Source: Rhodoligotrophos appendicifer (GTDB taxonomy: Bacteria; Pseudomonadota; Alphaproteobacteria; Rhizobiales; Im1). Taken from it: a DNA stretch of 64,000 nt. Position 1 is the stretch's first letter. Every line of letters starts with the position of its first letter. Position numbers and translations under genes: made by a program. The notes beneath the pieces are model-generated. The model worked only from the letters and a program-made list of their open reading frames with translations, was not told the origin of the DNA and did not search any database. Shown in pieces: positions 1 to 64,000 of the stretch. Location of the stretch: contig NZ_VHKL01000001.1 in the NCBI RefSeq assembly GCF_007474605.1, positions 372,001-436,000 on the forward strand, written 5' to 3'.

Positions 1-850
1 GCGTGGCATTCAGCTTTTCAACATCCGCACGTTCCTTCACCCCTGCTTCGTTGATGTTGCGGGCAACGATCTCGCGGACATCTTCCGGCATCCTCTCCCA
101 GGCACGCTTGTTCGCCAAGAACCAGAAGCCATCCCACATGTGGTTGGTGATGGAGCAGTATTGCTGCACCTCGTAGAGCTTCGCCGTTGAGATGATGGCG
201 AGCGGGTTCTCTTGGCCATCGACGATCTTCGTCTGCAACGCTGAATAGACTTCTGCAAAGTTGATGCTGGCTGGGGCGGACTGGAAGGCCTTGAACATGG
301 AAGTCCATAAGGGGCTGACGGGCACCCGGATCTTGAAGTTTTTGAGATCGGCGGCCGTATTGATCGGGCCGATGGAGCTGGTGATCTGCCGGAAGCCGTT
401 GTCCCAGATTTTATCCATGACGACGAGGTTCGACTTCTCGATCTCGCCGCGGACGTACTTCCCGAGCTCTCCATCCATCGCCGGCCAGACCGTCGCGTAG
501 CTGGGAAACGCAAAGCCGATCCCGCTGATCGAGGCCTTCGGGACCAGTGTCGACAGAATGAGGGGAGACAGCGTGAAGAACTCCACGCCACCTGAACGCA
601 CCTGGCTCAGCATATCTGTATCTGCACCCAACTGATTGCTGGGGAAGATCTGTATCGCCACGCGTCCGTTCGTCTCCTCACGGATTTTGTCGACGGCCTC
701 CTGCGCCCGAACGTTCATTGGATGGGTGATGGGCAGGTTATTGGCATATTTGTAGTTGAACTCGGCGGTCTGGGCACCCGCGTGGCGAAGGGTGCCGACG
801 AGGGCCACCGATGCCGTGCCCGCCAGCATTGTACGACGTGTAATGGTCAT
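1..850 (-). CDS. dctP: TRAP transporter substrate-binding protein, DctP family (partial)
   Basis: Periplasmic solute-binding protein of a TRAP transporter. About 283 residues are visible and the gene runs off the left edge without a stop. The start at 850 is an ATG preceded by GGAGGAAA. The N-terminus has an arginine pair followed by a hydrophobic stretch and a likely cleavage after AGA, so it is exported. The family marks are the KIRVPVSPLW segment, whose Arg normally binds the ligand carboxylate, and the VDGQENPLAII segment. It lies 33 bp downstream of the fused membrane subunit on the same strand, so the two form one operon. The family usually binds organic acids; the ligand here is unknown. 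Confidence 0.9.
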   Translation of the reverse strand, partial: MTITRRTMLAGTASVALVGTLRHAGAQTAEFNYKYANNLPITHPMNVRAQEAVDKIREETNGRVAIQIFPSNQLGADTDMLSQVRSGGVEFFTLSPLILSTLVPKASISGIGFAFPSYATVWPAMDGELGKYVRGEIEKSNLVVMDKIWDNGFRQITSSIGPINTAADLKNFKIRVPVSPLWTSMFKAFQSAPASINFAEVYSALQTKIVDGQENPLAIISTAKLYEVQQYCSITNHMWDGFWFLANKRAWERMPEDVREIVARNINEAGVKERADVEKLNAT

Positions 851-883
851 GAGTTTTCCTCCGATATGCGTTCAGTTTCTTGT

Positions 884-2752
884 TCAGAGATAGGCCGTGG
901 AGAGTGCAGGAATGGCGGCGATGAGCAAGAGCCCGACCAGCAGCGCTCCGAGATAGGGCCAGATCGCGCCCATGGCCACATCCGGTGAAACGTTGCCGAT
1001 CTTGCAGGCGATGTAGAAGCCGATCCCGATGGGCGGCGCCATGAGTCCGATATTCATCGCCGTGACCACGACCATGGAATAATGGACGTCGTTGATTCCG
1101 AGATTGGCCGCAATTGGGAACATGATGGGTGCCATGAGCACGATCGCCGGCAGCCCCTCCAGGACGCAGCCGAGCAACATGAAAACGGCGATCGACACCA
1201 GCATGAATGTGAACCAGCCGCCGGGCAGCCCGACCATGGAGGTGGCAAGCTGATGGGCAAAGCCCGTCTGGGTCAGCGCCCATGCCATTGCCGACGCCGT
1301 TCCCAGGATGAGCAGGATGGCTCCTGATAGGGCGGCGGTATCCACAAGCATCGAATAGAATTTCTTCCAGGTGATACCGCCATACAGAACGATGCCGATG
1401 ATCAAGGCATAGACGACCGCGATGGTCGAGACCTCGGTGGCAGTCGCGACCCCGCCGCCAACGGCTCCGCGGATGAGGAAGGGCAGCACCAAGGCTGGAA
1501 CGGCGATGAGGAGCGTATTGCGAACGACGGACAGCGGTGCACGCTTGACCCCTTCCATCCGCTCACCCGATGCCTTCCATCGCGCGAGGATCGCGAGGAC
1601 AAGCAGCAGCACCATCGCGATGATGAACCCGCTGGTGAACAGCGCCGCAATGGAGACGCCGGCCACGGAACCCAACACGATCAGGACGATGGAGGGTGGG
1701 ACCGTGTCTGCCATTGCCGCCCCGGTGGCGAGCAAGGCGATCATTTCCTTCGGCTCGTGCCCCCGACGCTTCATCTCCGGGAACAAGGCGGGAGCGACGG
1801 TCGCCATGTCCGAAACCTTGGAGCCCGATATGCCGGAGACGAGGAAGAGTGACCCAAGCAGGACATAGGACATCCCTGCTTTGACGTGCCCGAGCAGCGA
1901 TGCGAGGAAATCGACGATCGCCTTTCCCATGCCGGTGGCATCCAGGATGCAACCCAGCAAGACGAAGATCGGCACGGACAGGAGAATGAGGCTGGACATG
2001 CCTTCATCCATGCGGCCAACAAGGACGATCACCGGGACATACGTCGTCAGCACGATGAAGGCCAGGGTCCCCATGCCGAAGCAAAAGGCGATGGGAACGC
2101 CGAGCAGAAGGCATACCCCGACGAGACCCACGAGAAAGATCAGGATATTGTAATAGCCGAGCGTCAGCAGCACCGGCGACAGCAACCAGCCGAGGCCCGC
2201 AAACGCCGCGATGACTGCGAGCCCCCCAACGAAATTGAGCAATGTCGACTCGCGCACCGCATGGATGATGGCGATGACAAACATCAATGTGAGACCGAAG
2301 ACGATGGCAGCGGCGCGATAGCTCATCGGAATGTTCAGTGCAGCAGAGGTGACGAACCATTCCTCCTGTACATATTCGATGGCGGGCAGGATGAGCGCCA
2401 GAATGACGGCCGCGATGATCTGCAAAGCAAGGGTGCTGACGAATCCCCGCGCCCTCTCAGGGATGAGATTGACGAAAATCGTGAGCCTCAGGTGCTCATT
2501 TCGATCGATGGCGATGGCGGAGCCGAGCATGGCGAGCCAAAGAAAGGATATCGACGACGCTTCGTCGATCCATACGATGGGGAGCGAAAGCACGTAGCGC
2601 GAGAAGACCCCGAGAAGCAGGAGACCGATGACGAGGACCAGCAGCAGGGAAGCCAGAACTTCGATCGGCCACATGAACCGTGATCCGGGGCGGCCATGGA
2701 GGGTCTCGGCCGGCGAGATGACGACCACAGTCTCGTTGCCGGCAGACGCCAT
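884..2752 (-). CDS. dctM: TRAP transporter fused small/large permease (DctQM)
   Basis: Sodium-dependent secondary transporter membrane subunit, 622 residues. Residues about 20-180 form the four-helix DctQ domain ([20 protein letters not shown]) and the rest is the long DctM channel domain with repeated hydrophobic helices and motifs such as [10 protein letters not shown] and [14 protein letters not shown]. Fusion of Q and M is common in this family. I chose the ATG at 2752 because AAGGGGGG lies just before it; the frame is open 13 codons further upstream. It is the first gene of a two-gene operon with the binding protein and is divergent from the PLP enzyme. Confidence 0.92.
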
Positions 2753-3067
2753 GAACCCCCCTTGTTCTTTATCGCCAGTATCTCGGCCCATCTTCAGGAT
2801 ACCGGTCCGGCGTTGTCTTCGCGGTTATCTTCGCTGGGCGCCCCCAGCCGTTCGCATCAAACTAACCTGTTCGCCACAAATTCTCTGATTTTATACGGCT
2901 TTTCGCCACCCCTTCGCGACATAGCTGGAGTTCTGCAAGCAGAGAAATGGATATCTCCCTCGACATCAGGGGCAGCGCATTGCAGATCATGGTATGAGAG
3001 GAGCCGCCGAAACATTGCGGTCCGGAATGAGTTGAGGCAGCTTTCATTGGCTGGCGGTGAGACGATC
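2753..3067. other. Intergenic region between TRAP operon and PLP enzyme
   Basis: About 315 bp between divergently transcribed genes, so it should hold promoters for both directions. I see no convincing operator palindrome, RNA gene or small gene. An open frame runs through it into the PLP enzyme but shows no family similarity before position 3068. Confidence 0.5.
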
Positions 3068-4189
3068 ATGAACATCCATCCTTTGCTGCCCTGCGAGACC
3101 AGACCTACGGACGAGGCGCGCGCGTGGCGCAATGAGGCGATGCGCCAGATCGAAGCCGACTTCAACCGTTCCGCCGATACCCATCTGGTCAGAGTCGAAC
3201 TGCCGAGAGCTCCTGGAATCACGCTCTACCTCAAGGATGAGTCCAGTCATCCCACCGGCAGCCTCAAACACCGCCTCGCGCGGTCTTTGTTTCTCTACGC
3301 TCTTTGCAATGGCTGGATTGGACCTCACACCACGATTATCGAAGCCTCGAGCGGATCGACGGCTGTGTCGGAAGCCTATTTTGCCAAGCTCTTGGGTCTG
3401 CGCTTCATCGCCGTCATGCCCAGAACCACGTCGGCGGAGAAGATTGCCGCCATCGCGTTTCAGGGGGGCAAGAGCCACCTGGTCGATGACCCCAAGACCA
3501 TTTACGCAGAGGCGGCCCGGCTCGCCCACGAAACCGGCGGACTTTTTATTGATCAGTTCACCTTTGCCGAACGGGCGACCGACTGGCGTGGCAACAACAA
3601 CATTGCAGAATCGATCTTTCTCCAGATGGAACGCGAACCGCAGCCCATACCGGAGTGGATCGTCTGCGGCGCCGGGACGGGCGGGACCTCCGCGACCCTG
3701 GGGCGCTACATCCGATATCGCCAATATGCCACCCAGCTTTGCGTGGCCGACCCCCTGGGCTCCGTCTTTCACCGCCACTATGGCGATCGCAGCGTCCGCG
3801 AGGTGGAAGCCTGCGGGTCGGTGATTGAGGGCATAGGGCGGCCGCGCGTGGAACCGTCCTTCATCCCCACCGTCGTCGACAGGATGATTGCCGTGACGGA
3901 TGCCGCGAGCATCGCGGGCAAGCGCATCATCAGCGAAATACTCGGCCGTCGTTGTGGCGGCTCGACCGGCACCAACATCTGGGCCTGCGCCGTCCTCATC
4001 TCCGAGATGCTGGCAAGCGGACAAAGCGGATCGATCGTTACTCTGCTCTGTGATTCCGGCGAACGCTACGGCACGACCCTCTATGACGACGTCTGGCTTG
4101 ACGACCGCAAGATCGACATTGTCGGACCGCTCGCGCAGCTCAGAGAATTCTTCGAGAGAGGCGTCCCGGTCCTCGAGCAATCGGTTTGA
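3068..4189 (+). CDS. PLP-dependent cysteine synthase-fold enzyme (possible cysteine desulfhydrase)
   Basis: Fold-type II PLP enzyme of 373 residues. [13 protein letters not shown] holds the Schiff-base lysine, [12 protein letters not shown] is the phosphate-binding glycine loop, and [17 protein letters not shown] is the substrate-binding Ser/Thr loop. It matches the cysteine synthase-like subgroup that includes enzymes acting as cysteine desulfhydrases rather than O-acetylserine sulfhydrylases, so H2S, pyruvate and ammonia release from cysteine is one possibility. The ATG at 3068 is preceded by GGCGGTGAG; the frame extends further upstream without family similarity. It is divergent from the TRAP genes, and a shared function is only inferred from position. 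Confidence 0.75.
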
Positions 4190-4216
4190 CCACCACCACG
4201 TAACGGGTCTGTCCGA

Positions 4217-4615
4217 TCACTTCCCATATCTGGGGAAAGCACAGGCCAGCTTATTGCCATCCGGATCGCGGACATAGGCGACGTAGAAGTTCGGTCCGTA
4301 AGCCTCGCGTAGGCCCGGCTCACCCTCGCAGCTGCCGCCGTTCTGCAATGCCGCCGCATGAAAGGACTTCACCTCCTCAGCGCTCTTGGCCCCGAAGGAG
4401 ATCATCGTCCCATTGCCAGCGGTCGCCGGTTGACCATCAAACGGTCTGCAGACGTTGAAACTCACACCGTCCTCATAGCTCGGACCCCATGTCGCCCAGC
4501 CGCCCGAAGGCTCGCCTTTGCGTCCGTGTCCAATCGCACCGAGAACCGCGTCGTAGAACGCCACGGACCGTGCGAGATCATTGCTGCCTACGCTGAGATA
4601 GAGAACTGGTGACAT
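4217..4615 (-). CDS. VOC family protein (glyoxalase/dioxygenase fold)
   Basis: Small 132-residue protein of the vicinal oxygen chelate superfamily. It opens with LYLSVGSNDLARSVAFYDAV and ends with YVAYVRDPDGNKLACAFP, the usual VOC beta-alpha-beta signatures. The ATG at 4615 has AGGAAG upstream; the frame is open 11 more codons. It is the last gene of the nine-gene minus-strand operon, 63 bp after a SMP-30 lactonase. Its reaction cannot be told from sequence: VOC members include lyases, isomerases, dioxygenases and binding proteins. Confidence 0.75.
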   Translation of the reverse strand: MSPVLYLSVGSNDLARSVAFYDAVLGAIGHGRKGEPSGGWATWGPSYEDGVSFNVCRPFDGQPATAGNGTMISFGAKSAEEVKSFHAAALQNGGSCEGEPGLREAYGPNFYVAYVRDPDGNKLACAFPRYGK

Positions 4616-4678
4616 GGAGACTTCCTGGCTTCCAAAAAGATCAGACATTATAAGCGGCCGTCGAGATTTGCGAAGAGG

Positions 4679-5557
4679 CTAGGCTCCGAATCGAGGCTCC
4701 GGCACACCTTTGATTCCGAGATCATAGATCGCGAAAAGACTCCCCCGCAGCACGCCGTCTCCCGGGAATCGCGGCAGTGGCGGCTTTGCCATGGAGGTGA
4801 TGAAAAGGATGTCGAGGTTCGGACCGCCGAACATGCAGCTCGTCACCTTTTTAACTGGCATCTCGATGATCCGCTCGACGGTCCCATCCGGCCGGTAGCG
4901 GACGATCTTCCCGTCATACACCTGCGCGTTCCACAAGCAACCTTCGGCATCGACGGTAGAACCGTCCGCCGCACCGCCTGTCGACGTGTCGAGTTTGGCG
5001 AAGGTCCGACGATTGGATACCGCTCCGGTCGCGAGGTCATAGTCATAGGACCAGATCTCGCCCGACCAGGAATCTGCGAAGTAGAAGATCGATCCATCCG
5101 GGCTCCAGCATGGGCCATTTGAGCAGATGATGTCCGTATCCAAGGTGTGGACCGAGAAATCCGGGTCCAGCCTGTAGAGGGCCCCATTGGGGCCTTCCTC
5201 CATCGTGTCCATGGATCCCGCGACGAAGCGCCCCCGTTTGTCGACCTTTCCGTCATTGATGCGATTCTTCTCTTTCCCGGGCTCCGGATCGACGATCAGG
5301 TCCACGTCACCGCTCCTGAAATCGAGCAGATGAAATCCGGTCGCGAGCGATAGTACCGCACCCTGGCCATCCTTGCGCAAAGCCATTGAGCCGATCTTGG
5401 CCGGAACGTCCCAGGCACGAACCTCGCTTCCCTCTACGGTGGAGCGAAAGACACGGCCATCGAAACTGTCGATCCAATAAAGACGCTGCTGTTCAACGTC
5501 CCAAAGCGGCCCCTCGCCCAGGGTCGTCTTGACGTCGACGAGAACTTCGATACGCAT
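4679..5557 (-). CDS. SMP-30/gluconolactonase family protein (copy A)
   Basis: Six-bladed beta-propeller lactonase of 292 residues. The expected metal ligands are visible: Glu in TLGEGPLWD, Asn in SNGPCWSPDG, and Asp in ADGSTVDAEG, with RINDGKVDKRGRFVAGSMD as the substrate-side loop. Members hydrolyse sugar lactones to sugar acids in the cytoplasm. The ATG at 5557 has a strong GGAGGAAG site. A paralogue lies 18 bp upstream in the same operon, and the two share most motifs, which suggests duplication followed by specialisation. The substrate is inferred to be a sugar lactone made or imported by the operon. Confidence 0.9.
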   Translation of the reverse strand: MRIEVLVDVKTTLGEGPLWDVEQQRLYWIDSFDGRVFRSTVEGSEVRAWDVPAKIGSMALRKDGQGAVLSLATGFHLLDFRSGDVDLIVDPEPGKEKNRINDGKVDKRGRFVAGSMDTMEEGPNGALYRLDPDFSVHTLDTDIICSNGPCWSPDGSIFYFADSWSGEIWSYDYDLATGAVSNRRTFAKLDTSTGGAADGSTVDAEGCLWNAQVYDGKIVRYRPDGTVERIIEMPVKKVTSCMFGGPNLDILFITSMAKPPLPRFPGDGVLRGSLFAIYDLGIKGVPEPRFGA

Positions 5558-5575
5558 TGCTTCCTCCGCTTTATG

Positions 5576-6448
5576 TCAGCCGCCGAAGCGAGGTTCCGGG
5601 AGCCCACGCACCCCAAGACCATGAACCGCAAACAAACAGCCTGCCTCGCGTTCCCGGTGATATTCATTGCTCATGGGCCGCGCCATAGAGGTGACGTAAG
5701 CGATGTCCAGATCGGCACCTCCGAAGATGACGCTGGTCGTCGATTGAACGGGCAAACCTACGATCCGGTCCACAACCCCATGCGGATCGAAGCGAATGAG
5801 ACGGCCGGAATAGACTTCCACGCTCCACACGTACCCCTCCTCGTCGACCGTTGCCCCATCGGGGAGGCCGCGAAGCTTATCGAAATTCGTGAATTGGCGG
5901 CGGGAGCGGACAGTGCCGGTCTCCATGTCATAGTCGTACGCGTAGATCGCGCGTGTACCTGTATCAGCGAAATAAAGCGTCCGCCCATCCGGACTCCAGC
6001 AAGGACCGTTGGAGCAGATGATCCCGGTGTCGAGAAGATGCAGCGACAGGTCGGTGTCCAGACTGAAAAGTTTTCCGACGGGATCCCTCTCCTCGAAATC
6101 CATGGATCCAGCGATGAAGCGGCCTCGCGCATCGACTTTGCCGTCATTCAGGCGCGGCCGTAACTCACCGGGCTGTGTTTCATTGATGCGCGTGACCTCG
6201 CCGCTGTCGAAGTCCAGAAAGTTGAATCCGCTGCGCAAGGCGAGAACTGCTCCACCCTGTCGCCTCAGCGCCATGGAACCGATGGGTTCGGGAACCGGCC
6301 ATTTGCGCCGGTCCCCGCCACTCGCATCCATGCTGTAGATCGCCGGGGCATAGCTGTCGATCCAGTAGAGACGCTGCTCCTCAACATCCCATAAGGGCCC
6401 CTCGCCGAGACTGTCTCGCTGATCGCCGATCTGCTCGATCCGCAGCAT
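5576..6448 (-). CDS. SMP-30/gluconolactonase family protein (copy B)
   Basis: Second lactonase-like beta-propeller, 290 residues. Metal-site motifs are SLGEGPLWDVEE, CSNGPCWSPDGRTLYF and GLPDGATVDEEGYVWS. It is clearly paralogous to the next gene downstream but has diverged throughout, so both copies are probably functional rather than a recent duplication. It starts with ATG at 6448, 12 bp after the BKACE gene, with only a weak ribosome site, so translation may depend on coupling. Lactone hydrolysis to the open acid would feed the dehydrogenases and the BKACE enzyme encoded upstream. Confidence 0.9.
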   Translation of the reverse strand: MLRIEQIGDQRDSLGEGPLWDVEEQRLYWIDSYAPAIYSMDASGGDRRKWPVPEPIGSMALRRQGGAVLALRSGFNFLDFDSGEVTRINETQPGELRPRLNDGKVDARGRFIAGSMDFEERDPVGKLFSLDTDLSLHLLDTGIICSNGPCWSPDGRTLYFADTGTRAIYAYDYDMETGTVRSRRQFTNFDKLRGLPDGATVDEEGYVWSVEVYSGRLIRFDPHGVVDRIVGLPVQSTTSVIFGGADLDIAYVTSMARPMSNEYHREREAGCLFAVHGLGVRGLPEPRFGG

Positions 6449-6460
6449 GGTGCTTGATCC

Positions 6461-7393
6461 TCAGAAGTTGACCTGATCGCCACCCTTGAGGCTGAGGATC
6501 TCCCGGGCTTCGTCAGGCGTCGCCACTTGCTTGCCCAGACCTTCGATGATCTTTCGCGCCAGGGTGACCTGCTCCGCGTTTGACTTCGCCAAGATGCCCT
6601 TACCCGCCCAAAGGCTGTCTTCGAGCCCGACGCGGATGTTGCCGCCCATGGCTGCGGACATGGAAGCGATCCGAAGCTGAGCTGCGCCGGCACCAAGGAC
6701 CGACCACCGATAATTATTGCCGAACAGGCGGTCGGCAGTCCGCTTCATGTGCATGACGTCTTCCGGATGCGTGCCGATGCCGCCGAGCAAACCGAAGACC
6801 GACTGCACGAAGAATGGCGCCTTCACCAGGCCACGATCCGCGAAATGGGCCAAATTGTAGAGATGGGCGATGTCGTAGCATTCGAACTCGAAGCGGGTGC
6901 CATTGTCGTAGCAAGTCTCCAGGATGTACTCGATGTCCTTGAAACTGTTCCGGAACACGAGATCACGTGTGGCCTCGAGATGCTGCTTCTCCCAATCGAA
7001 CTTCCATTCCTTGTACTTGTCGACGAGATGATACAGACCGAAATTGATTGACCCCATGTTCAGCGAGGCAACCTCCGGCTTGAAGTGCGCGGCGGGCCGA
7101 ACCCGCTCCTCGACCTTCATGTAGGGGCTGCCTCCAGTCGTGATGTTGATGGCCGCATTCGTGTTCTGCTTGATCCGCGGAAGAAACCGGGCGAAGGCCT
7201 CGGGCGTCTGGTCCGGTTTGCCAGTTTCGGGGTCTCGCGCATGCAGATGCAGCACCGCGGCACCGGCTTCCGCCGCGGCGATCGCCTCGGCAGCGATCTG
7301 ATCCGGGGTGATCGGCAGATAGGGCGACATGGTTGGCGTGTGAATCGCGCCTGTGATGGCGCAGGTGATGACGACTTTACCTTCGACTGACAT
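6461..7393 (-). CDS. Beta-keto acid cleavage enzyme (BKACE, DUF849)
   Basis: 310-residue TIM-barrel enzyme of the BKACE family. It condenses a 3-keto acid with acetyl-CoA to give an acyl-CoA plus acetoacetate. The zinc-binding HLH pair is at residues 49 and 51 (AVLHLHARDPETG), and the third ligand region FEFECYDIAHL is present. TTGGSPYM and GLEDSLWAGKG are further family marks. I chose the ATG at 7393 because family similarity begins there, though the frame continues upstream. It sits between a hydroxyacyl dehydrogenase and two lactonases, so its substrate is probably a 3-keto sugar acid. 2-deoxy-3-ketoribonate is the known precedent for a BKACE sugar-acid substrate. Confidence 0.9.
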   Translation of the reverse strand: MSVEGKVVITCAITGAIHTPTMSPYLPITPDQIAAEAIAAAEAGAAVLHLHARDPETGKPDQTPEAFARFLPRIKQNTNAAINITTGGSPYMKVEERVRPAAHFKPEVASLNMGSINFGLYHLVDKYKEWKFDWEKQHLEATRDLVFRNSFKDIEYILETCYDNGTRFEFECYDIAHLYNLAHFADRGLVKAPFFVQSVFGLLGGIGTHPEDVMHMKRTADRLFGNNYRWSVLGAGAAQLRIASMSAAMGGNIRVGLEDSLWAGKGILAKSNAEQVTLARKIIEGLGKQVATPDEAREILSLKGGDQVNF

Positions 7394-7409
7394 GGAGCTT
7401 CGCCCTTTC

Positions 7410-8357
7410 TTATTCGCCAATGCTCTGGGCCGCGCGCCGCTTGTGAGCGACCAGAGCCATGAGGTTTCGATCGCGCCAGACCTGGCGCTTCTGGAGATCC
7501 TCGGCTGCCAACAGCTGACGCCGATCCTTCTCGATGACATCGAGGACCGGACCCGTCCAGTCTGCTCGCCGCTGCATCTGCCCGAATAGGTTTGAATAAA
7601 GCGCGTTGTAGCGTTCGACATAGTCCCGCACGCCCGCTGGCGCATTAAGGTCGATGGTCTCGAAAGGACCGATGAATGCCCAACGAAGGGCAAGTCCCTC
7701 ACGGATTCCGATGTCGACATCTTCGACCGATGCATAGCCGTCGGCCACGAGCCGAAATGCTTCTTCGAGCAGGGCTCCCTGCAGCCGGTTCATGACGAAC
7801 CCATCCAGCTCCTGCTTCATGACGATGGGGGCTTGCCCGGCCGAGACCATCAGGGCCCGGGCACGCTCCACGGTTTCCGCACTGGTCCATGGCGCAGGGA
7901 CGATCTCGGCAGCAGGCACCAGATAGGGCGGGTTGATGGGATGCACGACGAGACAGCGATGACGGCCCGGCAGGCTCTCGGTGAAGCGCGAGGGAAGCAA
8001 AGCCGAAGTCGAGCTCGCGAGAACGGCCGCCGGTGGTGCAAGGCGGTCCAGCTCGGCAAAGACGGCCTGCTTCACCTCCAGTTTCTCGGGCGTGTTCTCC
8101 TGCACATGATCCGCCTCGGCGAGCGCCGCAGCGAGATCAGTCTCCGCACGCAACCTCGACAGGACGTCATCGGCCGTTCGCCCGTTCAACAGGTCGTTCT
8201 CGATCAGATCCGGCAGGACAGTCGCGATATAGTCGATGGCTGCGAGAGGAGCCTCCGGAGCGGCATCCCACAACACAACATCATGGCCCCCGCGTGCGAA
8301 GGTGATGGCCCAGGCGCGCCCGATGAACCCGCTGCCGATGATAGTGACTTTCGCCAT
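7410..8357 (-). CDS. 3-hydroxyacyl-CoA dehydrogenase family protein (carnitine/gulonate dehydrogenase type)
   Basis: 315-residue NAD-dependent dehydrogenase. The Rossmann motif is GSGFIGRAWAITFARGG at the N-terminus and VVHPINPPYLVPAAEIV contains the catalytic His. The helical C-terminal domain has FVMNRLQGALLEEAFRLVADG. HP-NPP is typical of carnitine dehydrogenase and lambda-crystallin/L-gulonate 3-dehydrogenase, which oxidise a free 3-hydroxy acid rather than a CoA ester. This agrees with the BKACE next door, which needs a 3-keto acid. The ATG at 8357 is preceded by GAGGCGG. An SDR enzyme lies 10 bp upstream, so two candidate 3-dehydrogenases occur in one operon. Confidence 0.88.
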   Translation of the reverse strand: MAKVTIIGSGFIGRAWAITFARGGHDVVLWDAAPEAPLAAIDYIATVLPDLIENDLLNGRTADDVLSRLRAETDLAAALAEADHVQENTPEKLEVKQAVFAELDRLAPPAAVLASSTSALLPSRFTESLPGRHRCLVVHPINPPYLVPAAEIVPAPWTSAETVERARALMVSAGQAPIVMKQELDGFVMNRLQGALLEEAFRLVADGYASVEDVDIGIREGLALRWAFIGPFETIDLNAPAGVRDYVERYNALYSNLFGQMQRRADWTGPVLDVIEKDRRQLLAAEDLQKRQVWRDRNLMALVAHKRRAAQSIGE

Positions 8358-8367
8358 GAAATCCGCC

Positions 8368-9156
8368 TCACAATGTCTCGACGTTGCCGTCCACGCCGAG
8401 CGACTGCCCCGAGATGTTGCTCCCGGCATCGGACAGCAGGAAGGCCACCATGGCGGCGACGTCATGGACGGATACCATCCGGCGCAGGGATACCTTCTCG
8501 AGGTACTTCTGCTCCATCTCCTCGTAGGAGAGCTTGAGTTGCTCCGCACGAGCGCGAATGACGCCCGTCATGCGCGGTCCCTCGACGATGCCGGGCAGGA
8601 TCGCATTGACGCGGATGTTGTCCGGCCCAAGCTCCTTCGCGAGGCTCTGCGTGAAGCCGATGACACCGAACTTGGCCGCGGAATAGGGAGAGCGGAAGGC
8701 ATATCCATGCCGGCCGGCGGCCGACGACATGTTCACGATGGAGCCGCCTTGGGCCGCCATGAGCATGGGAACGGCCAATCGTGCGCAGAGAAACTGGCCG
8801 ACCAGACCGACCTCGATGCAGCGGCGCCAGTCGGCCGGATCGAGCTCGTCGACCCGCCCCGTCGGACCGGCAATGCCGGCATTGTTGATCAAGGCATCGA
8901 GCCCACCCAGTTTCTTCTGGATCGCATCGAACATCCGCTCCACGTCATCGTCGCTGGAGACATCTGCCTTGATGTGACCGGCAGACGGGAATTCCTTCGC
9001 AAAGGACGCGAGCGCTTCCTCGGAGACGTCGCAGACGAACAGCCGAGCTCCATGCTTCGCGAGGCGCTGCGCGATGGCGAGCCCGATGCCGCCGGCCCCC
9101 GCCGTGATGAGCACCCGTTGCCCTTCAATTCCTCGAGCCAAGTCAGCTTCAGCCAT
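8368..9156 (-). CDS. SDR family oxidoreductase (2-deoxyribonate dehydrogenase-like)
   Basis: 262-residue classical short-chain dehydrogenase. The cofactor motif is ITAGAGGIGLAIAQRLA, followed by LINNAGIAG, the catalytic Ser in VNMSSAAGRHG and YSAAK. The C-terminus ends ISGQSLGVDGNVETL. The C-terminal half (LRRMVSVHDVAAMVAFLLS) resembles sugar-acid dehydrogenases of the deoxyribonate type as I remember them; this is recognition and not a search result. The ATG at 9156 has AGAGGAATA upstream. It would oxidise a sugar acid from the lactonases to the 3-keto acid cleaved by BKACE. It follows the ABC permease by 20 bp. Confidence 0.88.
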   Translation of the reverse strand: MAEADLARGIEGQRVLITAGAGGIGLAIAQRLAKHGARLFVCDVSEEALASFAKEFPSAGHIKADVSSDDDVERMFDAIQKKLGGLDALINNAGIAGPTGRVDELDPADWRRCIEVGLVGQFLCARLAVPMLMAAQGGSIVNMSSAAGRHGYAFRSPYSAAKFGVIGFTQSLAKELGPDNIRVNAILPGIVEGPRMTGVIRARAEQLKLSYEEMEQKYLEKVSLRRMVSVHDVAAMVAFLLSDAGSNISGQSLGVDGNVETL

Positions 9157-9176
9157 GAACTATTCCTCTCATATCG

Positions 9177-11255
9177 TCAGACCCGCCGTTCTCTCAGCGC
9201 GATCACGGCGCCGAGGACCACCACACCATAGAGGATCGCACGCGTTGCATAGGGCAGGTTGCTGCCCGCCAGTAAGGTTTGCAGAGCGGTCAACAACAAG
9301 ACACCACCGAGCATACCCAGATAATGACCGCGACCGCCGGTGATCAGGGCTCCTCCCACCACGACGACGGCAATCGAGGGCAGCAAGTACTCATCGCCCA
9401 TTCCGAGGCTTGCCTGCCCCGAGAAGCCGGTGAGCATAATGCCGACGATGGCTGCGCAGACCGCGGAAAGGACATAAACCCCAATCAAAGTCCTGCCCAC
9501 GGCGATGCCAGAGAGCTGAGCGACGCGCAGTCCGTTCCCGATGCCATAGACACGACGCCCGAACGGCGTTCGCGACAGCAGCGTAACCGCGAAGACGGCG
9601 AAGACGGCGACGAAAATGACCACCGGCGTCACCAGACCTCCAAGACGCGCCGTCATGAACCAGCGCAGCAGCGGCGATGAGAAGCCGGCCGGTGTCCCCC
9701 CGGAATAGAGCAGAGCGAGACCCTGCAAGATACCGTTCGTAGCAAGTGTCATGACGATGGGCGACAGTCCCAGAACCACGATCCCGATGCCGTTGACGAG
9801 ACCGATCATGACGGCGACGATTAAGACGATCGGCAGAGCGTAGACGAGGGCCTGATCCGAGCCCTGAACGAGGCCGGCAAGCAGGATCCCACAAAAGCCT
9901 ATGGTCCAGGGCACCGAAAGATCGAGCCCGCCCGTCAGGATCACGGTCCCCTGCCCCAAGGCGAGGATTGCCAGGAAGCTTGAGAGGACGATGAGCGAGT
10001 TCCAATACCCCCAGTGGAGGATGGTCCGCCCCAACCAGACCTCCGTCACGATGATGACGAGCATCAGGCAGACATAGGCGGGCAGCGCATAGCGGAGGGT
10101 CTCCGCATGCCGTGACCAGAAGCTCGCAGAAACCACCTCGCCTTTGCGGAAAGAAGCGCCCTTCAAGCTGAGCCGCTGGTCGCTCCCACCGATCTGTCGC
10201 GGCAAGGTTCCCGCCCGCCAGGCCGAGAATCGCAAGCTCGCGTTCCGGATCTGCCGCGCCAGGATCGAGTGACGACTGAGCGAAGCAGCAAGGACGGCCA
10301 GGATCAGGATCAACCCCTCGGCAATGGTGGAATAATAGGCCGAGACGTTCAGGACGAGCAGGATGTTGACGACGATCATCAGGATGTATGCGCCGAAGAT
10401 CGATCCAACCGGACCTCCGCGCCCGCCGCCGAGGCGCGTGCCACCGACGACGACGGCAGCAAACACCTGCAGCAGCAGGGCGTTGCCCACCAGAGGGTCG
10501 CCCGACCCGGTCTGCGCACTGATGAACACGCCCGCCAGACCGTAGAACCCGCCGGCGATCACATAGGTGAAGAAGCGCACCAGGTCGACGCGCACTCCCG
10601 CAGAGCGCGCAGCCTCAGGGTCGCTGCCGATGGCATAGATCGCAGTTCCAAACCGCGTGCTTTTGAGCCAGAGCCAAAACAGGATGACGACGCCGAGAAG
10701 CACCAAAGGCATCGGCAGCCAGTTGGGGATCGCGTCGCCCATGTAGAATGTGCCGAGGGAAGGCGAGACGAAGCCACCAGGCTTGTCGAGAACGAGCAGC
10801 GTGATCCCCTGCAGGATGAACATGGTCGACAGCGTGACCACGATCGGCTGCAGCCGGAGAAATGCGACGAAGAAGCCGTTGAATGCGCCAGTCGCCATAC
10901 CCACGGAGATGCCGACGAGAGTCCACAGCGCAACCGAAGCCTCCATGTCGGCCATGTCCATGCTCGAGGCGAGCACGGCGTTGACAAGCGATACGACGGC
11001 CCCGGCGGAAAGGTCGAACCCTCCGGTGAGGATCACGAGGGTCCCGCCAACCGCCGCGAGCGCCAGAGTCGTCCCGCCGCTTGCCAGGAAACTGACGTCG
11101 AAATAGGTCAGCGGCCCTGCATTGATCCCGTCGACCAGCAGAAACAGCACGATGAAGACGACGATGGCTGTGATCAGCCCGCGATGCCGCTGGAGCCACT
11201 GGCCCACGGGTAGCCTGCGATGAGCGGGGATGTCGGTGCTGGTCGTCACGCTCAT
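9177..11255 (-). CDS. Ribose-type ABC transporter permease, two fused RbsC domains
   Basis: 692-residue inner-membrane protein made of two complete RbsC-like permease domains in one chain. Domain 1 (about 30-330) has GGFDLSAGAVVSL, AIGSDPEAARSAGV and VVGGTRLGGGRGG. Domain 2 (about 380-690) has the matching GGLDLSVPWTIGF, GIGNGLRVAQLSGI and VVGGALITGGRGH. Canonical importers of this family use two separate or identical permease chains of about 320 residues, so this is a heterodimer built as a fusion. The ATG overlaps the stop of the ATPase gene by four bases, indicating coupled translation. It should import a pentose-like sugar, sugar acid or lactone. Confidence 0.93.
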   Translation of the reverse strand: MSVTTSTDIPAHRRLPVGQWLQRHRGLITAIVVFIVLFLLVDGINAGPLTYFDVSFLASGGTTLALAAVGGTLVILTGGFDLSAGAVVSLVNAVLASSMDMADMEASVALWTLVGISVGMATGAFNGFFVAFLRLQPIVVTLSTMFILQGITLLVLDKPGGFVSPSLGTFYMGDAIPNWLPMPLVLLGVVILFWLWLKSTRFGTAIYAIGSDPEAARSAGVRVDLVRFFTYVIAGGFYGLAGVFISAQTGSGDPLVGNALLLQVFAAVVVGGTRLGGGRGGPVGSIFGAYILMIVVNILLVLNVSAYYSTIAEGLILILAVLAASLSRHSILARQIRNASLRFSAWRAGTLPRQIGGSDQRLSLKGASFRKGEVVSASFWSRHAETLRYALPAYVCLMLVIIVTEVWLGRTILHWGYWNSLIVLSSFLAILALGQGTVILTGGLDLSVPWTIGFCGILLAGLVQGSDQALVYALPIVLIVAVMIGLVNGIGIVVLGLSPIVMTLATNGILQGLALLYSGGTPAGFSSPLLRWFMTARLGGLVTPVVIFVAVFAVFAVTLLSRTPFGRRVYGIGNGLRVAQLSGIAVGRTLIGVYVLSAVCAAIVGIMLTGFSGQASLGMGDEYLLPSIAVVVVGGALITGGRGHYLGMLGGVLLLTALQTLLAGSNLPYATRAILYGVVVLGAVIALRERRV

Positions 11256-12787
11256 GCCGCGAGACCGTCCAACGCGCTGCCGCCGAGGGCGGCCGTCATG
11301 ATCGCCTGTTCAGTCGCGGCTTCTGCGTCAAGTTCGGCCGCCACCCGGCCCCCATAGAGCACCATGACTCTGTCGCAGAGATGCACGAGCTCTGGGATTT
11401 CCGTGGAATGGAACAGCACCGATCCTCCCGCCTCGGCGAAGTTCCGCATGAGCATATAAAGCTCGTGCTTCGTTCCGACGTCGATGCCTCTGGTGGGATC
11501 GAACAACAGCAGGATGCGGGATTCCGCCAGAAGCCATTTGGCGATCGCGATCTTCTGCTGGTTCCCTCCCGAGAATGACTTCACCGACGTCCAGAGAGCC
11601 CGCTTATTGACCTCCACCCGGTCGAACACCTCTTCCACGGCAGAAGTTTCCTCCCGATCGCGGATCAGCCCCATGCGGCTGAAGCGGCCGATGACCGGTA
11701 GCGAGACATTGTGCTTGCCACTCAGCTTGAGGAAAAGAGCCTCGGTCTTGCGGTCCTCCGGAACGAGCCCGATCCCGATATTGGAGCGCATCGCATCGGC
11801 GGGCGATGCGATGGTGACTGGCCGCCCATCGACCTTGATCTGCCCTCGATGGAGGTCGGCCATGCCGAAGCAGGCGAGGAAAAGATCCAGCTGCCCCATG
11901 CCCTGCAGCCCGGCAACACCCAGAATTTCGCCGCGGCGAAGGCTGAAGTCCACATCCCGCAACTTTTCGCCGACGGAGAGTTGCTGTGCGCTGAGCACCT
12001 CGGGGGCAGGGTCTGGCCTCTTTGGCGGCCGCTTTGGAAAAGCCTGGGACAGCGATCGTCCAACGATCATCTCGATGACCTGGGCTTCGCTCAGAGCGCC
12101 GACATCATCGGTTGTGATGTGTTTGCCATTGCGCAGGATCGTGAGCCGATCACAAAAGGCACGCACCTCTCTCATCCTGTGAGAGATGAAGACGATGGTG
12201 ACGCCCTTTCCCTTCAACGTCGCGATGATCTCACCGAGCCAGTCGACATCCCGACCAGCGAGCGTTGAAGTTGGCTCGTCCAGGAGCAGAATCTTGGGTT
12301 GGCGCGATACAGCGCGAGCGATTTCGATCTTCTGTTGGATCGCCAGATCGAGTTCGCCGACCTCCGCCCAGAGATCGACGTCGATGCCGAGTTCGGTAAA
12401 GTGAGCTTCGACCCGCTCGCGTGCGGTCCGCCGCCTGATCATGCCGGTGACCCCTTGCGGCGCGTAAGGCAGCAGCATGTTATCGAGCACGGTAAGGTCC
12501 GGCACCAGGGTCATCTCCTGGAAGGCGGTTTGGATCCCGCGGGCATGCGCGATGCGTGGTGAGCGAAGACGCACCCGCTCCCCGGCGACCTCCAGGTGCC
12601 CCTCGTCCGGCTCGATCAAACCGGACATCATCTTGACGAGAGTGGACTTGCCCGCGCCATTCTCGCCCAGCAGGGCGTGCGCTGTACCGGGCTTGATGTC
12701 GAAGCTCACATCGTCGACGGCAACCGTTGCCCCGAAAACTTTGCGAACGCCGACGACGGATATGGCCGTTGCAGTTGGCGCGGACAT
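11252..12787 (-). CDS. Sugar ABC transporter ATP-binding protein (RbsA/XylG type)
   Basis: 511-residue protein with two ABC domains, as usual for ribose-type importers. The first has Walker A GENGAGKST and Walker B ILLLDEPTSTLA with the weak LDLAIQQKIEIARA signature. The second has SFSGGNQQKIAIAKWL and ILLLFDPTRGIDVG and lacks a canonical Walker A, as is normal for RbsA. I chose the ATG at 12787, where similarity starts; the frame is open 15 codons further upstream. It lies 70 bp after the binding protein gene and overlaps the permease gene by four bases. Confidence 0.93.
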   Translation of the reverse strand: MSAPTATAISVVGVRKVFGATVAVDDVSFDIKPGTAHALLGENGAGKSTLVKMMSGLIEPDEGHLEVAGERVRLRSPRIAHARGIQTAFQEMTLVPDLTVLDNMLLPYAPQGVTGMIRRRTARERVEAHFTELGIDVDLWAEVGELDLAIQQKIEIARAVSRQPKILLLDEPTSTLAGRDVDWLGEIIATLKGKGVTIVFISHRMREVRAFCDRLTILRNGKHITTDDVGALSEAQVIEMIVGRSLSQAFPKRPPKRPDPAPEVLSAQQLSVGEKLRDVDFSLRRGEILGVAGLQGMGQLDLFLACFGMADLHRGQIKVDGRPVTIASPADAMRSNIGIGLVPEDRKTEALFLKLSGKHNVSLPVIGRFSRMGLIRDREETSAVEEVFDRVEVNKRALWTSVKSFSGGNQQKIAIAKWLLAESRILLLFDPTRGIDVGTKHELYMLMRNFAEAGGSVLFHSTEIPELVHLCDRVMVLYGGRVAAELDAEAATEQAIMTAALGGSALDGLAA

Positions 12788-12857
12788 GCACAAGTCCTGA
12801 TAGGGGAGCGGAAACGGGGGCCCAGCCGACAAGCGGCCGTGCCCCAGGCGGGGAGGT

Positions 12858-13988
12858 TCAGTTCTCGGGTTGGCCGACCAACGCGGCGTTCAGGCCGACT
12901 TCCGGAGTTTCCTCGGAAAAGATGGACGCGAACCAGCCAGGATTGGGGACGATGGAAGGCTGGAATGCATTGCATCCGGCCTTCATTTCCGCCCAGGTTC
13001 CTTCGTCGCACAGCTTGATTGTCTCGTTGGTGACCAGCGGAAGCGGCAGCACGATGTTCTGGTCGACCTGCTTGCCCTCGAGGACCTGCACCGCGAGCTT
13101 GAGGGCGAGAGCACCGGAGTAAGGCGGTGAAGCGTAGGAAATGCGGGGAGCGTTCATGGGCGCGTAAGGAGATGCGGCACCCTCGACCTTGGTGTCGGCA
13201 GGCAGCATCTGAACGCGTCCGCCATTCGATCCTTCACCTGCGCACGGCAACAGCTGCTCAGGTGTCTTACCCGCCTCGAGCTGCATGGCGTTGGCCGTGT
13301 AGCATCCGACCTGCATCCAGAGTCCGTTGATCGAATCCCATCCTTGGGTTGCCAGGATCTTTGAGAGTTCGGTCCGCGCAACCGCCTGGCTCCACATGCC
13401 CACCGCTTCGGCGACGATCTTGATGTCGGGATGCTTGGCGAACACTTCCTTCGCCGCCTTGGTCCGCAGGGTGTCGACAGAGGTGCCGGGCACCCCTGTG
13501 ATCGCCACGATATTGCCCTTTCCGCCAAGCTTCTCGACAAGCCATTCTGCTGTCTTGCGGCCAGCTTCTTCCTGGTCAATCGAGATGTTGTAGGCGCAAG
13601 GCTCGGTAATCTGCGCGTCATAGGCGAAGATCTTCACACCCTTCGCGCAGGCGCTTTTGACCACTTGGTTGAGAGCCGTCGGCGAGATCGGGTAGACGAC
13701 GATCGCCTTCGCTCCGGCCTGAACCATGGCATTGATCTGTTGGATCTGCCGCTGGGCATTCGGACCTGCGACCTGCACCTGGAGATCGACCTTGTCAGCC
13801 ATGTCCTTCGACGCGGCCATGGCCTTGACCATATTGGCAGCCTCGGCCTGCCAGTCATTGCCGATATAGCTCATGCTGAGAAAAATCTTGTGCTTCTCGG
13901 CAGCTTCGGCGCTGGAGCCTTGCCAGACCAAGCCAAGCGCAACGGCGCCAAAGGCCGTGGCGCGGAGAACCTTGCGTATCAATCCCAT
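12858..13988 (-). CDS. Sugar ABC transporter substrate-binding protein (RbsB type)
   Basis: 376-residue periplasmic binding protein of the peripla_BP_4/ribose class. It has a Sec signal peptide with cleavage near SAEAA, then HKIFLSMSYIGNDWQAEAANM. The hinge and ligand regions are AIVVYPISPTALNQVV and NIVAITGVPGTSVDTLRTKA. The ATG at 13988 has GGGAGGTT upstream. It is the first gene of the nine-gene operon and faces the GntR regulator, with palindromic operator candidates between them. Ligand inferred: a sugar, sugar acid or lactone. Confidence 0.92.
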   Translation of the reverse strand: MGLIRKVLRATAFGAVALGLVWQGSSAEAAEKHKIFLSMSYIGNDWQAEAANMVKAMAASKDMADKVDLQVQVAGPNAQRQIQQINAMVQAGAKAIVVYPISPTALNQVVKSACAKGVKIFAYDAQITEPCAYNISIDQEEAGRKTAEWLVEKLGGKGNIVAITGVPGTSVDTLRTKAAKEVFAKHPDIKIVAEAVGMWSQAVARTELSKILATQGWDSINGLWMQVGCYTANAMQLEAGKTPEQLLPCAGEGSNGGRVQMLPADTKVEGAASPYAPMNAPRISYASPPYSGALALKLAVQVLEGKQVDQNIVLPLPLVTNETIKLCDEGTWAEMKAGCNAFQPSIVPNPGWFASIFSEETPEVGLNAALVGQPEN

Positions 13989-14000
13989 GGAGAACCTCCC

Positions 14001-14035
14001 AAAGATCCATCTTTGTTTTTCGTGATCATAGATCA
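14001..14035. promoter_or_regulatory. Candidate GntR operator(s) between sugar operon and regulator
   Basis: The 124-bp divergent gap holds two perfect inverted repeats: AAAGAT-CC-ATCTTT at 14001-14014 and TGATC-ATA-GATCA at 14023-14035. Further GATC-rich half-sites follow to about 14050. Short palindromes of this size are usual binding sites for FCD-type GntR repressors, so the adjacent regulator at 14113 probably binds here. This is inferred from position and symmetry only. Confidence 0.6.
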
Positions 14036-14112
14036 CAGATCAAAGATCGTGCAAGGGGGTGAGACCGCGGTTATAAGATTGACGGGATTACGCAGAGCTT
14101 GGGCCGACTTGA

Positions 14113-14799
14113 ATGATGACTGATGAAACGGCGGCAAGGGCAGACTTTCAAATCGTGCCGCTGGCACGGGATACGCTTCAGGAGCGGGTCTATCGGCAGA
14201 TGTCCGATCTCATCCTGGATGGCGAGATTGCTCCCGGCCAGCTGGTAACGATTCAATCTCTTGCCGACTCGTTCCACGTCAGCACGACCCCGGTGCGGGA
14301 GGCGTTGAAGCGCCTTGCTGCGGCTGGCGCGCTGACGTTGGTGACCGGCCGTGCCATGGGTATTCCGCGCCTCAGCGTGGAGCGCCTGGATGACTTGCGG
14401 AAAGTCCGGCTGGAAGTCGAGGGCCTGGCCGCAGAATGGGCTGCTCGGTCAATCTGCGGCGCGAGTCTGGCGCAACTCGAAAAGGAGGAAGCGAGGCTCG
14501 AAAGTTCAGTGGCGCGCAACGAGGTGCAGACCTATTTGCGAGCCAACCGCGCATTCCATTTCGCAATCTACAAGGCGGCGGGATCTCCGACCTTGTTGAG
14601 CATGATCGAAACGCTGTGGCTACAGATCAGCCCCTATTTCAATCTGCTTCATGGGTCAGGCAACTATGTATCCGCCAATGCTCAACATCGAGCGATCCTG
14701 AACGCTCTGAAGGCTGGCGACGGCAAAGCGGCACGAGCAGCACTTGGCGCCGACATTGATGGGGCCTACGCCGTCCTCTCCGAACTTGTGCGCCGCTAA
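14113..14799 (+). CDS. GntR family transcriptional regulator (FCD domain)
   Basis: 228-residue regulator. Residues about 15-80 form the winged helix-turn-helix (LQERVYRQMSDLILDGEI, then STTPVREALKRLAAAGAL). The C-terminal all-helical FCD ligand domain includes RANRAFHFAIYKAAGSP and AQHRAILNALKAGD. It probably represses the divergent sugar-acid operon and responds to a pathway intermediate. Two consecutive ATG codons at 14113 and 14116 could start it. Its TAA overlaps the stop codon of the convergent CopCD gene. Confidence 0.9.
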   Translation: MMTDETAARADFQIVPLARDTLQERVYRQMSDLILDGEIAPGQLVTIQSLADSFHVSTTPVREALKRLAAAGALTLVTGRAMGIPRLSVERLDDLRKVRLEVEGLAAEWAARSICGASLAQLEKEEARLESSVARNEVQTYLRANRAFHFAIYKAAGSPTLLSMIETLWLQISPYFNLLHGSGNYVSANAQHRAILNALKAGDGKAARAALGADIDGAYAVLSELVRR

Positions 14800-16436
14800 G
14801 GACTGACCATTATACTGCCCTCCAGAGCCACCAGGTCGAAATCCGAAACCAGAATCTCGACTTGGATTTTCCAGAGCCCGGGGACCGGTATTCGGAGAGC
14901 GTCGATCCGCCAGACGCCGTCTCCCTCTGCGACCGCTTGTTGTCGCATCTTCTCGATGCCGATGGACGGATTGGCGAGGACGAGCGCGACCTCCTTGGCC
15001 TCCAGGGGCAAGTGCACATGGGTCATGACGCTGATCGTAGCCTGCACCACACCGGCCTGCCCCGGCGTGAGCACGACCACCGCCATTGCTGTATCGCCGT
15101 AAAGCTCCGCGGATGCGGCGCGGGCAGACGGCACGGGATGGGCGACTTCGACGGGCTGACTGCGCGGTGGAGCGGTGAAACGCCAGCCGGCGACGAGGCC
15201 GAGCACGATCAGGAAGAGGACAGTCTCAAGTGCGATTGTCTTGACCAGCAGCCGGCGTGCATCGTCGTCACCGATGTGAGTGCGATGGGTAAGGCGCCAA
15301 CGATTGAACCCGGCGATGGCAAAGATCGCCAGGAGGAGAGCGAGCTTGGCCAAGAGCAGCTGGCCATAGGCGGTTTCGACAATGTCCCCGAGCCGCGGGA
15401 CCTGTATCACGATGAGGGTGACGCCGGAGCACACCAGCACGAGCAGCACATAGGGGATGGCGCGCGAGAACTTTCTCAGCGCCTCTAGCGGGTGCCCTGC
15501 CGGCGCTTTGAGGAGAAGCAGCAGCGGGAGCAATGCACCGAGCCAGAACGCAACCGTCACGCCGTGGAGAAAGACGACCAACCGCATCCAAGGCTGCGGT
15601 TGCGCGGCACTCGCGTGGCCACTGGCTGCCAATGCAAGGCCAAGCCCGGTCAGTGCAGCCACCGCCAAAAGCTTTTGCAGGCTGCCCTTTGCCGCCAGCC
15701 CGATACCCGCGATGCAGAAAGCCGCCGCGGCGATGACCGCTGTGAGCCCATAGCTGCTCGCAAGCCCTGCCTCCCACACCGTCGGCGTAAACAAGCGGGA
15801 CACAGGCTCAGCAAGAGAATCCAGTCCCTGTAAGCAGACGGATATGGGGACGGCAAAAACTCCAGCCGCCAGGAGACAGGCGATCGTCTTCGTCCCCGCT
15901 CTGCGGGTCTGAGCAAACCAGGCTCCAAAAAAAGCACCGCCAATCCCGAAGAACAAAGCGCAGTAGAGGACAAGCTTTGTGCTCCATATCATCATCCCTA
16001 ATGCAACAGGCGGCGCCGTCATCACGCCGGCGCCAGATCCCGCACTTGGTGATCCGATGGAAAAGACCACCGAGCCGCCCACGGGATGCCCGTCTATTGA
16101 CGTCACCCGCCAGCTCAGCACATGCGTACCGGAGGAAAGATCAGAGGGCATCCGAGCCCGAAGCAGGTTTCCACTGGCTTGAACATCATCAAGGGTGACG
16201 CTGGCACCACGTGAATCGATCAGCTTCAGGACGAGCGGTGAGACTGGCTCACTGAAGCTTAAGGTGAAAAACTCCGGAGCCTGTTCCAGGACGGCGCCGG
16301 CCTCCGGATCGGACGTTCTGAGAGCCGCATGAGCCCATCCCTGCACAACCGTCGCAAGCATGACGACGGCAACGCAGAGAACGAGGGAAAGCCTCTCCAA
16401 CACGGTGCCGCGGATTGTGCTTCCCCCCGCCTTCAT
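14796..16436 (-). CDS. CopC/CopD fusion copper resistance/uptake protein (YcnJ-like)
   Basis: 546-residue fusion. After a signal peptide the CopC domain begins AHAALRTSDPEAGAVLE, where the His at the mature N-terminus is the usual Cu(II) ligand, and includes SIDGHPVGGSVVFS. Residues about 150-420 carry about eight helices of the CopD membrane domain. The last 110 residues form a periplasmic domain (VMTHVHLPLEAKEVALVL). The ATG at 16436 shares one base with the upstream TGA, and a GTG three bases earlier is the alternative. It forms a copper-handling operon with the YcnI-like and DUF2946-like genes. Confidence 0.9.
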   Translation of the reverse strand: MKAGGSTIRGTVLERLSLVLCVAVVMLATVVQGWAHAALRTSDPEAGAVLEQAPEFFTLSFSEPVSPLVLKLIDSRGASVTLDDVQASGNLLRARMPSDLSSGTHVLSWRVTSIDGHPVGGSVVFSIGSPSAGSGAGVMTAPPVALGMMIWSTKLVLYCALFFGIGGAFFGAWFAQTRRAGTKTIACLLAAGVFAVPISVCLQGLDSLAEPVSRLFTPTVWEAGLASSYGLTAVIAAAAFCIAGIGLAAKGSLQKLLAVAALTGLGLALAASGHASAAQPQPWMRLVVFLHGVTVAFWLGALLPLLLLLKAPAGHPLEALRKFSRAIPYVLLVLVCSGVTLIVIQVPRLGDIVETAYGQLLLAKLALLLAIFAIAGFNRWRLTHRTHIGDDDARRLLVKTIALETVLFLIVLGLVAGWRFTAPPRSQPVEVAHPVPSARAASAELYGDTAMAVVVLTPGQAGVVQATISVMTHVHLPLEAKEVALVLANPSIGIEKMRQQAVAEGDGVWRIDALRIPVPGLWKIQVEILVSDFDLVALEGSIMVSP

Positions 16437-16987
16437 CACTTGGCCGGCGTAAGCTTCACGCCGGGAGCAGGATGCTCCAGATCATGGGGGTCCTTGCCGG
16501 CCGCGGGGATCTCGATCCACCGTTCCGCCCCATTCTCGCACTCCTGGACGGACGGGAAATAGAGGGTCGTCCCAGCAGGGAGGCCATCGCTGATCCTTCC
16601 CCGCAGAACGAACTCATCGTAATGCGAATCTACAAGATTTCCGGTCCAGATGACCTCCGTCACCCCCTCGGCGAGCGGCGTGCCATAATAGTCATAAGTC
16701 TTCTGGTATTTCCCTTTCACGGTTTCGAGCGTCCACCCCGCTTTGGGCATGGGCTTCACCGCGATGAAGCCCTCCGGAATTTTCACGCGCAGTTTGAGTG
16801 TAGGGGATCCATCGCATCCGTGTGGAACCTGGATGATGGCCTTGTAGGTGGAGTTGAGCGGAGCTTCCTGCACGGCGAGGGAAACGTGAGCTTCTGCTGT
16901 GGATGCAACCCAGACGAACGCAACGCAGGCAGAAGCGAGATAAGCGCTAACACGGCGCCAAAAGGGCGCCCGAAAATGACCAGACAT
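16436..16987 (-). CDS. YcnI-like copper-binding protein (DUF1775)
   Basis: 183-residue exported protein. A signal peptide ends near STAEAHVSL, leaving His close to the mature N-terminus as in other YcnI proteins, where it takes part in copper binding. Family marks are PHGCDGSPTLKLRVKIPEG, GWTLETVKGKY and LPAGTTLYFPSVQEC. There is no long C-terminal membrane anchor, unlike the Gram-positive members. It is directly upstream of and translationally coupled to the CopC-CopD gene, the usual YcnI-YcnJ arrangement. Confidence 0.88.
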   Translation of the reverse strand: MSGHFRAPFWRRVSAYLASACVAFVWVASTAEAHVSLAVQEAPLNSTYKAIIQVPHGCDGSPTLKLRVKIPEGFIAVKPMPKAGWTLETVKGKYQKTYDYYGTPLAEGVTEVIWTGNLVDSHYDEFVLRGRISDGLPAGTTLYFPSVQECENGAERWIEIPAAGKDPHDLEHPAPGVKLTPAK

Positions 16988-17031
16988 GAATAGTCTCCGA
17001 AACGAACCAGGAGCGGGTGAACCCGCGGCGA

Positions 17032-17442
17032 TCAGGTAGTTCTCTCGGATCTCGGTGGTGCTCGGCTCTGGTGTCGCTCATAGAGAGAGCTATGTTTTCG
17101 GGCGCTGGCGACGGCCCGCGGAGCTGGCAGGACCGTTGAACGGCGGTAAAGCTCTACGCCCGCAGACTCCGGAACGTCGGCGGCTGCAAACATACCGCAA
17201 CTGGCCGAACAGCAGTCCGGGACGGCGTGATGCTTTGCGCCGGACGACGTTCTATCCGAAAGGCTGGCGATACCGCCGGGGGTGCAGAGACTGTGATGAT
17301 CTTCCTGCTGGTCCCCTGCCAGGAGAGCTGATGCGTATCCGGAAAAGACGAGCTGGATCACGAGCATGTAGCCCGCGAGAAGCGCGAGCCACGAACTCCG
17401 CGATGTCCGCTCCCTGATCACAAGATGCGATCCCCCATCCAA
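17032..17442 (-). CDS. DUF2946-like exported Cys/His-rich protein
   Basis: Small protein of up to 136 residues with one hydrophobic N-terminal segment (SWLALLAGYMLVIQLVFSG). Downstream there are His and Cys clusters, HHSLCTPGG and HHAVPDCCSASCGM, which look like metal ligands. This layout and its place upstream of YcnI and CopCD fit the DUF2946 family that travels with copper genes. The start is uncertain: the listed one is a TTG, and the next in-frame ATG falls inside the hydrophobic segment. The C-terminal 40 residues are Arg/Ser-rich and show nothing. Confidence 0.55.
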   Translation of the reverse strand: MDGGSHLVIRERTSRSSWLALLAGYMLVIQLVFSGYASALLAGDQQEDHHSLCTPGGIASLSDRTSSGAKHHAVPDCCSASCGMFAAADVPESAGVELYRRSTVLPAPRAVASARKHSSLYERHQSRAPPRSERTT

Positions 17443-17508
17443 AGATTGCCTAGCACGACCCGAGGAAATCCGTGGCGTCAGAATCGCCCATGCGGCGAGG
17501 TGGCGCTC

Positions 17509-18681
17509 CTAGCGCTTTGAGGCGTAATCCGCCAGATCCAGCATGAATTTGGAGCATTTTTCCATCTGTTGCAGGGTGATGAACTCGTTGGGCTGATGCG
17601 CCTGGGCGATGTCTCCAGGTCCGCAGACGATGGCCGACATCGCAGCCTCCTGAAACAGGCCGCCTTCGGTCGCATAGGAAACCGCAAAGGTTTGGTTGGT
17701 ACCGGAGAGAAACAGGGCGAGCCGCTCTGCCTCCGATCCTGCATCCGGTTTCAGAGCCACGACACCCCCCACTTCGCTGGTGACGATGCCGGCTTCCGGA
17801 TCGACCGCCCTCATATCGGCCATCAATTCATCGGCGAACGCATCGAACCGGCGGGGTATCTCGTTGGGATCTGCGCTCGGGAGGAGACGCATTTCCCAGA
17901 AGAAGTGGCAATGCCGGGGAATGATGTTCTGCGCGCCTCCGCCTTCGATGCGGCCCACCTGCAGGGTGGTGTAGGCCGGCTCGAACCGGCCTGACGGATC
18001 TCCGCGGTCTCTGAGTTCGCGCGACAGCCGCGCGAGCTCCGCCACAAGTTCGCCGGCCACCATGACAGCATTCACGGCGAGTTGCGGCATGCTGGAATGC
18101 GCTTCACGCCCCGTCACATCCGTGCGGAATCGGCGCGTACCCTTATGGGCATCCACCACTGTCATCATGGTGGGCTCCCCCACGATGACGGCCCGAGGCA
18201 GAGGATGACGGGCGGCGATCTCCGCGATCATGGGGCGGACACCGAGGCACCCCACCTCTTCATCGTACGACAGCGCCAAATGGATGGGCTGGCGCAGATC
18301 GCGGTCGAGAAAATCCGGGACATGGGCAAGGGCTGCAGCAACGAACCCCTTCATGTCGCAGGAGCCGCGTCCATAGAGCTTGCCCTCCCGCTCGGTCAGC
18401 GTGAAGGGATCCGTATGCCAGTCCTGCCCTTCGACGGGAACGACGTCGGTATGGCCGGACAAGGCGATGCCGCCTCGATCTTTTGGCCCGATGGTCGCAT
18501 AGAGCGAGGCCTTGGTATTGTCCTCATTGGGGATGACAAGACTCTCGACGCCCCAGCCGCTCAGATAATCTTGAACGAAGGCGATGAGTGCGAGATTGCT
18601 GAGCCGGCTCGTTGTGTCGAAAGCGACGAGGCGGTCAAGCATCTCGACCGCGGTAAAGCGCTGCGGAGTGAATTCGGTCAA
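17509..18681 (-). CDS. argE: Acetylornithine deacetylase (M20 family)
   Basis: 390-residue cytoplasmic M20A amidohydrolase that removes acetate from N-acetylornithine in arginine synthesis, or acts on related N-acyl amino acids. Metal and catalytic motifs are LSGHTDVVPV, GRGSCDMKGF, YDEEVGCLGV with the catalytic Glu, VGEPTMMTVV and a final AHQPNEFI. The start appears to be a TTG at 18681 that overlaps the apaG stop by four bases; no ATG lies before residue 14 in this frame. Coupling to apaG supports the TTG. The copper module follows 66 bp downstream on the same strand. Confidence 0.88.
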   Translation of the reverse strand: MTEFTPQRFTAVEMLDRLVAFDTTSRLSNLALIAFVQDYLSGWGVESLVIPNEDNTKASLYATIGPKDRGGIALSGHTDVVPVEGQDWHTDPFTLTEREGKLYGRGSCDMKGFVAAALAHVPDFLDRDLRQPIHLALSYDEEVGCLGVRPMIAEIAARHPLPRAVIVGEPTMMTVVDAHKGTRRFRTDVTGREAHSSMPQLAVNAVMVAGELVAELARLSRELRDRGDPSGRFEPAYTTLQVGRIEGGGAQNIIPRHCHFFWEMRLLPSADPNEIPRRFDAFADELMADMRAVDPEAGIVTSEVGGVVALKPDAGSEAERLALFLSGTNQTFAVSYATEGGLFQEAAMSAIVCGPGDIAQAHQPNEFITLQQMEKCSKFMLDLADYASKR

Positions 18682-19070
18682 TGGAGCCTCTTCTTTTCGT
18701 ATGGGCTTTCAAGCGCAAAGACGGGGACGTCGACGTTGAACATTTCTCCGCCTACGGTTTCCATCTGATACGCCCCGACCATCATGCCCGACGGCGTCGG
18801 CAGCGGAGCGCCGCTGGTATACTCGAAACTTTCTCCGGGCTTGAGCAAGGGCTGTTCGCCTACGACGCCCTCCCCCCGGACTTCCTGGCTGCGGCCTAGG
18901 GCATCGGTGATCCGCCAATACCGCGTCCTTAGTCGGACGACCTCCTGACCAAGATTCTCTATGACGATCGTATACGCCCAGACGAAGTAATTCTCCTCCG
19001 GCGTCGATTGCTCGTCGAGGAAGGCAGGGGTGACAGTCACCCGGATCGCACGCGTCGTCTGATCGTACAT
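18678..19070 (-). CDS. apaG: ApaG domain protein
   Basis: 130-residue single-domain protein of the ApaG family (fibronectin III-like beta sandwich). Typical motifs are YFVWAYTIVIENLGQEVVRL, RYWRITDALGR, VVGEQPLLKPGESFEYTSG and GMMVGAYQMET. ApaG is linked to Co2+/Mg2+ sensitivity in enterobacteria, though its molecular role is unclear. The ATG at 19070 is clear. It is coupled to argE downstream and divergent from dcd. Confidence 0.95.
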   Translation of the reverse strand: MYDQTTRAIRVTVTPAFLDEQSTPEENYFVWAYTIVIENLGQEVVRLRTRYWRITDALGRSQEVRGEGVVGEQPLLKPGESFEYTSGAPLPTPSGMMVGAYQMETVGGEMFNVDVPVFALESPYEKKRLH

Positions 19071-19229
19071 CGCACCCTACGCTGAAAGAAGCCAAGCGGC
19101 AGCCACTCTGTCGCCCTGGCCGGCAGCAGGTCAAGAGCCGCGCGGATTATACGGCAAAACCATTGCGCCTTTCGGCGTTTCCGCTACGAAGGAGTCGATT
19201 TTACAGGCGCATCCAACAGGAGCGGATGA

Positions 19230-20336
19230 GTGTCCTCAAGCAGCGCATCGAAGATGACACCTGGGATTCTGCCGGCTCACGCCATACGGGGGATGCTGGA
19301 AGACGGCTCCCTGAGCACATCTCATCCTCTCGATGCCGATCAGGTGCAGCCGGCGAGCCTCGATCTGAGGCTCGGGGACACAGCCTATCGCGTGCGAGCG
19401 AGCTTTCTTCCCGGGACCCAGGCGACGGTTGCCGAGCGATTGGAAGATCTGGCCCTGCATCGCATGCCCCTCGACAACAGCGCGGTGCTCGAGACCGGCT
19501 GCGTGTACATCGTGCCCTTGCTGGAGCGGCTTGCCCTGCCCACCGGCATCCATGCACTGGCCAATCCGAAGAGTTCCACGGGACGCATCGACGTCTTCAC
19601 CCGGGTGATCGCAGATCATGCGCGCGAGTTCGACAAGATCGCTCCAGATTACACGGGCCCTCTCTATGCCGAGATCTCGCCGCGCACCTTCCCGATTCTG
19701 GTGCGCACCGGCTCGCGGCTGGCTCAGATGAGGTTCCGGCGCGGCCCCGCCACATTTTCAGATGCAGAGACCGCAAGCCTCAATGAACGCGAACATCTGG
19801 TCTCATCGCGCCACATCGATATCGACAACGGCGTAGCGCTGTCCGTCGACCTGGCGGGGAGTGGCGATGGAGGTCCCGCGGGCTACCGCGCCAAGCGCCA
19901 CTCCGCCCTGATCGACGTAGACCAGAAAGCCTCCCTCGACGTGCTCGACTACTGGGAGCCCATTGCCCGTTGCACGAGCCTGATCCTCGACCCGAACGAG
20001 TTCTACATCCTCGCCTCGAAGGAGGCTGTCAGGGTGCCGCCCACCCATGCCGCCGAGATGGTCCCGTTCAACCCTTTGGTGGGGGAATTCCGCGTCCACT
20101 ATGCAGGCTTTTTCGACCCCGGCTTCGGCCACTCCTCAGGCTCTGGCGAGGGCAGTCGTGCTGTCCTCGAGGTTCGCAGCCACGAGGTCCCCTTCATTCT
20201 CGAGGATGGCCAGACCGTTGGCCGACTGATCTACGAAACCCTGACGGAGCCCCCCGAGCACGTCTATGGTTCCGGCATTGGCTCTCACTATCAAAAACAG
20301 GGTCTGAAGCTCTCGAAGCATTTCCGCCTGCCCTGA
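19230..20336 (+). CDS. dcd: 2'-deoxycytidine 5'-triphosphate deaminase (long form)
   Basis: 368-residue dCTP deaminase of the long alphaproteobacterial type, about twice the length of E. coli Dcd because two related beta-barrel halves are joined. The first half has the conserved NPKSSTGRIDVFTRVIAD segment with the catalytic region and SRLAQMRFRRG; the second half has LGVEP-like DPNEFYILASKE and HSSGSGEGSRAVLEVRSHEV. It makes dUTP for thymidylate synthesis. The start is a GTG at 19230 with AGGAGCGG seven bases upstream; the ATG four bases earlier is out of frame. Confidence 0.92.
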   Translation: MSSSSASKMTPGILPAHAIRGMLEDGSLSTSHPLDADQVQPASLDLRLGDTAYRVRASFLPGTQATVAERLEDLALHRMPLDNSAVLETGCVYIVPLLERLALPTGIHALANPKSSTGRIDVFTRVIADHAREFDKIAPDYTGPLYAEISPRTFPILVRTGSRLAQMRFRRGPATFSDAETASLNEREHLVSSRHIDIDNGVALSVDLAGSGDGGPAGYRAKRHSALIDVDQKASLDVLDYWEPIARCTSLILDPNEFYILASKEAVRVPPTHAAEMVPFNPLVGEFRVHYAGFFDPGFGHSSGSGEGSRAVLEVRSHEVPFILEDGQTVGRLIYETLTEPPEHVYGSGIGSHYQKQGLKLSKHFRLP

Positions 20337-20345
20337 GCCTCATCA

Positions 20346-20374
20346 GCAGATGCTTTCACTTTGAAAGCATCTGC
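20346..20374. terminator. Perfect 12-bp hairpin after dcd
   Basis: A perfect inverted repeat with 12-bp arms GCAGATGCTTTC and GAAAGCATCTGC around a five-base loop, ten bases after the dcd stop. It lies between convergent genes, the expected place for a bidirectional terminator. No T-tract follows on either strand, so it is not a classical intrinsic terminator and could instead protect the mRNA 3' end. The arm sequence GCATCTGC recurs near 20460, just inside the end of the next gene. Confidence 0.55.
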
Positions 20375-20467
20375 GCCTCTGCAGCCTTGTAGGCGGAGCT
20401 TAGGAGTAGGCCTCTGAGCCTGAAGAAGTCAGAGCCCTGGATTTAAGCGCGATAAAAGGCATCTGCA

Positions 20468-21202
20468 TCACCCCACCGCGACGAGAAGGGCCGCATAGGC
20501 ACTGCTCCCTATCGCAAAGGGCCAGAAGCGGCTTTCCCGTTCCTCCGGTAACTCCTCTTTGAGGACGTTGAGGACGACACTTCCCGCCAGGAAGGCAAAC
20601 AGAAATCCGATGACGATCTGTGGAAGCTCGACGAACATCCCAAGGGTCCATCCTGCCATAATGGCCCCGGCAAGCATCCAGCGACCGGAACGGTCATACC
20701 GGTGCCTGTGATATTGGCGAAGCCCGAAGTCGCTCGCCATGAAGTGGAGGGCCATGGCTACGAAGTAGAAGACGAGGGACCCCAGGCCGGCCTCCTCCCG
20801 ATGCAGGAGGAGATATCCAATGATGACGTTGTAAAGACCGAATGAACCTATATGGAGCCAGAATATTTTCATTTCAGCCCGCCCATTCTCTGTGACGCCG
20901 GAGATCTGCTTGCGGGATGATTTGGCAGCCTGTTCCAAGCCATAGAAGGTGATCAACCCGGTCAGTGCGAGCAGGTAAACCCATCCTTCGGCAGCCCGTC
21001 CGCTAAGTCCCAGGCCTTCGGCGAATGTCTTCTGGTGGCTACTCAGTTCAGGAAGGATGTGCAGGAAGACATAGGCAACGGCGATCCCACCCGCTGCGGA
21101 CAGCCAGCGGCTGCGCGGCACCACATGGAGGAAGCGCAGCCTACTGATGAAGAGATGGACCAGTGCAAAGGATGCGGCGAAAAGAAGTGTGAGATAGACC
21201 AT
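20468..21202 (-). CDS. Polytopic membrane protein, ZIP-like
   Basis: 244-residue integral membrane protein with about seven hydrophobic helices. The segment VAYVFLHILPELSSHQ in helix 2 recalls the HxxPE metal-site motif of ZIP transporters. Two charged loops are seen: LEQAAKSSRKQISGVTENGR and LKEELPEERESRFWP. I would call it a distant ZIP-superfamily relative, but a metal role is not proven. It converges on dcd and stands alone. Confidence 0.6.
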   Translation of the reverse strand: MVYLTLLFAASFALVHLFISRLRFLHVVPRSRWLSAAGGIAVAYVFLHILPELSSHQKTFAEGLGLSGRAAEGWVYLLALTGLITFYGLEQAAKSSRKQISGVTENGRAEMKIFWLHIGSFGLYNVIIGYLLLHREEAGLGSLVFYFVAMALHFMASDFGLRQYHRHRYDRSGRWMLAGAIMAGWTLGMFVELPQIVIGFLFAFLAGSVVLNVLKEELPEERESRFWPFAIGSSAYAALLVAVG

Positions 21203-21624
21203 CCGCTTCTCTCAAGAATGTTGCTCGGGGGCAGTCAGCGGCGCGCCCTTATGACCATGGACTACCGCATCGAGCAGTCCGGCCACGCCGAGACCCGCCG
21301 TCATAGGATGAACGGTAGCACCCGAAATAGTTTCGATCCGTGAAGTTCAACACGGACGCATGCCCAGAACAGGGCCACTGCGCCGCTGGGAGAGCCCCTG
21401 AACAGACTACTCTAGCGTGGGGGTTGATGAAAAGACGGCCGGGGCAGCAGACATGATGGAGCCGATGAGAGCCGATCAGGGAGATGCCTGGATGAGCACG
21501 ATCCGACGGGGAATTGGCTTGCTCCTGAAGGGACAAACCAAGTAAAAGGAGTCTCACTTTTCCCCTGGAGTGGCATCCACTGGGACAAAGGGGAAAAAGC
21601 CGTACAAAATCAACGGCGTTTTTC
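21203..21624. other. Gene-poor stretch upstream of tRNA-Gly
   Basis: 422 bp without a recognisable gene. A short open frame on the plus strand ends at 21545 and could encode about 30-42 residues, but no ribosome site precedes its GTG or ATG codons. A 12-bp word, TCTCACTTTTCC, occurs at 21552 and again at 21741, on either side of the tRNA. Confidence 0.4.
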
Positions 21625-21699
21625 GCGGGCGTAGTTCAGTGGTAGAACGTCAGCTTCCCAAGCTGAATGTCGTCGGTTCGATCCCGATCGCCCGCTCCA
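21625..21699 (+). tRNA. tRNA-Gly (anticodon CCC)
   Basis: A complete cloverleaf of 75 nt including encoded CCA. The acceptor stem GCGGGCG pairs with CGCCCGC. The D stem is GTTC/GAAC with loop AGTGGTA. The anticodon stem TCAGC/GCTGA closes the loop TTCCCAA, giving anticodon CCC (reads GGG). The T arm is GTCGG-TTCGATC-CCGAT with one G-U pair. The discriminator base is T. Confidence 0.97.
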
Positions 21700-21927
21700 A
21701 ATTTCTTTTCGCGATCAATGGGTTGACGGCCTACCGCTAATCTCACTTTTCCTAAGCGTCGTTCACCTGCAGTCGTGCGATGCGCAACACGAAGCGTCGA
21801 TACCGAGCGACTCTTGCCGATCGCGTCGCCGCGATAACGAGCTGGCCGATCTCTGCAGCCCTGAGCCTCAAGTCGAACCAGTGGGGTGGTCATAGCCTCT
21901 TCTCTATGGAGGACATCATCATCGGCG

Positions 21928-23055
21928 CTATTGCAACCGCGCAAAGAGCCCGGCCATGAGTTTCCCTCGCTGAGCAAGGCTTTCGACGATGATATGTTCA
22001 TCGGCCGTATGCAGATGATCCCCCTGGGCACCCAGACCATCTAAGGTCGGGACGCCCATATGCCCTGTAAAGTTGCCGTCCGATCCACCGCCGGACGTCA
22101 CCGCATCCACCGAGAAGCCCAACTCGCGAGCGATTACCTTCGCCTCCTGAAAAATCGGGTTCGAAACCTTGTCCTCGTGCCAAAATGGCCGCACTGGTCC
22201 GCGTTCGAAATGAAAGGTGGCACCCGCATAATTGGCGACGGCACTTTCAACCGCGTTTTGCAAGTCGAGGAACGCCGATTGTGTCTTGGCAACGATAAGA
22301 AGTTCCGCCTCACAGGTCATTGGAATGCAATTGACCCACTTGCCGCCTTTTATCACTCCCACCCGGCAAAATGCGTCTTGATTGGATAAGCCTTCAAGCT
22401 CGACAACCTTCTCAGCCATTTCCCGGATCGCTGAAACGCCCATCGCACTCATGTGGCCTGCATGACCCGACTTGCCTTCAGTTCGGAGAATATATCTCGC
22501 GACCGTATGTCTTCCGCAAACAAGGCTGCCGTCTGGGCGGGCCGGTTCGGGAACAAGGACATATTTGTTGCGCTGAGCTTCCGCCTCGATCAGAGCGCGG
22601 CTCCCCTTGCTCCCAACCTCTTCATCGCTGGTGAACAGGATCGTCACCGGCAGCGGCGTTTGAATGTTCTGGAGCAGGAGAGCCCTCAAGGCATCGACAG
22701 CCAGAAAGTTTCCGGCCTTCATGTCGAGAATTCCTGGGCCGTAACAGCGCTCGCCATCACGCCTGAACGCCATTGAGCCGATCGGGTGCACCGTATCGAG
22801 ATGGCCCAATAAGAGGATGCCAGGTGAACCAGCGGCGGGGTGGGGCAATCGAGCCCGCAACGCGTCACCAAAGCCGGGGATTGGAATCCGGTCTATGCGC
22901 GCGTCGAGAAGGCTCAACTCGTCGCTGGCGATGTCAGCCATTCGGTTAACTGCACTCGCGTCCCAGCTTGGGCTTTCACACTCGACCCAGCTCTTCAGCC
23001 TGCCGAGCATCTCCTCCGAATCCATCGTCAGGCCAAGGGGGCTGAATTCAGTCAT
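21928..23055 (-). CDS. M20 family metallopeptidase (carboxypeptidase G2-like)
   Basis: 375-residue zinc peptidase/amidase of the M20A type. Metal-site motifs are LLLGHLDTVHPIG, GPGILDMKAG, TSDEEVGSKGS with the catalytic Glu, VPEPARP and a final GDHLHTADEHI. The dimerisation domain includes GKSGHAGHMSAMG. CPG2-like enzymes cleave C-terminal glutamate or other N-acyl amino acids. The ATG at 23055 is nine bases after the FAH gene, so the two are one operon, divergent from the Mo hydroxylase. In that setting it may remove an amide or acyl group from a ring-cleavage product; this is inference. Confidence 0.85.
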   Translation of the reverse strand: MTEFSPLGLTMDSEEMLGRLKSWVECESPSWDASAVNRMADIASDELSLLDARIDRIPIPGFGDALRARLPHPAAGSPGILLLGHLDTVHPIGSMAFRRDGERCYGPGILDMKAGNFLAVDALRALLLQNIQTPLPVTILFTSDEEVGSKGSRALIEAEAQRNKYVLVPEPARPDGSLVCGRHTVARYILRTEGKSGHAGHMSAMGVSAIREMAEKVVELEGLSNQDAFCRVGVIKGGKWVNCIPMTCEAELLIVAKTQSAFLDLQNAVESAVANYAGATFHFERGPVRPFWHEDKVSNPIFQEAKVIARELGFSVDAVTSGGGSDGNFTGHMGVPTLDGLGAQGDHLHTADEHIIVESLAQRGKLMAGLFARLQ

Positions 23056-23064
23056 GTTCCGATC

Positions 23065-24054
23065 CTACGCCGGCAGGGCGGCTACCGTGTTGACCAGCTG
23101 TCCGAGGCCGGCAATCGTGGCCTCGATCCTGTCGCCGGGCGCGAGCCAAACGGGATTGGCGTGCCCGGCAATCACTCCGGACGGGCTGCCCGAGGTTATC
23201 ACATCGCCAGGCTCCAGGGTGATGTTGGACCACCACGAAACAAGGTCGGCAACACCGAAAACCATGTTTTTTGTGCTCGAGTCCTGCCGGATTTCGCCAT
23301 TAAGCCGAAGGGTCATCTTCAGATCCTGCGGATCTGCGATCTCGTCAATGGTGGTTAGCCACGGCCCCAGGGGACAGGACGTATCGAAGCTCTTTCCCAG
23401 AAGGATAACTTTGTTCGCGTGTTCGCGGCTTTGAATGTCGCGCGCGGACACGTCGTTGAAGACACAATACCCGGCGACATAGTCCAATGCGTTTTCCTTG
23501 GAGACGTTTTTGGCCTTCTTGCCAATGACGATCGCCAGCTCGATTTCGTAATCCAGCTGCTCCGTGAAAGAGGGAATATAGATCGCCTCTTCGGTTCCGA
23601 CTGTTGAGGATGGAGCCTGGAGGAAGCCGGTGGGATGCTGATAATGGAAGGAGCCCCAATCCTGCGCTTTCCAGGCATCGCCCTTGAAAGCGGAGGCCAC
23701 CTCCTTCTTGTGATCAGAAAAATTCACTGAAGTGTGGAGGATCTTGCCCGGCCGCGGAATTGTCGGCAAAAAACGCAACTCGCTTTTCCGCCAGGCAACC
23801 TTGCTTGCCGCACGGGCATTGATCTCGTCTGGACTGCCCTTGGCAAATCGGATCACCTCCTCCGCCAAGGGATAATACCGGCCAGGGTTGGAGATCATCT
23901 CGATGATATCATTGGGAATCCGATCACCCGAAGCGTCTTTGTGAATGATCGAATCGACGGAGCGAAGATCGATAAAGACATCCTCACTGACAGCCGCAGC
24001 CAGAAAGCGGGAGCTCTGATCCGAAGTTTTGGGTTCGCATGTTACAAGCTTCAT
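23065..24054 (-). CDS. Fumarylacetoacetate hydrolase family protein
   Basis: 329-residue FAH-fold enzyme. After an N-terminal domain of about 100 residues comes the catalytic domain with FTEQLDYEIELAIVIG, whose Glu-x-Glu and Asp bind Mg2+ or Ca2+, then GYCVFNDVSARDIQ and ITSGSPSGVIAG. Members hydrolyse C-C bonds in 1,3-diketones, decarboxylate, or hydrate ring-fission products. It is the first gene of a minus-strand pair with the M20 enzyme and lies 141 bp from the divergent Mo hydroxylase genes, suggesting a lower step after ring hydroxylation. Confidence 0.9.
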   Translation of the reverse strand: MKLVTCEPKTSDQSSRFLAAAVSEDVFIDLRSVDSIIHKDASGDRIPNDIIEMISNPGRYYPLAEEVIRFAKGSPDEINARAASKVAWRKSELRFLPTIPRPGKILHTSVNFSDHKKEVASAFKGDAWKAQDWGSFHYQHPTGFLQAPSSTVGTEEAIYIPSFTEQLDYEIELAIVIGKKAKNVSKENALDYVAGYCVFNDVSARDIQSREHANKVILLGKSFDTSCPLGPWLTTIDEIADPQDLKMTLRLNGEIRQDSSTKNMVFGVADLVSWWSNITLEPGDVITSGSPSGVIAGHANPVWLAPGDRIEATIAGLGQLVNTVAALPA

Positions 24055-24105
24055 GTCCTGACCTCAGTAAGTCTGCCGCCCGCCGAGCTACGCTCACGCG
24101 CCATA

Positions 24106-24148
24106 GCATATATGATCCCAGCTTCGCTAATTGTAAAATGTATCCAAT
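24106..24148. promoter_or_regulatory. Candidate GntR operator pair, FAH/Mo-hydroxylase gap
   Basis: Two related words lie in the divergent promoter region: GCATATATGATCCCA at 24106-24120 and TGTATCCAAT at 24139-24148. Both resemble GCATATTGTATCCGAT, found 16 bp upstream of the GntR gene at 29591-29606. The match suggests that this regulator controls both promoters. It rests on visual comparison only. Confidence 0.45.
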
Positions 24149-24195
24149 CCTGCCAAGATCGTCAGTGTCGATCTTCCATACCGGATGCAGGTTCA

Positions 24196-24675
24196 ATGTT
24201 GGGCACCACAAACAGCGCCGTCGAAGAGGTGATCCTGCGTGTCAATGGCGAGGAAGCCACGGTAAGAGTTGACCCGGCAACTCCGCTCCTGTTCGTTCTC
24301 AGAAATTCTCTAGGATTGACAGGTGCAAAGCTGGGCTGCGGCCTTGAGCAGTGCGGGGCATGCGCCGTGCTTGTTGACGGTAAGAAGGCGCTCAGCTGCA
24401 ATGCGCCGGTGGCACAGTTTACGGGTAAGAATATTGTCACGCCGGAGAGTGCTGACGACAACATGCTCGAGATCGTGCGCAACGCCTTTCTCGAAGCCGG
24501 CGCGGCACAATGCGGATACTGTATCCCTGGGATGGTGATTGCCGCGGCAGCCTTGCTTCACGCCACCAAACATCCTGACGATGGCGAAATTCGCGACGCT
24601 CTTCAACAGCATCTCTGCCGTTGCGGATCGCAGCAGCGCGTTTTTCAGGCGGTCAAGGAATTGGCCAATGGCTGA
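24196..24675 (+). CDS. (2Fe-2S)-binding subunit of molybdenum hydroxylase
   Basis: 159-residue small subunit of the xanthine oxidase family (IorA/CoxS type). The N-terminal plant-type ferredoxin cluster is LGCGLEQCGACAVLVDG followed by LSC. The C-terminal helical cluster is AQCGYCIPGM with HLCRCGSQQR. It passes electrons from the molybdopterin site. The ATG at 24196 begins the homologous part; the frame extends upstream without meaning. Its stop overlaps the large-subunit start by eight bases. No FAD subunit is nearby, as in isoquinoline 1-oxidoreductase, which uses another acceptor such as a cytochrome. Confidence 0.93.
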   Translation: MLGTTNSAVEEVILRVNGEEATVRVDPATPLLFVLRNSLGLTGAKLGCGLEQCGACAVLVDGKKALSCNAPVAQFTGKNIVTPESADDNMLEIVRNAFLEAGAAQCGYCIPGMVIAAAALLHATKHPDDGEIRDALQQHLCRCGSQQRVFQAVKELANG

Positions 24676-26827
24676 TCACACCGACATCAACGCCAGCTTG
24701 GCAGCCTATCCTCATGTCGACGACTGGGTCCGGTTCCGCGAGGACGGCCGCCTGACGATCAGAACCGGTAAGGTCGATATCGGTCAGCGTATCAGTACGG
24801 CGTTGGCGCTCATCGCCGCTGAAGAATTCGATGTCGGCTACGACCGCATCGATATTGAGAGCGTCGATACGGATGTCTCGCTGGATGAAGAATATACCTC
24901 GGCAAGCAACTCCATCGAGCGCTCCGGGCAGTCGATCCGGCTCGCCGTGGCCACTGCGCGGCGGCATCTCATGACGCTCGCCAGCACAGCGCTGGGGGCG
25001 GAGATCAGTAAACTTGAGGTCACAGACGGTCTGGTTAAAAGCCGGGACAGCAATTACACCGTCAGCTATTGGGATCTCATTCAAGCAGATGGCTTTAACA
25101 TCCCTGTAGACAAGGAAATTTCGACAAAGCGGCCCGAAGACTACAAGCTCATCGGGAGAAAGAAAGTCGTCCCGAAATCACTTCCGGATTTGATTAGCGG
25201 GAAAGCGTTATTTGTTCAGGACCTGAGCATGCCTGACATGTTGCATGCCCGGGTCATTCGCCCGCCGCATTACCACGCCCGACTGGAAGGGCTGACAGGG
25301 CTGTCGGAAGCGGAGGATGCTGTTCTTGTTCAAGATGGAAGCTTTCTCGCTGTCGCTTCATCCGACGAATACAGGACGATCCGCCTTGCTGAGAAGATCC
25401 GGGCCGGCACGCGCTGGACCTGTGAAAAACCCATGGACGACAGCAACATTTATCAGCAGCTCATTTGCAATCGACGCGAAAGCCTGCCGGTGAGCAGTGA
25501 GGGTGCTACCTTTGATCCGGTGCAGCCATTGCAAGATCCTCCGCTGTCTGCAGTCGCGACCATCGAAGCGAGAATCATGCGCCCCTACCTCATGCATGGC
25601 TCGATCGGACCATCGGCTGCGATGGCGCTCTATAAAGATGAACGGCTTACAATCTGGACCCATTCGCAGGGTGTCTTCCCCCTGAAAATGACCCTTGCAG
25701 AAGTGCTCAATCTGGATCCGCAAGCCTTGCGTCTCATCCAGATGCGGGGTCCGGGAACCTATGGCCACAATGGTGCGGACGATGCAGCTTTAGACGCGGC
25801 ACTCGTTGCTCTGGCGGTTCCAGGAAGGCCGATCCTCCTGAAATGGACGCGATCCGATGAACATTGCTGGGAGCCCTATGGGCCGGCAATGGTCGTCGAT
25901 ATCAGGGCAAGCCTCGATGCTGACGGGATGATCGTCGATTGGTCACACGAGACATACAGCGGAACACACAGGACACGCCCCCGACCGGGGCCGGATAAGG
26001 CGGGTCCGAGGCGCATGCTGGCGACCCACCATCTGAGTACTCCAGTGGCCCCGTTTGTCCCTGAACCAGCGCTTTCCGGCCCAATGGCGGGCATTCACCG
26101 CGGGGCGTTTCCTTACTACGATGTCCCATCGCCTCGCGTCGTCAAGCACCTGGTCCATGATTTACCGCTGCGGACGTCGACCCTGCGCACGCTGGGAAGT
26201 TTCACAAACGTCTTCGCGATCGAGACGATGATGGATCGGCTGGCCGAGGCGGCAGGAAAGGATCCAATAGACTTCCGCCTGTCCCATCTCCGCGACGAGC
26301 GGGCCAAATCCGTGATCCGTGCAGCGGCGGACACGGCAAATTGGCCCGGCAGCAACGAGGATTCGCACGGGCGTGGCTTTGCTTTCGCACGCTACAACAA
26401 TCGAAAAGCCTATGCCGCCGTCATTGCCGACATCGTGCTTGGCGACGATGCGGACTTACGCTTTAAACGGATCACAATCGCTGTAGACGCCGGAGAGATC
26501 ATCGATCACGACGGGCTTCGCCTGCAAATCGAGGGTGGCGTCCTGCAAGCAGCAAGTTGGATGCGATACGAGGAAGTTCACTACGATCAGGATGGGATCG
26601 CCAGTCGCGATTGGGAGACTTATCCCATCCTTCGGTGCGATAACATTCCCCACATTGAGGTGGTGCTGCTCGACCGCCCCGGCAAGCGCTATCTGGGACC
26701 CTCGGAATGTTCATTGTCTCCAACGGGTGCCGCCATCGCGAACGCGGTCTATAATGCCACTGGCTTGCGACTGAGTCGGATGCCATTCACGCCTGAATCC
26801 ATTCGCAGCGCGGCTATGGACACTTAA
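24668..26827 (+). CDS. Molybdopterin-dependent hydroxylase large subunit (IorB/XdhB type)
   Basis: 719-residue molybdopterin cytosine dinucleotide subunit. Visible elements are VDIGQRISTALALIAAEEFDV, GSIGPSAAMALY, TRSDEHCWEPYGPAM, and RTLGSFTNVFAIETMMDRLA. GPSECSLSPTGAAIANAV near the C-terminus carries the Glu that acts as catalytic base in the family. Such enzymes hydroxylate electron-poor carbons of N-heterocycles or aldehydes with water. The layout is closest to isoquinoline or nicotinate-type two-subunit enzymes. It overlaps the small subunit and is followed 23 bp later by a DMT transporter. Confidence 0.92.
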   Translation: MADHTDINASLAAYPHVDDWVRFREDGRLTIRTGKVDIGQRISTALALIAAEEFDVGYDRIDIESVDTDVSLDEEYTSASNSIERSGQSIRLAVATARRHLMTLASTALGAEISKLEVTDGLVKSRDSNYTVSYWDLIQADGFNIPVDKEISTKRPEDYKLIGRKKVVPKSLPDLISGKALFVQDLSMPDMLHARVIRPPHYHARLEGLTGLSEAEDAVLVQDGSFLAVASSDEYRTIRLAEKIRAGTRWTCEKPMDDSNIYQQLICNRRESLPVSSEGATFDPVQPLQDPPLSAVATIEARIMRPYLMHGSIGPSAAMALYKDERLTIWTHSQGVFPLKMTLAEVLNLDPQALRLIQMRGPGTYGHNGADDAALDAALVALAVPGRPILLKWTRSDEHCWEPYGPAMVVDIRASLDADGMIVDWSHETYSGTHRTRPRPGPDKAGPRRMLATHHLSTPVAPFVPEPALSGPMAGIHRGAFPYYDVPSPRVVKHLVHDLPLRTSTLRTLGSFTNVFAIETMMDRLAEAAGKDPIDFRLSHLRDERAKSVIRAAADTANWPGSNEDSHGRGFAFARYNNRKAYAAVIADIVLGDDADLRFKRITIAVDAGEIIDHDGLRLQIEGGVLQAASWMRYEEVHYDQDGIASRDWETYPILRCDNIPHIEVVLLDRPGKRYLGPSECSLSPTGAAIANAVYNATGLRLSRMPFTPESIRSAAMDT

Positions 26828-26850
26828 TTGGCCCCGCAAAGAACAACGCC

Positions 26851-27762
26851 TTGACAATTCACATCCCTCGCAGCGGCAAGCAGCCGTTGACACCCTATGT
26901 CCTGCTCACCCTCGCGAGCCTCTTCTGGGGCGGTAACGCCGTTGCCGGACAACTCGCCATTGGCGAGATCTCTCCCATGGCTCTCACCTGTCTGAGATGG
27001 CTCGTGGTCGCTGTTGGTTTGCTGACATTCTATTCTCGCGAGGTGATCGAAGCTCTGCCGACGATACGCCAGCACAAATGGGGCCTTCTCCTCACCGGCT
27101 CGCTAGGTTTCACAGTATTTAATTTTCTATTCTATTATTCTGCGTATTACACAGAGGCAATGAACATCCTCATCATTCAAGGTGCGTTGCCTTTACCGGT
27201 GCTGATTGCTTCTGCAATAATGTATCGGCAGGCAATTACCATCAATCAAATGATTGGAATGGCCCTTGTGATCTTCGGCGTCATCTATCTCGCCACAAGG
27301 GGACAGCCGGCGCTGATGCTGGACATGGGCATAAACAAGGGTGATCTCCTGATCATGCTGGCCTGCCTCATCCAAGCAGCCTACACAATTTCAATCGCGC
27401 GCAAACCGCCCCTCAGCAATGAAGTGCTTTTCTGTGGTCTGGCGATATCTGCCTTCGTGACGTCTGTCCCCATGCTGGTGGCCGAAATCATCGCAGGAAA
27501 AACCCAGATACCCACGTTGGAGGGACTGGGGATCTTGGCCTATGTCGCTGTTTTCCCATCCACACTCGCGCAAATTTTCTTTATTCGCGCCATTGCATGC
27601 ATCGGGCCAGGTCGCACCGGCTTCTTTGTCAATTTGACGCCGGTCTTTGGCTCAGGCTTGGCAATACTGCTTCTCGGAGAAGTCCCTCACGCCTATCATG
27701 CGATCTCCCTCGCCTGTGTGGTTTTGGGAATTGTTGCGGTAGAGATACGCAAACGGCGTTGA
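26851..27762 (+). CDS. EamA/DMT family transporter
   Basis: 303-residue membrane protein with ten helices in two EamA repeats: LTLASLFWGGNAVAGQLA starts the first and LIMLACLIQAAYTISIARKP the second, which ends VFGSGLAILLLGE. The family exports or exchanges small metabolites. The start seems to be a TTG at 26851; no ATG precedes the second helix in this frame. It is the third gene after the Mo hydroxylase pair and may export a substrate or intermediate. Confidence 0.85.
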   Translation: MTIHIPRSGKQPLTPYVLLTLASLFWGGNAVAGQLAIGEISPMALTCLRWLVVAVGLLTFYSREVIEALPTIRQHKWGLLLTGSLGFTVFNFLFYYSAYYTEAMNILIIQGALPLPVLIASAIMYRQAITINQMIGMALVIFGVIYLATRGQPALMLDMGINKGDLLIMLACLIQAAYTISIARKPPLSNEVLFCGLAISAFVTSVPMLVAEIIAGKTQIPTLEGLGILAYVAVFPSTLAQIFFIRAIACIGPGRTGFFVNLTPVFGSGLAILLLGEVPHAYHAISLACVVLGIVAVEIRKRR

Positions 27763-27786
27763 CCTTCATCCGATGCTGAAAGACTT

Positions 27787-28839
27787 TCAGTTGGCCATGA
27801 ATGCCGGCCGTACCCTTTCCGCGATCAGCTTGATTGCCTCGCGTCGATCGGGACCAAGCACTCCATAAAGGAGGGGCCATCGCAGACCGGCGTCGGCAAA
27901 TTCAAGGAGGCGATCGGTCACCTGCGTCGGGGTGCCGGCGATCGCAACCTTATCCATAAGATCGTCCGACAGCATTTTTGCCGCGGAATCCGGTCCCTCA
28001 TTCTTCACGCAGGCTGCGATCTTCTTGACCTCATCCTCGTCGACGCCAGCAGCTTTGAGCAGCGTGTCGTTCTTTATGTTCTGAACTTTATTCGCCACAT
28101 ACACCACCGTGAGGCGCCGTATGGCTGCCCGCGCGGAAGCTTCGTCTTCAGCAACGGAAAAGGGGAGCGTACCACCCACCGGGATTGTGTCGGCTGACCG
28201 CTGGGACTTGGCCGCACCTTGTGCAATGAGTTCGCGCGCTAGGGTCACGAACCCGGGACTGGTAAAAGTTGGCAACAAGACGATATCCGCGATCTCGCCG
28301 CCAAGCTTTATCATCAGAGGACCCGTCGCACCAATTGCTATCGGGACCTGACCCAGCTGTTTGTCTGGTGTGGCCGGCGCGTCAAGCTTGTAAATCTCGC
28401 CATGATAATCAACGGGTCGTCCGTCGAGCAATTCCCTCACCAGGCCAATGCTTTCGCGGATCGTCGGTGCCGCCCGCATGGTCTTTTCCGTCCATCCCAT
28501 ATGGAGGGCAGCGGCCTTGGCCGCACCGAGCCCCATGATGAAACGACCGTCGGACAATCGGCTGGTTGTATGACATTCCATCGCCAGAAGACCGGGGTGA
28601 CGGGTGTAGGGCGGGACAATGCCCAAGCCGATGGTGATGCGCGACGTAACCATCGCCATTGCCGCCGCTAAAGATGTAGAGCTCGAGGGTTCCCCGAGAT
28701 TTCGAAAATAGTGATATCCCTCGGCGATCCAGAAACCATCCAGACCTTTTTGGTCTGCAAGAACCGCGAGATCAATCATCTCCTTCGCGGGTGTCGTTGT
28801 CAGCAAGCAGACGCCAATATGTTTTTCAGGTAACACCAC
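27787..28839 (-). CDS. LLM class flavin-dependent oxidoreductase
   Basis: 350-residue luciferase-like TIM-barrel flavoprotein. Family marks are LAVLADQKGLDGFWIAEGYH, SRITIGLGIVPPYTRHP, LSDGRFIMGLGAAKA and PIAIGATGPLMIKLGGE. Members use reduced FMN or F420; the bacterial FMN enzymes open rings or attack C-S or C-N bonds, while the MER/HMD-like subgroup uses F420. The start is a GTG at 28839 with GGAGG upstream. It lies 30 bp after the GntR gene on the same strand and may work on the hydroxylated product of the Mo enzyme. Confidence 0.85.
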   Translation of the reverse strand: MVLPEKHIGVCLLTTTPAKEMIDLAVLADQKGLDGFWIAEGYHYFRNLGEPSSSTSLAAAMAMVTSRITIGLGIVPPYTRHPGLLAMECHTTSRLSDGRFIMGLGAAKAAALHMGWTEKTMRAAPTIRESIGLVRELLDGRPVDYHGEIYKLDAPATPDKQLGQVPIAIGATGPLMIKLGGEIADIVLLPTFTSPGFVTLARELIAQGAAKSQRSADTIPVGGTLPFSVAEDEASARAAIRRLTVVYVANKVQNIKNDTLLKAAGVDEDEVKKIAACVKNEGPDSAAKMLSDDLMDKVAIAGTPTQVTDRLLEFADAGLRWPLLYGVLGPDRREAIKLIAERVRPAFMAN

Positions 28840-28869
28840 TTTGCAGCCTCCAGCGCGACGCTTCGGGCA

Positions 28870-29580
28870 TCAACTGCCTTGGCCGCGTTCCTTCCTGAGA
28901 ATGTCAAGCAACCGCCTCCCGGTATTGCGGACGTGCGAGCGCGAGCTGATAGCCGCTTCGTCCGCGTCACCCCTGACGAAGGCTTCAAAGATCGTCCGAT
29001 GCTCTCGGTGAGCGTCCTTCAGCTGTGAAACGAGCCGTGCGCCCATGCGGACGTATCGTTCGGAATTGTCATGGAGCGTACCGAGCAGGTTGCACATCAT
29101 CTCTCTTCGGGAGATTGTGAACAGGCGCTCATGAAACGCGCGATTTAACGTCGCGAAGTTGACAAGATCCCGGTTCGAGCGCGGCCGGATCTTTTCCATC
29201 TCTTCAATAATTGGGCGAATTTCGGCGATATCCTCATCGGTGCGCTTCGCTGTGGCGACGTAAACAGCGTGCTGTTCAACAATCGCCCGCAGCTCAAAGA
29301 TCTCGTCGATATCTTCTAAGCTCAGCGAGGCGACCACGAAGCCCTGGCGCGGCCGCAAATGAACGAGCCCCTCGACCTCAAGACGGGTAAGTGCCTCGCG
29401 CACCGGCAGTCTGCTGACACCGAGAAGGTTGGCGATCTTCTCTTGTCGCAAGGGCATGCCCTGTTCAAATTCGCCAGAAAAAATCATGTCCCGGACTTTT
29501 GCATAGACGAATTCGGGCAATGTCGGCACTTCCGCGCCGCTCTCGAAACGAGAGGCATTATTGCGTGTCGTGAACTTCAT
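28870..29580 (-). CDS. GntR family transcriptional regulator (FCD domain)
   Basis: 236-residue regulator. The wHTH spans about residues 22-90 (FVYAKVRDMIFSGEFEQG, SRLPVREALTRLEVEGLV). The FCD domain follows, with FATLNRAFHERLFTISRR and the ligand/metal residues AHREHRTIFEAFVRGD. It is transcribed with the flavin oxidoreductase and divergently from the ABC importer. GCATATTGTATCCGAT just upstream also appears in variant form in front of the Mo hydroxylase genes, so it is the likely regulator of the whole 22-32 kb cluster. Confidence 0.9.
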   Translation of the reverse strand: MKFTTRNNASRFESGAEVPTLPEFVYAKVRDMIFSGEFEQGMPLRQEKIANLLGVSRLPVREALTRLEVEGLVHLRPRQGFVVASLSLEDIDEIFELRAIVEQHAVYVATAKRTDEDIAEIRPIIEEMEKIRPRSNRDLVNFATLNRAFHERLFTISRREMMCNLLGTLHDNSERYVRMGARLVSQLKDAHREHRTIFEAFVRGDADEAAISSRSHVRNTGRRLLDILRKERGQGS

Positions 29581-29590
29581 CTAGCGCCTT

Positions 29591-29606
29591 GCATATTGTA
29601 TCCGAT
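29591..29606. promoter_or_regulatory. Candidate autoregulatory GntR operator
   Basis: GCATATTGTATCCGAT lies 11-26 bases upstream of the GntR start codon, in the gap shared with the divergent ABC importer. A ten-base core, TGTATCCRAT, is shared with 24139-24148. Binding is inferred, not shown. Confidence 0.45.
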
Positions 29607-29758
29607 TGCCTATCATGCTCCCGTTGGCGGATCAAGGTTCATGAGGGCCATGCCGCTCGCAGTTAAATAACTTCACGCTCGCGATAAGGAACCGCAAGGT
29701 TCGCCAGAAGAGGGGCGCTACAATCGCGCTGCGTCGACCTTGGGACAGGAGGGAGATT

Positions 29759-30754
29759 ATGTTTTTGCGCTCGAAATTTGTGGCAGCCGGAGCGTTTTGC
29801 GCCAGCATTCTATTTTCCGGTTACTTGGCCAGTTCAGCACAGGCGGCGGAAGACGTTACCGTTTTTCTGCAGCCCATCGTTCCCTACGACTCCATATGGA
29901 TGGCCGATGAAAAAGGAATATTCGAGAAAGAAGGACTGAATATCACTTACCGGCTGTTCCCATCGGGGACCACGGCGCTCCAGTCGTTTCGCGTCGGCGA
30001 AGGCGATATCCTGCTTGGCGGCGATTTTCCTGGTGTTCAGTACTGGGTGCAGAACAATAAGGATTATCGTTTGATCGCCGTGATTGATCGGGATCCCTCA
30101 AGCTATGTTGTGACGGCAAAGAAGGACATTACGAAAGCGGAGGATCTTCGCGGCAAACGGGTCGCCACAAGAGTGGGATCGACGGTCGACTGGTTCCTAT
30201 CGGCCTATCTCAAGGCACATGGCATGACAAAGGATGACATCGAGGTCATCAATTTGGATGGTCAAGTGATGCCGGCCGCTCTCTGCAACGGTGACATTGA
30301 CGCCTTCTTCTTCTGGCAGCCCTACAACAATACCGCCATCGAAACCTGCCCGGACATTGCGCATAATCTGTCGGATGCCAAAGGTTATATCCCTGGGTTC
30401 TCCATTGCCGCCGCGCGCCCGGAATGGCTGGAAAAGCATCCGGAGATCGCCAAAGCGTTCCTGCGCGGAATGCTTCAGGGCAAGGAGATTGCCGAGAAAG
30501 ACAAGGAAGCGGTCATCGCTTACGCCGACAAGAACCTGAGCATGCCGCGTGCGATCGTCGAGGCCCAGTGGCCTGTGAAAAACCGCATCATCGCTCTCGA
30601 TGACGGCGTCTATGCCGATTATTGCAAACTTGCTGAATGGATGCGCGACGAGAAGCTGATGGAGGGTCCCTTCGATCTCAAAGAGTTCGTCTGGACGAAA
30701 GGACTTGAAGAGGTCGATCCTTCGAGAGTTACAGCTCCGCCGCCTCCCTGTTAA
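29759..30754 (+). CDS. ABC transporter substrate-binding protein (NrtA/SsuA/TauA/THI5 type)
   Basis: 331-residue exported binding protein with a signal peptide cleaved near SSAQAAED. The ligand fold has VPYDSIWMADEKGIFEKEGL, GEGDILLGGDFPGVQYW, DLRGKRVATRVGSTVDWFL and ALCNGDIDAFFFWQPY. The family carries nitrate, alkanesulfonates, taurine, aromatic acids or pyrimidine-like compounds. The ATG at 29759 has AGGAGGG upstream. Two downstream genes complete the importer. Its neighbours suggest a nitrogen heterocycle as ligand. Confidence 0.92.
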   Translation: MFLRSKFVAAGAFCASILFSGYLASSAQAAEDVTVFLQPIVPYDSIWMADEKGIFEKEGLNITYRLFPSGTTALQSFRVGEGDILLGGDFPGVQYWVQNNKDYRLIAVIDRDPSSYVVTAKKDITKAEDLRGKRVATRVGSTVDWFLSAYLKAHGMTKDDIEVINLDGQVMPAALCNGDIDAFFFWQPYNNTAIETCPDIAHNLSDAKGYIPGFSIAAARPEWLEKHPEIAKAFLRGMLQGKEIAEKDKEAVIAYADKNLSMPRAIVEAQWPVKNRIIALDDGVYADYCKLAEWMRDEKLMEGPFDLKEFVWTKGLEEVDPSRVTAPPPPC

Positions 30755-30773
30755 TCGAAGTAGGGCGAAGAAT

Positions 30774-31529
30774 TTGCTTATCGTTGCCGAAAATGTCGAG
30801 AAAATCTATGGCGATCCTGAGACTGGATACCATGCACTTGAGGCAATTAATCTTGAGATCAGAGATGGCGAATTCTTCTGCCTTCTAGGAGCCAGCGGGT
30901 GTGGCAAGACCACGCTGCTTAACATGCTCGCCGGCTTCGAGCCCGTTTCGAGGGGCAGTCTGACCCTGAATGGCAAGCCCATCACCGGACCCGACAGCTC
31001 GCGGATCATGTTCTTTCAAGATGCGAATGAAGCTCTTTTTCCCTGGCTGACGGTTTCGGAAAACGTCGAATTCGGGTTGCGCATCAAAGGCATTCCCGCC
31101 GCACAACGCCGGGAGCCTGCGGAACATTATCTCTCGATGGTCGGTTTGTCTCAGCACAAGGACAAGCTGCCTTCAGAACTGTCCGGGGGGATGCGCCAAC
31201 GTGTGCAGATTGCGCGCGCACTCGTCATGGATCCGGAAATCGTGCTCATGGACGAGCCGTTTGCCGCCCTTGATGCGCTGACGCGGCGCAAGATGAACTT
31301 GGAGCTGCTCCGGATCTGGGAAAGCACGCGCAAGACGGTGGTGCTGGTCACCCATGACATTCCGGAGGCGATCCTGCTTTCTGATCGTATCGCGATAATG
31401 TCAGTCGGTCCAAAGTCGCACATCGTTGAAATAATGAATATCGATATGCCCCGGCCCCGTGATCCTGGTTCAGCAGTGTTCGGCGAACTCTATAAGACAA
31501 TCGAGTCAACCCTATCCAGGATTGAGTGA
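30774..31529 (+). CDS. ABC transporter ATP-binding protein (SsuB/TauB type)
   Basis: 251-residue single-domain ATPase. Walker A is LLGASGCGKTTLL, the signature LSGGMRQRVQIARAL and Walker B IVLMDEPFAALDALTR, followed by VLVTHDIPEAILLSDR. The start appears to be a TTG at 30774 with AGGGCGAAG upstream, 19 bases after the binding protein stop. The frame continues upstream inside that gene without meaning. Confidence 0.92.
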   Translation: MLIVAENVEKIYGDPETGYHALEAINLEIRDGEFFCLLGASGCGKTTLLNMLAGFEPVSRGSLTLNGKPITGPDSSRIMFFQDANEALFPWLTVSENVEFGLRIKGIPAAQRREPAEHYLSMVGLSQHKDKLPSELSGGMRQRVQIARALVMDPEIVLMDEPFAALDALTRRKMNLELLRIWESTRKTVVLVTHDIPEAILLSDRIAIMSVGPKSHIVEIMNIDMPRPRDPGSAVFGELYKTIESTLSRIE

Positions 31530-31541
31530 GCTCGTGGCCTG

Positions 31542-32393
31542 ATGGTGGAGAAAGTGCTAAAGAGCCGGAAGATGCGCTTGGAACGCTCAAATTCAGTGCG
31601 CAGAAACGCTTTTATGTCACCGACATTTCGAGCTTTCCGCCCCCTTATTGCCACTACACTTTCGCTCATCGCGGCACTTTTTCTGTGGCACATCGTATCC
31701 ACCTATTTCGTGAATCCAAGGCTGGTCCCCCCGCCGCTGTCGGTGTTCGAAACCGCTATTCCTATGATTAAGAGCGGAGAGCTCTTCAGACACGCGGGCA
31801 TAAGCTTGTGGAGGATCGCCCTCGGCTTTGCCACCGGGTCCATAGCGGCAATTGTGATCGGCGTCCTCATGGGTAAGCTTCGCATCATCAACGAAGCGCT
31901 CGAACCCATAATAGAGGTGCTGCGCTACCTGTCGCCCACGGCGATGATCCCGATCGCGATCATCTGGTTCGGCATCGGTGAGATGTCGAAGTACTTCCTG
32001 ATTTTTTGGGCAACGTTCTTTTTTGTTCTGATCAACACGATTGCGGGCGTCATCGGGACACCGATACCGAGGCAGCGTGCCGCCCAGTGTTTAGGGGCGA
32101 GCCAGCTGCAGATCTTCCTGCTGATCATCATACCGTCGGCTGTGCCGTACATCGTCACCGGCATGCGTGTTGCCATGGCCTCGGCCTTCATGGCGATCAT
32201 TCCCGCAGAGATGCTCGCCGCGAATTCGGGCATCGGGTATCTCTTGCAGCAGTCCGGGGTGCTGATGCAGACAAATCGCATCTTCGTGGCACTCGCGGTC
32301 ATCTGCCTGCTCGGCTTCGTCACCGATCGCATTTTCCAATGGCTCATCAACGTGACCATGGCCCGCTACCTGATGAAGCCTCAGGTCAACTAA
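31542..32393 (+). CDS. ABC transporter permease (SsuC/TauC type)
   Basis: 283-residue membrane protein with six helices. The EAA-type cytoplasmic loop is QRAAQCLGASQLQIFLLIIIPSAVP shortened here to its core GASQLQIF-IP. Other marks are PLSVFETAIPMIKSGELF and AMIPIAIIWFGIGEMSKYFL. It starts 12 bases after the ATPase stop and ends the three-gene importer. Expected partner of the preceding two proteins. Confidence 0.92.
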   Translation: MVEKVLKSRKMRLERSNSVRRNAFMSPTFRAFRPLIATTLSLIAALFLWHIVSTYFVNPRLVPPPLSVFETAIPMIKSGELFRHAGISLWRIALGFATGSIAAIVIGVLMGKLRIINEALEPIIEVLRYLSPTAMIPIAIIWFGIGEMSKYFLIFWATFFFVLINTIAGVIGTPIPRQRAAQCLGASQLQIFLLIIIPSAVPYIVTGMRVAMASAFMAIIPAEMLAANSGIGYLLQQSGVLMQTNRIFVALAVICLLGFVTDRIFQWLINVTMARYLMKPQVN

Positions 32394-32584
32394 GAACATA
32401 TCGCCAGGGCAGCATTTCCAGAAGTGCGCGAAACCTGTCAGCAAGAACAGAATAGCTAAAGACGCTCCGATTGGATGGGCGAGCCGATGATGAACACGAT
32501 GTGTCGATAACCGCCAGCTGAGCAATCACCCCTTGTTCATGCGAACGGACTGTGGACTGACAGCCTAAATCTGGACTGGAGGAT

Positions 32585-34483
32585 TCACTGCGGAAGACGG
32601 TAGGCGACGACCTGATCCGAGACTTCCGGCTTTAAAATGGAATTGCCGCCGACCGCGAACACGACATAGTCCACGCCTTCATGAGTGAACACTGCCGGTA
32701 TGGAGACGGCGGGAGCTTCAACCAGATCGGACCAGAGCTCGCGTCCCGTTCGTGCATCGAGTGCACGCACGCGGGAATCGACGGATGCCCCGAGGAAAAC
32801 AACGCCACCCGCAGTGGCCACAGGCCCGCCCAAGGTTGGTGACCCCCATGATCTTAAGCCGTAAAATCCCTTGAGCTGCGCGCGTCCGAACGGCGTTTCG
32901 TAGAGCAGTTCGCCGGTGCTCAGATCATAGGCCGAAAAGGTACCAAACGGCGGCTCCCAGCACGGCATACCTGCCCAGTTGCTCCAATCGGTGAGATGAA
33001 TGCCGTAGGGCGAACCTTTCTGGGGAGAGTGACCTTCTTCGTTTCCGCCTTCTGCGTCCTGTATCTGCTCGTACTTGTCACGCGGAATCAGGCGGATCAC
33101 CTGAACGATGCGCGAGGCGTTCACATAGAGCGTGGCGCTGCGCGGGTCTACGGCAACGCCGCCCCAGTTCGTCGCTCCGGCTGTGCCGGGGAAGAAGAGG
33201 GTCCCCTGTTCAGAGGGTGGCGTGAAGATGCCCTCATAGAGATAGTTTTCCCGATCACGGGAGCACTGGCCGAAGCTCACCAGATCGGCGAGCCACCAAA
33301 CATCAGGAAGTTCGAGTGGATTTCCGACCGGGCGCGGGGTCAGGGCGAAGGGTTGCGTGGGGGCTGTCACCTCGCCATCGGCAGTGCTTTGCGGTGTCGG
33401 GCGATCTTCAACCTTGAACAGCGGCTCGCCGGTCCGGCGGTCGAGCACGAAGAGGAAGCCCTGCTTGGTTGCCTGCACAAGCGCCGGAATTGTCGTCCCG
33501 TTTCGTTCGATATCGACGAGGGTTGGCGCGGACGGAGTGTCATAGTCCCAGATGTCGTGGCGCACATGCTGGAAACTCCAGGCGATCTCGCCGCTTTCAA
33601 TGTTGACGGCGGTCACTGATGTTGCCAATGGGATCGGATCGGTCCGATCACCGCCCCAATAGTTGGGGCTTGGCGAAGAAACCGGCGCGTAGACCAGGCC
33701 AAGCTCCGGATCCGCTGTCATCGCCGTCCAGATATTGGCTGTGCCCGTTTTCGAGATCAGCTCTTCGGGAATGAAATTGGCTTCCCATAAAAGTTTGCCG
33801 GTGCGCGCATCGATTGCCAGAAGATTTCCTGGAGGCGCGACACGATACTCCCAATCCTTACCGGCCCAGCCAAGGAGAAGAGTGTCGCCCACCACGAGCG
33901 GCGGCTGGAGCAGCGAGAAAGGGAAAACGTCGTTGACGGTGTTCCATTGGTTGACGTTCAGCACGCCGCTGTCGCCAAACATGGCGCATCGCTTGCCGGT
34001 GTCGGCGTCCACGGCGTGCAACTCTGCGTCCATCGTCCCGATGAATACCCGCTTTTCACAGGCGCCGGCTTGGCCGCTCTGCCAGTAAGCAACGCCGCGA
34101 TTTTTGAGTGCGGGCTGCGTCAGCGCCTCGAGGGTGGAGTCGCTGTTGTAGGCCCAGCGCTCCTCGCCGGTCGCGGGATCGAGCGCGATGATCCGATAAA
34201 ATGGCGTTCCAACGTAAAGCGTCTTATTGGCGTAGACCGGTGTGGCAGACCAGACCGTCTCCGGGAGTTCGCCCGAGCCGTCGGACACGTCACCCGTACG
34301 ATAATCCCAAACCCGCTCAAGGCTGCCGACTGTGTCGGGAGTGAAACTCTGGGCCTTCGAGAATTTTGTGGAGGCCAGGTCGCCGTGAAACGCCGTCCAT
34401 TCGGATTGCTGCGCAGGGGCAGGACCAACCGTTGCGAACAGAAGAGCGAGAGAAATGGCGGCACAGCGAGCGCTGGAAATCAT
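32585..34483 (-). CDS. PQQ-dependent dehydrogenase catalytic subunit (glucose dehydrogenase-like)
   Basis: 632-residue periplasmic eight-bladed propeller quinoprotein with a signal peptide ending near APAQQ. Repeated W-motifs such as GWAGKDWEYRVAPPGNLLAID and ALDARTGRELW mark the blades. RHDIWDYDTPSAPTLVDI matches the active-site segment of membrane glucose dehydrogenase. It oxidises a sugar or alcohol and passes electrons to ubiquinone. Unlike E. coli Gcd it lacks the N-terminal membrane domain, which is encoded by the gene just upstream; the two genes overlap by four bases. Confidence 0.9.
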   Translation of the reverse strand: MISSARCAAISLALLFATVGPAPAQQSEWTAFHGDLASTKFSKAQSFTPDTVGSLERVWDYRTGDVSDGSGELPETVWSATPVYANKTLYVGTPFYRIIALDPATGEERWAYNSDSTLEALTQPALKNRGVAYWQSGQAGACEKRVFIGTMDAELHAVDADTGKRCAMFGDSGVLNVNQWNTVNDVFPFSLLQPPLVVGDTLLLGWAGKDWEYRVAPPGNLLAIDARTGKLLWEANFIPEELISKTGTANIWTAMTADPELGLVYAPVSSPSPNYWGGDRTDPIPLATSVTAVNIESGEIAWSFQHVRHDIWDYDTPSAPTLVDIERNGTTIPALVQATKQGFLFVLDRRTGEPLFKVEDRPTPQSTADGEVTAPTQPFALTPRPVGNPLELPDVWWLADLVSFGQCSRDRENYLYEGIFTPPSEQGTLFFPGTAGATNWGGVAVDPRSATLYVNASRIVQVIRLIPRDKYEQIQDAEGGNEEGHSPQKGSPYGIHLTDWSNWAGMPCWEPPFGTFSAYDLSTGELLYETPFGRAQLKGFYGLRSWGSPTLGGPVATAGGVVFLGASVDSRVRALDARTGRELWSDLVEAPAVSIPAVFTHEGVDYVVFAVGGNSILKPEVSDQVVAYRLPQ

Positions 34484-34827
34484 GAGGCGGTCCTGCGAAC
34501 GCTTGAGAAAAAGGCAAAGATGAAGCTCAGGAATGCGGCCCCCATCGCAGCAGCAAAGACGAACTGCATGAGGAACCAGGCAGCGACTGCGGTAAGCCCT
34601 GCAGCCAAGAGCAAGACAAAAACAAAGACGAGTACACCCCGATTCGGCATCACCCCCAGAACCAGAAGCCCGGTGCCTGCCGCTGTTACCCCCGCGCCGA
34701 TCAATGCCAGCAGAGCTCCCAGTGACCCGTCGACACCCGTGTTACCAAGCGGCGCAGCATATGCGGCCAAGGCAAGGCCGAGGCCGATAACAGAAAAAAG
34801 AAGCGATGCGAGAAACTTGTGCTGCAT
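34480..34827 (-). CDS. Membrane anchor protein for PQQ dehydrogenase
   Basis: 115-residue hydrophobic protein with four predicted helices (FLASLLFSVIGLGLALAAYA, GALLALIGAGVTAAGTGLLV, VLVFVFVLLLAAGLTAVAAW, FAAAMGAAFLSFIFAFF). It resembles the detached N-terminal domain of membrane-bound glucose dehydrogenase. The ATG at 34827 is chosen over a TTG two codons earlier. The four-base overlap with the dehydrogenase gene indicates coupled synthesis and a complex of the two proteins. Confidence 0.75.
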   Translation of the reverse strand: MQHKFLASLLFSVIGLGLALAAYAAPLGNTGVDGSLGALLALIGAGVTAAGTGLLVLGVMPNRGVLVFVFVLLLAAGLTAVAAWFLMQFVFAAAMGAAFLSFIFAFFSSVRRTAS

Positions 34828-35190
34828 ACCCAAGCCAACGTGAAAAAAAGCGACAGGTTCCAGCCAAACTTTTGCTCCAGTGGTTTAGAGCTCCCTGTCC
34901 GATGGCCACCACGCTGATCTCCCACAGACTCTGCCCTAGATTGCTTGTGCACCTGAAGATGGAGACTCCGCTGCAGCGTAGCCTGCGATTGGATACGGTC
35001 CGTGGAATAGGATTTTCAGCAGTGTTTAATTGTCCACGGTCCGATCAGCGGATGCGTCTGTTACGGACCGAATGCGCACTCAAGATGATCACCTGCCCCT
35101 CCGTTGACTTACGTTATAACATAACATATCGATGAGACGAGTAGAGGGAGGCAACGAGCCCTCGACCGTCCATGGTAAGGAAATGGTGAG
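34828..35190. other. Divergent intergenic region with Zur-like box
   Basis: 363 bp between the PQQ dehydrogenase pair and the zinc-binding protein gene. Apart from the Zur-like box and promoter elements near 35104-35132 I see no RNA gene or credible coding frame. Confidence 0.5.
35104..35132 (+). promoter_or_regulatory. Promoter with Zur-like box 1
   Basis: TTGACT at 35104-35109 fits a -35 element, with a weak -10 (TATCGA) 17 bases later. Between them is ACGTTATAACAT (35111-35122), a near-perfect palindrome of the TGTTATAACA type seen in proteobacterial Zur boxes. Binding there would block RNA polymerase. The same core recurs before two other operons in the next 3.5 kb. Confidence 0.65.
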
Positions 35191-36159
35191 ATGATCAGAA
35201 CACTGGCTGGCGCATTGGGTGCAACGAGTTTGCTGCTGCTGGGGAACGTCGCTGCATCTGCCGAGCCGCTCAAGGTCGTCGCCAGCTTCTCCATCATTGC
35301 AGATTTCGCGAAAAATGTCGGTGGCGACAGGGTAGAGATCGTCACCCTGGTCGGACCGAATGGCGATGCGCATGTCTATGATCCGAAGCCCTCTGACGCC
35401 GCTGCTCTTGCCGCAGCTGACGTGGTGCTCACCAACGGTCTTCAGTTTGAGGGCTTCTTGCCGCGCCTAATCAAGGCTTCGGGCGCGAAAGCGCCGATGG
35501 TGGAACTGACGAAAGGCGCCGAGATCCTGAAGGTCGAGGAGGAACCTCACGCGCATGCGGAGGCCGGCGAGCATCAGCATGAAAAGGCTGAGGACCACGA
35601 CCATGAGGAGGGCCATCACCATCATGGAGAATTTGATCCGCATGCGTGGCAATCGGTCCACAATGCAGAAGTCTACGTAAAGAACATTGCTGACGCCTTC
35701 TGCGCCGCGGATAAGGCGGGATGCGACACCTACACGGCAAATGCCAAGATCTACACCAATGCGCTCAAGGCGTTGGATACCGAAATCAAGGCGGCCGTAG
35801 CGGAGATCCCTGAGAACAAGCGCACCGTCATCACCTCGCACGACGCCTTCGGCTATTTTGAGCACGAATATCAGATCATCTTGCTCGCCCCCGAGGGCAT
35901 TTCGACGGATACCGAAGCCTCTGCCGCCGACGTCGCTGCTCTGATCAGACAGATTAGAGAAGACAAGGCTTCCGCGATCTTCGTCGAAAATATCAGCAAT
36001 CCAAAGCCGATAGAGCGGATCGGCCAGGAGACAAACTTGAAGGTGGGCGGCGAGCTTTTTTCAGACGCACTCTCAGAGGAGAGCGGTCCAGCCGCCACCT
36101 ATATCGAGATGATGCGCCACAACATCAAAACGATCAGGGGCGCCGTGCTCGGGGACTGA
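35191..36159 (+). CDS. Zinc ABC transporter substrate-binding protein (ZnuA/AztC type)
   Basis: 322-residue periplasmic metal-binding protein with a signal peptide (cleavage near ASAEP). Expected metal ligands are visible: His in [12 protein letters not shown], His in [10 protein letters not shown], His in [11 protein letters not shown] and the acidic residue in [11 protein letters not shown]. Between residues about 112 and 150 there is a His/Glu-rich loop typical of zinc-specific members. No permease or ATPase gene is adjacent, so it must use one encoded elsewhere. A Zur-like box precedes it. Confidence 0.9.
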
Positions 36160-36213
36160 CCAGCGCGAAAGGCGACAAGGCGGAGCAATCCCGCTTTCTG
36201 TCCACCATAAACT

Positions 36214-36231
36214 GTTATGTTATAACATATC
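36214..36231 (+). promoter_or_regulatory. Zur-like box 2
   Basis: ATGTTATAACAT at 36217-36228 is a perfect palindrome, extended on both sides to about 16 bp with two mismatches. It lies 20 bases upstream of the GTPase start codon. It shares its core with the boxes at 35111 and 38318. Confidence 0.75.
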
Positions 36232-36247
36232 AATCACAGAGGTCCGA

Positions 36248-37462
36248 ATGCCCTCACTTCTGCCTGTCACCGTTCTCTCAGGCTTTCTCGGAGCCGGAAA
36301 GACGACACTGCTCAATCACGTTCTGAACAACCGCGAAGGACGTCGGGTCGCCGTCATCGTCAACGACATGAGCGAAGTCAACATCGATGCCGACCTGTTG
36401 CGGGAGGGAGGCGCAAACCTGTCTCGCACGGACGAGAAGTTGATTGAAATGACCAATGGATGCATCTGCTGCACGCTGCGGGACGACTTGCTCGCCGAGG
36501 TCCGCCGTCTCAGCGAGGATGGTCGCTTCGACTACCTGCTGATCGAGGGCACTGGCATCGCCGAGCCCCTGCCTATCGCCAGCACCTTCTCGTTTCGTGA
36601 CGAGGATGGCCAAAGCCTGTCCGACATCGCGCGACTCGATACAATGGTCACCGTGGTCGATGCCGCCAACCTGCTTCAGGACTATGGTTCGCGAGATTTC
36701 CTGCGCGATCGTGGAGAGACGGCGGGCGAAGAGGACGAGCGGACTTTGGTCGACCTTCTGGTTGAACAGATCGAGTTTGCAGATGTCGTCGTCATCAACA
36801 AAACTTCCGCCGTGTCCCCCGAGCAGCTCTGGCTCGTGCGCAAAGTGGTCGTCGCACTAAATCCGGATGCCCGTATCGTCGAAACCGATTACGGGAGAGT
36901 GCTCCTGGGCGATGTTCTCGATACCGGCCTGTTCGACGAGGGCAAGGCCCAGCAGCATCCGCTCTGGTTCAAGGAACTCTACGGGTTCGGAGAGCATGTG
37001 CCAGAGACGGAAGAATATGGCATCACGAGCTTCGTCTACCGCGCACGCCGACCGTTCCATCCAGAGAAGTTCAGTTCGGTCATCAACGCGACCTGGCCAG
37101 GGCTCATCAGGGCAAAAGGCCATTTCTGGCTGGCCACCCGGCCCAACTGGGTGGGCGAGTTTTCGCTGGCAGGCGCCATCGGTCATGTCAGCGGCATGGG
37201 CTTCTGGTGGGCGGCCGTCCCGAAGGAGCGTTGGCCCGACGATGCCGAGTGGCGGTCGATTCTGAATCGCAACTGGGACAGGGTCTGGGGCGATCGGAGA
37301 CAGGAGCTGGTGTTCATCGGCACCGGCATGGACGAGCTGGCGATACGAACAGCGCTTGACGAGTGCCTTGTCGGATCAGGAACGAACCCAAGCTTCGATC
37401 CCCAAGCCTATCGCCATCTGCACGATCCCTTTGCCTCCTGGGAGCGCGTTCATGCAGCCTGA
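36248..37462 (+). CDS. COG0523 GTPase, zinc metallochaperone (ZigA/CobW family)
   Basis: 404-residue G3E GTPase. Walker A is [15 protein letters not shown], Walker B region [11 protein letters not shown], and VVINKTS replaces the usual NKxD. The metal-binding CxCC motif is [15 protein letters not shown]. The C-terminal CobW_C domain includes [16 protein letters not shown] and [15 protein letters not shown]. Zur-controlled members deliver zinc to client enzymes during starvation. A Zur-like box lies just upstream and a DUF1826 gene overlaps its end by 11 bases. Confidence 0.92.
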
Positions 37463-38132
37463 ACGGTCTGTTGGTGTGGCTCGCCTGATCGCTGCAGATC
37501 TGCATCCGGGAGCTCAGAGGCTTTCGCGAACAAGTCTGGAAGCCGGCCCGATCAGTCTCCTGCCGAGGACGTTGGAGCCCTTCATCCTTCACGCCATCGA
37601 CTCGATTCCTGTTGCAGCGCTGCCTTGCCTGCGTCTGGAGGGCACTGGCTTCAGCATGAAGGCCGCGCTGCATGGGGCCTTCATCGCCAGCGAATTCGCG
37701 CCCGATTGGCTGGCCGACTGGATGTCTGATGATATCGCCTTCCTTGCGCATCTGTTTCAAGACTTGACGGGCGCCCAGACGGTCCAAGTGCGGCTCGAAG
37801 CGGTCGACGATGATGGCTGCAGGCGTTTCCACGCCGACGCGGTCCACTTTCGGCTGGTGACCACTTATCGCGGCCCCGGCACCCAGTGGATTTCACCCCG
37901 CGCGCTGTGCGGACGGGCTCCAGCAAGCCCTGTCTCCAGAGAGGCGATCCGTCAGCTCGACCGCGGAACGGTGGCCATTCTCCGCGGCAGCAAGGGAGAG
38001 ACGCCCGAGCGCCCGAGCCTGCTGCATCGTTCACCGCCCATAGAAGGAAGCAACATCGTGCGCTTGTTCTTGGCGATCGATGATGCGGCAGACCACGATC
38101 ATTCGACACAGGAGAAGAGCCATGATCAGTGA
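37452..38132 (+). CDS. DUF1826 family protein
   Basis: 226-residue soluble protein of unknown function. The segment [23 protein letters not shown], given here by its core [10 protein letters not shown] and [10 protein letters not shown], and a His-containing LLHRSPP are typical of DUF1826. The conserved His/Asp pattern recalls 2-oxoglutarate-oxygenase-like metal sites, though this is only an impression. The ATG at 37452 overlaps the GTPase gene, as often seen for these two families, so it probably works in zinc sparing. It ends in a His-rich tail ([17 protein letters not shown]). Confidence 0.8.
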
Positions 38133-38205
38133 AGCCAAGTGCTTGAGCAGTGCATTCCGTTCTCATTTGGAGCAGCTGCGCAGCTGTGTGACAAACGAAG
38201 CTTGA
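38122..38205 (+). CDS. Possible 27-residue small protein
   Basis: A short frame beginning with ATG at 38122 and preceded by a strong AGGAGAAG site. It overlaps the DUF1826 stop by 11 bases and contains two Cys residues (AKCLSSAF, LRSCVTNEA). The good ribosome site is the only support, so it may be chance. Confidence 0.25.
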   Translation: MISEAKCLSSAFRSHLEQLRSCVTNEA

Positions 38206-38317
38206 GCCTGACCACGGCTCGCCACGGAGTCCGCCTCATCTCAGGAGATGCCATTCGAGAGCCAGATCCCGCTGGTGAATGTGGACAGGCGAGGCGAGTA
38301 GATGTTACAACAAATGT

Positions 38318-38331
38318 AATGTTATAATATT
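38318..38331 (+). promoter_or_regulatory. Zur-like box 3
   Basis: AATGTTATAATATT is a 14-bp palindrome with one mismatched pair and shares the TGTTATAA core with the two upstream boxes. It lies 28 bases before the start of the nickel/peptide-type binding protein, so this importer is probably in the same regulon. Confidence 0.7.
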
Positions 38332-38359
38332 GCAAGTACGCTTTCTTTGGGGATTTCTC

Positions 38360-39880
38360 ATGCTGCACAGGTTTATCACGGTGCTCGCCACCTTGATATT
38401 TGTTGGTCTTTCTCCTGCCTTGGCGGAGAATGACCAGGTGCTGGACGTCGTGGCACCCTTCGAAATCAAAGGGACGGATCCTTCGCTGTCCGGCGACATT
38501 TTCCTGAAGATGGGCATCGTCGAGACGCTGGTGGACGCCGACCGCGACGGCAATCCGACCCCGGCTTTGGCCGAGAGCTGGGAGAGGTCGGAGGACGCCA
38601 CCGTTTGGCGCTTCAAACTGCGGCCGGGCGTGCGCTTTCACGACGGTTCGATGCTCTCGGCTGATAGTGTCGTCAAGTCGTTGACCGTGGCCAGGAGCAA
38701 ACCCGGCATTCTCGACAAGGCGCCCATTACAAGGATCGAGGCCGATGGCGACGATGTTGTCATCCGGCTGTCCAAGCCCTTTGCTCCCCTGCTGGCTTTT
38801 CTTGCCGAAAACCGGGCGCAAATTCTGAGTCTCGGCAGCTTCTCTGCCACCGACGAGGTCACCAGCGTGATCGGAACGGGCGCCTATCGGTTGACCTCCC
38901 TGCAGGCGCCCCAGAAGTTGACCACGGAAGTCTTCCCAGACTATTGGGGCGACAAGCCCGTCATCGGCGGCACGACATATCTCGCAGTCGGGCGCGCCGA
39001 GACCCGCGCCCTGATGGCCGAAAGTGGCGACGCCGACTATGTCTTGAACCTTGATCCGGCAAGTCGCACGCGGTTGGCGGCGAGCGATAAAGTCGATGTC
39101 CTAGCGGTCTCTATTCCCCGCTCGGTGCTCCTCAAGGTTAATGCCGGTCATCCTTTTCTCGACGATGTGAAAGCACGTCAGGCCCTCAGCCTCGCAATCG
39201 ACCGCGAGGGCATCGCCGCAGCGATCTTGCGATACCCTGCAGCTGCTGACCAGCTCTTCCCGCCAAGCGTCGGCACCTGGCATAACGCGTCGATCGCACC
39301 GCTTGCCCATGATGTGGAAAAGGCGAAGGCGTTGCTTGCTGAACTCGGCTGGAAGCCGGGCGCCGATGCCGTGCTCGAACGCGACGGCAAGCGATTCTCG
39401 CTGACCCTCACCACCTATCCCGATCGCCCAGAACTTCCCCTGATCGCCGCGGTGCTGCAGGAGCAATTCCGAGAAATCGGAGTCGAGGTGACGATCAACT
39501 CGACCAATTCCAGCGAGATCCCCGCCAAGCATCAGGATGGTTCCCTGGAAATCGGGCTTGTGGCCCGGAACTTCGCCCTGGCGCCGGATCCAATTGCGAC
39601 CGTGTTGCAGGACTATCCGCCGAAGGGCGGCGACTGGGGTGCCATGAATTGGTCGAACCCGGAATTCGAGACGCTGATCGCGGCTCTTGCGACGGCATCG
39701 AGCACGGAGGACGGCCAGACGCTGCGCGACAAGGCGGTGGCTATTCTTCAGGATGAGCTCCCGGTCATTCCGATCGCCTGGTATCAGCAGACGGCTGGCG
39801 TCTCGAAATCGGTGAAAGGGGCGGCGATCGATCCTTTCGAGCGCAGCTTCGGGATTTCCAAGATGCGATGGGCAGAGTGA
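38360..39880 (+). CDS. Nickel/peptide-type ABC transporter substrate-binding protein (SBP_bac_5)
   Basis: 506-residue exported protein with a signal peptide ending SPALAEN. It has the cluster C binding-protein features: FLKMGIVETLVDADRDGNPTP as the family opening, WRFKLRPGVRFHDGSMLSAD, RQALSLAIDREGIA and ALLAELGWKPG. Relatives bind oligopeptides, nickel chelates, opines or metallophores. The ATG at 38360 is preceded by GGGGAT. The Zur-like box upstream argues for a zinc-related ligand such as a Zn-chelate. It overlaps the first permease gene by 13 bases. Confidence 0.9.
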   Translation: MLHRFITVLATLIFVGLSPALAENDQVLDVVAPFEIKGTDPSLSGDIFLKMGIVETLVDADRDGNPTPALAESWERSEDATVWRFKLRPGVRFHDGSMLSADSVVKSLTVARSKPGILDKAPITRIEADGDDVVIRLSKPFAPLLAFLAENRAQILSLGSFSATDEVTSVIGTGAYRLTSLQAPQKLTTEVFPDYWGDKPVIGGTTYLAVGRAETRALMAESGDADYVLNLDPASRTRLAASDKVDVLAVSIPRSVLLKVNAGHPFLDDVKARQALSLAIDREGIAAAILRYPAAADQLFPPSVGTWHNASIAPLAHDVEKAKALLAELGWKPGADAVLERDGKRFSLTLTTYPDRPELPLIAAVLQEQFREIGVEVTINSTNSSEIPAKHQDGSLEIGLVARNFALAPDPIATVLQDYPPKGGDWGAMNWSNPEFETLIAALATASSTEDGQTLRDKAVAILQDELPVIPIAWYQQTAGVSKSVKGAAIDPFERSFGISKMRWAE

Positions 39881-40814
39881 TCAGGACGCTTGGTTATCGT
39901 CTGTTCCAGGCCGTCTTGGTGGCTGTGCTGGTCGGCCTCCTGACCTTCATTCTCGTCCGCTCCCTGCCGGGTGACATGGCCTATCGTATCGCTGCCGGGC
40001 GGTACGGCTACGACATGGTCGACACGGCAGCCGCAGAGAGGGTGCGCCAGGAGCTCTCTCTGAGCAGCGGGTTGGGCCTTGAAGCGCTCCTCTCCTGGTT
40101 CTGGGACTTGCTTCGGTTCGATCTGGGCACCTCGCTGGTCTCGAGCCAGCCGGTGATCGGCGAAGTTACGCATCAGCTTGGCCATACCCTCGGCCTGGCA
40201 CTTGCGGCCATCGTCCTCTCGATGCTTATGGCCCGCCGCCCGGCATTCTCGCCGGACTGAAGCCGGACAGCGTGCTCGACCGTGGATTGCTGCTGGTCTC
40301 GACGGGCATTCGGGCCCTGCCGCATTTCGTTGTCGGATTGTTGCTCATCATCCTCTTCGCCGCGCATCTCGGCCTGCTTCCCGCAGCGGGGCACGGACGG
40401 CAGGAGCACATGATCCTTCCCGCACTGACACTGGCCCTCGGCCTAGCCTCGGTGTCGAGCCGTGTGGCTCGCGACGCGATGGTCGGGGTGGCGGGCTCTG
40501 CCTATTATAGCTTCGGCCGAACCAAAGGGCTCTCCGAGGCCCAGATGTTCCGTCGGCATGGGCTGCGCAATGTCAGCGTGCCAATCGTGACCTATCTCGG
40601 CATTCAGTTCGTCTATCTTGTCGAGGGCGTAGTGGTGGTGGAAACGCTCTTCGCTTGGCCGGGCATCGGCCATGCCCTGGTCCACGCCATCTTCGCCCGC
40701 GATGTTCCCATGATTCAGGGGACAGCGCTGGTGATGGGGCTGATGTTCGTCACGCTGAATGCCTTGATCGATCTCGCCTGTTACTGGCTCGATCCGCGCA
40801 GGCAGCCGGCATGA
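39868..40814 (+). pseudogene. Nickel/peptide-type ABC permease 1 (NikB/DppB-like), frameshifted
   Basis: The reading frame breaks near 40230. The first part (39868-40260) ends in LGLALAAIVLSML and then runs into an unrelated tail and a TGA. The second part in the +1 frame resumes at about 40241 with GILAGLKPDSVLDRG and continues to 40814 with the EAA loop region RRHGLRNVSVPIVTYLG. Restoring one base, for example a third G in ATGGCCC, joins the halves into an ordinary DppB-like permease of about 315 residues. Since the downstream genes are intact and coupled by ATGA overlaps, a sequencing error or a recent mutation are both possible. Confidence 0.8.
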
Positions 40815-41629
40815 TGTCGCCGGGCCTCTCGCTGACCCTGGGCGCGCGCTGGCCCGTCCATCGCATCGTCGGTGTGACGCTGATGACGGCGATCTTCGCC
40901 TTCGCCTTTCTCACCCCCCTGTTCTGGCCCGTCGATCCCACCCGTCAGAGCTTGAGGAATGTCCTGGTGGGCCCGAATTGGGCAGAACCTCTCGGTTATG
41001 ACCATCTCGGCAGGTCGATGCTCGCACGCCTGTCGGCGGCCCTGAGGCTGTCGCTGGGCCTGGCTTTTCTCAGCGTCTTCACTGCCGCTGTGCCAGGGGT
41101 CGCGCTCGGCATCCTGGCAGCCTGGAAAGGCGGTCTCGTCGACCGCGCTGTGTCGTTGCTGGCGGATGTCTTTCTGGCACTTCCCGGACTGCTTCTGGTG
41201 CTGATGCTGTCTGCGATCGTCCCCAACTCCCCCGCCATGCTCTATGTCGGCATCTCTCTGGTTCTGTGGATCGAGTATTTCCGCCTCACCCGCGCCCTGA
41301 CTCGCACGCTCGTTACCGCTCCGGCCGTGCAGGCATCGCGCCTTCTCGGTTTCGGCCGGTTTTATATCTTCCGCCGGCACCTCTGGCCGGAAATCGGTCC
41401 TTTGCTGCTGACGGTCGGCGCTTTCGGAGCGGCGACCGCTATCATGGCGATCGCAGCCCTGGGCTTCGTCAGCGTGGGTGTGCGCCCCCCGACGCCCGAG
41501 CTCGGTCTCATGATGATCGAGCTGCTCCCGTATTATCAGGAAGCACCGCATGCACTCCTGCAGCCGATCTTGGTGCTCTTCCTGCTGGTCCTCAGTCTCA
41601 ACCTCATCGGCGGAAGCAAGCAGAGATGA
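40811..41629 (+). CDS. Nickel/peptide-type ABC permease 2 (NikC/DppC-like)
   Basis: 272-residue inner-membrane permease. It begins with a single helix, then PLGYDHLGRSMLARL, the usual DppC gate motif (GTDxxGRD variant). The EAA loop is ASRLLGFGRFYIFRRHLWPE. The C-terminus PELGLMMIELLPYYQEAPH is typical. The ATG at 40811 overlaps the previous stop by four bases, and the following ATPase also overlaps by four. Confidence 0.92.
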   Translation: MMSPGLSLTLGARWPVHRIVGVTLMTAIFAFAFLTPLFWPVDPTRQSLRNVLVGPNWAEPLGYDHLGRSMLARLSAALRLSLGLAFLSVFTAAVPGVALGILAAWKGGLVDRAVSLLADVFLALPGLLLVLMLSAIVPNSPAMLYVGISLVLWIEYFRLTRALTRTLVTAPAVQASRLLGFGRFYIFRRHLWPEIGPLLLTVGAFGAATAIMAIAALGFVSVGVRPPTPELGLMMIELLPYYQEAPHALLQPILVLFLLVLSLNLIGGSKQR

Positions 41630-43020
41630 CGGTGCTCCTCACTGCGAAGGACGTGGCCGTCACCGCCGGCGATACGCTGCTAAAGCCTGCCTCGCTCGTG
41701 CTTCACAAAGGCCGCCCATTCACCATTCTGGGCGAAACAGGGTCCGGAAAGAGCCTGCTCGCTCAGGCCATCATGGGGACCTTGCCCAAAGGCCTGTGCG
41801 CTTCCGGCTCCGTGACCATCGGCGATCGCATACTGGATCTTTCCCAGGACGGCAACCATCGCAGCCTGTGGGGAACGGTGATCGGTGTGCTGCCGCAGGA
41901 GCCTTGGATGGCACTCGACCCGACGATGCGAGCGGTCCGCCAGGTCGAGGAGGGGTATCTGTATGTGCGGGGCGCCGACCGCGACACCGCGCGACGGTCC
42001 GCCAACACAGACCTGGCCGAAATCGCCCTCGAAACGGCCAGCGAAAAGCTGCCGTCACAGCTGTCCGGCGGCATGGCGCAACGCGTTGCCTTCGCTGCAG
42101 CACGCGCTGGAGGGGCTGCCATCATCATCGCCGATGAGCCGACCAAGGGGCTCGACGTGGCCCGCCGCGACGATGTGATCGCGCTTCTGGCGAAGGAGGT
42201 CGCATCCGGGGGTGGGCTGCTCACCATCACCCACGACCTCGAGCTGGCACGGCGCCTTGGGGGTGACGTCGCGATCATGCTGGAGGGCAAAGTGATCGAA
42301 CAGGGAGCGGCCGAAGCTGTCTTCCGGGCCCCTTCGCATGAATATACCCGGCGGCTCATCGCGGCCGATCCCGCGTCATGGCCGATGCGGGAGAAGACGG
42401 CGCCGGCCGGTCGGAGCATTCTGGTCGCGGAAGGGCTTGCCAAACGCCGTGGCGGGCAGCAGCTGTTCAAGGGCCGCGACTTCGCCGTCGGTGCGGGCGA
42501 AATTGTTGGCATCACCGGTCCCAGCGGTTGCGGCAAGAGTACATTCGGCGACATCCTTCTCGGTCTGTTGCAGCCCGATGAAGGCATCGTCTCTCGCTCC
42601 CCCGATTTCGCTCCGATCCGCTTCCAGAAGCTGTACCAGGATCCGCCCTCCGCCTTTCCGCAGCGGGTCACCCTCCGCTGTGCGCTGGACGACCTGGTGG
42701 CGCTGCATCGTCTCGACGAAAAACGCATCGCGCCGCTGTTGCACCGCCTGCGCCTGCCGGCATCCCTGCTCGACCGATTGCCCTCCGAGGTTTCGGGCGG
42801 GGAACTGCAACGGCTGGCCTTGCTGCGGGTGCTCTTGCTGGATCCAGTGTTCCTGTTCGCGGATGAACCCACGTCGCGCCTCGACCTCATCACCCAGCGT
42901 GAGACGATCGAGCTCTTGATCGAGATCGCCAAGGAGAGCGGCTGCGCTCTCCTGATCGTCAGCCACGATGCGGAGCTTATCGAGAAAACAAGTGATCGGA
43001 GTATCGCTTTCACTCTTTGA
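41626..43020 (+). CDS. Fused double ATP-binding protein of nickel/peptide-type ABC importer
   Basis: 464-residue protein holding both ATPases of the importer. Domain 1: GETGSGKSLLAQAIMG, signature LSGGMAQRVAFAAARAG, Walker B AIIIADEPTKGLD. Domain 2 from about residue 265: GPSGCGKSTFGDILLG, signature VSGGELQRLALLRVLL, Walker B FLFADEPTSRLD. Domain 2 is short, about 200 residues, and lacks the usual oligopeptide-type C-terminal extension. In most Ni/dipeptide importers these are two proteins. It ends the four-gene operon. Confidence 0.92.
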   Translation: MTVLLTAKDVAVTAGDTLLKPASLVLHKGRPFTILGETGSGKSLLAQAIMGTLPKGLCASGSVTIGDRILDLSQDGNHRSLWGTVIGVLPQEPWMALDPTMRAVRQVEEGYLYVRGADRDTARRSANTDLAEIALETASEKLPSQLSGGMAQRVAFAAARAGGAAIIIADEPTKGLDVARRDDVIALLAKEVASGGGLLTITHDLELARRLGGDVAIMLEGKVIEQGAAEAVFRAPSHEYTRRLIAADPASWPMREKTAPAGRSILVAEGLAKRRGGQQLFKGRDFAVGAGEIVGITGPSGCGKSTFGDILLGLLQPDEGIVSRSPDFAPIRFQKLYQDPPSAFPQRVTLRCALDDLVALHRLDEKRIAPLLHRLRLPASLLDRLPSEVSGGELQRLALLRVLLLDPVFLFADEPTSRLDLITQRETIELLIEIAKESGCALLIVSHDAELIEKTSDRSIAFTL

Positions 43021-43265
43021 AAGAGAAGCTGAAACTCTCATCTGGATCCGAGCGTCTTCGCGACATGTCGCTTTCCGTGATAACCGCAGAAGATCTTCTA
43101 TGGTGCTTCTCGAAGGTGAGACGCCGCGGCAAGCGCGAACCAAATACGGGTCCGTGGAAAGGTGGACGATAGCTCGACAACACGCTCCACACCCCTCTTG
43201 ATGACAAACTGAACGACGCGATGCTTCAGTCCGACATCTTTCGACGTACACGGGCGACGTTTGGC

Positions 43266-44729
43266 CTACACCTTCAGCACCATGGCCCGCCGCCGCTGCG
43301 TTGCGCAGAGCCACCAGAACTTTGTCGCCGAAAACGGCCACTGCGTGACGATCTTCCCACTGGGGGCGGAAAAATAATTCGTCGTCGATTTGTAGACGGA
43401 GGTCTCAAGCCGTTGCTGGAGCCATGAATTGTAGCGGTCGAACACGTCCCGTCTGACTTCAGCGCGGCGAGCCCCTTGGCGCATCATATCGGCAATGGTG
43501 TTCGCTGCGAATTTCGCTTGGCATTCCAGCATGAAGATCACGGGGCCAGCATTGGTGTTTGGGCCATACAGCATGAAGAAGTTGGGAAACCCGGGCATGC
43601 ACGTCCCGAGATACGCCGCGGGTTCGCCGGCCCACACCTCCTGAAGATCGGCGTTCGCTGACCCTTTGACCTCAAGCCGCGAGAGATAGCGCGCCGCGTG
43701 GAAGCCGGTCGCTAGGACGACGAGGTCGAGGTGATGGGAATGACCCTGAACGTCGACGACGCCATCAGCGCCGATTTCCCTCACGGCCGGTGCGATGCTC
43801 ACATTGGGCTGCGCGATCGCTTTATAGTAGAGGTCGTTCACGATCGGACGCTTGCCGTAGAACGGGAAGTCCGGCGTCAGCGTCTCGATCAGGTCGGGTC
43901 GACCATCCAGCGCCTGCCTGAGGTGATTTTCGGCGATCTTGCGCATCCGTATGTTGGTGCGGGAGCCCGGCTGATCCTGCTTCCCCAAGATCTTGACCTT
44001 CTCGTACTTGTAGTACTCATGGAGGAATTTCATCCGGTATCTAAGCGGCCGGCTTTGGCGCCGCCTCTCCTCGGGAGTATATGTGCGATTGCCCTTGGGC
44101 ATGGCCCAATTGGGCGAACGCTGGAAGACCGTAACGCTGTCAGCCGCCTTCGTCGCCTCTGCCACCACCTGAACGGCCGATGACCCCGTACCCACGACAC
44201 CAACCTTCAGGCCGTCAAACCGCAGATCCTTTGGCCATTGCGCCGTGTGGACGATCTTAACGGATGATGCCTTCTGATCCACCCAGTCGGGAAGGAGCGG
44301 TACGTTGAGGAAGCCGACGCAGGAGACGACGACATCGAATTCCCGCGTCCCGCCATCGGCGAAGGTAAGCGTGTAGGAACTGCGCTCATCGGACCAGGCT
44401 GCAGAACGGACAGCCGCATTGAACTGAAAGTGCCGTCTCAGGTCGAACCGGTCCACCGTCCTTTCCAGATAGGAAAGGATCTCATCATGGGCGGCATAGC
44501 GCTGGCTCCAGTCGAAATCGCTGAAGGTGAAGCTGTAGAGGTGCGAGGGCGTGTCGACCTCGGCCCCGGGATAGCGATTGTCGTACCACGTTCCCCCCAG
44601 ACTCTCGGACGCCTCGAAAATCGTGAACTCCGAAAGCCCTCTTCGCCTCAGATGGTAGGCGGTGGCGATGCCGCTGATCCCCCCGCCGATGACGGCAATG
44701 CGGGGCTGTCTCATGGAAACATTTTCCAT
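43266..44729 (-). CDS. FAD-dependent monooxygenase, BVMO-like
   Basis: 487-residue flavoprotein with two Rossmann folds: AVIGGGISGIATAYHLRRRG for FAD and VGVVGTGSSAVQVVAEAT for NADPH. GGTWYDNRYPGAEVDTPSHLYSFTF matches cyclohexanone monooxygenase-type proteins and is cited here by its parts GGTWYDNRYPG and PSHLYSFTF. The BVMO fingerprint is degenerate: HTAQWP keeps His and Trp-Pro, but the preceding Phe and Gly are Ser and Val. It may oxygenate a ketone, or act as an N- or S-oxygenase. The ATG at 44729 is the longest start; another lies at 44714. Confidence 0.82.
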   Translation of the reverse strand: MENVSMRQPRIAVIGGGISGIATAYHLRRRGLSEFTIFEASESLGGTWYDNRYPGAEVDTPSHLYSFTFSDFDWSQRYAAHDEILSYLERTVDRFDLRRHFQFNAAVRSAAWSDERSSYTLTFADGGTREFDVVVSCVGFLNVPLLPDWVDQKASSVKIVHTAQWPKDLRFDGLKVGVVGTGSSAVQVVAEATKAADSVTVFQRSPNWAMPKGNRTYTPEERRRQSRPLRYRMKFLHEYYKYEKVKILGKQDQPGSRTNIRMRKIAENHLRQALDGRPDLIETLTPDFPFYGKRPIVNDLYYKAIAQPNVSIAPAVREIGADGVVDVQGHSHHLDLVVLATGFHAARYLSRLEVKGSANADLQEVWAGEPAAYLGTCMPGFPNFFMLYGPNTNAGPVIFMLECQAKFAANTIADMMRQGARRAEVRRDVFDRYNSWLQQRLETSVYKSTTNYFSAPSGKIVTQWPFSATKFWWLCATQRRRAMVLKV

Positions 44730-44990
44730 TCAACGATAATGGCTGGGGCCGTGACCACCCGTCCGCAGCCGCTCTCCCTGACGCTGGGCATGCCAGCCTG
44801 GCAGGTGAGATCGGTCCTCTTCAGGGTGACGTCGACGGTCCGGTCCCATTCGTCTTCGGCGATCTTCATGAAGTCGCCGAACTGAAGACCCCGGCGCTGC
44901 AGAGCACTCTATCAAGCTCCCCGAAGCTGTCCAGGATCCTCTCCACGCCGCGCCGAAATCGGACTTTCAGTTCTTCGCGCGAAGACTACC
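44712..44990 (-). pseudogene. Remnant of an SDR oxidoreductase gene
   Basis: Translation of the minus strand gives SDR fragments in two frames. SREELKVRFRRGVERILDSF and then ELDRVLCSAGVFSS (about 44985-44890) match the region before the NNAG motif. After a frame change near 44885, DFMKIAEDEWDRTVDVTLK, LTCQAGMPSVRESGCGRVV and TAPAIIV follow to about 44730. In intact SDRs these are adjacent. The catalytic YxxxK half and the Rossmann N-terminus are missing, and NNAG has become CSAG. It abuts the BVMO-like gene, so a deletion probably joined them. Confidence 0.7.
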
Positions 44991-45151
44991 AACGCATTTT
45001 TCTGCGACGCGTCAAAGGATGCGCTCGCATGATGATCGACATGATGTACTTTCAAACCTCGAGAAGCTGGCTGTTGCGTATGCCGATCACTGGCTGGACC
45101 TCCGAGTTGACAATTCCAGTCGCACTGCATCGCAAAAGCATCGATCGGAAA

Positions 45152-46531
45152 CTAAAGCTGCTTGAAGGTTGACTCGACTGCGTCTGCTGCAGCCTTGACG
45201 ATGATGTCGGCATCTTCTCTCGTAAGACAGAGCGGCGGCGCGAAGCCGAGGATGTCACCTTGCGGCATGGCACGACCGATGACGCCGCGCTCGGCAAGGG
45301 CGGACGCAATCTGAGGTCCGACTTTCCGCGACGCATCGAAAAACCTGCGGTCGGGCTTATCCTCGACGAATTCTACCGCCGCAAGCATCCCATCGCCGCG
45401 TACATCGCCGACATGTGCGTGGCCGCCGAGTGCTTCGGCGAGCTGCTTGCGGAAATAGGCGCCGACCGTGCCGGCGTTCTCAACAAGTCCCAGGGTGTCG
45501 ATCAACTCCAAATTGGCGACGCCGGCAGCGGCGCAAATCGGGTGCGCCGAATAGGTCCAGCCATGGCCGAGCGCGCCCATCCTGTCCGATCCCTGAACCA
45601 GGACCTTCCACATGCCTTCAGCGACAATCACGCCCGACAGCGGCGCATAGGCAGAGGTCAGCCCTTTGGCGATGGTGATGAGATCGGGCGTCATGCCATA
45701 GTGATCGGAGCCGAACATCGTACCGAGCCGGCCGAAACCGGTGACGACCTCATCGGCGACCAGCAGAACATCATATTTCTTGAGCACAGCCTGGATCTTC
45801 TGCCAGTAGCCCATGGGCGGCGGGACGATGCCTCCGGTGCCGAGGACGGGTTCGCCGATGAAAGCTGCAACCGTATCCGGCCCCTCGGCAAGAATCATTT
45901 CCTCGAGCTTGTCGGCGCAATGCTGCGAGAATTGCTCCTCGCTCATCGAGCGATCCTCGCGCCGGAAATAATAGGGGGCCTCGGTATGCAGGATCGGAGC
46001 GCGCGGGAGGTCGAAGGCGTTGTGGAAGAGTTCCAGTCCGGTCAAGGATCCGGTCATCACTCCTGATCCGTGATAGCCGCGCCAGCGGGAGATGATCTTC
46101 TTCTTCTCGGGCCGCCCGAGCACATTGTTGTAGTACCAGATCAACTTGATGTTGGTCTCGTTCGCGTCCGAACCGCCAAGACCGAAATAGACGCGGCTCA
46201 TGCCATCCGGCGCGCGATCGATGATCATTTTGGCAAGCCGGATCGACACTTCCGTGCCGTGTCCTGCATAGGCATGGTAGTAGGCCAGTTGGCGGGCCTG
46301 CTCTGCAATGGCATCGCTGATTTCGGTGCGTCCGTAGCCGACATTCACACAATAGAGGCCGGCGAAGGCATCGATGCTCACTTTTCCCGCGGAATCGCGG
46401 ATGCGCACGCCCTCGCCGCCGGTGATGACGCGCGCCGGGCTCTCGCCGCGCGCATGGGTGCCCATAGGGGTCGACGGGTGAAAGAAGTGGTCGCGGTCCC
46501 AGGCGGCGAGTTCGTTTGATCGGTCGAGCAT
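45152..46531 (-). CDS. Class III aminotransferase (putrescine/GABA/omega-amino acid type)
   Basis: 459-residue PLP enzyme. Features are VYFGLGGSDANETNIKL, SRWRGYHGSGVMTGSLTG, the cofactor Asp in VLLVADEVVTGFGRLG, and the Schiff-base Lys in TIAKGLTSAYAPLSG. FAGLYCVNVGYGR at the N-terminus is typical of pyruvate-dependent omega-transaminases of the SpuC/taurine-pyruvate group. The ATG at 46531 has AAGGAG upstream. A semialdehyde dehydrogenase gene lies 36 bp upstream in the same operon, so the aldehyde formed would be oxidised next. Confidence 0.9.
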   Translation of the reverse strand: MLDRSNELAAWDRDHFFHPSTPMGTHARGESPARVITGGEGVRIRDSAGKVSIDAFAGLYCVNVGYGRTEISDAIAEQARQLAYYHAYAGHGTEVSIRLAKMIIDRAPDGMSRVYFGLGGSDANETNIKLIWYYNNVLGRPEKKKIISRWRGYHGSGVMTGSLTGLELFHNAFDLPRAPILHTEAPYYFRREDRSMSEEQFSQHCADKLEEMILAEGPDTVAAFIGEPVLGTGGIVPPPMGYWQKIQAVLKKYDVLLVADEVVTGFGRLGTMFGSDHYGMTPDLITIAKGLTSAYAPLSGVIVAEGMWKVLVQGSDRMGALGHGWTYSAHPICAAAGVANLELIDTLGLVENAGTVGAYFRKQLAEALGGHAHVGDVRGDGMLAAVEFVEDKPDRRFFDASRKVGPQIASALAERGVIGRAMPQGDILGFAPPLCLTREDADIIVKAAADAVESTFKQL

Positions 46532-46567
46532 GACAGCTCCTTTTATTTCAGGTTGCGAGACCCGGTC

Positions 46568-48061
46568 TCAGGCGAGATTCAGGCAGACATATTTCAGGTC
46601 GGTAAAGGCTTCCATCCCGCGCCGCGATCCCTCGCAATCGAGACCGGACTGCTTGACGCCGCCAAAGGGGACTGGCGCGCCGGTGATCTTCACCCGGTTG
46701 ATGGCGACCATGCCATATTCGAGGGCTGCAGCCATGCGGCGCTGGCGCGCGCCGTTTTCGGTCACGACATAGGCGACCAATCCATATTCGGTCTCGTTCG
46801 CGCGGGTGACGACCTCCTCCTCCGCATCGAAGGGAGTTACCGCCGCTACCGGGCCAAAAGTCTCCTCGCGCATAATCGCGGCGGCGTCCGGCACGTCGGC
46901 CAGCAGGGTCGGCTGCATGAAGAGGTGTCCCGCGTCATGGCGCCGGCCTCCGGCAAGAAGTCGAGCGCCCCGGGCGAGCGCATCGCTGATATGCGCCTCG
47001 GATTTTGCAATGGCGCGTTCGTGCATCAGCGGCCCGATCTCGACGCCCGGCTGCAGGCCTGGGCCGACTTTAAGCCTTGAGACCCGCTTCGCAAACGCCT
47101 GGCAAAAGGCGTCATAGATAGAGCGTTCGACATAGATGCGGTTGGCGGCGAGGCAATCCTGGCCCGATGTCGCAAACTTGGCCTGGACGGCGATGTCGAC
47201 GGCTTTCGTCAGGTCTGAATCGGCAAAGACGATCAGCGGCGCATGGCCCCCGAGTTCCATGACGAGGCGCTTAATGGTGGGGGCGCATTGTGCTGCGATC
47301 AGGCGGCCGATCTCGGTCGAGCCGGTGAATGACAGGGCACGCACGCGCAGATCGGCACAGAAGGTCCCGACGATGGTCGCGGCGTCGCCGGTGACGATGT
47401 TGAGGACGCCGGCTGGAATTCCCGCCCGCGCACCGAGCTCGGCCAGTGCCAGAGCCGAAAGCGGGGTTTCGGTCGAAGGATGAGCCACCACCGTACAGCC
47501 GGCCGCGAGAGCGGCCGCGGCCTTGCGCGTCAGCATCGCGGAGGGGAAGTTCCACGGGGTCGCAACACCGACCACGCCGACCGGCTCCCGCCGCACCGCC
47601 ATCTCGGCGCCCGGCAGGTGGCTGGTCACGCCCTCCACGTTTGAGCGCTTGGCTTCCTCTGCATACCATTCCACGAAGGAGGCTGCGTAGTCGATCTCGC
47701 CGAGCGACTCCGAGAGGGGCTTGCCTTGTTCGTGGGTCAAGATCAAAGCGAGGTCGTCGCGCGCCGCCACGATCAGGTCGAACCAGCGGCGCAGAATGAC
47801 CGATCGCTCCTGTGGCAGGCGCTTCTTCCAATGCTTGAACGCACGGGATGCGGCATCGATCGCGGCGGTCACCTCGGCGCCTTCCAGCGAGGCAACTCGG
47901 GCGAGTACGGCACCCGATGCGGGATCCGCCACCTCGAAGCTCAGCGCACGCCCACCTGAGGTCCAGCGCCCGTCCACATAGGCTTGCTCGCGCAACAGGC
48001 TGTGGTCAGCCAAACAGGCTGTCAGTATGTCCGCATCTGTGGCAGCGAAGGCCGTTTTCAA
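46568..48061 (-). CDS. gabD: NAD(P)-dependent succinate-semialdehyde dehydrogenase family
   Basis: 497-residue aldehyde dehydrogenase. NFPSAMLTRKAAAALAAGC forms part of the cofactor site, ALSFTGSTEIGRLI the nucleotide loop, MELGGHAPLIVF holds the general-base Glu and SGQDCLAANRIYV the catalytic Cys. GVKQSGLDCEGSRRGMEAF at the C-terminus is typical of GabD. It converts succinate semialdehyde, or a near relative, to the acid. The start is a TTG at 48061 with AGGAGA eight bases upstream. Divergent from the Lrp-type regulator. Confidence 0.9.
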   Translation of the reverse strand: MKTAFAATDADILTACLADHSLLREQAYVDGRWTSGGRALSFEVADPASGAVLARVASLEGAEVTAAIDAASRAFKHWKKRLPQERSVILRRWFDLIVAARDDLALILTHEQGKPLSESLGEIDYAASFVEWYAEEAKRSNVEGVTSHLPGAEMAVRREPVGVVGVATPWNFPSAMLTRKAAAALAAGCTVVAHPSTETPLSALALAELGARAGIPAGVLNIVTGDAATIVGTFCADLRVRALSFTGSTEIGRLIAAQCAPTIKRLVMELGGHAPLIVFADSDLTKAVDIAVQAKFATSGQDCLAANRIYVERSIYDAFCQAFAKRVSRLKVGPGLQPGVEIGPLMHERAIAKSEAHISDALARGARLLAGGRRHDAGHLFMQPTLLADVPDAAAIMREETFGPVAAVTPFDAEEEVVTRANETEYGLVAYVVTENGARQRRMAAALEYGMVAINRVKITGAPVPFGGVKQSGLDCEGSRRGMEAFTDLKYVCLNLA

Positions 48062-48145
48062 CGAAGTCTCCTCTTAAGAAGCGGCACCTGCGAGCTCGAA
48101 ACCCGCTCGAAACAGTTCAAACAAAAATAACCCAGAAAGCGTGGT

Positions 48146-48206
48146 GTATTTCTGCAAAAGAAACCGTATTTCTGCATAATATCGGTGAAATTCTCTATTT
48201 TCTGCA
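48146..48206. promoter_or_regulatory. Triple TATTTCTGCA repeat, candidate Lrp-type operator
   Basis: In the 155-bp divergent gap the word GTATTTCTGCA occurs at 48146 and 48166, and TATTTTCTGCA at 48196. The TCTGCA cores are 20 and 30 bp apart, about two and three helical turns, so they lie on one face of the DNA. Parts can also pair as TTTCT/AGAAA. Phased AT-rich repeats like these fit binding by an octameric Lrp/AsnC protein. Confidence 0.65.
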
Positions 48207-48216
48207 GGAATCCTGA

Positions 48217-48690
48217 ATGAAATCGATAAATCGCGCTGACGTCGCCCTTTTGAACGCTCTTCAACGGGATAACCGCCTCACGTCGGAAGCGATGGCAGAG
48301 ATCGCAGGGTTGTCCCCCACCGCCTGTCAAAGACGCGTGAAGCGGCTTCGTGAAGAAGGCATCATCGAAGGTGACGTATCAATCGTTTCGCCCGATGCAG
48401 TTGGGCGGCCTATAAGCATGATTGTGGCAGTCTCTCTCGAACGCGAGCGCGCCGACATTATCGATCGCTTCAAGCGAGCCATTCGCGAAACACCAGAAGT
48501 GATGACCGGCTACTACGTCACCGGGGATTCCGATTTCATATTGATCATCTCGGCCAAGGATATGGCGGGCTACGAAGCGTTCACGCGTCGGTTTTTTTAC
48601 GAGAATCCCGACATAAAGGGCTTCAAGACGCTTGTGGTGATGGACCGGGTGAAGGCCGGTTTTGCACTTCCGATAGAGGTCTCATCTTAA
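48217..48690 (+). CDS. Lrp/AsnC family transcriptional regulator
   Basis: 157-residue regulator. The N-terminal helix-turn-helix (NRADVALLNALQRDNRLTSE by parts, GLSPTACQRRVKRLREEGII) is followed by the RAM ligand domain (ETPEVMTGYYVTGDSDFILI and TLVVMDRVKAG). It probably controls the divergent gabD-aminotransferase operon in response to an amino acid or amine, and itself. The ATG at 48217 sits close behind the third repeat of the candidate operator. Confidence 0.92.
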   Translation: MKSINRADVALLNALQRDNRLTSEAMAEIAGLSPTACQRRVKRLREEGIIEGDVSIVSPDAVGRPISMIVAVSLERERADIIDRFKRAIRETPEVMTGYYVTGDSDFILIISAKDMAGYEAFTRRFFYENPDIKGFKTLVVMDRVKAGFALPIEVSS

Positions 48691-48986
48691 GAATGGAGGG
48701 GGCAAGGGCGCGTCTCGCTTCAGAATTGGCGGCGTGTCACCAGGCGGATTGATGATTAGCCGTCTGCAAGTCATGCGAGTGTGCTCCCCGCGATCTCGAT
48801 GGGAACGACCGAAAACGGATAGTCCGCTTACGGCCATTACCGTTCAGGAATTCTATAAAACGCTGGATTTTTTCCGGAAACGCACAACATTCAGCAGCCC
48901 TAAATTTGTTTATATGTCGACGATCGACCTGCGCCGCGCTTCAGCTGCATCGGTATCAGGAGCAACATTCTGTTGAGGAACGGAAT
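48691..48986. other. Convergent intergenic region
   Basis: About 296 bp between the Lrp gene and the CoA transferase. An 80-codon frame is open on the plus strand but has no ribosome site or recognisable sequence. I see no clear terminator hairpin. Confidence 0.4.
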
Positions 48987-50249
48987 TTACCCTGCACTTA
49001 TGATGGAATCATTCGCTCTAAGCTTTTCGATATCAAAATCTGAGCAACCCACTTCTTTTAATACTTCGACGGTGTGCTCGCCCAGGCCTGGCGCCGCACG
49101 GGGGGTGTTGACAGGCGTCCCTGAAAATTTCACGGGAAAGCCGATGGTTTTCACCCGGCCGCGTCGCGGATGTTCGACGATGGGCACCATGTCGCGGGCA
49201 ATGACTTGTGGATCATCATGCATTGCCGGCACAGTCAGGATTGGGCCAGCCGGGATGCCGGTCGCCTCGAAATCGGCCAGCCATTCTTGTGCAGTTCGGA
49301 GCTTGAACAGCGCCACGAGGATTTCATCAAGTGCAGCCTTATTGGCCATGCGGTCGGTGTTTTGTTTGAAGCGAGGGTCGTCAGCCAGTTCGGGTGCGTT
49401 TAGAATTTTGGTCAGCCGCAGCCAGTTCGGTTGGCTTGCCGCACCGACATTGATCCAGCCGTCGGCTGTTTCATAAGCCTGGTATGGCGCGCTGAGGGGA
49501 TGCGCCGATCCCAAGGCGCCGGGGCTGTCGCCCGTGGCGAATGTGATGGCGGAATGCCAATAGGTGAAGGTCACGCCGGCTTCGAGCAGAGAGGTGTCCA
49601 CCAATTGTCCGCGCCCCGTACTTTGCCTGGCAAAGAGGGCCGCGGATACGCCCATGGCGGCGAGAATGCCGGCCGTGATATCGGTGATCGGAGGCCCGAC
49701 TTTCACTGGCGGCCGTCCTTCACCTTCGCCGGTGATACTCATTAACCCACTGATGCCTTGCGCGATGAGATCGAAGCCTCCGCGTGTGGCATAGGGCCCG
49801 GTCCGTCCAAAACCGGACACTGAACAATAAACGAGTTGCGGGAATTCCTCGCGCAGTGTTTCCCACCCCAACCCGAGCTTGGACATCGTGTCATGGCGAT
49901 AATTTTCGATGAGCACATCCGCCCGCGCCAGCAGCCGGCGCAGAATGGCGCGCCCGTCCTCCGTTTTAAGATTGAGGGCTATCCCGCGCTTGTTGCGGTT
50001 CATCATCATGAAGGCATGGCTGTCGGGATCGCCGGCCTCATTCGGCATGGTGTCCCGGCGCGTATCGTCGCCGCCCGGCACCCGCTCCACCTTGATCACA
50101 TCGGCCCCCATATCCGCGAGCATACGTCCGCAGGTTGGCCCGGCCATGACATGGGCCAGCTCGATGACGGTCACGCCCTGCAACGGGCCTGTCAGCTTGT
50201 CCTTCATGCTCTCGTCGTCCTCCGGAAATCTTGGATATCGGGCGCTCAT
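48987..50249 (-). CDS. CaiB/BaiF family CoA transferase
   Basis: 420-residue class III CoA transferase. The N-terminal GVTVIELAHVMAGPTCGRML and LADMGADVIKVERVPGGDDTR are family hallmarks. The catalytic Asp is expected in the RGGFDLIAQGISGLMSITGE region. The C-terminal MAANKAALDEIL-like helix and GIPAGPILTVPAMHDDPQ are present. It moves CoA between carboxylic acids, for example from succinyl-CoA. The ATG at 50249 overlaps the enoyl-CoA hydratase stop; an ATG at 50207 with GGAGGACG upstream is the alternative. Confidence 0.9.
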   Translation of the reverse strand: MSARYPRFPEDDESMKDKLTGPLQGVTVIELAHVMAGPTCGRMLADMGADVIKVERVPGGDDTRRDTMPNEAGDPDSHAFMMMNRNKRGIALNLKTEDGRAILRRLLARADVLIENYRHDTMSKLGLGWETLREEFPQLVYCSVSGFGRTGPYATRGGFDLIAQGISGLMSITGEGEGRPPVKVGPPITDITAGILAAMGVSAALFARQSTGRGQLVDTSLLEAGVTFTYWHSAITFATGDSPGALGSAHPLSAPYQAYETADGWINVGAASQPNWLRLTKILNAPELADDPRFKQNTDRMANKAALDEILVALFKLRTAQEWLADFEATGIPAGPILTVPAMHDDPQVIARDMVPIVEHPRRGRVKTIGFPVKFSGTPVNTPRAAPGLGEHTVEVLKEVGCSDFDIEKLRANDSIISAG

Positions 50250-51025
50250 CGGCCCTTGAAAACAGGCCTGCGCTTCTCATTGAAGGCAGTCGTACCCTCG
50301 CGATAATCTTCGGTGTCGTAGCAAAGATACGGCTCGTCCCGTTCCTCGCTCGACAAGGGCCGGTCATCGCTGAGGCGCTTGATGAAGGCTTTGTGCCAAC
50401 GGTTCGACAACGGCGCGGCCTGTGCGATCCTCGCGACGCTGCGGTCGACCTCCTCGTCCAGCGCCTCGGGTGCCACGACCCGGCTCACCAACCCCAAATG
50501 ATAGGCTTCCTCGGCACCGAAAATCCGGCCTTCCAGCAGCATTTCCAGAGCAACCCTGCGCCCGACGAGATCGATCAAAATATCGAGTTCGTCATAATCA
50601 AGGGTGAGGCCCAGCCGATTCGGGGGAATGCCGAAGCGGCCGTCGGAGGCGCTGATCCGGATATCGCACATGGCGGCGATCTCGAGGCCGCCGCCGATGC
50701 AGACGCCGCGGATCTTGGCCACAGTGGGATGTCGGCAGGATCGCAGATGGACAATCGTCCCCGCCGTCAACTCTGCATACTGCTTCGCCTGCGTCGAGCC
50801 CAGCCGGTCCTCGTCGAAGCCTCCGATATCGCTGCCGGCGCAAAATGCCTTGCCGCCCGCTCCCTGGATCAGGATGCAGCGAATGTCATCGGCCTCCGAA
50901 AGCTCCCGCAACGCCTCACCGAAATCCTGATACATCGACACCGTGAAGGCGTTCATCTTCTCTGGTCGGTTCATGGTGACCGTTGCGATCCCCGCGTCCC
51001 GATGGACGGTGATGAGGTCTGGCAT
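50246..51025 (-). CDS. Enoyl-CoA hydratase/isomerase family protein
   Basis: 259-residue crotonase-fold protein. The oxyanion-hole segments are GAGGKAFCAGSDIGGF and VAKIRGVCIGGGLEIAAMCD. At the usual catalytic Glu positions it reads FGIPPNRLGLTLDYDELDIL, cited by parts, so the hydratase Glu pair is not obvious and isomerase or C-C lyase action is possible. The ATG at 51025 has AGGAGC upstream; a TTG five codons earlier is less likely. It is coupled to the CoA transferase and would act on the CoA ester it forms. Confidence 0.88.
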   Translation of the reverse strand: MPDLITVHRDAGIATVTMNRPEKMNAFTVSMYQDFGEALRELSEADDIRCILIQGAGGKAFCAGSDIGGFDEDRLGSTQAKQYAELTAGTIVHLRSCRHPTVAKIRGVCIGGGLEIAAMCDIRISASDGRFGIPPNRLGLTLDYDELDILIDLVGRRVALEMLLEGRIFGAEEAYHLGLVSRVVAPEALDEEVDRSVARIAQAAPLSNRWHKAFIKRLSDDRPLSSEERDEPYLCYDTEDYREGTTAFNEKRRPVFKGR

Positions 51026-51074
51026 CCGAGCTCCTGACAAAACTTAGGAACCCACCACCAAGGGCTACGTTCCT

Positions 51075-51098
51075 AATTCTATAATTATATAACTTTTT
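51075..51098. promoter_or_regulatory. AT-rich motif ATAATTATATAA, copy 1
   Basis: ATAATTATATAA at 51081-51092, flanked by AATTC on the left and CTTTTT on the right, lies between the enoyl-CoA hydratase gene and the divergent GntR gene. The same core with like flanks is found at 60988-60999. It stands out from the GC-rich background and may be an operator or a promoter element. Confidence 0.5.
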
Positions 51099-51226
51099 GA
51101 TTTCGGGGAGCGCAAGCTGTAAGAATGGTCCAGGTTGAAAATTGCGGACATTTCAGCCGGAAAGAGGTATGGCCTAAAGACAGGCCGTGCCTGTATATGA
51201 CCGCGAACGAGGCTCGTTGAACCCCC

Positions 51227-52009
51227 ATGCCAACGCGAACCAGCGCAGTTGATCAGGACCAGCCTGTGGGACGAAAGGCACGCCGGCGTCCTTGGCCCGG
51301 CGGCGTTCCGAGTAGCCCCCCAGCCGCACAGCTCTCGCGCCGCTCCCTTCATGACGACATTGCCGACCTGCTGCGCGACCGCATCGTGGAAGGCAAAATG
51401 CCTCCTGGCTCCTTTATCGACGAGGCGACACTGGTCCAGTCCCTGGGCGTCTCGCGCACCCCGATTCGCGAGGCCCTGAAGGTCTTGGCCTTCGAGGGCT
51501 TGGTCACAATCTTCCCGAACCGTGGCAGCTATGTCGCCCGGCTCGCGCCCCAGGATGCCGAAGCCCTGATCGAGGTCCTGGCGGAGCTGGAAGGCTTCTC
51601 CGCTTATCTCGCTTGCCAGCGTCTGACGGATGAAGATCTACTGGTCCTGCGCAGGCTGCACGAGGATATGGTCTCTGCCTTCAGGAAGAAGAACAAGCTG
51701 GAATATTTCAATCTTAACCAGCGGATTCACGCGAAGATCATTGATTGCAGCCGCAACGATTATCTCGCGGATACGCACCGGGCCTATACCGGACGGCTGC
51801 GGCGCGTCCGTTACCTCGGAACGCCGACCCCCAAGCAGTGGCGCAGCTCCGTTCAGGAGCATGAAGAGATCCTCGCCGCCCTTGTGGACCGCGACGCCGA
51901 ACGAGCGCGCAGCTTGGTGACCGCCCATGTTGCCGGCATCTGGCCGATGGTCGAAGCGGTGCTTCTGGCGGAGAGCGAAGAGCAGACCTCCCTCGACCAG
52001 GCCCTCTGA
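51227..52009 (+). CDS. GntR family transcriptional regulator (FCD domain)
   Basis: 260-residue regulator with a 35-residue Pro/Arg-rich N-terminal tail before the wHTH (LHDDIADLLRDRIVEGKMPP, SRTPIREALKVLAFEGLV). The FCD domain includes FNLNQRIHAKIIDCSRND and VQEHEEILAALVDRDAERA. It is divergent from the enoyl-CoA hydratase-CoA transferase pair and may also act on the hydantoinase cluster, since both promoter regions share an AT-rich motif. A later in-frame start cannot be excluded. Confidence 0.9.
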   Translation: MPTRTSAVDQDQPVGRKARRRPWPGGVPSSPPAAQLSRRSLHDDIADLLRDRIVEGKMPPGSFIDEATLVQSLGVSRTPIREALKVLAFEGLVTIFPNRGSYVARLAPQDAEALIEVLAELEGFSAYLACQRLTDEDLLVLRRLHEDMVSAFRKKNKLEYFNLNQRIHAKIIDCSRNDYLADTHRAYTGRLRRVRYLGTPTPKQWRSSVQEHEEILAALVDRDAERARSLVTAHVAGIWPMVEAVLLAESEEQTSLDQAL

Positions 52010-52025
52010 AATCCTCACCGAGCGT

Positions 52026-53453
52026 TCACCCGACTTGTTTTCCCGGTGATGCCTTCTCTTTCACCGGAACGAGTCCCCCCGGCATCATTGCGGCCAGCGC
52101 CACATCCAGTTTGGCAGGCGTTCGCCCTACATCTTCTGCCGCTTCCTTGCGGGCCAGGGCGGCGCGTATAACGCGCGCGCCGACATAACGGAACGGCTCA
52201 GGCGGAAACCGCTCAGGTATCTGGCCGACCATCGGTAGGCGCGCATAATCGTCATCCACTCCAAGGCTCAGCGAGGCGAGTATGCGCCCGCCGAGATGGG
52301 TGGGGCCGACCCCGTTTCCGGAATAGCCGAAGGCGTAGACAATGTTCTCCGCTCCATTCAGATGGCCGAAAAGCGGCAGCCCCGTCATGGTGCGATCAAT
52401 CGGGCCGCCCCAGCTCTTGGCATCGGATACACCCTTGAGCTGCGGATAGAACCACTCCATCGTGCCGCGCACCTGATTGCGGAACGGCGACGCGCCCTCG
52501 AACAGCGACCCGAACTTCGCCCCGAAGGCGAAAGAGCCGCCGCCCTTGCCGAACACCATCCGTCCATCCAGCGTTCGCCGGTAATAGTTGGTGAAGAGGC
52601 GGGAATCCGAGATCGCGATCCCCGAGCGGAGATTGAGTGATTCCAGCAGTTCGGGACAAGGCTGGGTCGCGACGAGGTCGCTGCCCACCACCACCATCAG
52701 ACGTGCGAGTTCAGGGATCAGACCGCTCCAAGCGTTCATGGCCAAGCCAACGCGCTGTGCATCTACCGATCCATCGCGCGTAATGACCCGTGGCGTCCGA
52801 CCCCGCACCAGCGCCGTCATCGGCGAACACTCGAAGATGCGCACGCCGTTCTCGATCGCCACCCGGCGCAGTCCCCGCGCTAGGCGGGCGGGCTGCACGG
52901 TGGCGGAATTGGCCCCGAATACGCCGCCGATATGTCGACGCGAGCCGCTGCGATGCTGGACCTCGTCCAGAGAAAGCTCCTGAAAAAGACCGAGGCCGTA
53001 TTTCTCCAACGCCTCCGTCGTCGAGCGCCAGGAGCCGATCTGCACCTCGTTGCTGGCAGTCCACAACCATCCGTCACGGCGGAAATGCGCATCGATCCCG
53101 TGCGTCTCGCAGAAGCGCCCGATCTCTCCGATGGAGGCTTCGCCCATTTCGACGATCCGGCGGGCATCCTGTCCCCCGTAAAGCTTGGCAAGGGTCAGGA
53201 ACTTCGCGGCCCAGGTCAGCATAAAGCCGCCATTGCGGCCGCTGGCACCGCCGCCACAGATGTCGGCCTCGACCAGGACAACATCCGCTGACGGGTCCAT
53301 CGCCTTGATCCCCAGCGCAGCCCACAGACCGGTGAATCCACCACCGACGATGCAGATGTCAGTCTTGATGTTTTCCCGCAGAATCTGGGGAGGATCGTTC
53401 TCCTCCGCCAAGGCCTCGTCGAGCCACAGGCTGCGGCCGCTTGAGGGACTCAT
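52026..53453 (-). CDS. FAD-dependent amine/amino acid oxidase (DAO family)
   Basis: 475-residue flavoprotein of the glycine/sarcosine or gamma-glutamylputrescine oxidase group. The FAD-binding motif is CIVGGGFTGLWAALGIKAMD, then ASGRNGGFMLTWAAK, typical of PuuB-like proteins, and a C-terminal FGYSGNGVGPTHLGGRILA. It oxidises a C-N bond to an imine with O2 or another acceptor. Its ATG overlaps the HyuB stop by four bases, so it is the last gene of a six-gene operon. A role on an N-alkyl amino acid released by the hydantoinase is inferred. Confidence 0.88.
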   Translation of the reverse strand: MSPSSGRSLWLDEALAEENDPPQILRENIKTDICIVGGGFTGLWAALGIKAMDPSADVVLVEADICGGGASGRNGGFMLTWAAKFLTLAKLYGGQDARRIVEMGEASIGEIGRFCETHGIDAHFRRDGWLWTASNEVQIGSWRSTTEALEKYGLGLFQELSLDEVQHRSGSRRHIGGVFGANSATVQPARLARGLRRVAIENGVRIFECSPMTALVRGRTPRVITRDGSVDAQRVGLAMNAWSGLIPELARLMVVVGSDLVATQPCPELLESLNLRSGIAISDSRLFTNYYRRTLDGRMVFGKGGGSFAFGAKFGSLFEGASPFRNQVRGTMEWFYPQLKGVSDAKSWGGPIDRTMTGLPLFGHLNGAENIVYAFGYSGNGVGPTHLGGRILASLSLGVDDDYARLPMVGQIPERFPPEPFRYVGARVIRAALARKEAAEDVGRTPAKLDVALAAMMPGGLVPVKEKASPGKQVG

Positions 53454-55519
53454 TGCGGTTTGGCCACCGACAGCCCGCCGGGAATATGCGGCATTGAGAG
53501 TATCCTCAGCTCCACCTCGTCGCCTGGGGCGACACCCAGGACACGGAGGCCGAAGTCGTCGAGGCCGATGTCGTGCCCCGTCTCGCCGACCAACTTCACC
53601 CAGGCGCGCAGCGGCGCGGGATTGCGGCCATGCAGTTCGACGAGCGTCCCCCCAGGCGCACCTAACAAAGCGCTCTGGGTCGCAGACAATGCCAAAGTCC
53701 GGTGGCGACCCTTACGACCTTCATACGGATCGCTTTCGTCGCTGCGGACCGTGATCCTGATGCGCTGGCCAGCAATCTCCCGCCGGCGCACGGTGGTGGC
53801 TTCAGAATCCACCTCGCCATCCGCGCTGAAGATAACACCATAACGCTCCGATGCCCGTTGCATGGACACGTAGCCGCCCGCGACGTCGATGCGCACCTTT
53901 TCCGGATCGCGAGTCAGGGGGTCGCCATAGCCGCCGCCGCCGGCAGACTGCATGATGACTGTGTCACCCTGGAGCAGCTTCAAGCCGGTGGTCTTTCCCG
54001 GCGTCGCCAGCGGCCGTTCCTCGCCCTCGCGCATGATGGTCGCCCGAACCTGGTGTGAGGCATGCGCCCGTGCCATCCCGTAGGGCGGGATCACCGCCCT
54101 GTCGCTGAGGACCGAATATTCGGCTTCTTCGTCGAGCAGTCGAAGTTCGCGATGCATGCCGAGACCCCCGCGGCTCATGCCCTCGCCGCCCGAATCCGTG
54201 CGCAGTTCGCAGCGTTCAACCAGGAACGGAATGGTCGCCTCGAGGTTTTCCGCCGTTTCGATGGAGCGCACATTGCCATGGTCCACATTAACGAAGGCGC
54301 TGGAACCGTCATGCTCCAGGAAGCCACCATTGCCGCCGGCCGGCACCTCGATAGAGACGTAATTGCGCCTGTGAGCGCTGTGATACCCACCCATATTGTT
54401 GGGAAACGAGGTCCCGCAGAGATCACCTGAAACACGATCGAACGCCACCTGGGACAAAGCGCCGAGCATGACCGACAGAGAGCGCTTGCGCACCTCCGCA
54501 TGGGCCCCCGCAGGAGCATCCGGCTTCACATCCACGATGGAAGCCTCCGGTGCTGTGAATCGAATAGGCCGGAATGAGCCGCCATTGACCGCGCCACCGG
54601 GATCAAGCGTCGACTTCAGCGCCACGAACACGCCCGCACCTGCGACCGCAAGCGAGGAGTTCACCGGCCCCGGAACCTGCGGGTTGGAGCCGGCAAAATC
54701 GGCGACGATCTCGTCGCCTCGGATGGACAGTTTCAGCTTCATCAGCACGGGATCGAAGACGCCGTCATCGAAGTATTCGAGATAATCTTCATAGACATAA
54801 TCGCCGTCGGGCAGCTGCGCGATTTGCTCGCGCATGCGCCGCTCCGCTCTGTCGAGGTTGAGATCGATGCAGGTGAGCACCGTCTCTTTCCCGTATTTTT
54901 CGATCATCTTCTTGATGCGGTTTTCGGCGATGCGGCACGCACCGATCTGGGAGTTCAAATCGCCCAGCCGCTCTTGCGGAATGCGCATGTTGCAGAGGAC
55001 CAGATCCTGCACGCCCTTGTTCAGCTTGCCCCGGTCGTAGAGCTTTAGCGGCGGGATGCGGACGCCCTCTTGGAAGATGCTCTTGGCCGCACCTGAGTAA
55101 CTCCCGGGCACCATGCCGCCGACATCGGCCCAATGGGTCCGCACGCCGGGAAACATGAACAACTCGCCATCTACGAACATCGGGATCAGGACCGTCACGT
55201 CGTTGAGATGGGTGCCGCCCCGATAGCTGTCGTTGAACAGGATCACATCGCCCGGCGCGAGGTCGTCGCCGAGATCCTCCATAACGCAGCGCACGCCCCA
55301 CGGCATGGGGATGATATGGCTGGGGAGGTCGTTGTACTGCGCCACCAACTCCGCATCGGTGCTGAACAGCGCGCAGGAGAAATCGTCCAATTCATAGACG
55401 GCGGCCGAGTACGAGGTGCGCACCACATTGGCGCGCATCTCTCGTACGATGGCGATGAGGCCTTCCGTGACCACTTCCAGGGTGATGGGATCGACCTTGT
55501 GCATGATGTTCTGGTCCAT
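53450..55519 (-). CDS. hyuB: Hydantoinase B/oxoprolinase family protein
   Basis: 689-residue HyuB-type subunit. It begins DPITLEVVTEGLIAIVREM, and shows SCALFSTDAELVAQYNDLP, GDVILFNDSYRGGTHLNDV and GACRIAENRIKKMIEKYG, all standard for the family. The C-terminal 100 residues extend beyond the minimal domain. Together with HyuA it performs ATP-dependent opening or carboxylation of cyclic amides (5-oxoproline, N-methylhydantoin, caprolactam) or ketones. It follows HyuA by three bases. An ATG five codons later is possible. Confidence 0.92.
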   Translation of the reverse strand: MDQNIMHKVDPITLEVVTEGLIAIVREMRANVVRTSYSAAVYELDDFSCALFSTDAELVAQYNDLPSHIIPMPWGVRCVMEDLGDDLAPGDVILFNDSYRGGTHLNDVTVLIPMFVDGELFMFPGVRTHWADVGGMVPGSYSGAAKSIFQEGVRIPPLKLYDRGKLNKGVQDLVLCNMRIPQERLGDLNSQIGACRIAENRIKKMIEKYGKETVLTCIDLNLDRAERRMREQIAQLPDGDYVYEDYLEYFDDGVFDPVLMKLKLSIRGDEIVADFAGSNPQVPGPVNSSLAVAGAGVFVALKSTLDPGGAVNGGSFRPIRFTAPEASIVDVKPDAPAGAHAEVRKRSLSVMLGALSQVAFDRVSGDLCGTSFPNNMGGYHSAHRRNYVSIEVPAGGNGGFLEHDGSSAFVNVDHGNVRSIETAENLEATIPFLVERCELRTDSGGEGMSRGGLGMHRELRLLDEEAEYSVLSDRAVIPPYGMARAHASHQVRATIMREGEERPLATPGKTTGLKLLQGDTVIMQSAGGGGYGDPLTRDPEKVRIDVAGGYVSMQRASERYGVIFSADGEVDSEATTVRRREIAGQRIRITVRSDESDPYEGRKGRHRTLALSATQSALLGAPGGTLVELHGRNPAPLRAWVKLVGETGHDIGLDDFGLRVLGVAPGDEVELRILSMPHIPGGLSVAKPQ

Positions 55520-55522
55520 GGC

Positions 55523-57547
55523 TCAGTGTCCCTTGGTCAGGATGAGAACGCCAAAGCGCTCGAGCGTGCAACGCCAGCCGGGGGGCACGATGGTGACGGA
55601 ACCGGATTCCTCCACGATGGCGGGACCCGGAATGGCGGCATCCTTGGGAAGCTTCATCCGATCATAGACGGGCGTTGGCGAGAAGGCGCCGTCGAACAGG
55701 ACGTCGCGCGTGACGATCAGCGCCTTGTCCAGGCTCCCCTCGACGGTCCACTCCGGCAGCGAGGGTTTCGACATGACGCCGATGACAGCGAGGCGAAAAT
55801 TCACGATTTCCAGCGGATCTCCCTCCGCGGAATGGCCGTAGCGCTGGTTATGCGCCTGATGAAACGCCTGGCTATAGGCGTCGAGATCGATGGGGCCTGT
55901 CGGCAGGTCGACCGCCAGTTCCCAAGACTGCCCCACATAGCGGATGCCGCAGGATCGGCGCATCTCGACGGAACCGGTCGTGACCGCCTCCTTGGCGAGA
56001 CCGGCCTTCCCGTCGGCCTCCATGTCCCGGAAGATCGTTTCCATCTCGGCCACGTTCTCGGCTGCCACGGCCATCGGATGAGTGCGCACATAGTCGTGCC
56101 GGACGTCTGACAAGATCGCCCCATAGGCGGAGAAATTCCCGGGGTTTGGTGGGATGACCACCTTCGGGATCTCCAGCTCCTCGGCGATCGCCGCTGCATG
56201 AAGCGGGCCCGCACCGCCATAAGCAAGGAGAGCGAAGTCGCGCGGGTCGTAGCCCATGCCGATGGAAATTTCCTTGATCGCGCTGACCATGCGCGCAACA
56301 GCGATGCGCACGATGCCTTCGGCAAGGGTGAGCCGCGTCACGCCGGCCATTTTGGCGACGACGCTGTCTATGGCGGCCTCCGCGAGATCCGGGCGCATCT
56401 GCACCGTACCGGCGAGTTTTCCTTGTGGGTCGATGCGGGCCATGACGATGTTGGCGTCGGTCACCGTAGGTTCGGCACCGCCACGATCATAGCAGGCCGG
56501 TCCCGGCTGAGCGCCGGCGCTTTGCGGGCCGACCTTCAGGATCGGGCCGCTGTCGAGCCAAGCGATCGACCCCCCGCCGGCACCCACGGTGTTAATCTCG
56601 ATCTGTGGGGTCCGGTTGGGGAAATCCGAGATGAACTGCTCGTTGGTCAACGGCACCTGCAGGTCGTCCAGAAGGCAGACATCGGTGCTGGTCCCTCCCA
56701 TGTCGTAGGTGATGAGATTGCGCACTCCGATCGCCTCGCCCAGCGAAGCGGAGGCGGCGACACCTCCCGCGGGACCGGAGAGGATCGTATTGACGGGAAA
56801 CCGTCCGGCGCGCTCGCCGGTGAAGACCCCGCCATTCGACGTCATGATGAACACTGGCTTGCCGTAGCCACGCTCGCTTAGAGCGCCGTCGAGAGACGAC
56901 AGGTAACGGCTGACGCGCGGGCCGGTATAGGCGTTCAGGACTGCGGTCGAGAAGCGCTCATATTCACGAAACTCCGGCAGAACATCGGCGGACGTCGTGA
57001 CGAAGCAGTCGGGCATCGCGGCCTCCAGCCTCCGGGCGATCTGGCGCTCGCTCGCCGGGTTCGCGTAGGAATGGAGCAGGCACACCGCAACCGCTTTTGC
57101 TTCCGCGCGTCGAAGCGTAGAGATGATCGTGTCCAGCTCGTCCGCGGGCACATCATGAAGGATGGAGCCGTCGCGAAGGGTGCGCTCCCCGATCTCCAGG
57201 ATCCGGCTACGCGGCACCAGCGGTGCGGCTTTTAAGGTCTTGATGTTATACAGCACGGGACGGTTGGTGCGGGCGATCTCGAGCGTGTCGCGGAAACCGC
57301 GATTGGTGATCACCCAGACATCGGCACCCTTGCGCTCCAGCACTGTATTGGTGGCGAGCGTCAGCCCGTGGATCAGGCGCTCCGCTTGATTGAGATCGAT
57401 CCCGAGCCGCGCGAGCGCATCCAAGACACCTTGCTGCGGCGCGTGCGGCGTCGTCGGGGCCTTCTCGGAGCGCAACTCCCCTCGGGCCGCGTCATAGGCG
57501 ACCGCATCCGTGAAGGTGCCGCCGACATCAATTCCTATCCAACTCAT
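55523..57547 (-). CDS. hyuA: Hydantoinase A/oxoprolinase family protein
   Basis: 674-residue ATP-binding subunit. The start at 57547 gives SWIGIDVGGTFTDAVAYD, the ASKHA phosphate-1 motif. LITYDMGGTSTDVCLLDD is the phosphate-2 motif and LLAYGGAGPLHAAAIAEEL the adenosine motif. LIHGLTLATNTVLERKGAD is a further hallmark. It couples ATP hydrolysis to ring activation with HyuB. The subfamily cannot be read by eye; neighbours argue against plain 5-oxoprolinase. It follows the NicX-like gene by 64 bp. Confidence 0.92.
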   Translation of the reverse strand: MSWIGIDVGGTFTDAVAYDAARGELRSEKAPTTPHAPQQGVLDALARLGIDLNQAERLIHGLTLATNTVLERKGADVWVITNRGFRDTLEIARTNRPVLYNIKTLKAAPLVPRSRILEIGERTLRDGSILHDVPADELDTIISTLRRAEAKAVAVCLLHSYANPASERQIARRLEAAMPDCFVTTSADVLPEFREYERFSTAVLNAYTGPRVSRYLSSLDGALSERGYGKPVFIMTSNGGVFTGERAGRFPVNTILSGPAGGVAASASLGEAIGVRNLITYDMGGTSTDVCLLDDLQVPLTNEQFISDFPNRTPQIEINTVGAGGGSIAWLDSGPILKVGPQSAGAQPGPACYDRGGAEPTVTDANIVMARIDPQGKLAGTVQMRPDLAEAAIDSVVAKMAGVTRLTLAEGIVRIAVARMVSAIKEISIGMGYDPRDFALLAYGGAGPLHAAAIAEELEIPKVVIPPNPGNFSAYGAILSDVRHDYVRTHPMAVAAENVAEMETIFRDMEADGKAGLAKEAVTTGSVEMRRSCGIRYVGQSWELAVDLPTGPIDLDAYSQAFHQAHNQRYGHSAEGDPLEIVNFRLAVIGVMSKPSLPEWTVEGSLDKALIVTRDVLFDGAFSPTPVYDRMKLPKDAAIPGPAIVEESGSVTIVPPGWRCTLERFGVLILTKGH

Positions 57548-57611
57548 CTGCGTAATGCTCCGTCGTGAGCGGGGCCGCATCGCTACGGCCACTTTCGGTG
57601 AAAATTCCGAA

Positions 57612-58583
57612 TTAGATCAGCAGCCTGTTGCCGGCGAAGACCAGCCGGCCATCCAGTTCCAAGGCAGCGTTGGTAAGCACGGTGTCGTAGTGGGCGGCAG
57701 CCTTGCAAGTCCCGCCGATATAGGCGCTGGTCCCGAGCGCTAGCTGGAACCCACCCCACACGCTCTCGTCGCTCAGCATGGTGCCGTCGAGCGTGCACAT
57801 CGGATTCATGCCGATGCCGAGCTCTCCGAGATTGTAGACATTGGGGTCGTTGAACCCTTCGAGCAGCTCCCGGAACTGCCGGGCCTCGGCACCCCCACGG
57901 ATCGACACGGCGAAACCATCGCGAAATTCGATTTCGACCGGCGCATCCTTGATCAGTGCTACGCCGGGAATGCTTGCATTGACTACGATCCGTCCATTGG
58001 CGGTGCCTTCGACGGGTGCAAGGCTGGCCTCCAGGCAATAGCCGGCCGAGATGTCCACGCTATTGGCAAAGCCGTTGAGAGACCGCCCTGTCCGGCCGGC
58101 AATGCTCATGGTGACGTCGGTGCCGAGATCGGAGGTCACCCGGGCGGTGGAGGCCTCGGTCAGCGCTTGCGCAAGCGTGTCGATCTGCTGTCTCACCGTC
58201 TCAAAATCGACGCTCCAGCCTTTCGCGAGGAAGAACCGCTCGTCGTCGGACTCCGGCAACACGATCACCTTCGCACCCTTGGCCTGGGCACCGCGGCGCG
58301 CATCCGTATGGGCGATATTACGAACCGTCGCCCCAATGACGAGTTGGCTGGCGGCCATGGCAGCGGCAACCGACTTGGGCAGCTCCGTCCCATGAAAGGT
58401 CGATGGCATCATCTGCATGGTCACCGGGCTCGCCCCGACTTCTGTGGCGGCGATCATGAGGGCTTCAACATTGCCCGCCGTCATCGCGTCGTAGAGGATC
58501 AGTAACTCAGTCTCGGGCTCGCAGCCGCCGAGAAGCTGTACGACCTTCCGTGCATTGGGCAACTTGAGAAGGGTTGGAATCAT
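57612..58583 (-). CDS. NicX/leucyl aminopeptidase-like metalloprotein
   Basis: 323-residue protein resembling the group that joins 2,5-dihydroxypyridine 5,6-dioxygenase (NicX) with M29-type aminopeptidases. GELGIGMNPMC and AAAHYDTVLTN near the C-terminus look like the metal site, the latter holding a His-x-Asp pair as in NicX. GRTGRSLNGFANSVDISAGY and RIVVNASIPGVAL lie between. If an Fe(II) dioxygenase, it would open a dihydroxypyridine-like ring; otherwise it is a peptidase or amidase. Coupled to the GntR gene by a four-base overlap. Confidence 0.7.
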   Translation of the reverse strand: MIPTLLKLPNARKVVQLLGGCEPETELLILYDAMTAGNVEALMIAATEVGASPVTMQMMPSTFHGTELPKSVAAAMAASQLVIGATVRNIAHTDARRGAQAKGAKVIVLPESDDERFFLAKGWSVDFETVRQQIDTLAQALTEASTARVTSDLGTDVTMSIAGRTGRSLNGFANSVDISAGYCLEASLAPVEGTANGRIVVNASIPGVALIKDAPVEIEFRDGFAVSIRGGAEARQFRELLEGFNDPNVYNLGELGIGMNPMCTLDGTMLSDESVWGGFQLALGTSAYIGGTCKAAAHYDTVLTNAALELDGRLVFAGNRLLI

Positions 58584-59311
58584 GTCTTGCGCCTCTTGGC
58601 GGATGGGCCAGCCGGCCGGGTGAGTCTCAGACGCGAGGCCGCGTTGGTGAGATGCGTCAGCATGGCCGCGCGCGCGCCGTCAACATCGCCCGCCTCTACA
58701 CTGCGATAGACCGTCTCGTGCTCCGCCTCGACCATCCTTCCGAGCCCAGGGAACTGCGCCGTGTTCTGACGTGCAGTCATGATCGCACCACGCACGCTGC
58801 TCTCCAGAAAGCTCATGAATTCAATGAAATAATGATTGCCAGAAGCCTCGGCGATGCAACGGTGAAAGAAGGCATCCGCCGTCGTCCCGTCTTCACCCAT
58901 CTCGATGGCCTGCGCCATTTGCTCCTTGGCCTCTCTGAGCCGCCCGATCTGCGCTTTGGTCCGGTGCGCCGCGGCAAGTCCCGCCGCATCCACCTCAAGC
59001 GGCCTGCGGAACTCGAACATCAGGGCCAGCTCGCGACGGTCGAGTCGCGCCGGCTCGATTCGAAACGCCGTGCTGATGCCGGTCTCGGTGACGAAGGCGC
59101 CAAGGCCCTGGCGGCTTTGCACCAGCCCGTCCTGCTTGAGCCGCGAAATCGCTTCACGGATAGCGGCCCGACCCACATCGAACATCTCCGCGAGTTGCTG
59201 CTCGGTTGGCAGCCGGCTTCCCGGGCTGCGGACGCCCTCGACGATCTCGCGCCTCAAGACTTCTGCGATCTGGTCGGCAAGAAGCCGTTTCACCCTCAGG
59301 CCCTCGATCAT
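58580..59311 (-). CDS. GntR family transcriptional regulator (FadR-type FCD domain)
   Basis: 243-residue regulator. wHTH: LADQIAEVLRREIVEG and LAEMFDVGRAAIREAISRLK. The FCD domain has the metal-binding AFFHRCIAEASGNHYFIEF and EAEHETVYRSVEAGDVDGAR. It lies inside the operon between the FAD-linked oxidase and the NicX-like gene, overlapping both by four bases, so it is co-regulated with its probable targets. Confidence 0.92.
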   Translation of the reverse strand: MIEGLRVKRLLADQIAEVLRREIVEGVRSPGSRLPTEQQLAEMFDVGRAAIREAISRLKQDGLVQSRQGLGAFVTETGISTAFRIEPARLDRRELALMFEFRRPLEVDAAGLAAAHRTKAQIGRLREAKEQMAQAIEMGEDGTTADAFFHRCIAEASGNHYFIEFMSFLESSVRGAIMTARQNTAQFPGLGRMVEAEHETVYRSVEAGDVDGARAAMLTHLTNAASRLRLTRPAGPSAKRRKT

Positions 59312-60762
59312 GCGAAGACCTTTCTATCGCGCGCCATGTTGACAGTGGCGGGGGACAGAACCTTGCCGGGATTCAGGATGTTATTCGGATCGATCAGTCC
59401 CTTGATATCGACCATCATCCGGAGCGCGTCGGGCGATGTATAACGCAGCAGCGCGTCGCGCTTCAGCAGGCCGATTCCGTGCTCGGCACTGAAACTTCCT
59501 CCGACTGAGGCGACTGCCTCATAGACGATGTCCTCGACGGGTCCGGCGAGGGTGAGGAAGGTCTCCTCCTGCTCCCTGCCGCAACAGACATTGAAGTGGA
59601 TGTTGCCATCGCCGATATGGCCGAAGGCGACCACCTGCACGGCGGGGAACCGACGCTCGATCGCCCACGTCGCATCCCGGATGAAGGCCGGAATTCTGTC
59701 AATCGGCATCGACACGTCATGCTTGAAGCTGGGACCGGCCAGGCGTTGCGCCTCGACGCACGCTTCTCGGATCCGCCAGAAGCTCTGCGCCTCGCGCAGA
59801 CTCGAGCTGATGATCCCGTCGCGGATGGCACCCGAGACGAGCAGGGCCTCTAGAAAGCCGTCGAGCACCGGCCGGAGCGGCCAGGCGATCTGACTGGAGG
59901 AGAGTTCGATGAGGGCATAGAAGGGATAGGCCTCGTCCAGCGGATCCTGCACCTCCGGCACATGATCGATGGCCATCTGAAGCCCGATGCGCGGCACCAT
60001 TTCGAAGGCTGAGAGAAATTCATCCGCATGCTTCTGGGCACGCTGGTAGACCTCCATCAGGTCATCGAGGCTGCGCAGCGCGACGAAGGCTGTCTCAATC
60101 TGGCGACGCGCCGGAAAGAGCTTCAGGGTCGCCGCCGTCACGATTCCCAGCGTCCCTTCCGAACCGATGAAAAGCTGCTTCAGGTCGTAACCGGTATTGT
60201 TCTTGCGAAGGCCACGAAGGTCGTTGAAAATCGAGCCATCCGGCAAGACGGCTTCGAGGCCCAGCACGAGGTCTCGCATATTGCCGTAGCGCAATACGGA
60301 ATGACCGCCGGCATTGGTGGCGATGTTGCCACCAATCTGGCAGGAACCTTCCGCCCCCAGGCTAAGGGGGAAATATCGATCAAGCCCGCTAACGTGTTCT
60401 TGCAGCGAATGAAGGATGCAGCCTGCCTCGACGGTGATTGTATTATTGACAACGTCCTGGGCCCGGACTCGGGTCATTCGCTCCAGGCAGAGGATGACGT
60501 CGCCCCCGGCCGACGACGGCGCCGTCCCGCCGCACAGACCGGTATTGCCACCATGAGGAATGATGGCATGGCCCCGGCTCTGGCACAGCCGGACCACGTC
60601 TGCGACCTGCTCGACCGTAGCAGGTTTGACTACCGCGGCGGCGCGCCCTGCGAAGAGACCACGAAAATCCGAAAGGTACGAAGAGCCCGCACTTGGCGAA
60701 GCGATCACATGATCGTCCCCGACGAGCGTCTCCAGCTCACGCACCAATCCGATCGTCGACAC
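59308..60762 (-). CDS. FAD-linked oxidase, GlcD/D-2-hydroxyglutarate dehydrogenase type
   Basis: 484-residue flavoenzyme of the VAO/PCMH class. VKPATVEQVADVVRLCQSRG and PHGGNTGLCGGTAPS form the FAD-binding part, PLSLGAEGSCQIGGNIATNA the pyrophosphate region. GHIGDGNIHFNVC near the C-terminus is the metal-binding motif of D-2-hydroxy acid dehydrogenases, and SAEHGIGLLKRDAL ends the fold. It oxidises a D-2-hydroxy acid to the 2-oxo acid. I chose the GTG at 60762 with AAGGGG six bases before; an ATG at 60813 is possible. First gene of the operon. Confidence 0.88.
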   Translation of the reverse strand: MSTIGLVRELETLVGDDHVIASPSAGSSYLSDFRGLFAGRAAAVVKPATVEQVADVVRLCQSRGHAIIPHGGNTGLCGGTAPSSAGGDVILCLERMTRVRAQDVVNNTITVEAGCILHSLQEHVSGLDRYFPLSLGAEGSCQIGGNIATNAGGHSVLRYGNMRDLVLGLEAVLPDGSIFNDLRGLRKNNTGYDLKQLFIGSEGTLGIVTAATLKLFPARRQIETAFVALRSLDDLMEVYQRAQKHADEFLSAFEMVPRIGLQMAIDHVPEVQDPLDEAYPFYALIELSSSQIAWPLRPVLDGFLEALLVSGAIRDGIISSSLREAQSFWRIREACVEAQRLAGPSFKHDVSMPIDRIPAFIRDATWAIERRFPAVQVVAFGHIGDGNIHFNVCCGREQEETFLTLAGPVEDIVYEAVASVGGSFSAEHGIGLLKRDALLRYTSPDALRMMVDIKGLIDPNNILNPGKVLSPATVNMARDRKVFA

Positions 60763-61210
60763 CAGCCACCCCTTATCAGCCGTTCCGCGCCCGTGCATGG
60801 CGGCCAACTTCATCGCCTCGAAAGCTAGCAGACATTTTTGTTGTCTGACAAGTATAATGAATTCTATGATTTTTTTGAGCTGTTGAAGGTGACTTTTTGG
60901 CTGAAAACGCCGTCGGCGCTCGTGCTTCGCCCGTCGAGGATGTGGCACACGGCACACGTCGAGCCCACTAAAGCAGATTGACAATTCATAATTATATAAT
61001 TCTTATTGAGTCTGGGGGTGGCGGCAGGGGTGCCGCGGAATGGACGACACCAAGATTCAACAAGTGGTCGGGAAGGAATATTCCCAGCTTTCATGACGGC
61101 CGACATCGAGGCCGTGGAGTCTGCACTGGATCTCGACCGCGAAGTTTACCGCAAGTTCTAAGAGCGTTGAATAAATGCATTGATCAATCGCAGCGTTGCA
61201 GGAGAACAAG
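60763..61210. other. Divergent control region of hydantoinase operon and Liv importer
   Basis: 448 bp with an AT-rich core around 60840-60870 and 60980-61010. It also holds two tiny overlapping frames on the plus strand, 61040-61096 (18 codons) and 61093-61161 (22 codons), joined by an ATGA overlap. Neither has a strong ribosome site, so they are more likely a leader or a decayed gene end than functional peptides. Confidence 0.45.
60983..61008. promoter_or_regulatory. AT-rich motif ATAATTATATAA, copy 2
   Basis: ATAATTATATAA at 60988-60999 with AATTC directly to its left, as at 51075-51098. It lies between the FAD-linked oxidase and the Liv-type importer, which are divergent. A related but shorter word, AATTCTATGAT, is at 60860. 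Shared regulation of the two loci is inferred. Confidence 0.5.
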
Positions 61211-62443
61211 ATGGTGAGGTCACTCGTTGCAAACAGACGTCAATTCGGTCAGCTCGCGGCAGGGCTTGCCGCAGCTCTGGCCGGCTCTGGGGCCGCTTTC
61301 GCTCAAGGAGCGCAGCCCTTCAGGCTCGGCGCCCTGAACTCCATTACTGGCGCGGGCGGAGCCTATGGGCCGGGCATGCTGGAGGCGATCAAGATCGCCA
61401 TGACCCAGGTGAACGATGCCGGAGGAGCCGCGGGCCGCAAGTTCGAATTGTTCGCGGAGGATGATCAGACCAAGCCTGACGCCGCTGTGCTCGCGGTTAA
61501 GAAGCTCGTTGAGATCAACAGGGTCGAGGCCGTCGTCGGCATCTGGCCCTCATCGGTTCAACTCGCCACCCTTCCGATTACCAACGCCGCTGGCATCACG
61601 TCCTTCAACACGTGCGGTGCCCCCGAAATCGAGATGGTCGACAAGGAGGATCTTGTTTGGCAGTTCTATGCATCCAACAAGATGATCGGCCGTGTCTTCG
61701 CTGAAGTGGCAAAGGCGCGCGGCTTCAAGAACCCGGCAGTGCTGGCCTATAACAACTCGACAATGGTCGCTCAGGCGGAATATTTCCGCAAGACTTGGGA
61801 AGAAGGCGGCGGCAAGGTTGGCGAGTTCATCGTCTACGAGCCCAATCAGACCAGCTACCGCACCGAGCTCGACCGTGCCTTGGCGACAAAGCCAGACATC
61901 GTCGTCCTAAGCTCCTATACCCCCGACGTCACGATCCTCTTGAAGGAATGGTACCAGTCTGGTGCCGAGAACAAGTTCATCACCCCCGGCTGGGCGGTGA
62001 CACAGAAAGTCGCCGACATTCTCGGTCCTGAGATCTCCTCTCAGATCACGACGATATCGAACGTGCCGGCCAGCAACAACGACGCCTACGCAAAGTTCGT
62101 TGACGCCTTCAAGAAGGTGACGGGCACCGAGCCCGAGATGTTCGCAGCCTGCGCTTACGACATGGTGATTGTCCTGGCGCTCGCCATTGAACTGGCGGGT
62201 CCGACAGCGACGCCGAAGGAGATCGCTTCCAAGATCCGCTCCGTGACCAACGCCCCCGGAACCAAGGTAAGCACCTTCATCGAAGGCCGGGACCTGCTCA
62301 AAAAGGGCGAGGAAATAGATTACGAAGGGGCTTCATCTTCCCTTGAATTCGGCGAGTTCGGCAATACGACGCCAGCCTTCGGCGTCTATGGCTTCGACGA
62401 CAACAAGCTGGCCCTCAAGGAAGTAATGACCCTGCCATCATAG
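61211..62443 (+). CDS. Branched-chain amino acid-type ABC substrate-binding protein (LivK-like)
   Basis: 410-residue exported binding protein with a twin-arginine-like start (RRQFGQLAAGLAAALAG) and cleavage near AAFAQ. The fold begins LGALNSITGAGGAYGPGM and includes ELFAEDDQTKPDAAVLAVKK, cited by parts, and VVGIWPSSVQLATLPI. The ATG at 61211 has AGGAG upstream. Members also carry amides, aromatic acids and urea. Divergent from the hydantoinase operon, so it probably imports that pathway's substrate. Confidence 0.92.
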   Translation: MVRSLVANRRQFGQLAAGLAAALAGSGAAFAQGAQPFRLGALNSITGAGGAYGPGMLEAIKIAMTQVNDAGGAAGRKFELFAEDDQTKPDAAVLAVKKLVEINRVEAVVGIWPSSVQLATLPITNAAGITSFNTCGAPEIEMVDKEDLVWQFYASNKMIGRVFAEVAKARGFKNPAVLAYNNSTMVAQAEYFRKTWEEGGGKVGEFIVYEPNQTSYRTELDRALATKPDIVVLSSYTPDVTILLKEWYQSGAENKFITPGWAVTQKVADILGPEISSQITTISNVPASNNDAYAKFVDAFKKVTGTEPEMFAACAYDMVIVLALAIELAGPTATPKEIASKIRSVTNAPGTKVSTFIEGRDLLKKGEEIDYEGASSSLEFGEFGNTTPAFGVYGFDDNKLALKEVMTLPS

Positions 62444-62460
62444 CTTGATCGGACGAGAAG

Positions 62461-63336
62461 ATGGACTGGGTCACGATCGTCAATGCCGTCATAAACGGTG
62501 CGGTTGTTGGGCTGCTGCTGGCGCTTCCGGCGCTGGCAGTCACGCTCGTCTTCGGCATCGCCCGCTTTCCCAACGCCGCCACTGGCGATTACATGACCTT
62601 CGGCGCTTATGCAGCCGTAATGACTCAGATGTTCGTCTCGACCTCGCTGGTCGTGACCGCACTTCTTGCCTCGCTGGCGACTGGCCTGCTGGCTCTGTTC
62701 TTCTACGGCTGGGTCTTCCGGTCGCTGGCCAACCGCTCGCCCGTGGCAAGTCTGATCGCCTCGATCGGTATTGCCTTCGTTGTCCGCAGCTCCATAACGT
62801 TCTTTGCTGGCCAGTCGCCTTACAACATCCAGGCTCCCCTGGTGCGAGCCTGGAATTTCAGCGGCATCCGGGTCCTGCCTACGGATCTCTACATCGCCGC
62901 CACTGCTGCCGTGGCCTTGGCGGCGGTGTTCGGCCTGCTTCACTTCACCTCTCTCGGTCGGCGCATGCGTGCTGTTGCCGACAACCCGGAGCTTGCAAGT
63001 GCCAGCGGCATCAGCATCCGGCGCGTAATGCTCACTCTGTGGTCGATCGTCGGCCTGTTCAGCGGCCTCGGCGGCGTCCTTCTCGGGATCAAGGCCGTTG
63101 TCATGCCCGAATTGGGCTGGGAGCTGCTGCTGACGATCTTCGCTTCCGTCATCCTCGGCGGTCTCGGCAGCCCGATCGGGGCAGTGTGCGGAATGCTCCT
63201 GTTCGGCATCTCACAGGAGGTTGCCTCTCTCTATGTGGGCACGGCCTATAAGATCGTTCTCGCGTTCTTCGTCATTCTCTGCGTGCTTCTGGTCCGGCCG
63301 CAGGGAATGTTCGGCAAGATCATCGCGGTGAGGTGA
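62461..63336 (+). CDS. Branched-chain amino acid-type ABC permease (LivH-like)
   Basis: 291-residue membrane protein with eight or so helices. Features are VINGAVVGLLLALPALAVTL, FGIARFPNAATGDYMTFGAY and the cytoplasmic LGRRMRAVADNPELASASGI, followed by SVILGGLGSPIGAVCGMLL. It starts 17 bp after the binding protein stop with GAGAAG upstream. Partner of the following LivM-like gene. Confidence 0.93.
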   Translation: MDWVTIVNAVINGAVVGLLLALPALAVTLVFGIARFPNAATGDYMTFGAYAAVMTQMFVSTSLVVTALLASLATGLLALFFYGWVFRSLANRSPVASLIASIGIAFVVRSSITFFAGQSPYNIQAPLVRAWNFSGIRVLPTDLYIAATAAVALAAVFGLLHFTSLGRRMRAVADNPELASASGISIRRVMLTLWSIVGLFSGLGGVLLGIKAVVMPELGWELLLTIFASVILGGLGSPIGAVCGMLLFGISQEVASLYVGTAYKIVLAFFVILCVLLVRPQGMFGKIIAVR

Positions 63337-63340
63337 TCCC

Positions 63341-64000
63341 ATGGAATTTTATCTCATCGCCATCTCGATCACTGTCCTCATCTACATGCTGATGGCCAGC
63401 GGACTTGCGCTGCAATACGGCTTCACGGGACTGATCAATTTTGGTTATGTCGGCTTCTTCGCCATCGGAGCCTATACCTCCGCGATCCTCTCGATGCAGG
63501 GGGTTCCCCTCCCCCTCACCTTCTTGGCGGCAACGCTTCTGGCGGCGGTCGTAGCCTATCCTCTAGGAATCATCACCCTTCGCCTCAGCGGTGACTATCT
63601 GGCGATCATCACCCTGGGCTTCTCGGAATCCTTGCGCATGGTCCTCCAGAAGGAGGAGTGGCTCACGCGAGGCGTGCATGGAATCCCTGGCATTCCACGG
63701 GTCTTCGACAATTGGGCCGGCCCGGTTTCCGGTGACTTGACCTTGCTCGGCCTGCTTCTGATCGTCAATATCGGCGTCTTCGTCCTCATGCGCCACCTGA
63801 TCACCAGCCCGTTCGGACGCGTCATCGCCTCGATCCGCGACAATGAGGTCGCGGTCAGCGCGCTGGGCAAGAACCCCGCAAGCTTCAAAACCCGGTCCTT
63901 AATGCTTGGCTCCGCACTTGGCGGTCTAGCGGGCGCCTTCCAGGCACATTACGTGACTTTCATCAGCCCCGAGCAGTTCGTTCCTCTGATCACCTTCTAT
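63341..64000 (+). CDS. Branched-chain amino acid-type ABC permease (LivM-like, partial)
   Basis: The first 220 residues of a second permease, cut by the right edge. It starts at ATG 63341, four bases after the LivH-like stop. LASGLALQYGFTGLINFGYV-like sequence (ASGLALQYGFTGLINFG), GYVGFFAIGAYTSAIL, LRLSGDYLAIITLGFSESLR and the cytoplasmic SPFGRVIASIRDNEVAVSAL identify LivM. ATPase genes are expected beyond the window. Confidence 0.92.
   Translation, partial: MEFYLIAISITVLIYMLMASGLALQYGFTGLINFGYVGFFAIGAYTSAILSMQGVPLPLTFLAATLLAAVVAYPLGIITLRLSGDYLAIITLGFSESLRMVLQKEEWLTRGVHGIPGIPRVFDNWAGPVSGDLTLLGLLLIVNIGVFVLMRHLITSPFGRVIASIRDNEVAVSALGKNPASFKTRSLMLGSALGGLAGAFQAHYVTFISPEQFVPLITFY

Follow-up and report, generated by a model that had tools for sequence, protein, structure and literature searches.

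Cnt, the best-known cluster C importer of zinc chelates, serves a chelator made by the same cell. In Staphylococcus aureus it is an Opp/NikA-type importer for zinc with staphylopine, and CntABCDF is expressed and serves zinc acquisition when zinc is scarce (PMC5666155). In Paracoccus denitrificans, the genes pden1338-1344 comprise a COG0523 gene, two hypothetical genes and a nickel/dipeptide ABC importer, the substrate of which was left open (PMC5387054). In the same study, pden1338-1344 were upregulated 8.6- to 16-fold without zinc and pden1341-1344 12.6- to 16-fold in zinc-depleted medium, and a gel shift demonstrated binding of Zur to the pden1341 promoter, about equal to its binding to aztA (PMC5387054). 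Zur control of such an importer is therefore already published, and the locus described here is a probable further case.

The DNA analysed, referred to as the window, is a stretch of 64,000 nucleotides from Rhodoligotrophos appendicifer, and all genes discussed in it lie on the forward strand. The locus resembles pden1338-1344 in its gene types and their order, and both have Zur motifs ahead of the COG0523 gene as well as of the binding-protein gene. The pden1341 box recurs with its letters in a locus of our collection from P. denitrificans DSM 413 (L046), in which a ZigA and a DUF1826-like gene likewise precede the importer and the binding protein is 61-62% identical to that of the window. 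Two features distinguish the window copy, an AztC gene at its front and a split permease; in L046 no AztC gene is called in front and permease 1 is a single frame of 315 aa. We read the stretch as the local part of the genome's Zur regulon, including a chelate importer, with a probability of roughly 0.6.

An earlier note, made from the DNA letters alone, had named a ZnuA/AztC-type protein, a COG0523 GTPase with a DUF1826 protein and a nickel/peptide-type ABC importer, and these gene families were borne out by the Pfam and NCBIfam models. The first gene (35191-36159) encodes an AztC-type periplasmic zinc-binding protein of 322 aa, which scores 296.3 bits with Pfam ZnuA and passes the NCBIfam AztC cut-off narrowly (351.1 vs 350 bits). 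Its designation as an orphan is correct locally, as no aztAB genes adjoin it, but not for the genome, which holds an aztA-aztB-aztC-like operon elsewhere (L016) with an AztC-like protein 48% identical to that of the window. In this operon AztA scores 221.9 bits (cut-off 220), AztB 256.5 (cut-off 280) and AztC 308 (cut-off 350). The likeness to the AztABCD-type zinc importers thus consists of a window protein that passes the AztC model and an aztABC-like operon lying under a box, while the window AztC stands without aztAB and AztB and AztC of L016 remain under their cut-offs. The second unit encodes a ZigA-type COG0523 zinc-chaperone GTPase (36248-37462, 404 aa; Pfam cobW and CobW_C), which exceeds the NCBIfam ZigA cut-off (616.4 vs 600 bits), and a DUF1826 protein (37452-38132, 226 aa; Pfam DUF1826, 147.4 bits), the gene of which overlaps the end of the ZigA gene. 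DUF1826 is named among the clusters of Zur-regulated COG0523 members in a figure legend of PMC2770081; in the main text of that article, the words peptide, dipeptide or ABC transporter were not found.

The three palindromic boxes that had been postulated ahead of the three units are present at 35107-35126 before the AztC-type gene (three mismatches to a 20-mer consensus and one to a 15-mer at 35112), at 36213-36232 before ZigA (one mismatch to the 20-mer, 15-mer exact) and at 38315-38334 before the importer (one mismatch to the 20-mer). They end 64, 15 and 25 bases before the ATG at 35191, 36248 and 38360, respectively. A genome scan for Zur-type sites, as suggested in the earlier note, was run with the 20-mer TGTNATRTTATAAYATNACA; at up to three mismatches it occurs at five sites in the genome (5.6 Mb) and its reversed control at none, which places the boxes in these promoters beyond chance. 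Three of the sites are those of the window, one lies ahead of folE and one ahead of the aztABC-like operon, and since the 20-mer was shaped by the window's own boxes, the independent part of this result is the two outside sites. The FolE behind the box is identified by TIGR00063 (216.2 bits vs a cut-off of 181.6), and its gene is followed by one for a carbonic-anhydrase-like hexapeptide protein. The 15-mer TGTTATNNNATAACA at zero to one mismatch also gave five sites, three of them in the window (35112, 36213, 36218), one ahead of folE (C4:382589) and one ahead of the aztABC-like operon (C5:83895); at up to two mismatches it was chance-prone (30 sites vs 27 for the reversed control) and was not used alone. 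Scans for promoters and terminators gave nothing above shuffles.

The third unit begins with a cluster C (NikA/Cnt/Dpp-type) solute-binding protein (38360-39880, 506 aa; Pfam SBP_bac_5, 249.7 bits) with a cluster C fold and an N-terminus that resembles a signal peptide by eye. Permease 2 (40811-41629, 272 aa; Pfam BPD_transp_1, 59.4 bits; NCBIfam Opp2C/NikC-like, below cut-offs) and both ATP-binding domains are present, the latter in one chain of 464 aa (41626-43020) with two ABC_tran stretches that are NikD-like at residues 22-247 and NikE-like at residues 269-460, below cut-offs. The importer had been described as full, which did not hold: a complete cluster C set has two intact permeases and two ATPase domains, and permease 1 spans two frames here. 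Its first piece (39868-40260) corresponds to residues 1-120 of the permease of L020, the nearest relative, with 59-70% identity to five relatives, and its second piece in another frame (40272-40814; Pfam BPD_transp_1, 118.9 bits) to residues 121-314, with 68-81% identity in five relatives and an alignment that starts at about 40230. Alignment to intact relatives puts the frame switch near 40230, which corresponds to residues 120/121 in L020. With permease 1 split in this way, the importer as assembled should not work, unless the split is a sequence error.

Of the competing explanations, the one that survives best is that the importer is a relic in this strain, with a genuine break in permease 1 and activity confined to the AztC and ZigA/DUF1826 units, and we rate it at slightly less than an even chance. 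Besides the frame switch itself, it is favoured by the finding that permease 1 lies in one frame in 78 of the 79 relatives with enough DNA, as determined with tblastn, and that no second close copy of the binding protein or the permease was found in this genome. The tally comprises 73 of 81 loci with one frame of at least 290 residues and no stop, and five more with one frame, 314 aligned residues and a single stop, which was read as the normal end, the seven shortest permease genes being 311 aa long; a contig end truncates two of the 81, and L075, for which the match stops at residue 131, seems to be split too. A preceding tally of 71/71 intact permeases was discarded, as it came from a cluster that by construction omits broken copies. 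A relic is harder to reconcile with reading frames that are otherwise uninterrupted and well conserved in both pieces, permease 2 and the ATPase, a state that a very recent event or a sequence error would explain as well, and with binding-protein frames that are likewise in two pieces in two other drafts (L077 and L085).

The box is kept in most related loci. Between -320 and +180 relative to the binding-protein start, 58 of the 81 loci have it at 10/12 or better, as do 57 when the stretch before the match start is taken and 51 in a narrower stretch (-250 to +60), for which shuffles of the same stretches expect 0.65; some binding-protein starts are misplaced by longest-start gene calls. A looser test, with the box anywhere in the locus, gives 64/81, and a box or a zinc gene occurs somewhere in 68/81. 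Random stretches were tried as a control and set aside in favour of the shuffles, as they were contaminated by real boxes of the same loci. Upstream of other genes at these loci, a 10/12 box was found in 25 of 533 cases, at least 13 of which are divergent neighbours (groups 20, 43 and 46) sharing the importer's intergenic stretch. Where the binding protein lacks a box, some loci carry one before the head gene of the row, which is a COG0523 gene (L054, L072, L077), a DUF1826 gene (L060) or a Fur-family gene (L069). In L089, L090 and L097, Zur-like genes lie divergently within 0.7 kb, with Pfam FUR confirmed for L090. In 13 of the 81 loci, the stretch covered shows no 10/12 box and no zinc gene; several of these stretches are truncated, and several of the 13 have a 9/12 box, which shuffles alone yield in about 6/81. 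In L020, no box of 9/12 or better was found in the stretch that reaches 4.5 kb upstream and 0.4 kb downstream of the binding-protein start, and the importer sits amid zinc genes.

For the structural model of the binding protein (pLDDT 91.8), the best Foldseek match is NikA (2noo, TMq 0.85), with apo CntA (5yh5) also at TMq 0.85. The importer shares with CntABCDF the cluster C fold and probably the use in zinc shortage; it differs in that the NCBIfam CntA cut-off is missed (126.2 vs 800 bits) and that both ATPase domains are in one chain. The NikABCDE nickel importers provide the nearest solved folds and are among the best profile matches. Two basic sites are mostly kept: the places of NikA Arg97 and Arg137, which we take to have a role in ligand binding, are Lys114 and Arg152 in the window protein, although Arg occupies the Arg137 place in only 34 of 55 aligned binding proteins. 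This alignment contains 55 of 82 binding proteins picked for spread; L019 was omitted on account of a strand error, and fragments and near-copies were likewise not included. His416 of NikA, essential for nickel uptake according to the title of structure 3qim, is replaced by Gly423 in the window protein, and its place is taken by Gly in 43, Asn in 8 and Thr in 4 of the 55 proteins. From the fold and from analogy with Cnt and staphylopine, a zinc chelate is a plausible ligand, and zinc-chelate import is the likeliest of the readings of the importer.

The cargo could instead be a peptide or amino acid without metal, such as a compound bearing histidine or cysteine, that is needed by zinc-starved cells, and no zinc would enter with it. 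The dipeptide binder DppA (1dpe) matches the model almost as well (TMq 0.83), the replaced His416 would agree with a metal-free ligand, and in the congener G002 the genes for urocanase and HutD immediately precede the related importer. However, this hut linkage, sought across the related loci, was found only at G002, the sequence profile of the binding proteins ranks NikA and CntA above DppA, and zinc-uptake or zinc-chaperone genes accompany the importer in 21 of 81 loci, which makes metal-free transport unlikely. Still less probable is that zinc-starved cells use the importer to bring in nickel or cobalt in place of zinc. The closest solved structures and the family names are those of nickel binders, the genome's aztABC-like operon is followed by a gene for a nickel/cobalt transporter of the NicO type (Pfam NicO, 146.3 bits), and loss of CntA lowered cobalt and nickel transport in earlier work, as mentioned in PMC5666155. 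On the other hand, the binding protein scores far below the NikA equivalog cut-offs (TIGR02294, 174.8 vs 393 bits; NF045468, 222.3 vs 600 bits), and no nickel enzyme was found among the scanned neighbour proteins of related loci, which are a part of all neighbours.

As for the regulator, the genome has three Fur-family genes, of which L102, outside the window, is Zur-like: it scores 37.9 bits with Pfam FUR, its best NCBIfam match is Zur (125.6 bits, below the cut-off of 167), and a weaker box, a 15-mer with two mismatches, ends 3 bases before its ATG. The Zur control proposed in the earlier note is strongly supported for the three window units, judging from the genome-wide sites at zinc-type genes, the boxes kept in relatives and the RNA-seq and gel-shift results published for the relative in Paracoccus. 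That the boxes answer to another Fur-family regulator, as the number of such genes and the score of L102 under the Zur cut-off might suggest, is very improbable, given that each of the five 20-mer sites lies at a gene of a zinc-linked type or, in the case of the importer, at one that responds to zinc in Paracoccus, that the motif is similar to the gel-shifted Paracoccus Zur sites and that L102 itself has a box of this kind at its start and Zur as its best model.

In the preferred reading, a Zur-regulated set with a chelate importer, zinc-loaded Zur would sit on overlapping dyads with a GTTATAAC-type core when zinc is plentiful and would block the three promoters. When zinc is short, the promoters would open and provide the second AztC-type protein, the ZigA GTPase with its DUF1826 partner and the cluster C importer. 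The second AztC-type protein would perhaps feed the aztAB pump encoded elsewhere, and the importer would most likely take up zinc on a small chelator that other organisms make, perhaps one with carboxylate groups. As none of the five 20-mer sites precedes an outer-membrane receptor gene, the zinc chelate would reach the periplasm through porins.

The absence of chelator synthesis genes, noted before for the neighbourhood, stands for the nicotianamine-synthase-like family PF03059, to which CntL presumably belongs: no member was found in this genome (0/1), in a search for which the control was positive in 1 of 14 genomes, an archaeon. It stands less firmly for the opine dehydrogenases of the CntM type (PF10100), which were not found in this genome (0/1), the relatives' genomes (0/49, out of 80 named loci) or the phylum (0/299), in searches with no positive control. 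With this limit, both genes mark a further difference from CntABCDF. We tentatively suggest, at somewhat under even odds, that the Zur-controlled cluster C importers of Alpha- and Gammaproteobacteria form a family of dedicated scavengers of zinc on the chelators of others, in bacteria without a zincophore of their own; the chelators may come from plants or other microbes, or may be free amino acids such as histidine. Because the boxes recur in relatives and no synthesis gene was found here in these limited searches, the ligand of the family would tell which zinc chelates these bacteria meet, and the published Paracoccus operon makes the ligand question testable in an innocuous laboratory strain.

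Relatives with a box include rhizobia, roseobacters, Erwinia/Pantoea and Halomonas. In a class-wide survey, at least 3 of 384 other genomes had a match at E 1e-120 or better, which is a lower bound, as at most three candidates were scored per genome. In a tree of 79 of the 82 binding proteins, built with a quick method, the alphaproteobacterial rows need six changes, three of them forced by well-supported branches, which is compatible with transfer but no proof of it. In a Cupriavidus locus (L098), where no box was found, a TonB-dependent receptor gene lies directly before the binding protein, and the best solved matches of this receptor are CntO- and FoxA-labelled entries with about equal scores, followed by other siderophore receptors.

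The first unit of the island is an AztC-type zinc-binding protein gene (35191-36159), which narrowly passed the AztC model (351.1/350). The second consists of the GTPase gene zigA (36248-37462; model passed, 616.4/600) and a DUF1826 protein gene (37452-38132), and the third is a cluster C (NikA/Cnt-type) importer, in which the gene for the binding protein (38360-39880) comes first, then those for permeases 1 and 2 and for two ATPase domains joined in one chain. The three palindromic Zur-type boxes proposed in the earlier note, which precede these units at 35107-35126, 36213-36232 and 38315-38334, were borne out in the genome (5.59 Mb in 33 contigs, with the window at 372001-436000 of contig 1): when up to three mismatches are allowed, the 20-mer TGTNATRTTATAAYATNACA occurs at five sites and its reversed control at none. 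A looser 15-mer with two mismatches is chance-prone, as it gave 30 sites against 27 for the reversed control.

Three of the five 20-mer sites are the window boxes on which the motif was modelled, and independent support therefore comes from the other two, on contigs 4 and 5, and from a box on contig 14. The contig 4 site precedes a FolE gene (TIGR00063, 216.2 bits, cut-off 181.6), downstream of which a carbonic-anhydrase-like hexapeptide protein is encoded (115.9 bits in its best NCBIfam match, which has a cut-off of 380). The contig 5 site precedes genes for AztA (221.9/220), an AztB-like permease (256.5/280) and an AztC-like protein (308/350). The latter is 48% identical to the AztC-type protein of the window, which makes the window protein a possible second binding protein for aztAB, a role that it may have judging from sequence similarity. 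Behind this aztABC-like operon (locus L016) lies a His-rich NicO-type transporter gene (4023-5102, minus strand; Pfam NicO 146.3 bits). On contig 14, a 15-mer with two mismatches stops three bases upstream of the ATG of a Fur-family gene, the product of which has Zur as its sole and best NCBIfam match (125.6 bits against a cut-off of 167); we infer that this gene is zur. Zur control of the boxed units is very likely.

The island belongs to an already described kind, as a Zur-controlled importer has been published for Paracoccus denitrificans (PMC5387054). In the RNA-seq table of that study, pden1338-1344 appear as a group of COG0523, two hypothetical proteins and a Ni/dipeptide importer, with an 8.6- to 16-fold rise under zinc depletion. 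Zur motifs lie upstream of pden1338 and pden1341, and the pden1341 promoter was shifted by Zur about equally to the aztA promoter. The counterpart locus in P. denitrificans DSM 413 has the same order of ZigA, DUF1826-like and importer genes, and its box has the letters given in Table 7 of PMC5387054. The authors term Zur control of this importer “somewhat unusual” and, in the part of the paper available, assign no substrate; in the literature searched, the name pden1341 occurs in this paper only and we recognised no substrate assignment in the text accessible. For the three alphaproteobacteria tabulated in the available part of a Zur-regulon review (PMC6103462), cluster C importers are not listed, and an opine zincophore cluster map contains two ABC importer types, one of them dipeptide/oligopeptide (PMC7438024). 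The value of the finding lies in the question of the importer's ligand and in the breadth of the family.

This breadth was assessed in 81 related loci, namely the top 80 among 160 confirmed loci (binding proteins 48-69% identical) and a congener locus (50% identical). A box matching the 12 fixed letters at 10 or more places was present near the binding-protein start in 58 of the 81 and anywhere within the locus in 64, and five loci (L054, L060, L069, L072 and L077) carry it upstream of the head gene of the row and not at the binding protein. A narrower upstream test found boxes in 51 of the 81, as opposed to 0.65 expected from shuffled stretches. Zinc genes were present in 21 loci (overlapping counts: ZigA 12, DUF1826 10, Zur-like 9, AztC-like 7, ZnuA-like 6), and 68 have a zinc gene, a box or both. 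The box rule is not universal, since in the nearest relative, a Microvirga MAG, the importer adjoins AztC, Zur-like, ZigA and DUF1826 genes but no box of at least 9/12 occurs from 4.5 kb upstream to 0.4 kb downstream of the binding-protein start. In a tree built by a quick method, alpha- and gammaproteobacterial rows were intermixed. In three Granulosicoccaceae MAGs (L089, L090, L097), a Zur-like (Fur-family) gene lies divergent from the importer at less than 0.7 kb (Pfam match checked for L090). In Pantoea dispersa (L082), a Peripla_BP_2 binding-protein gene (3737-4753), 3.2 kb upstream of the importer, is immediately preceded by two overlapping 11/12 boxes. In Cupriavidus respiraculi (L098), where no box of 10/12 was seen in the locus, the called start of the binding-protein gene is preceded, at a distance of a few bases, by a TonB-dependent receptor gene (4682-6832).

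Uptake of a zinc chelate is the best reading for this importer family, with a probability of roughly 0.6. The fold is undecided between metal chelate and peptide, because the binding-protein model (mean pLDDT 91.8) matched NikA (2noo, TMq 0.85; Brucella suis 4oer, 0.84), apo CntA (5yh5, 0.85) and DppA (1dpe, 0.83) near-equally among its best Foldseek matches. In a profile alignment, Arg97 and Arg137 of NikA, which we take to have a ligand role, correspond to Lys114 and Arg152; the former position holds Lys or Arg in 45 of 55 binding proteins, and the latter Arg in 34. NikA His416, the role of which is given by the title of PDB entry 3qim, is replaced by Gly423 (Gly 43, Asn 8 and Thr 4 of 55). 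As far as the aligned residues indicate, the site leaves room for a carboxylate-bearing chelator bound without the histidine of NikA. The earlier statement that chelator-synthesis genes are lacking nearby can be extended to the whole genome for a NAS-type gene, which was not found, and stays provisional for opine dehydrogenase, with 0 matches in a search without a positive control. A single hint towards histidine comes from the congener's genome, in which a related importer (binding protein 50% identical, box 9/12) lies directly 3' of urocanase and HutD genes (L110, 8905-11170, minus strand); this linkage was not repeated in the other loci searched.

The importer had been called full; however, permease 1 (39868-40814) is split over two frames with a switch near 40230, while the remaining importer genes are open. 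Five intact relatives align as two pieces, 39868-40230 (or 39877-40230) and a second from 40230. Among the 81 related loci, tblastn showed a single frame of at least 290 residues with no stop in 73 and a single frame with one stop, read as the normal gene end, in five; two are cut by a contig end and one (L075) is apparently split too, so that permease 1 reads through in 78 of the 79 relatives with enough DNA. Good conservation of both halves apart from the switch means that either a recent mutation or a sequence error could explain the split, and a working importer in this strain is doubtful as assembled. Second close copies of the binding protein or the permease were not found in the genome, the next best permease being 37% identical. 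In two drafts (L077, L085), the binding-protein frame is apparently in two pieces. Ahead of the island, a PQQ-type dehydrogenase gene (32585-34483, minus strand; 607 bits) is preceded by an ORF of 117 aa without Pfam or NCBIfam match (34480-34833, minus strand).
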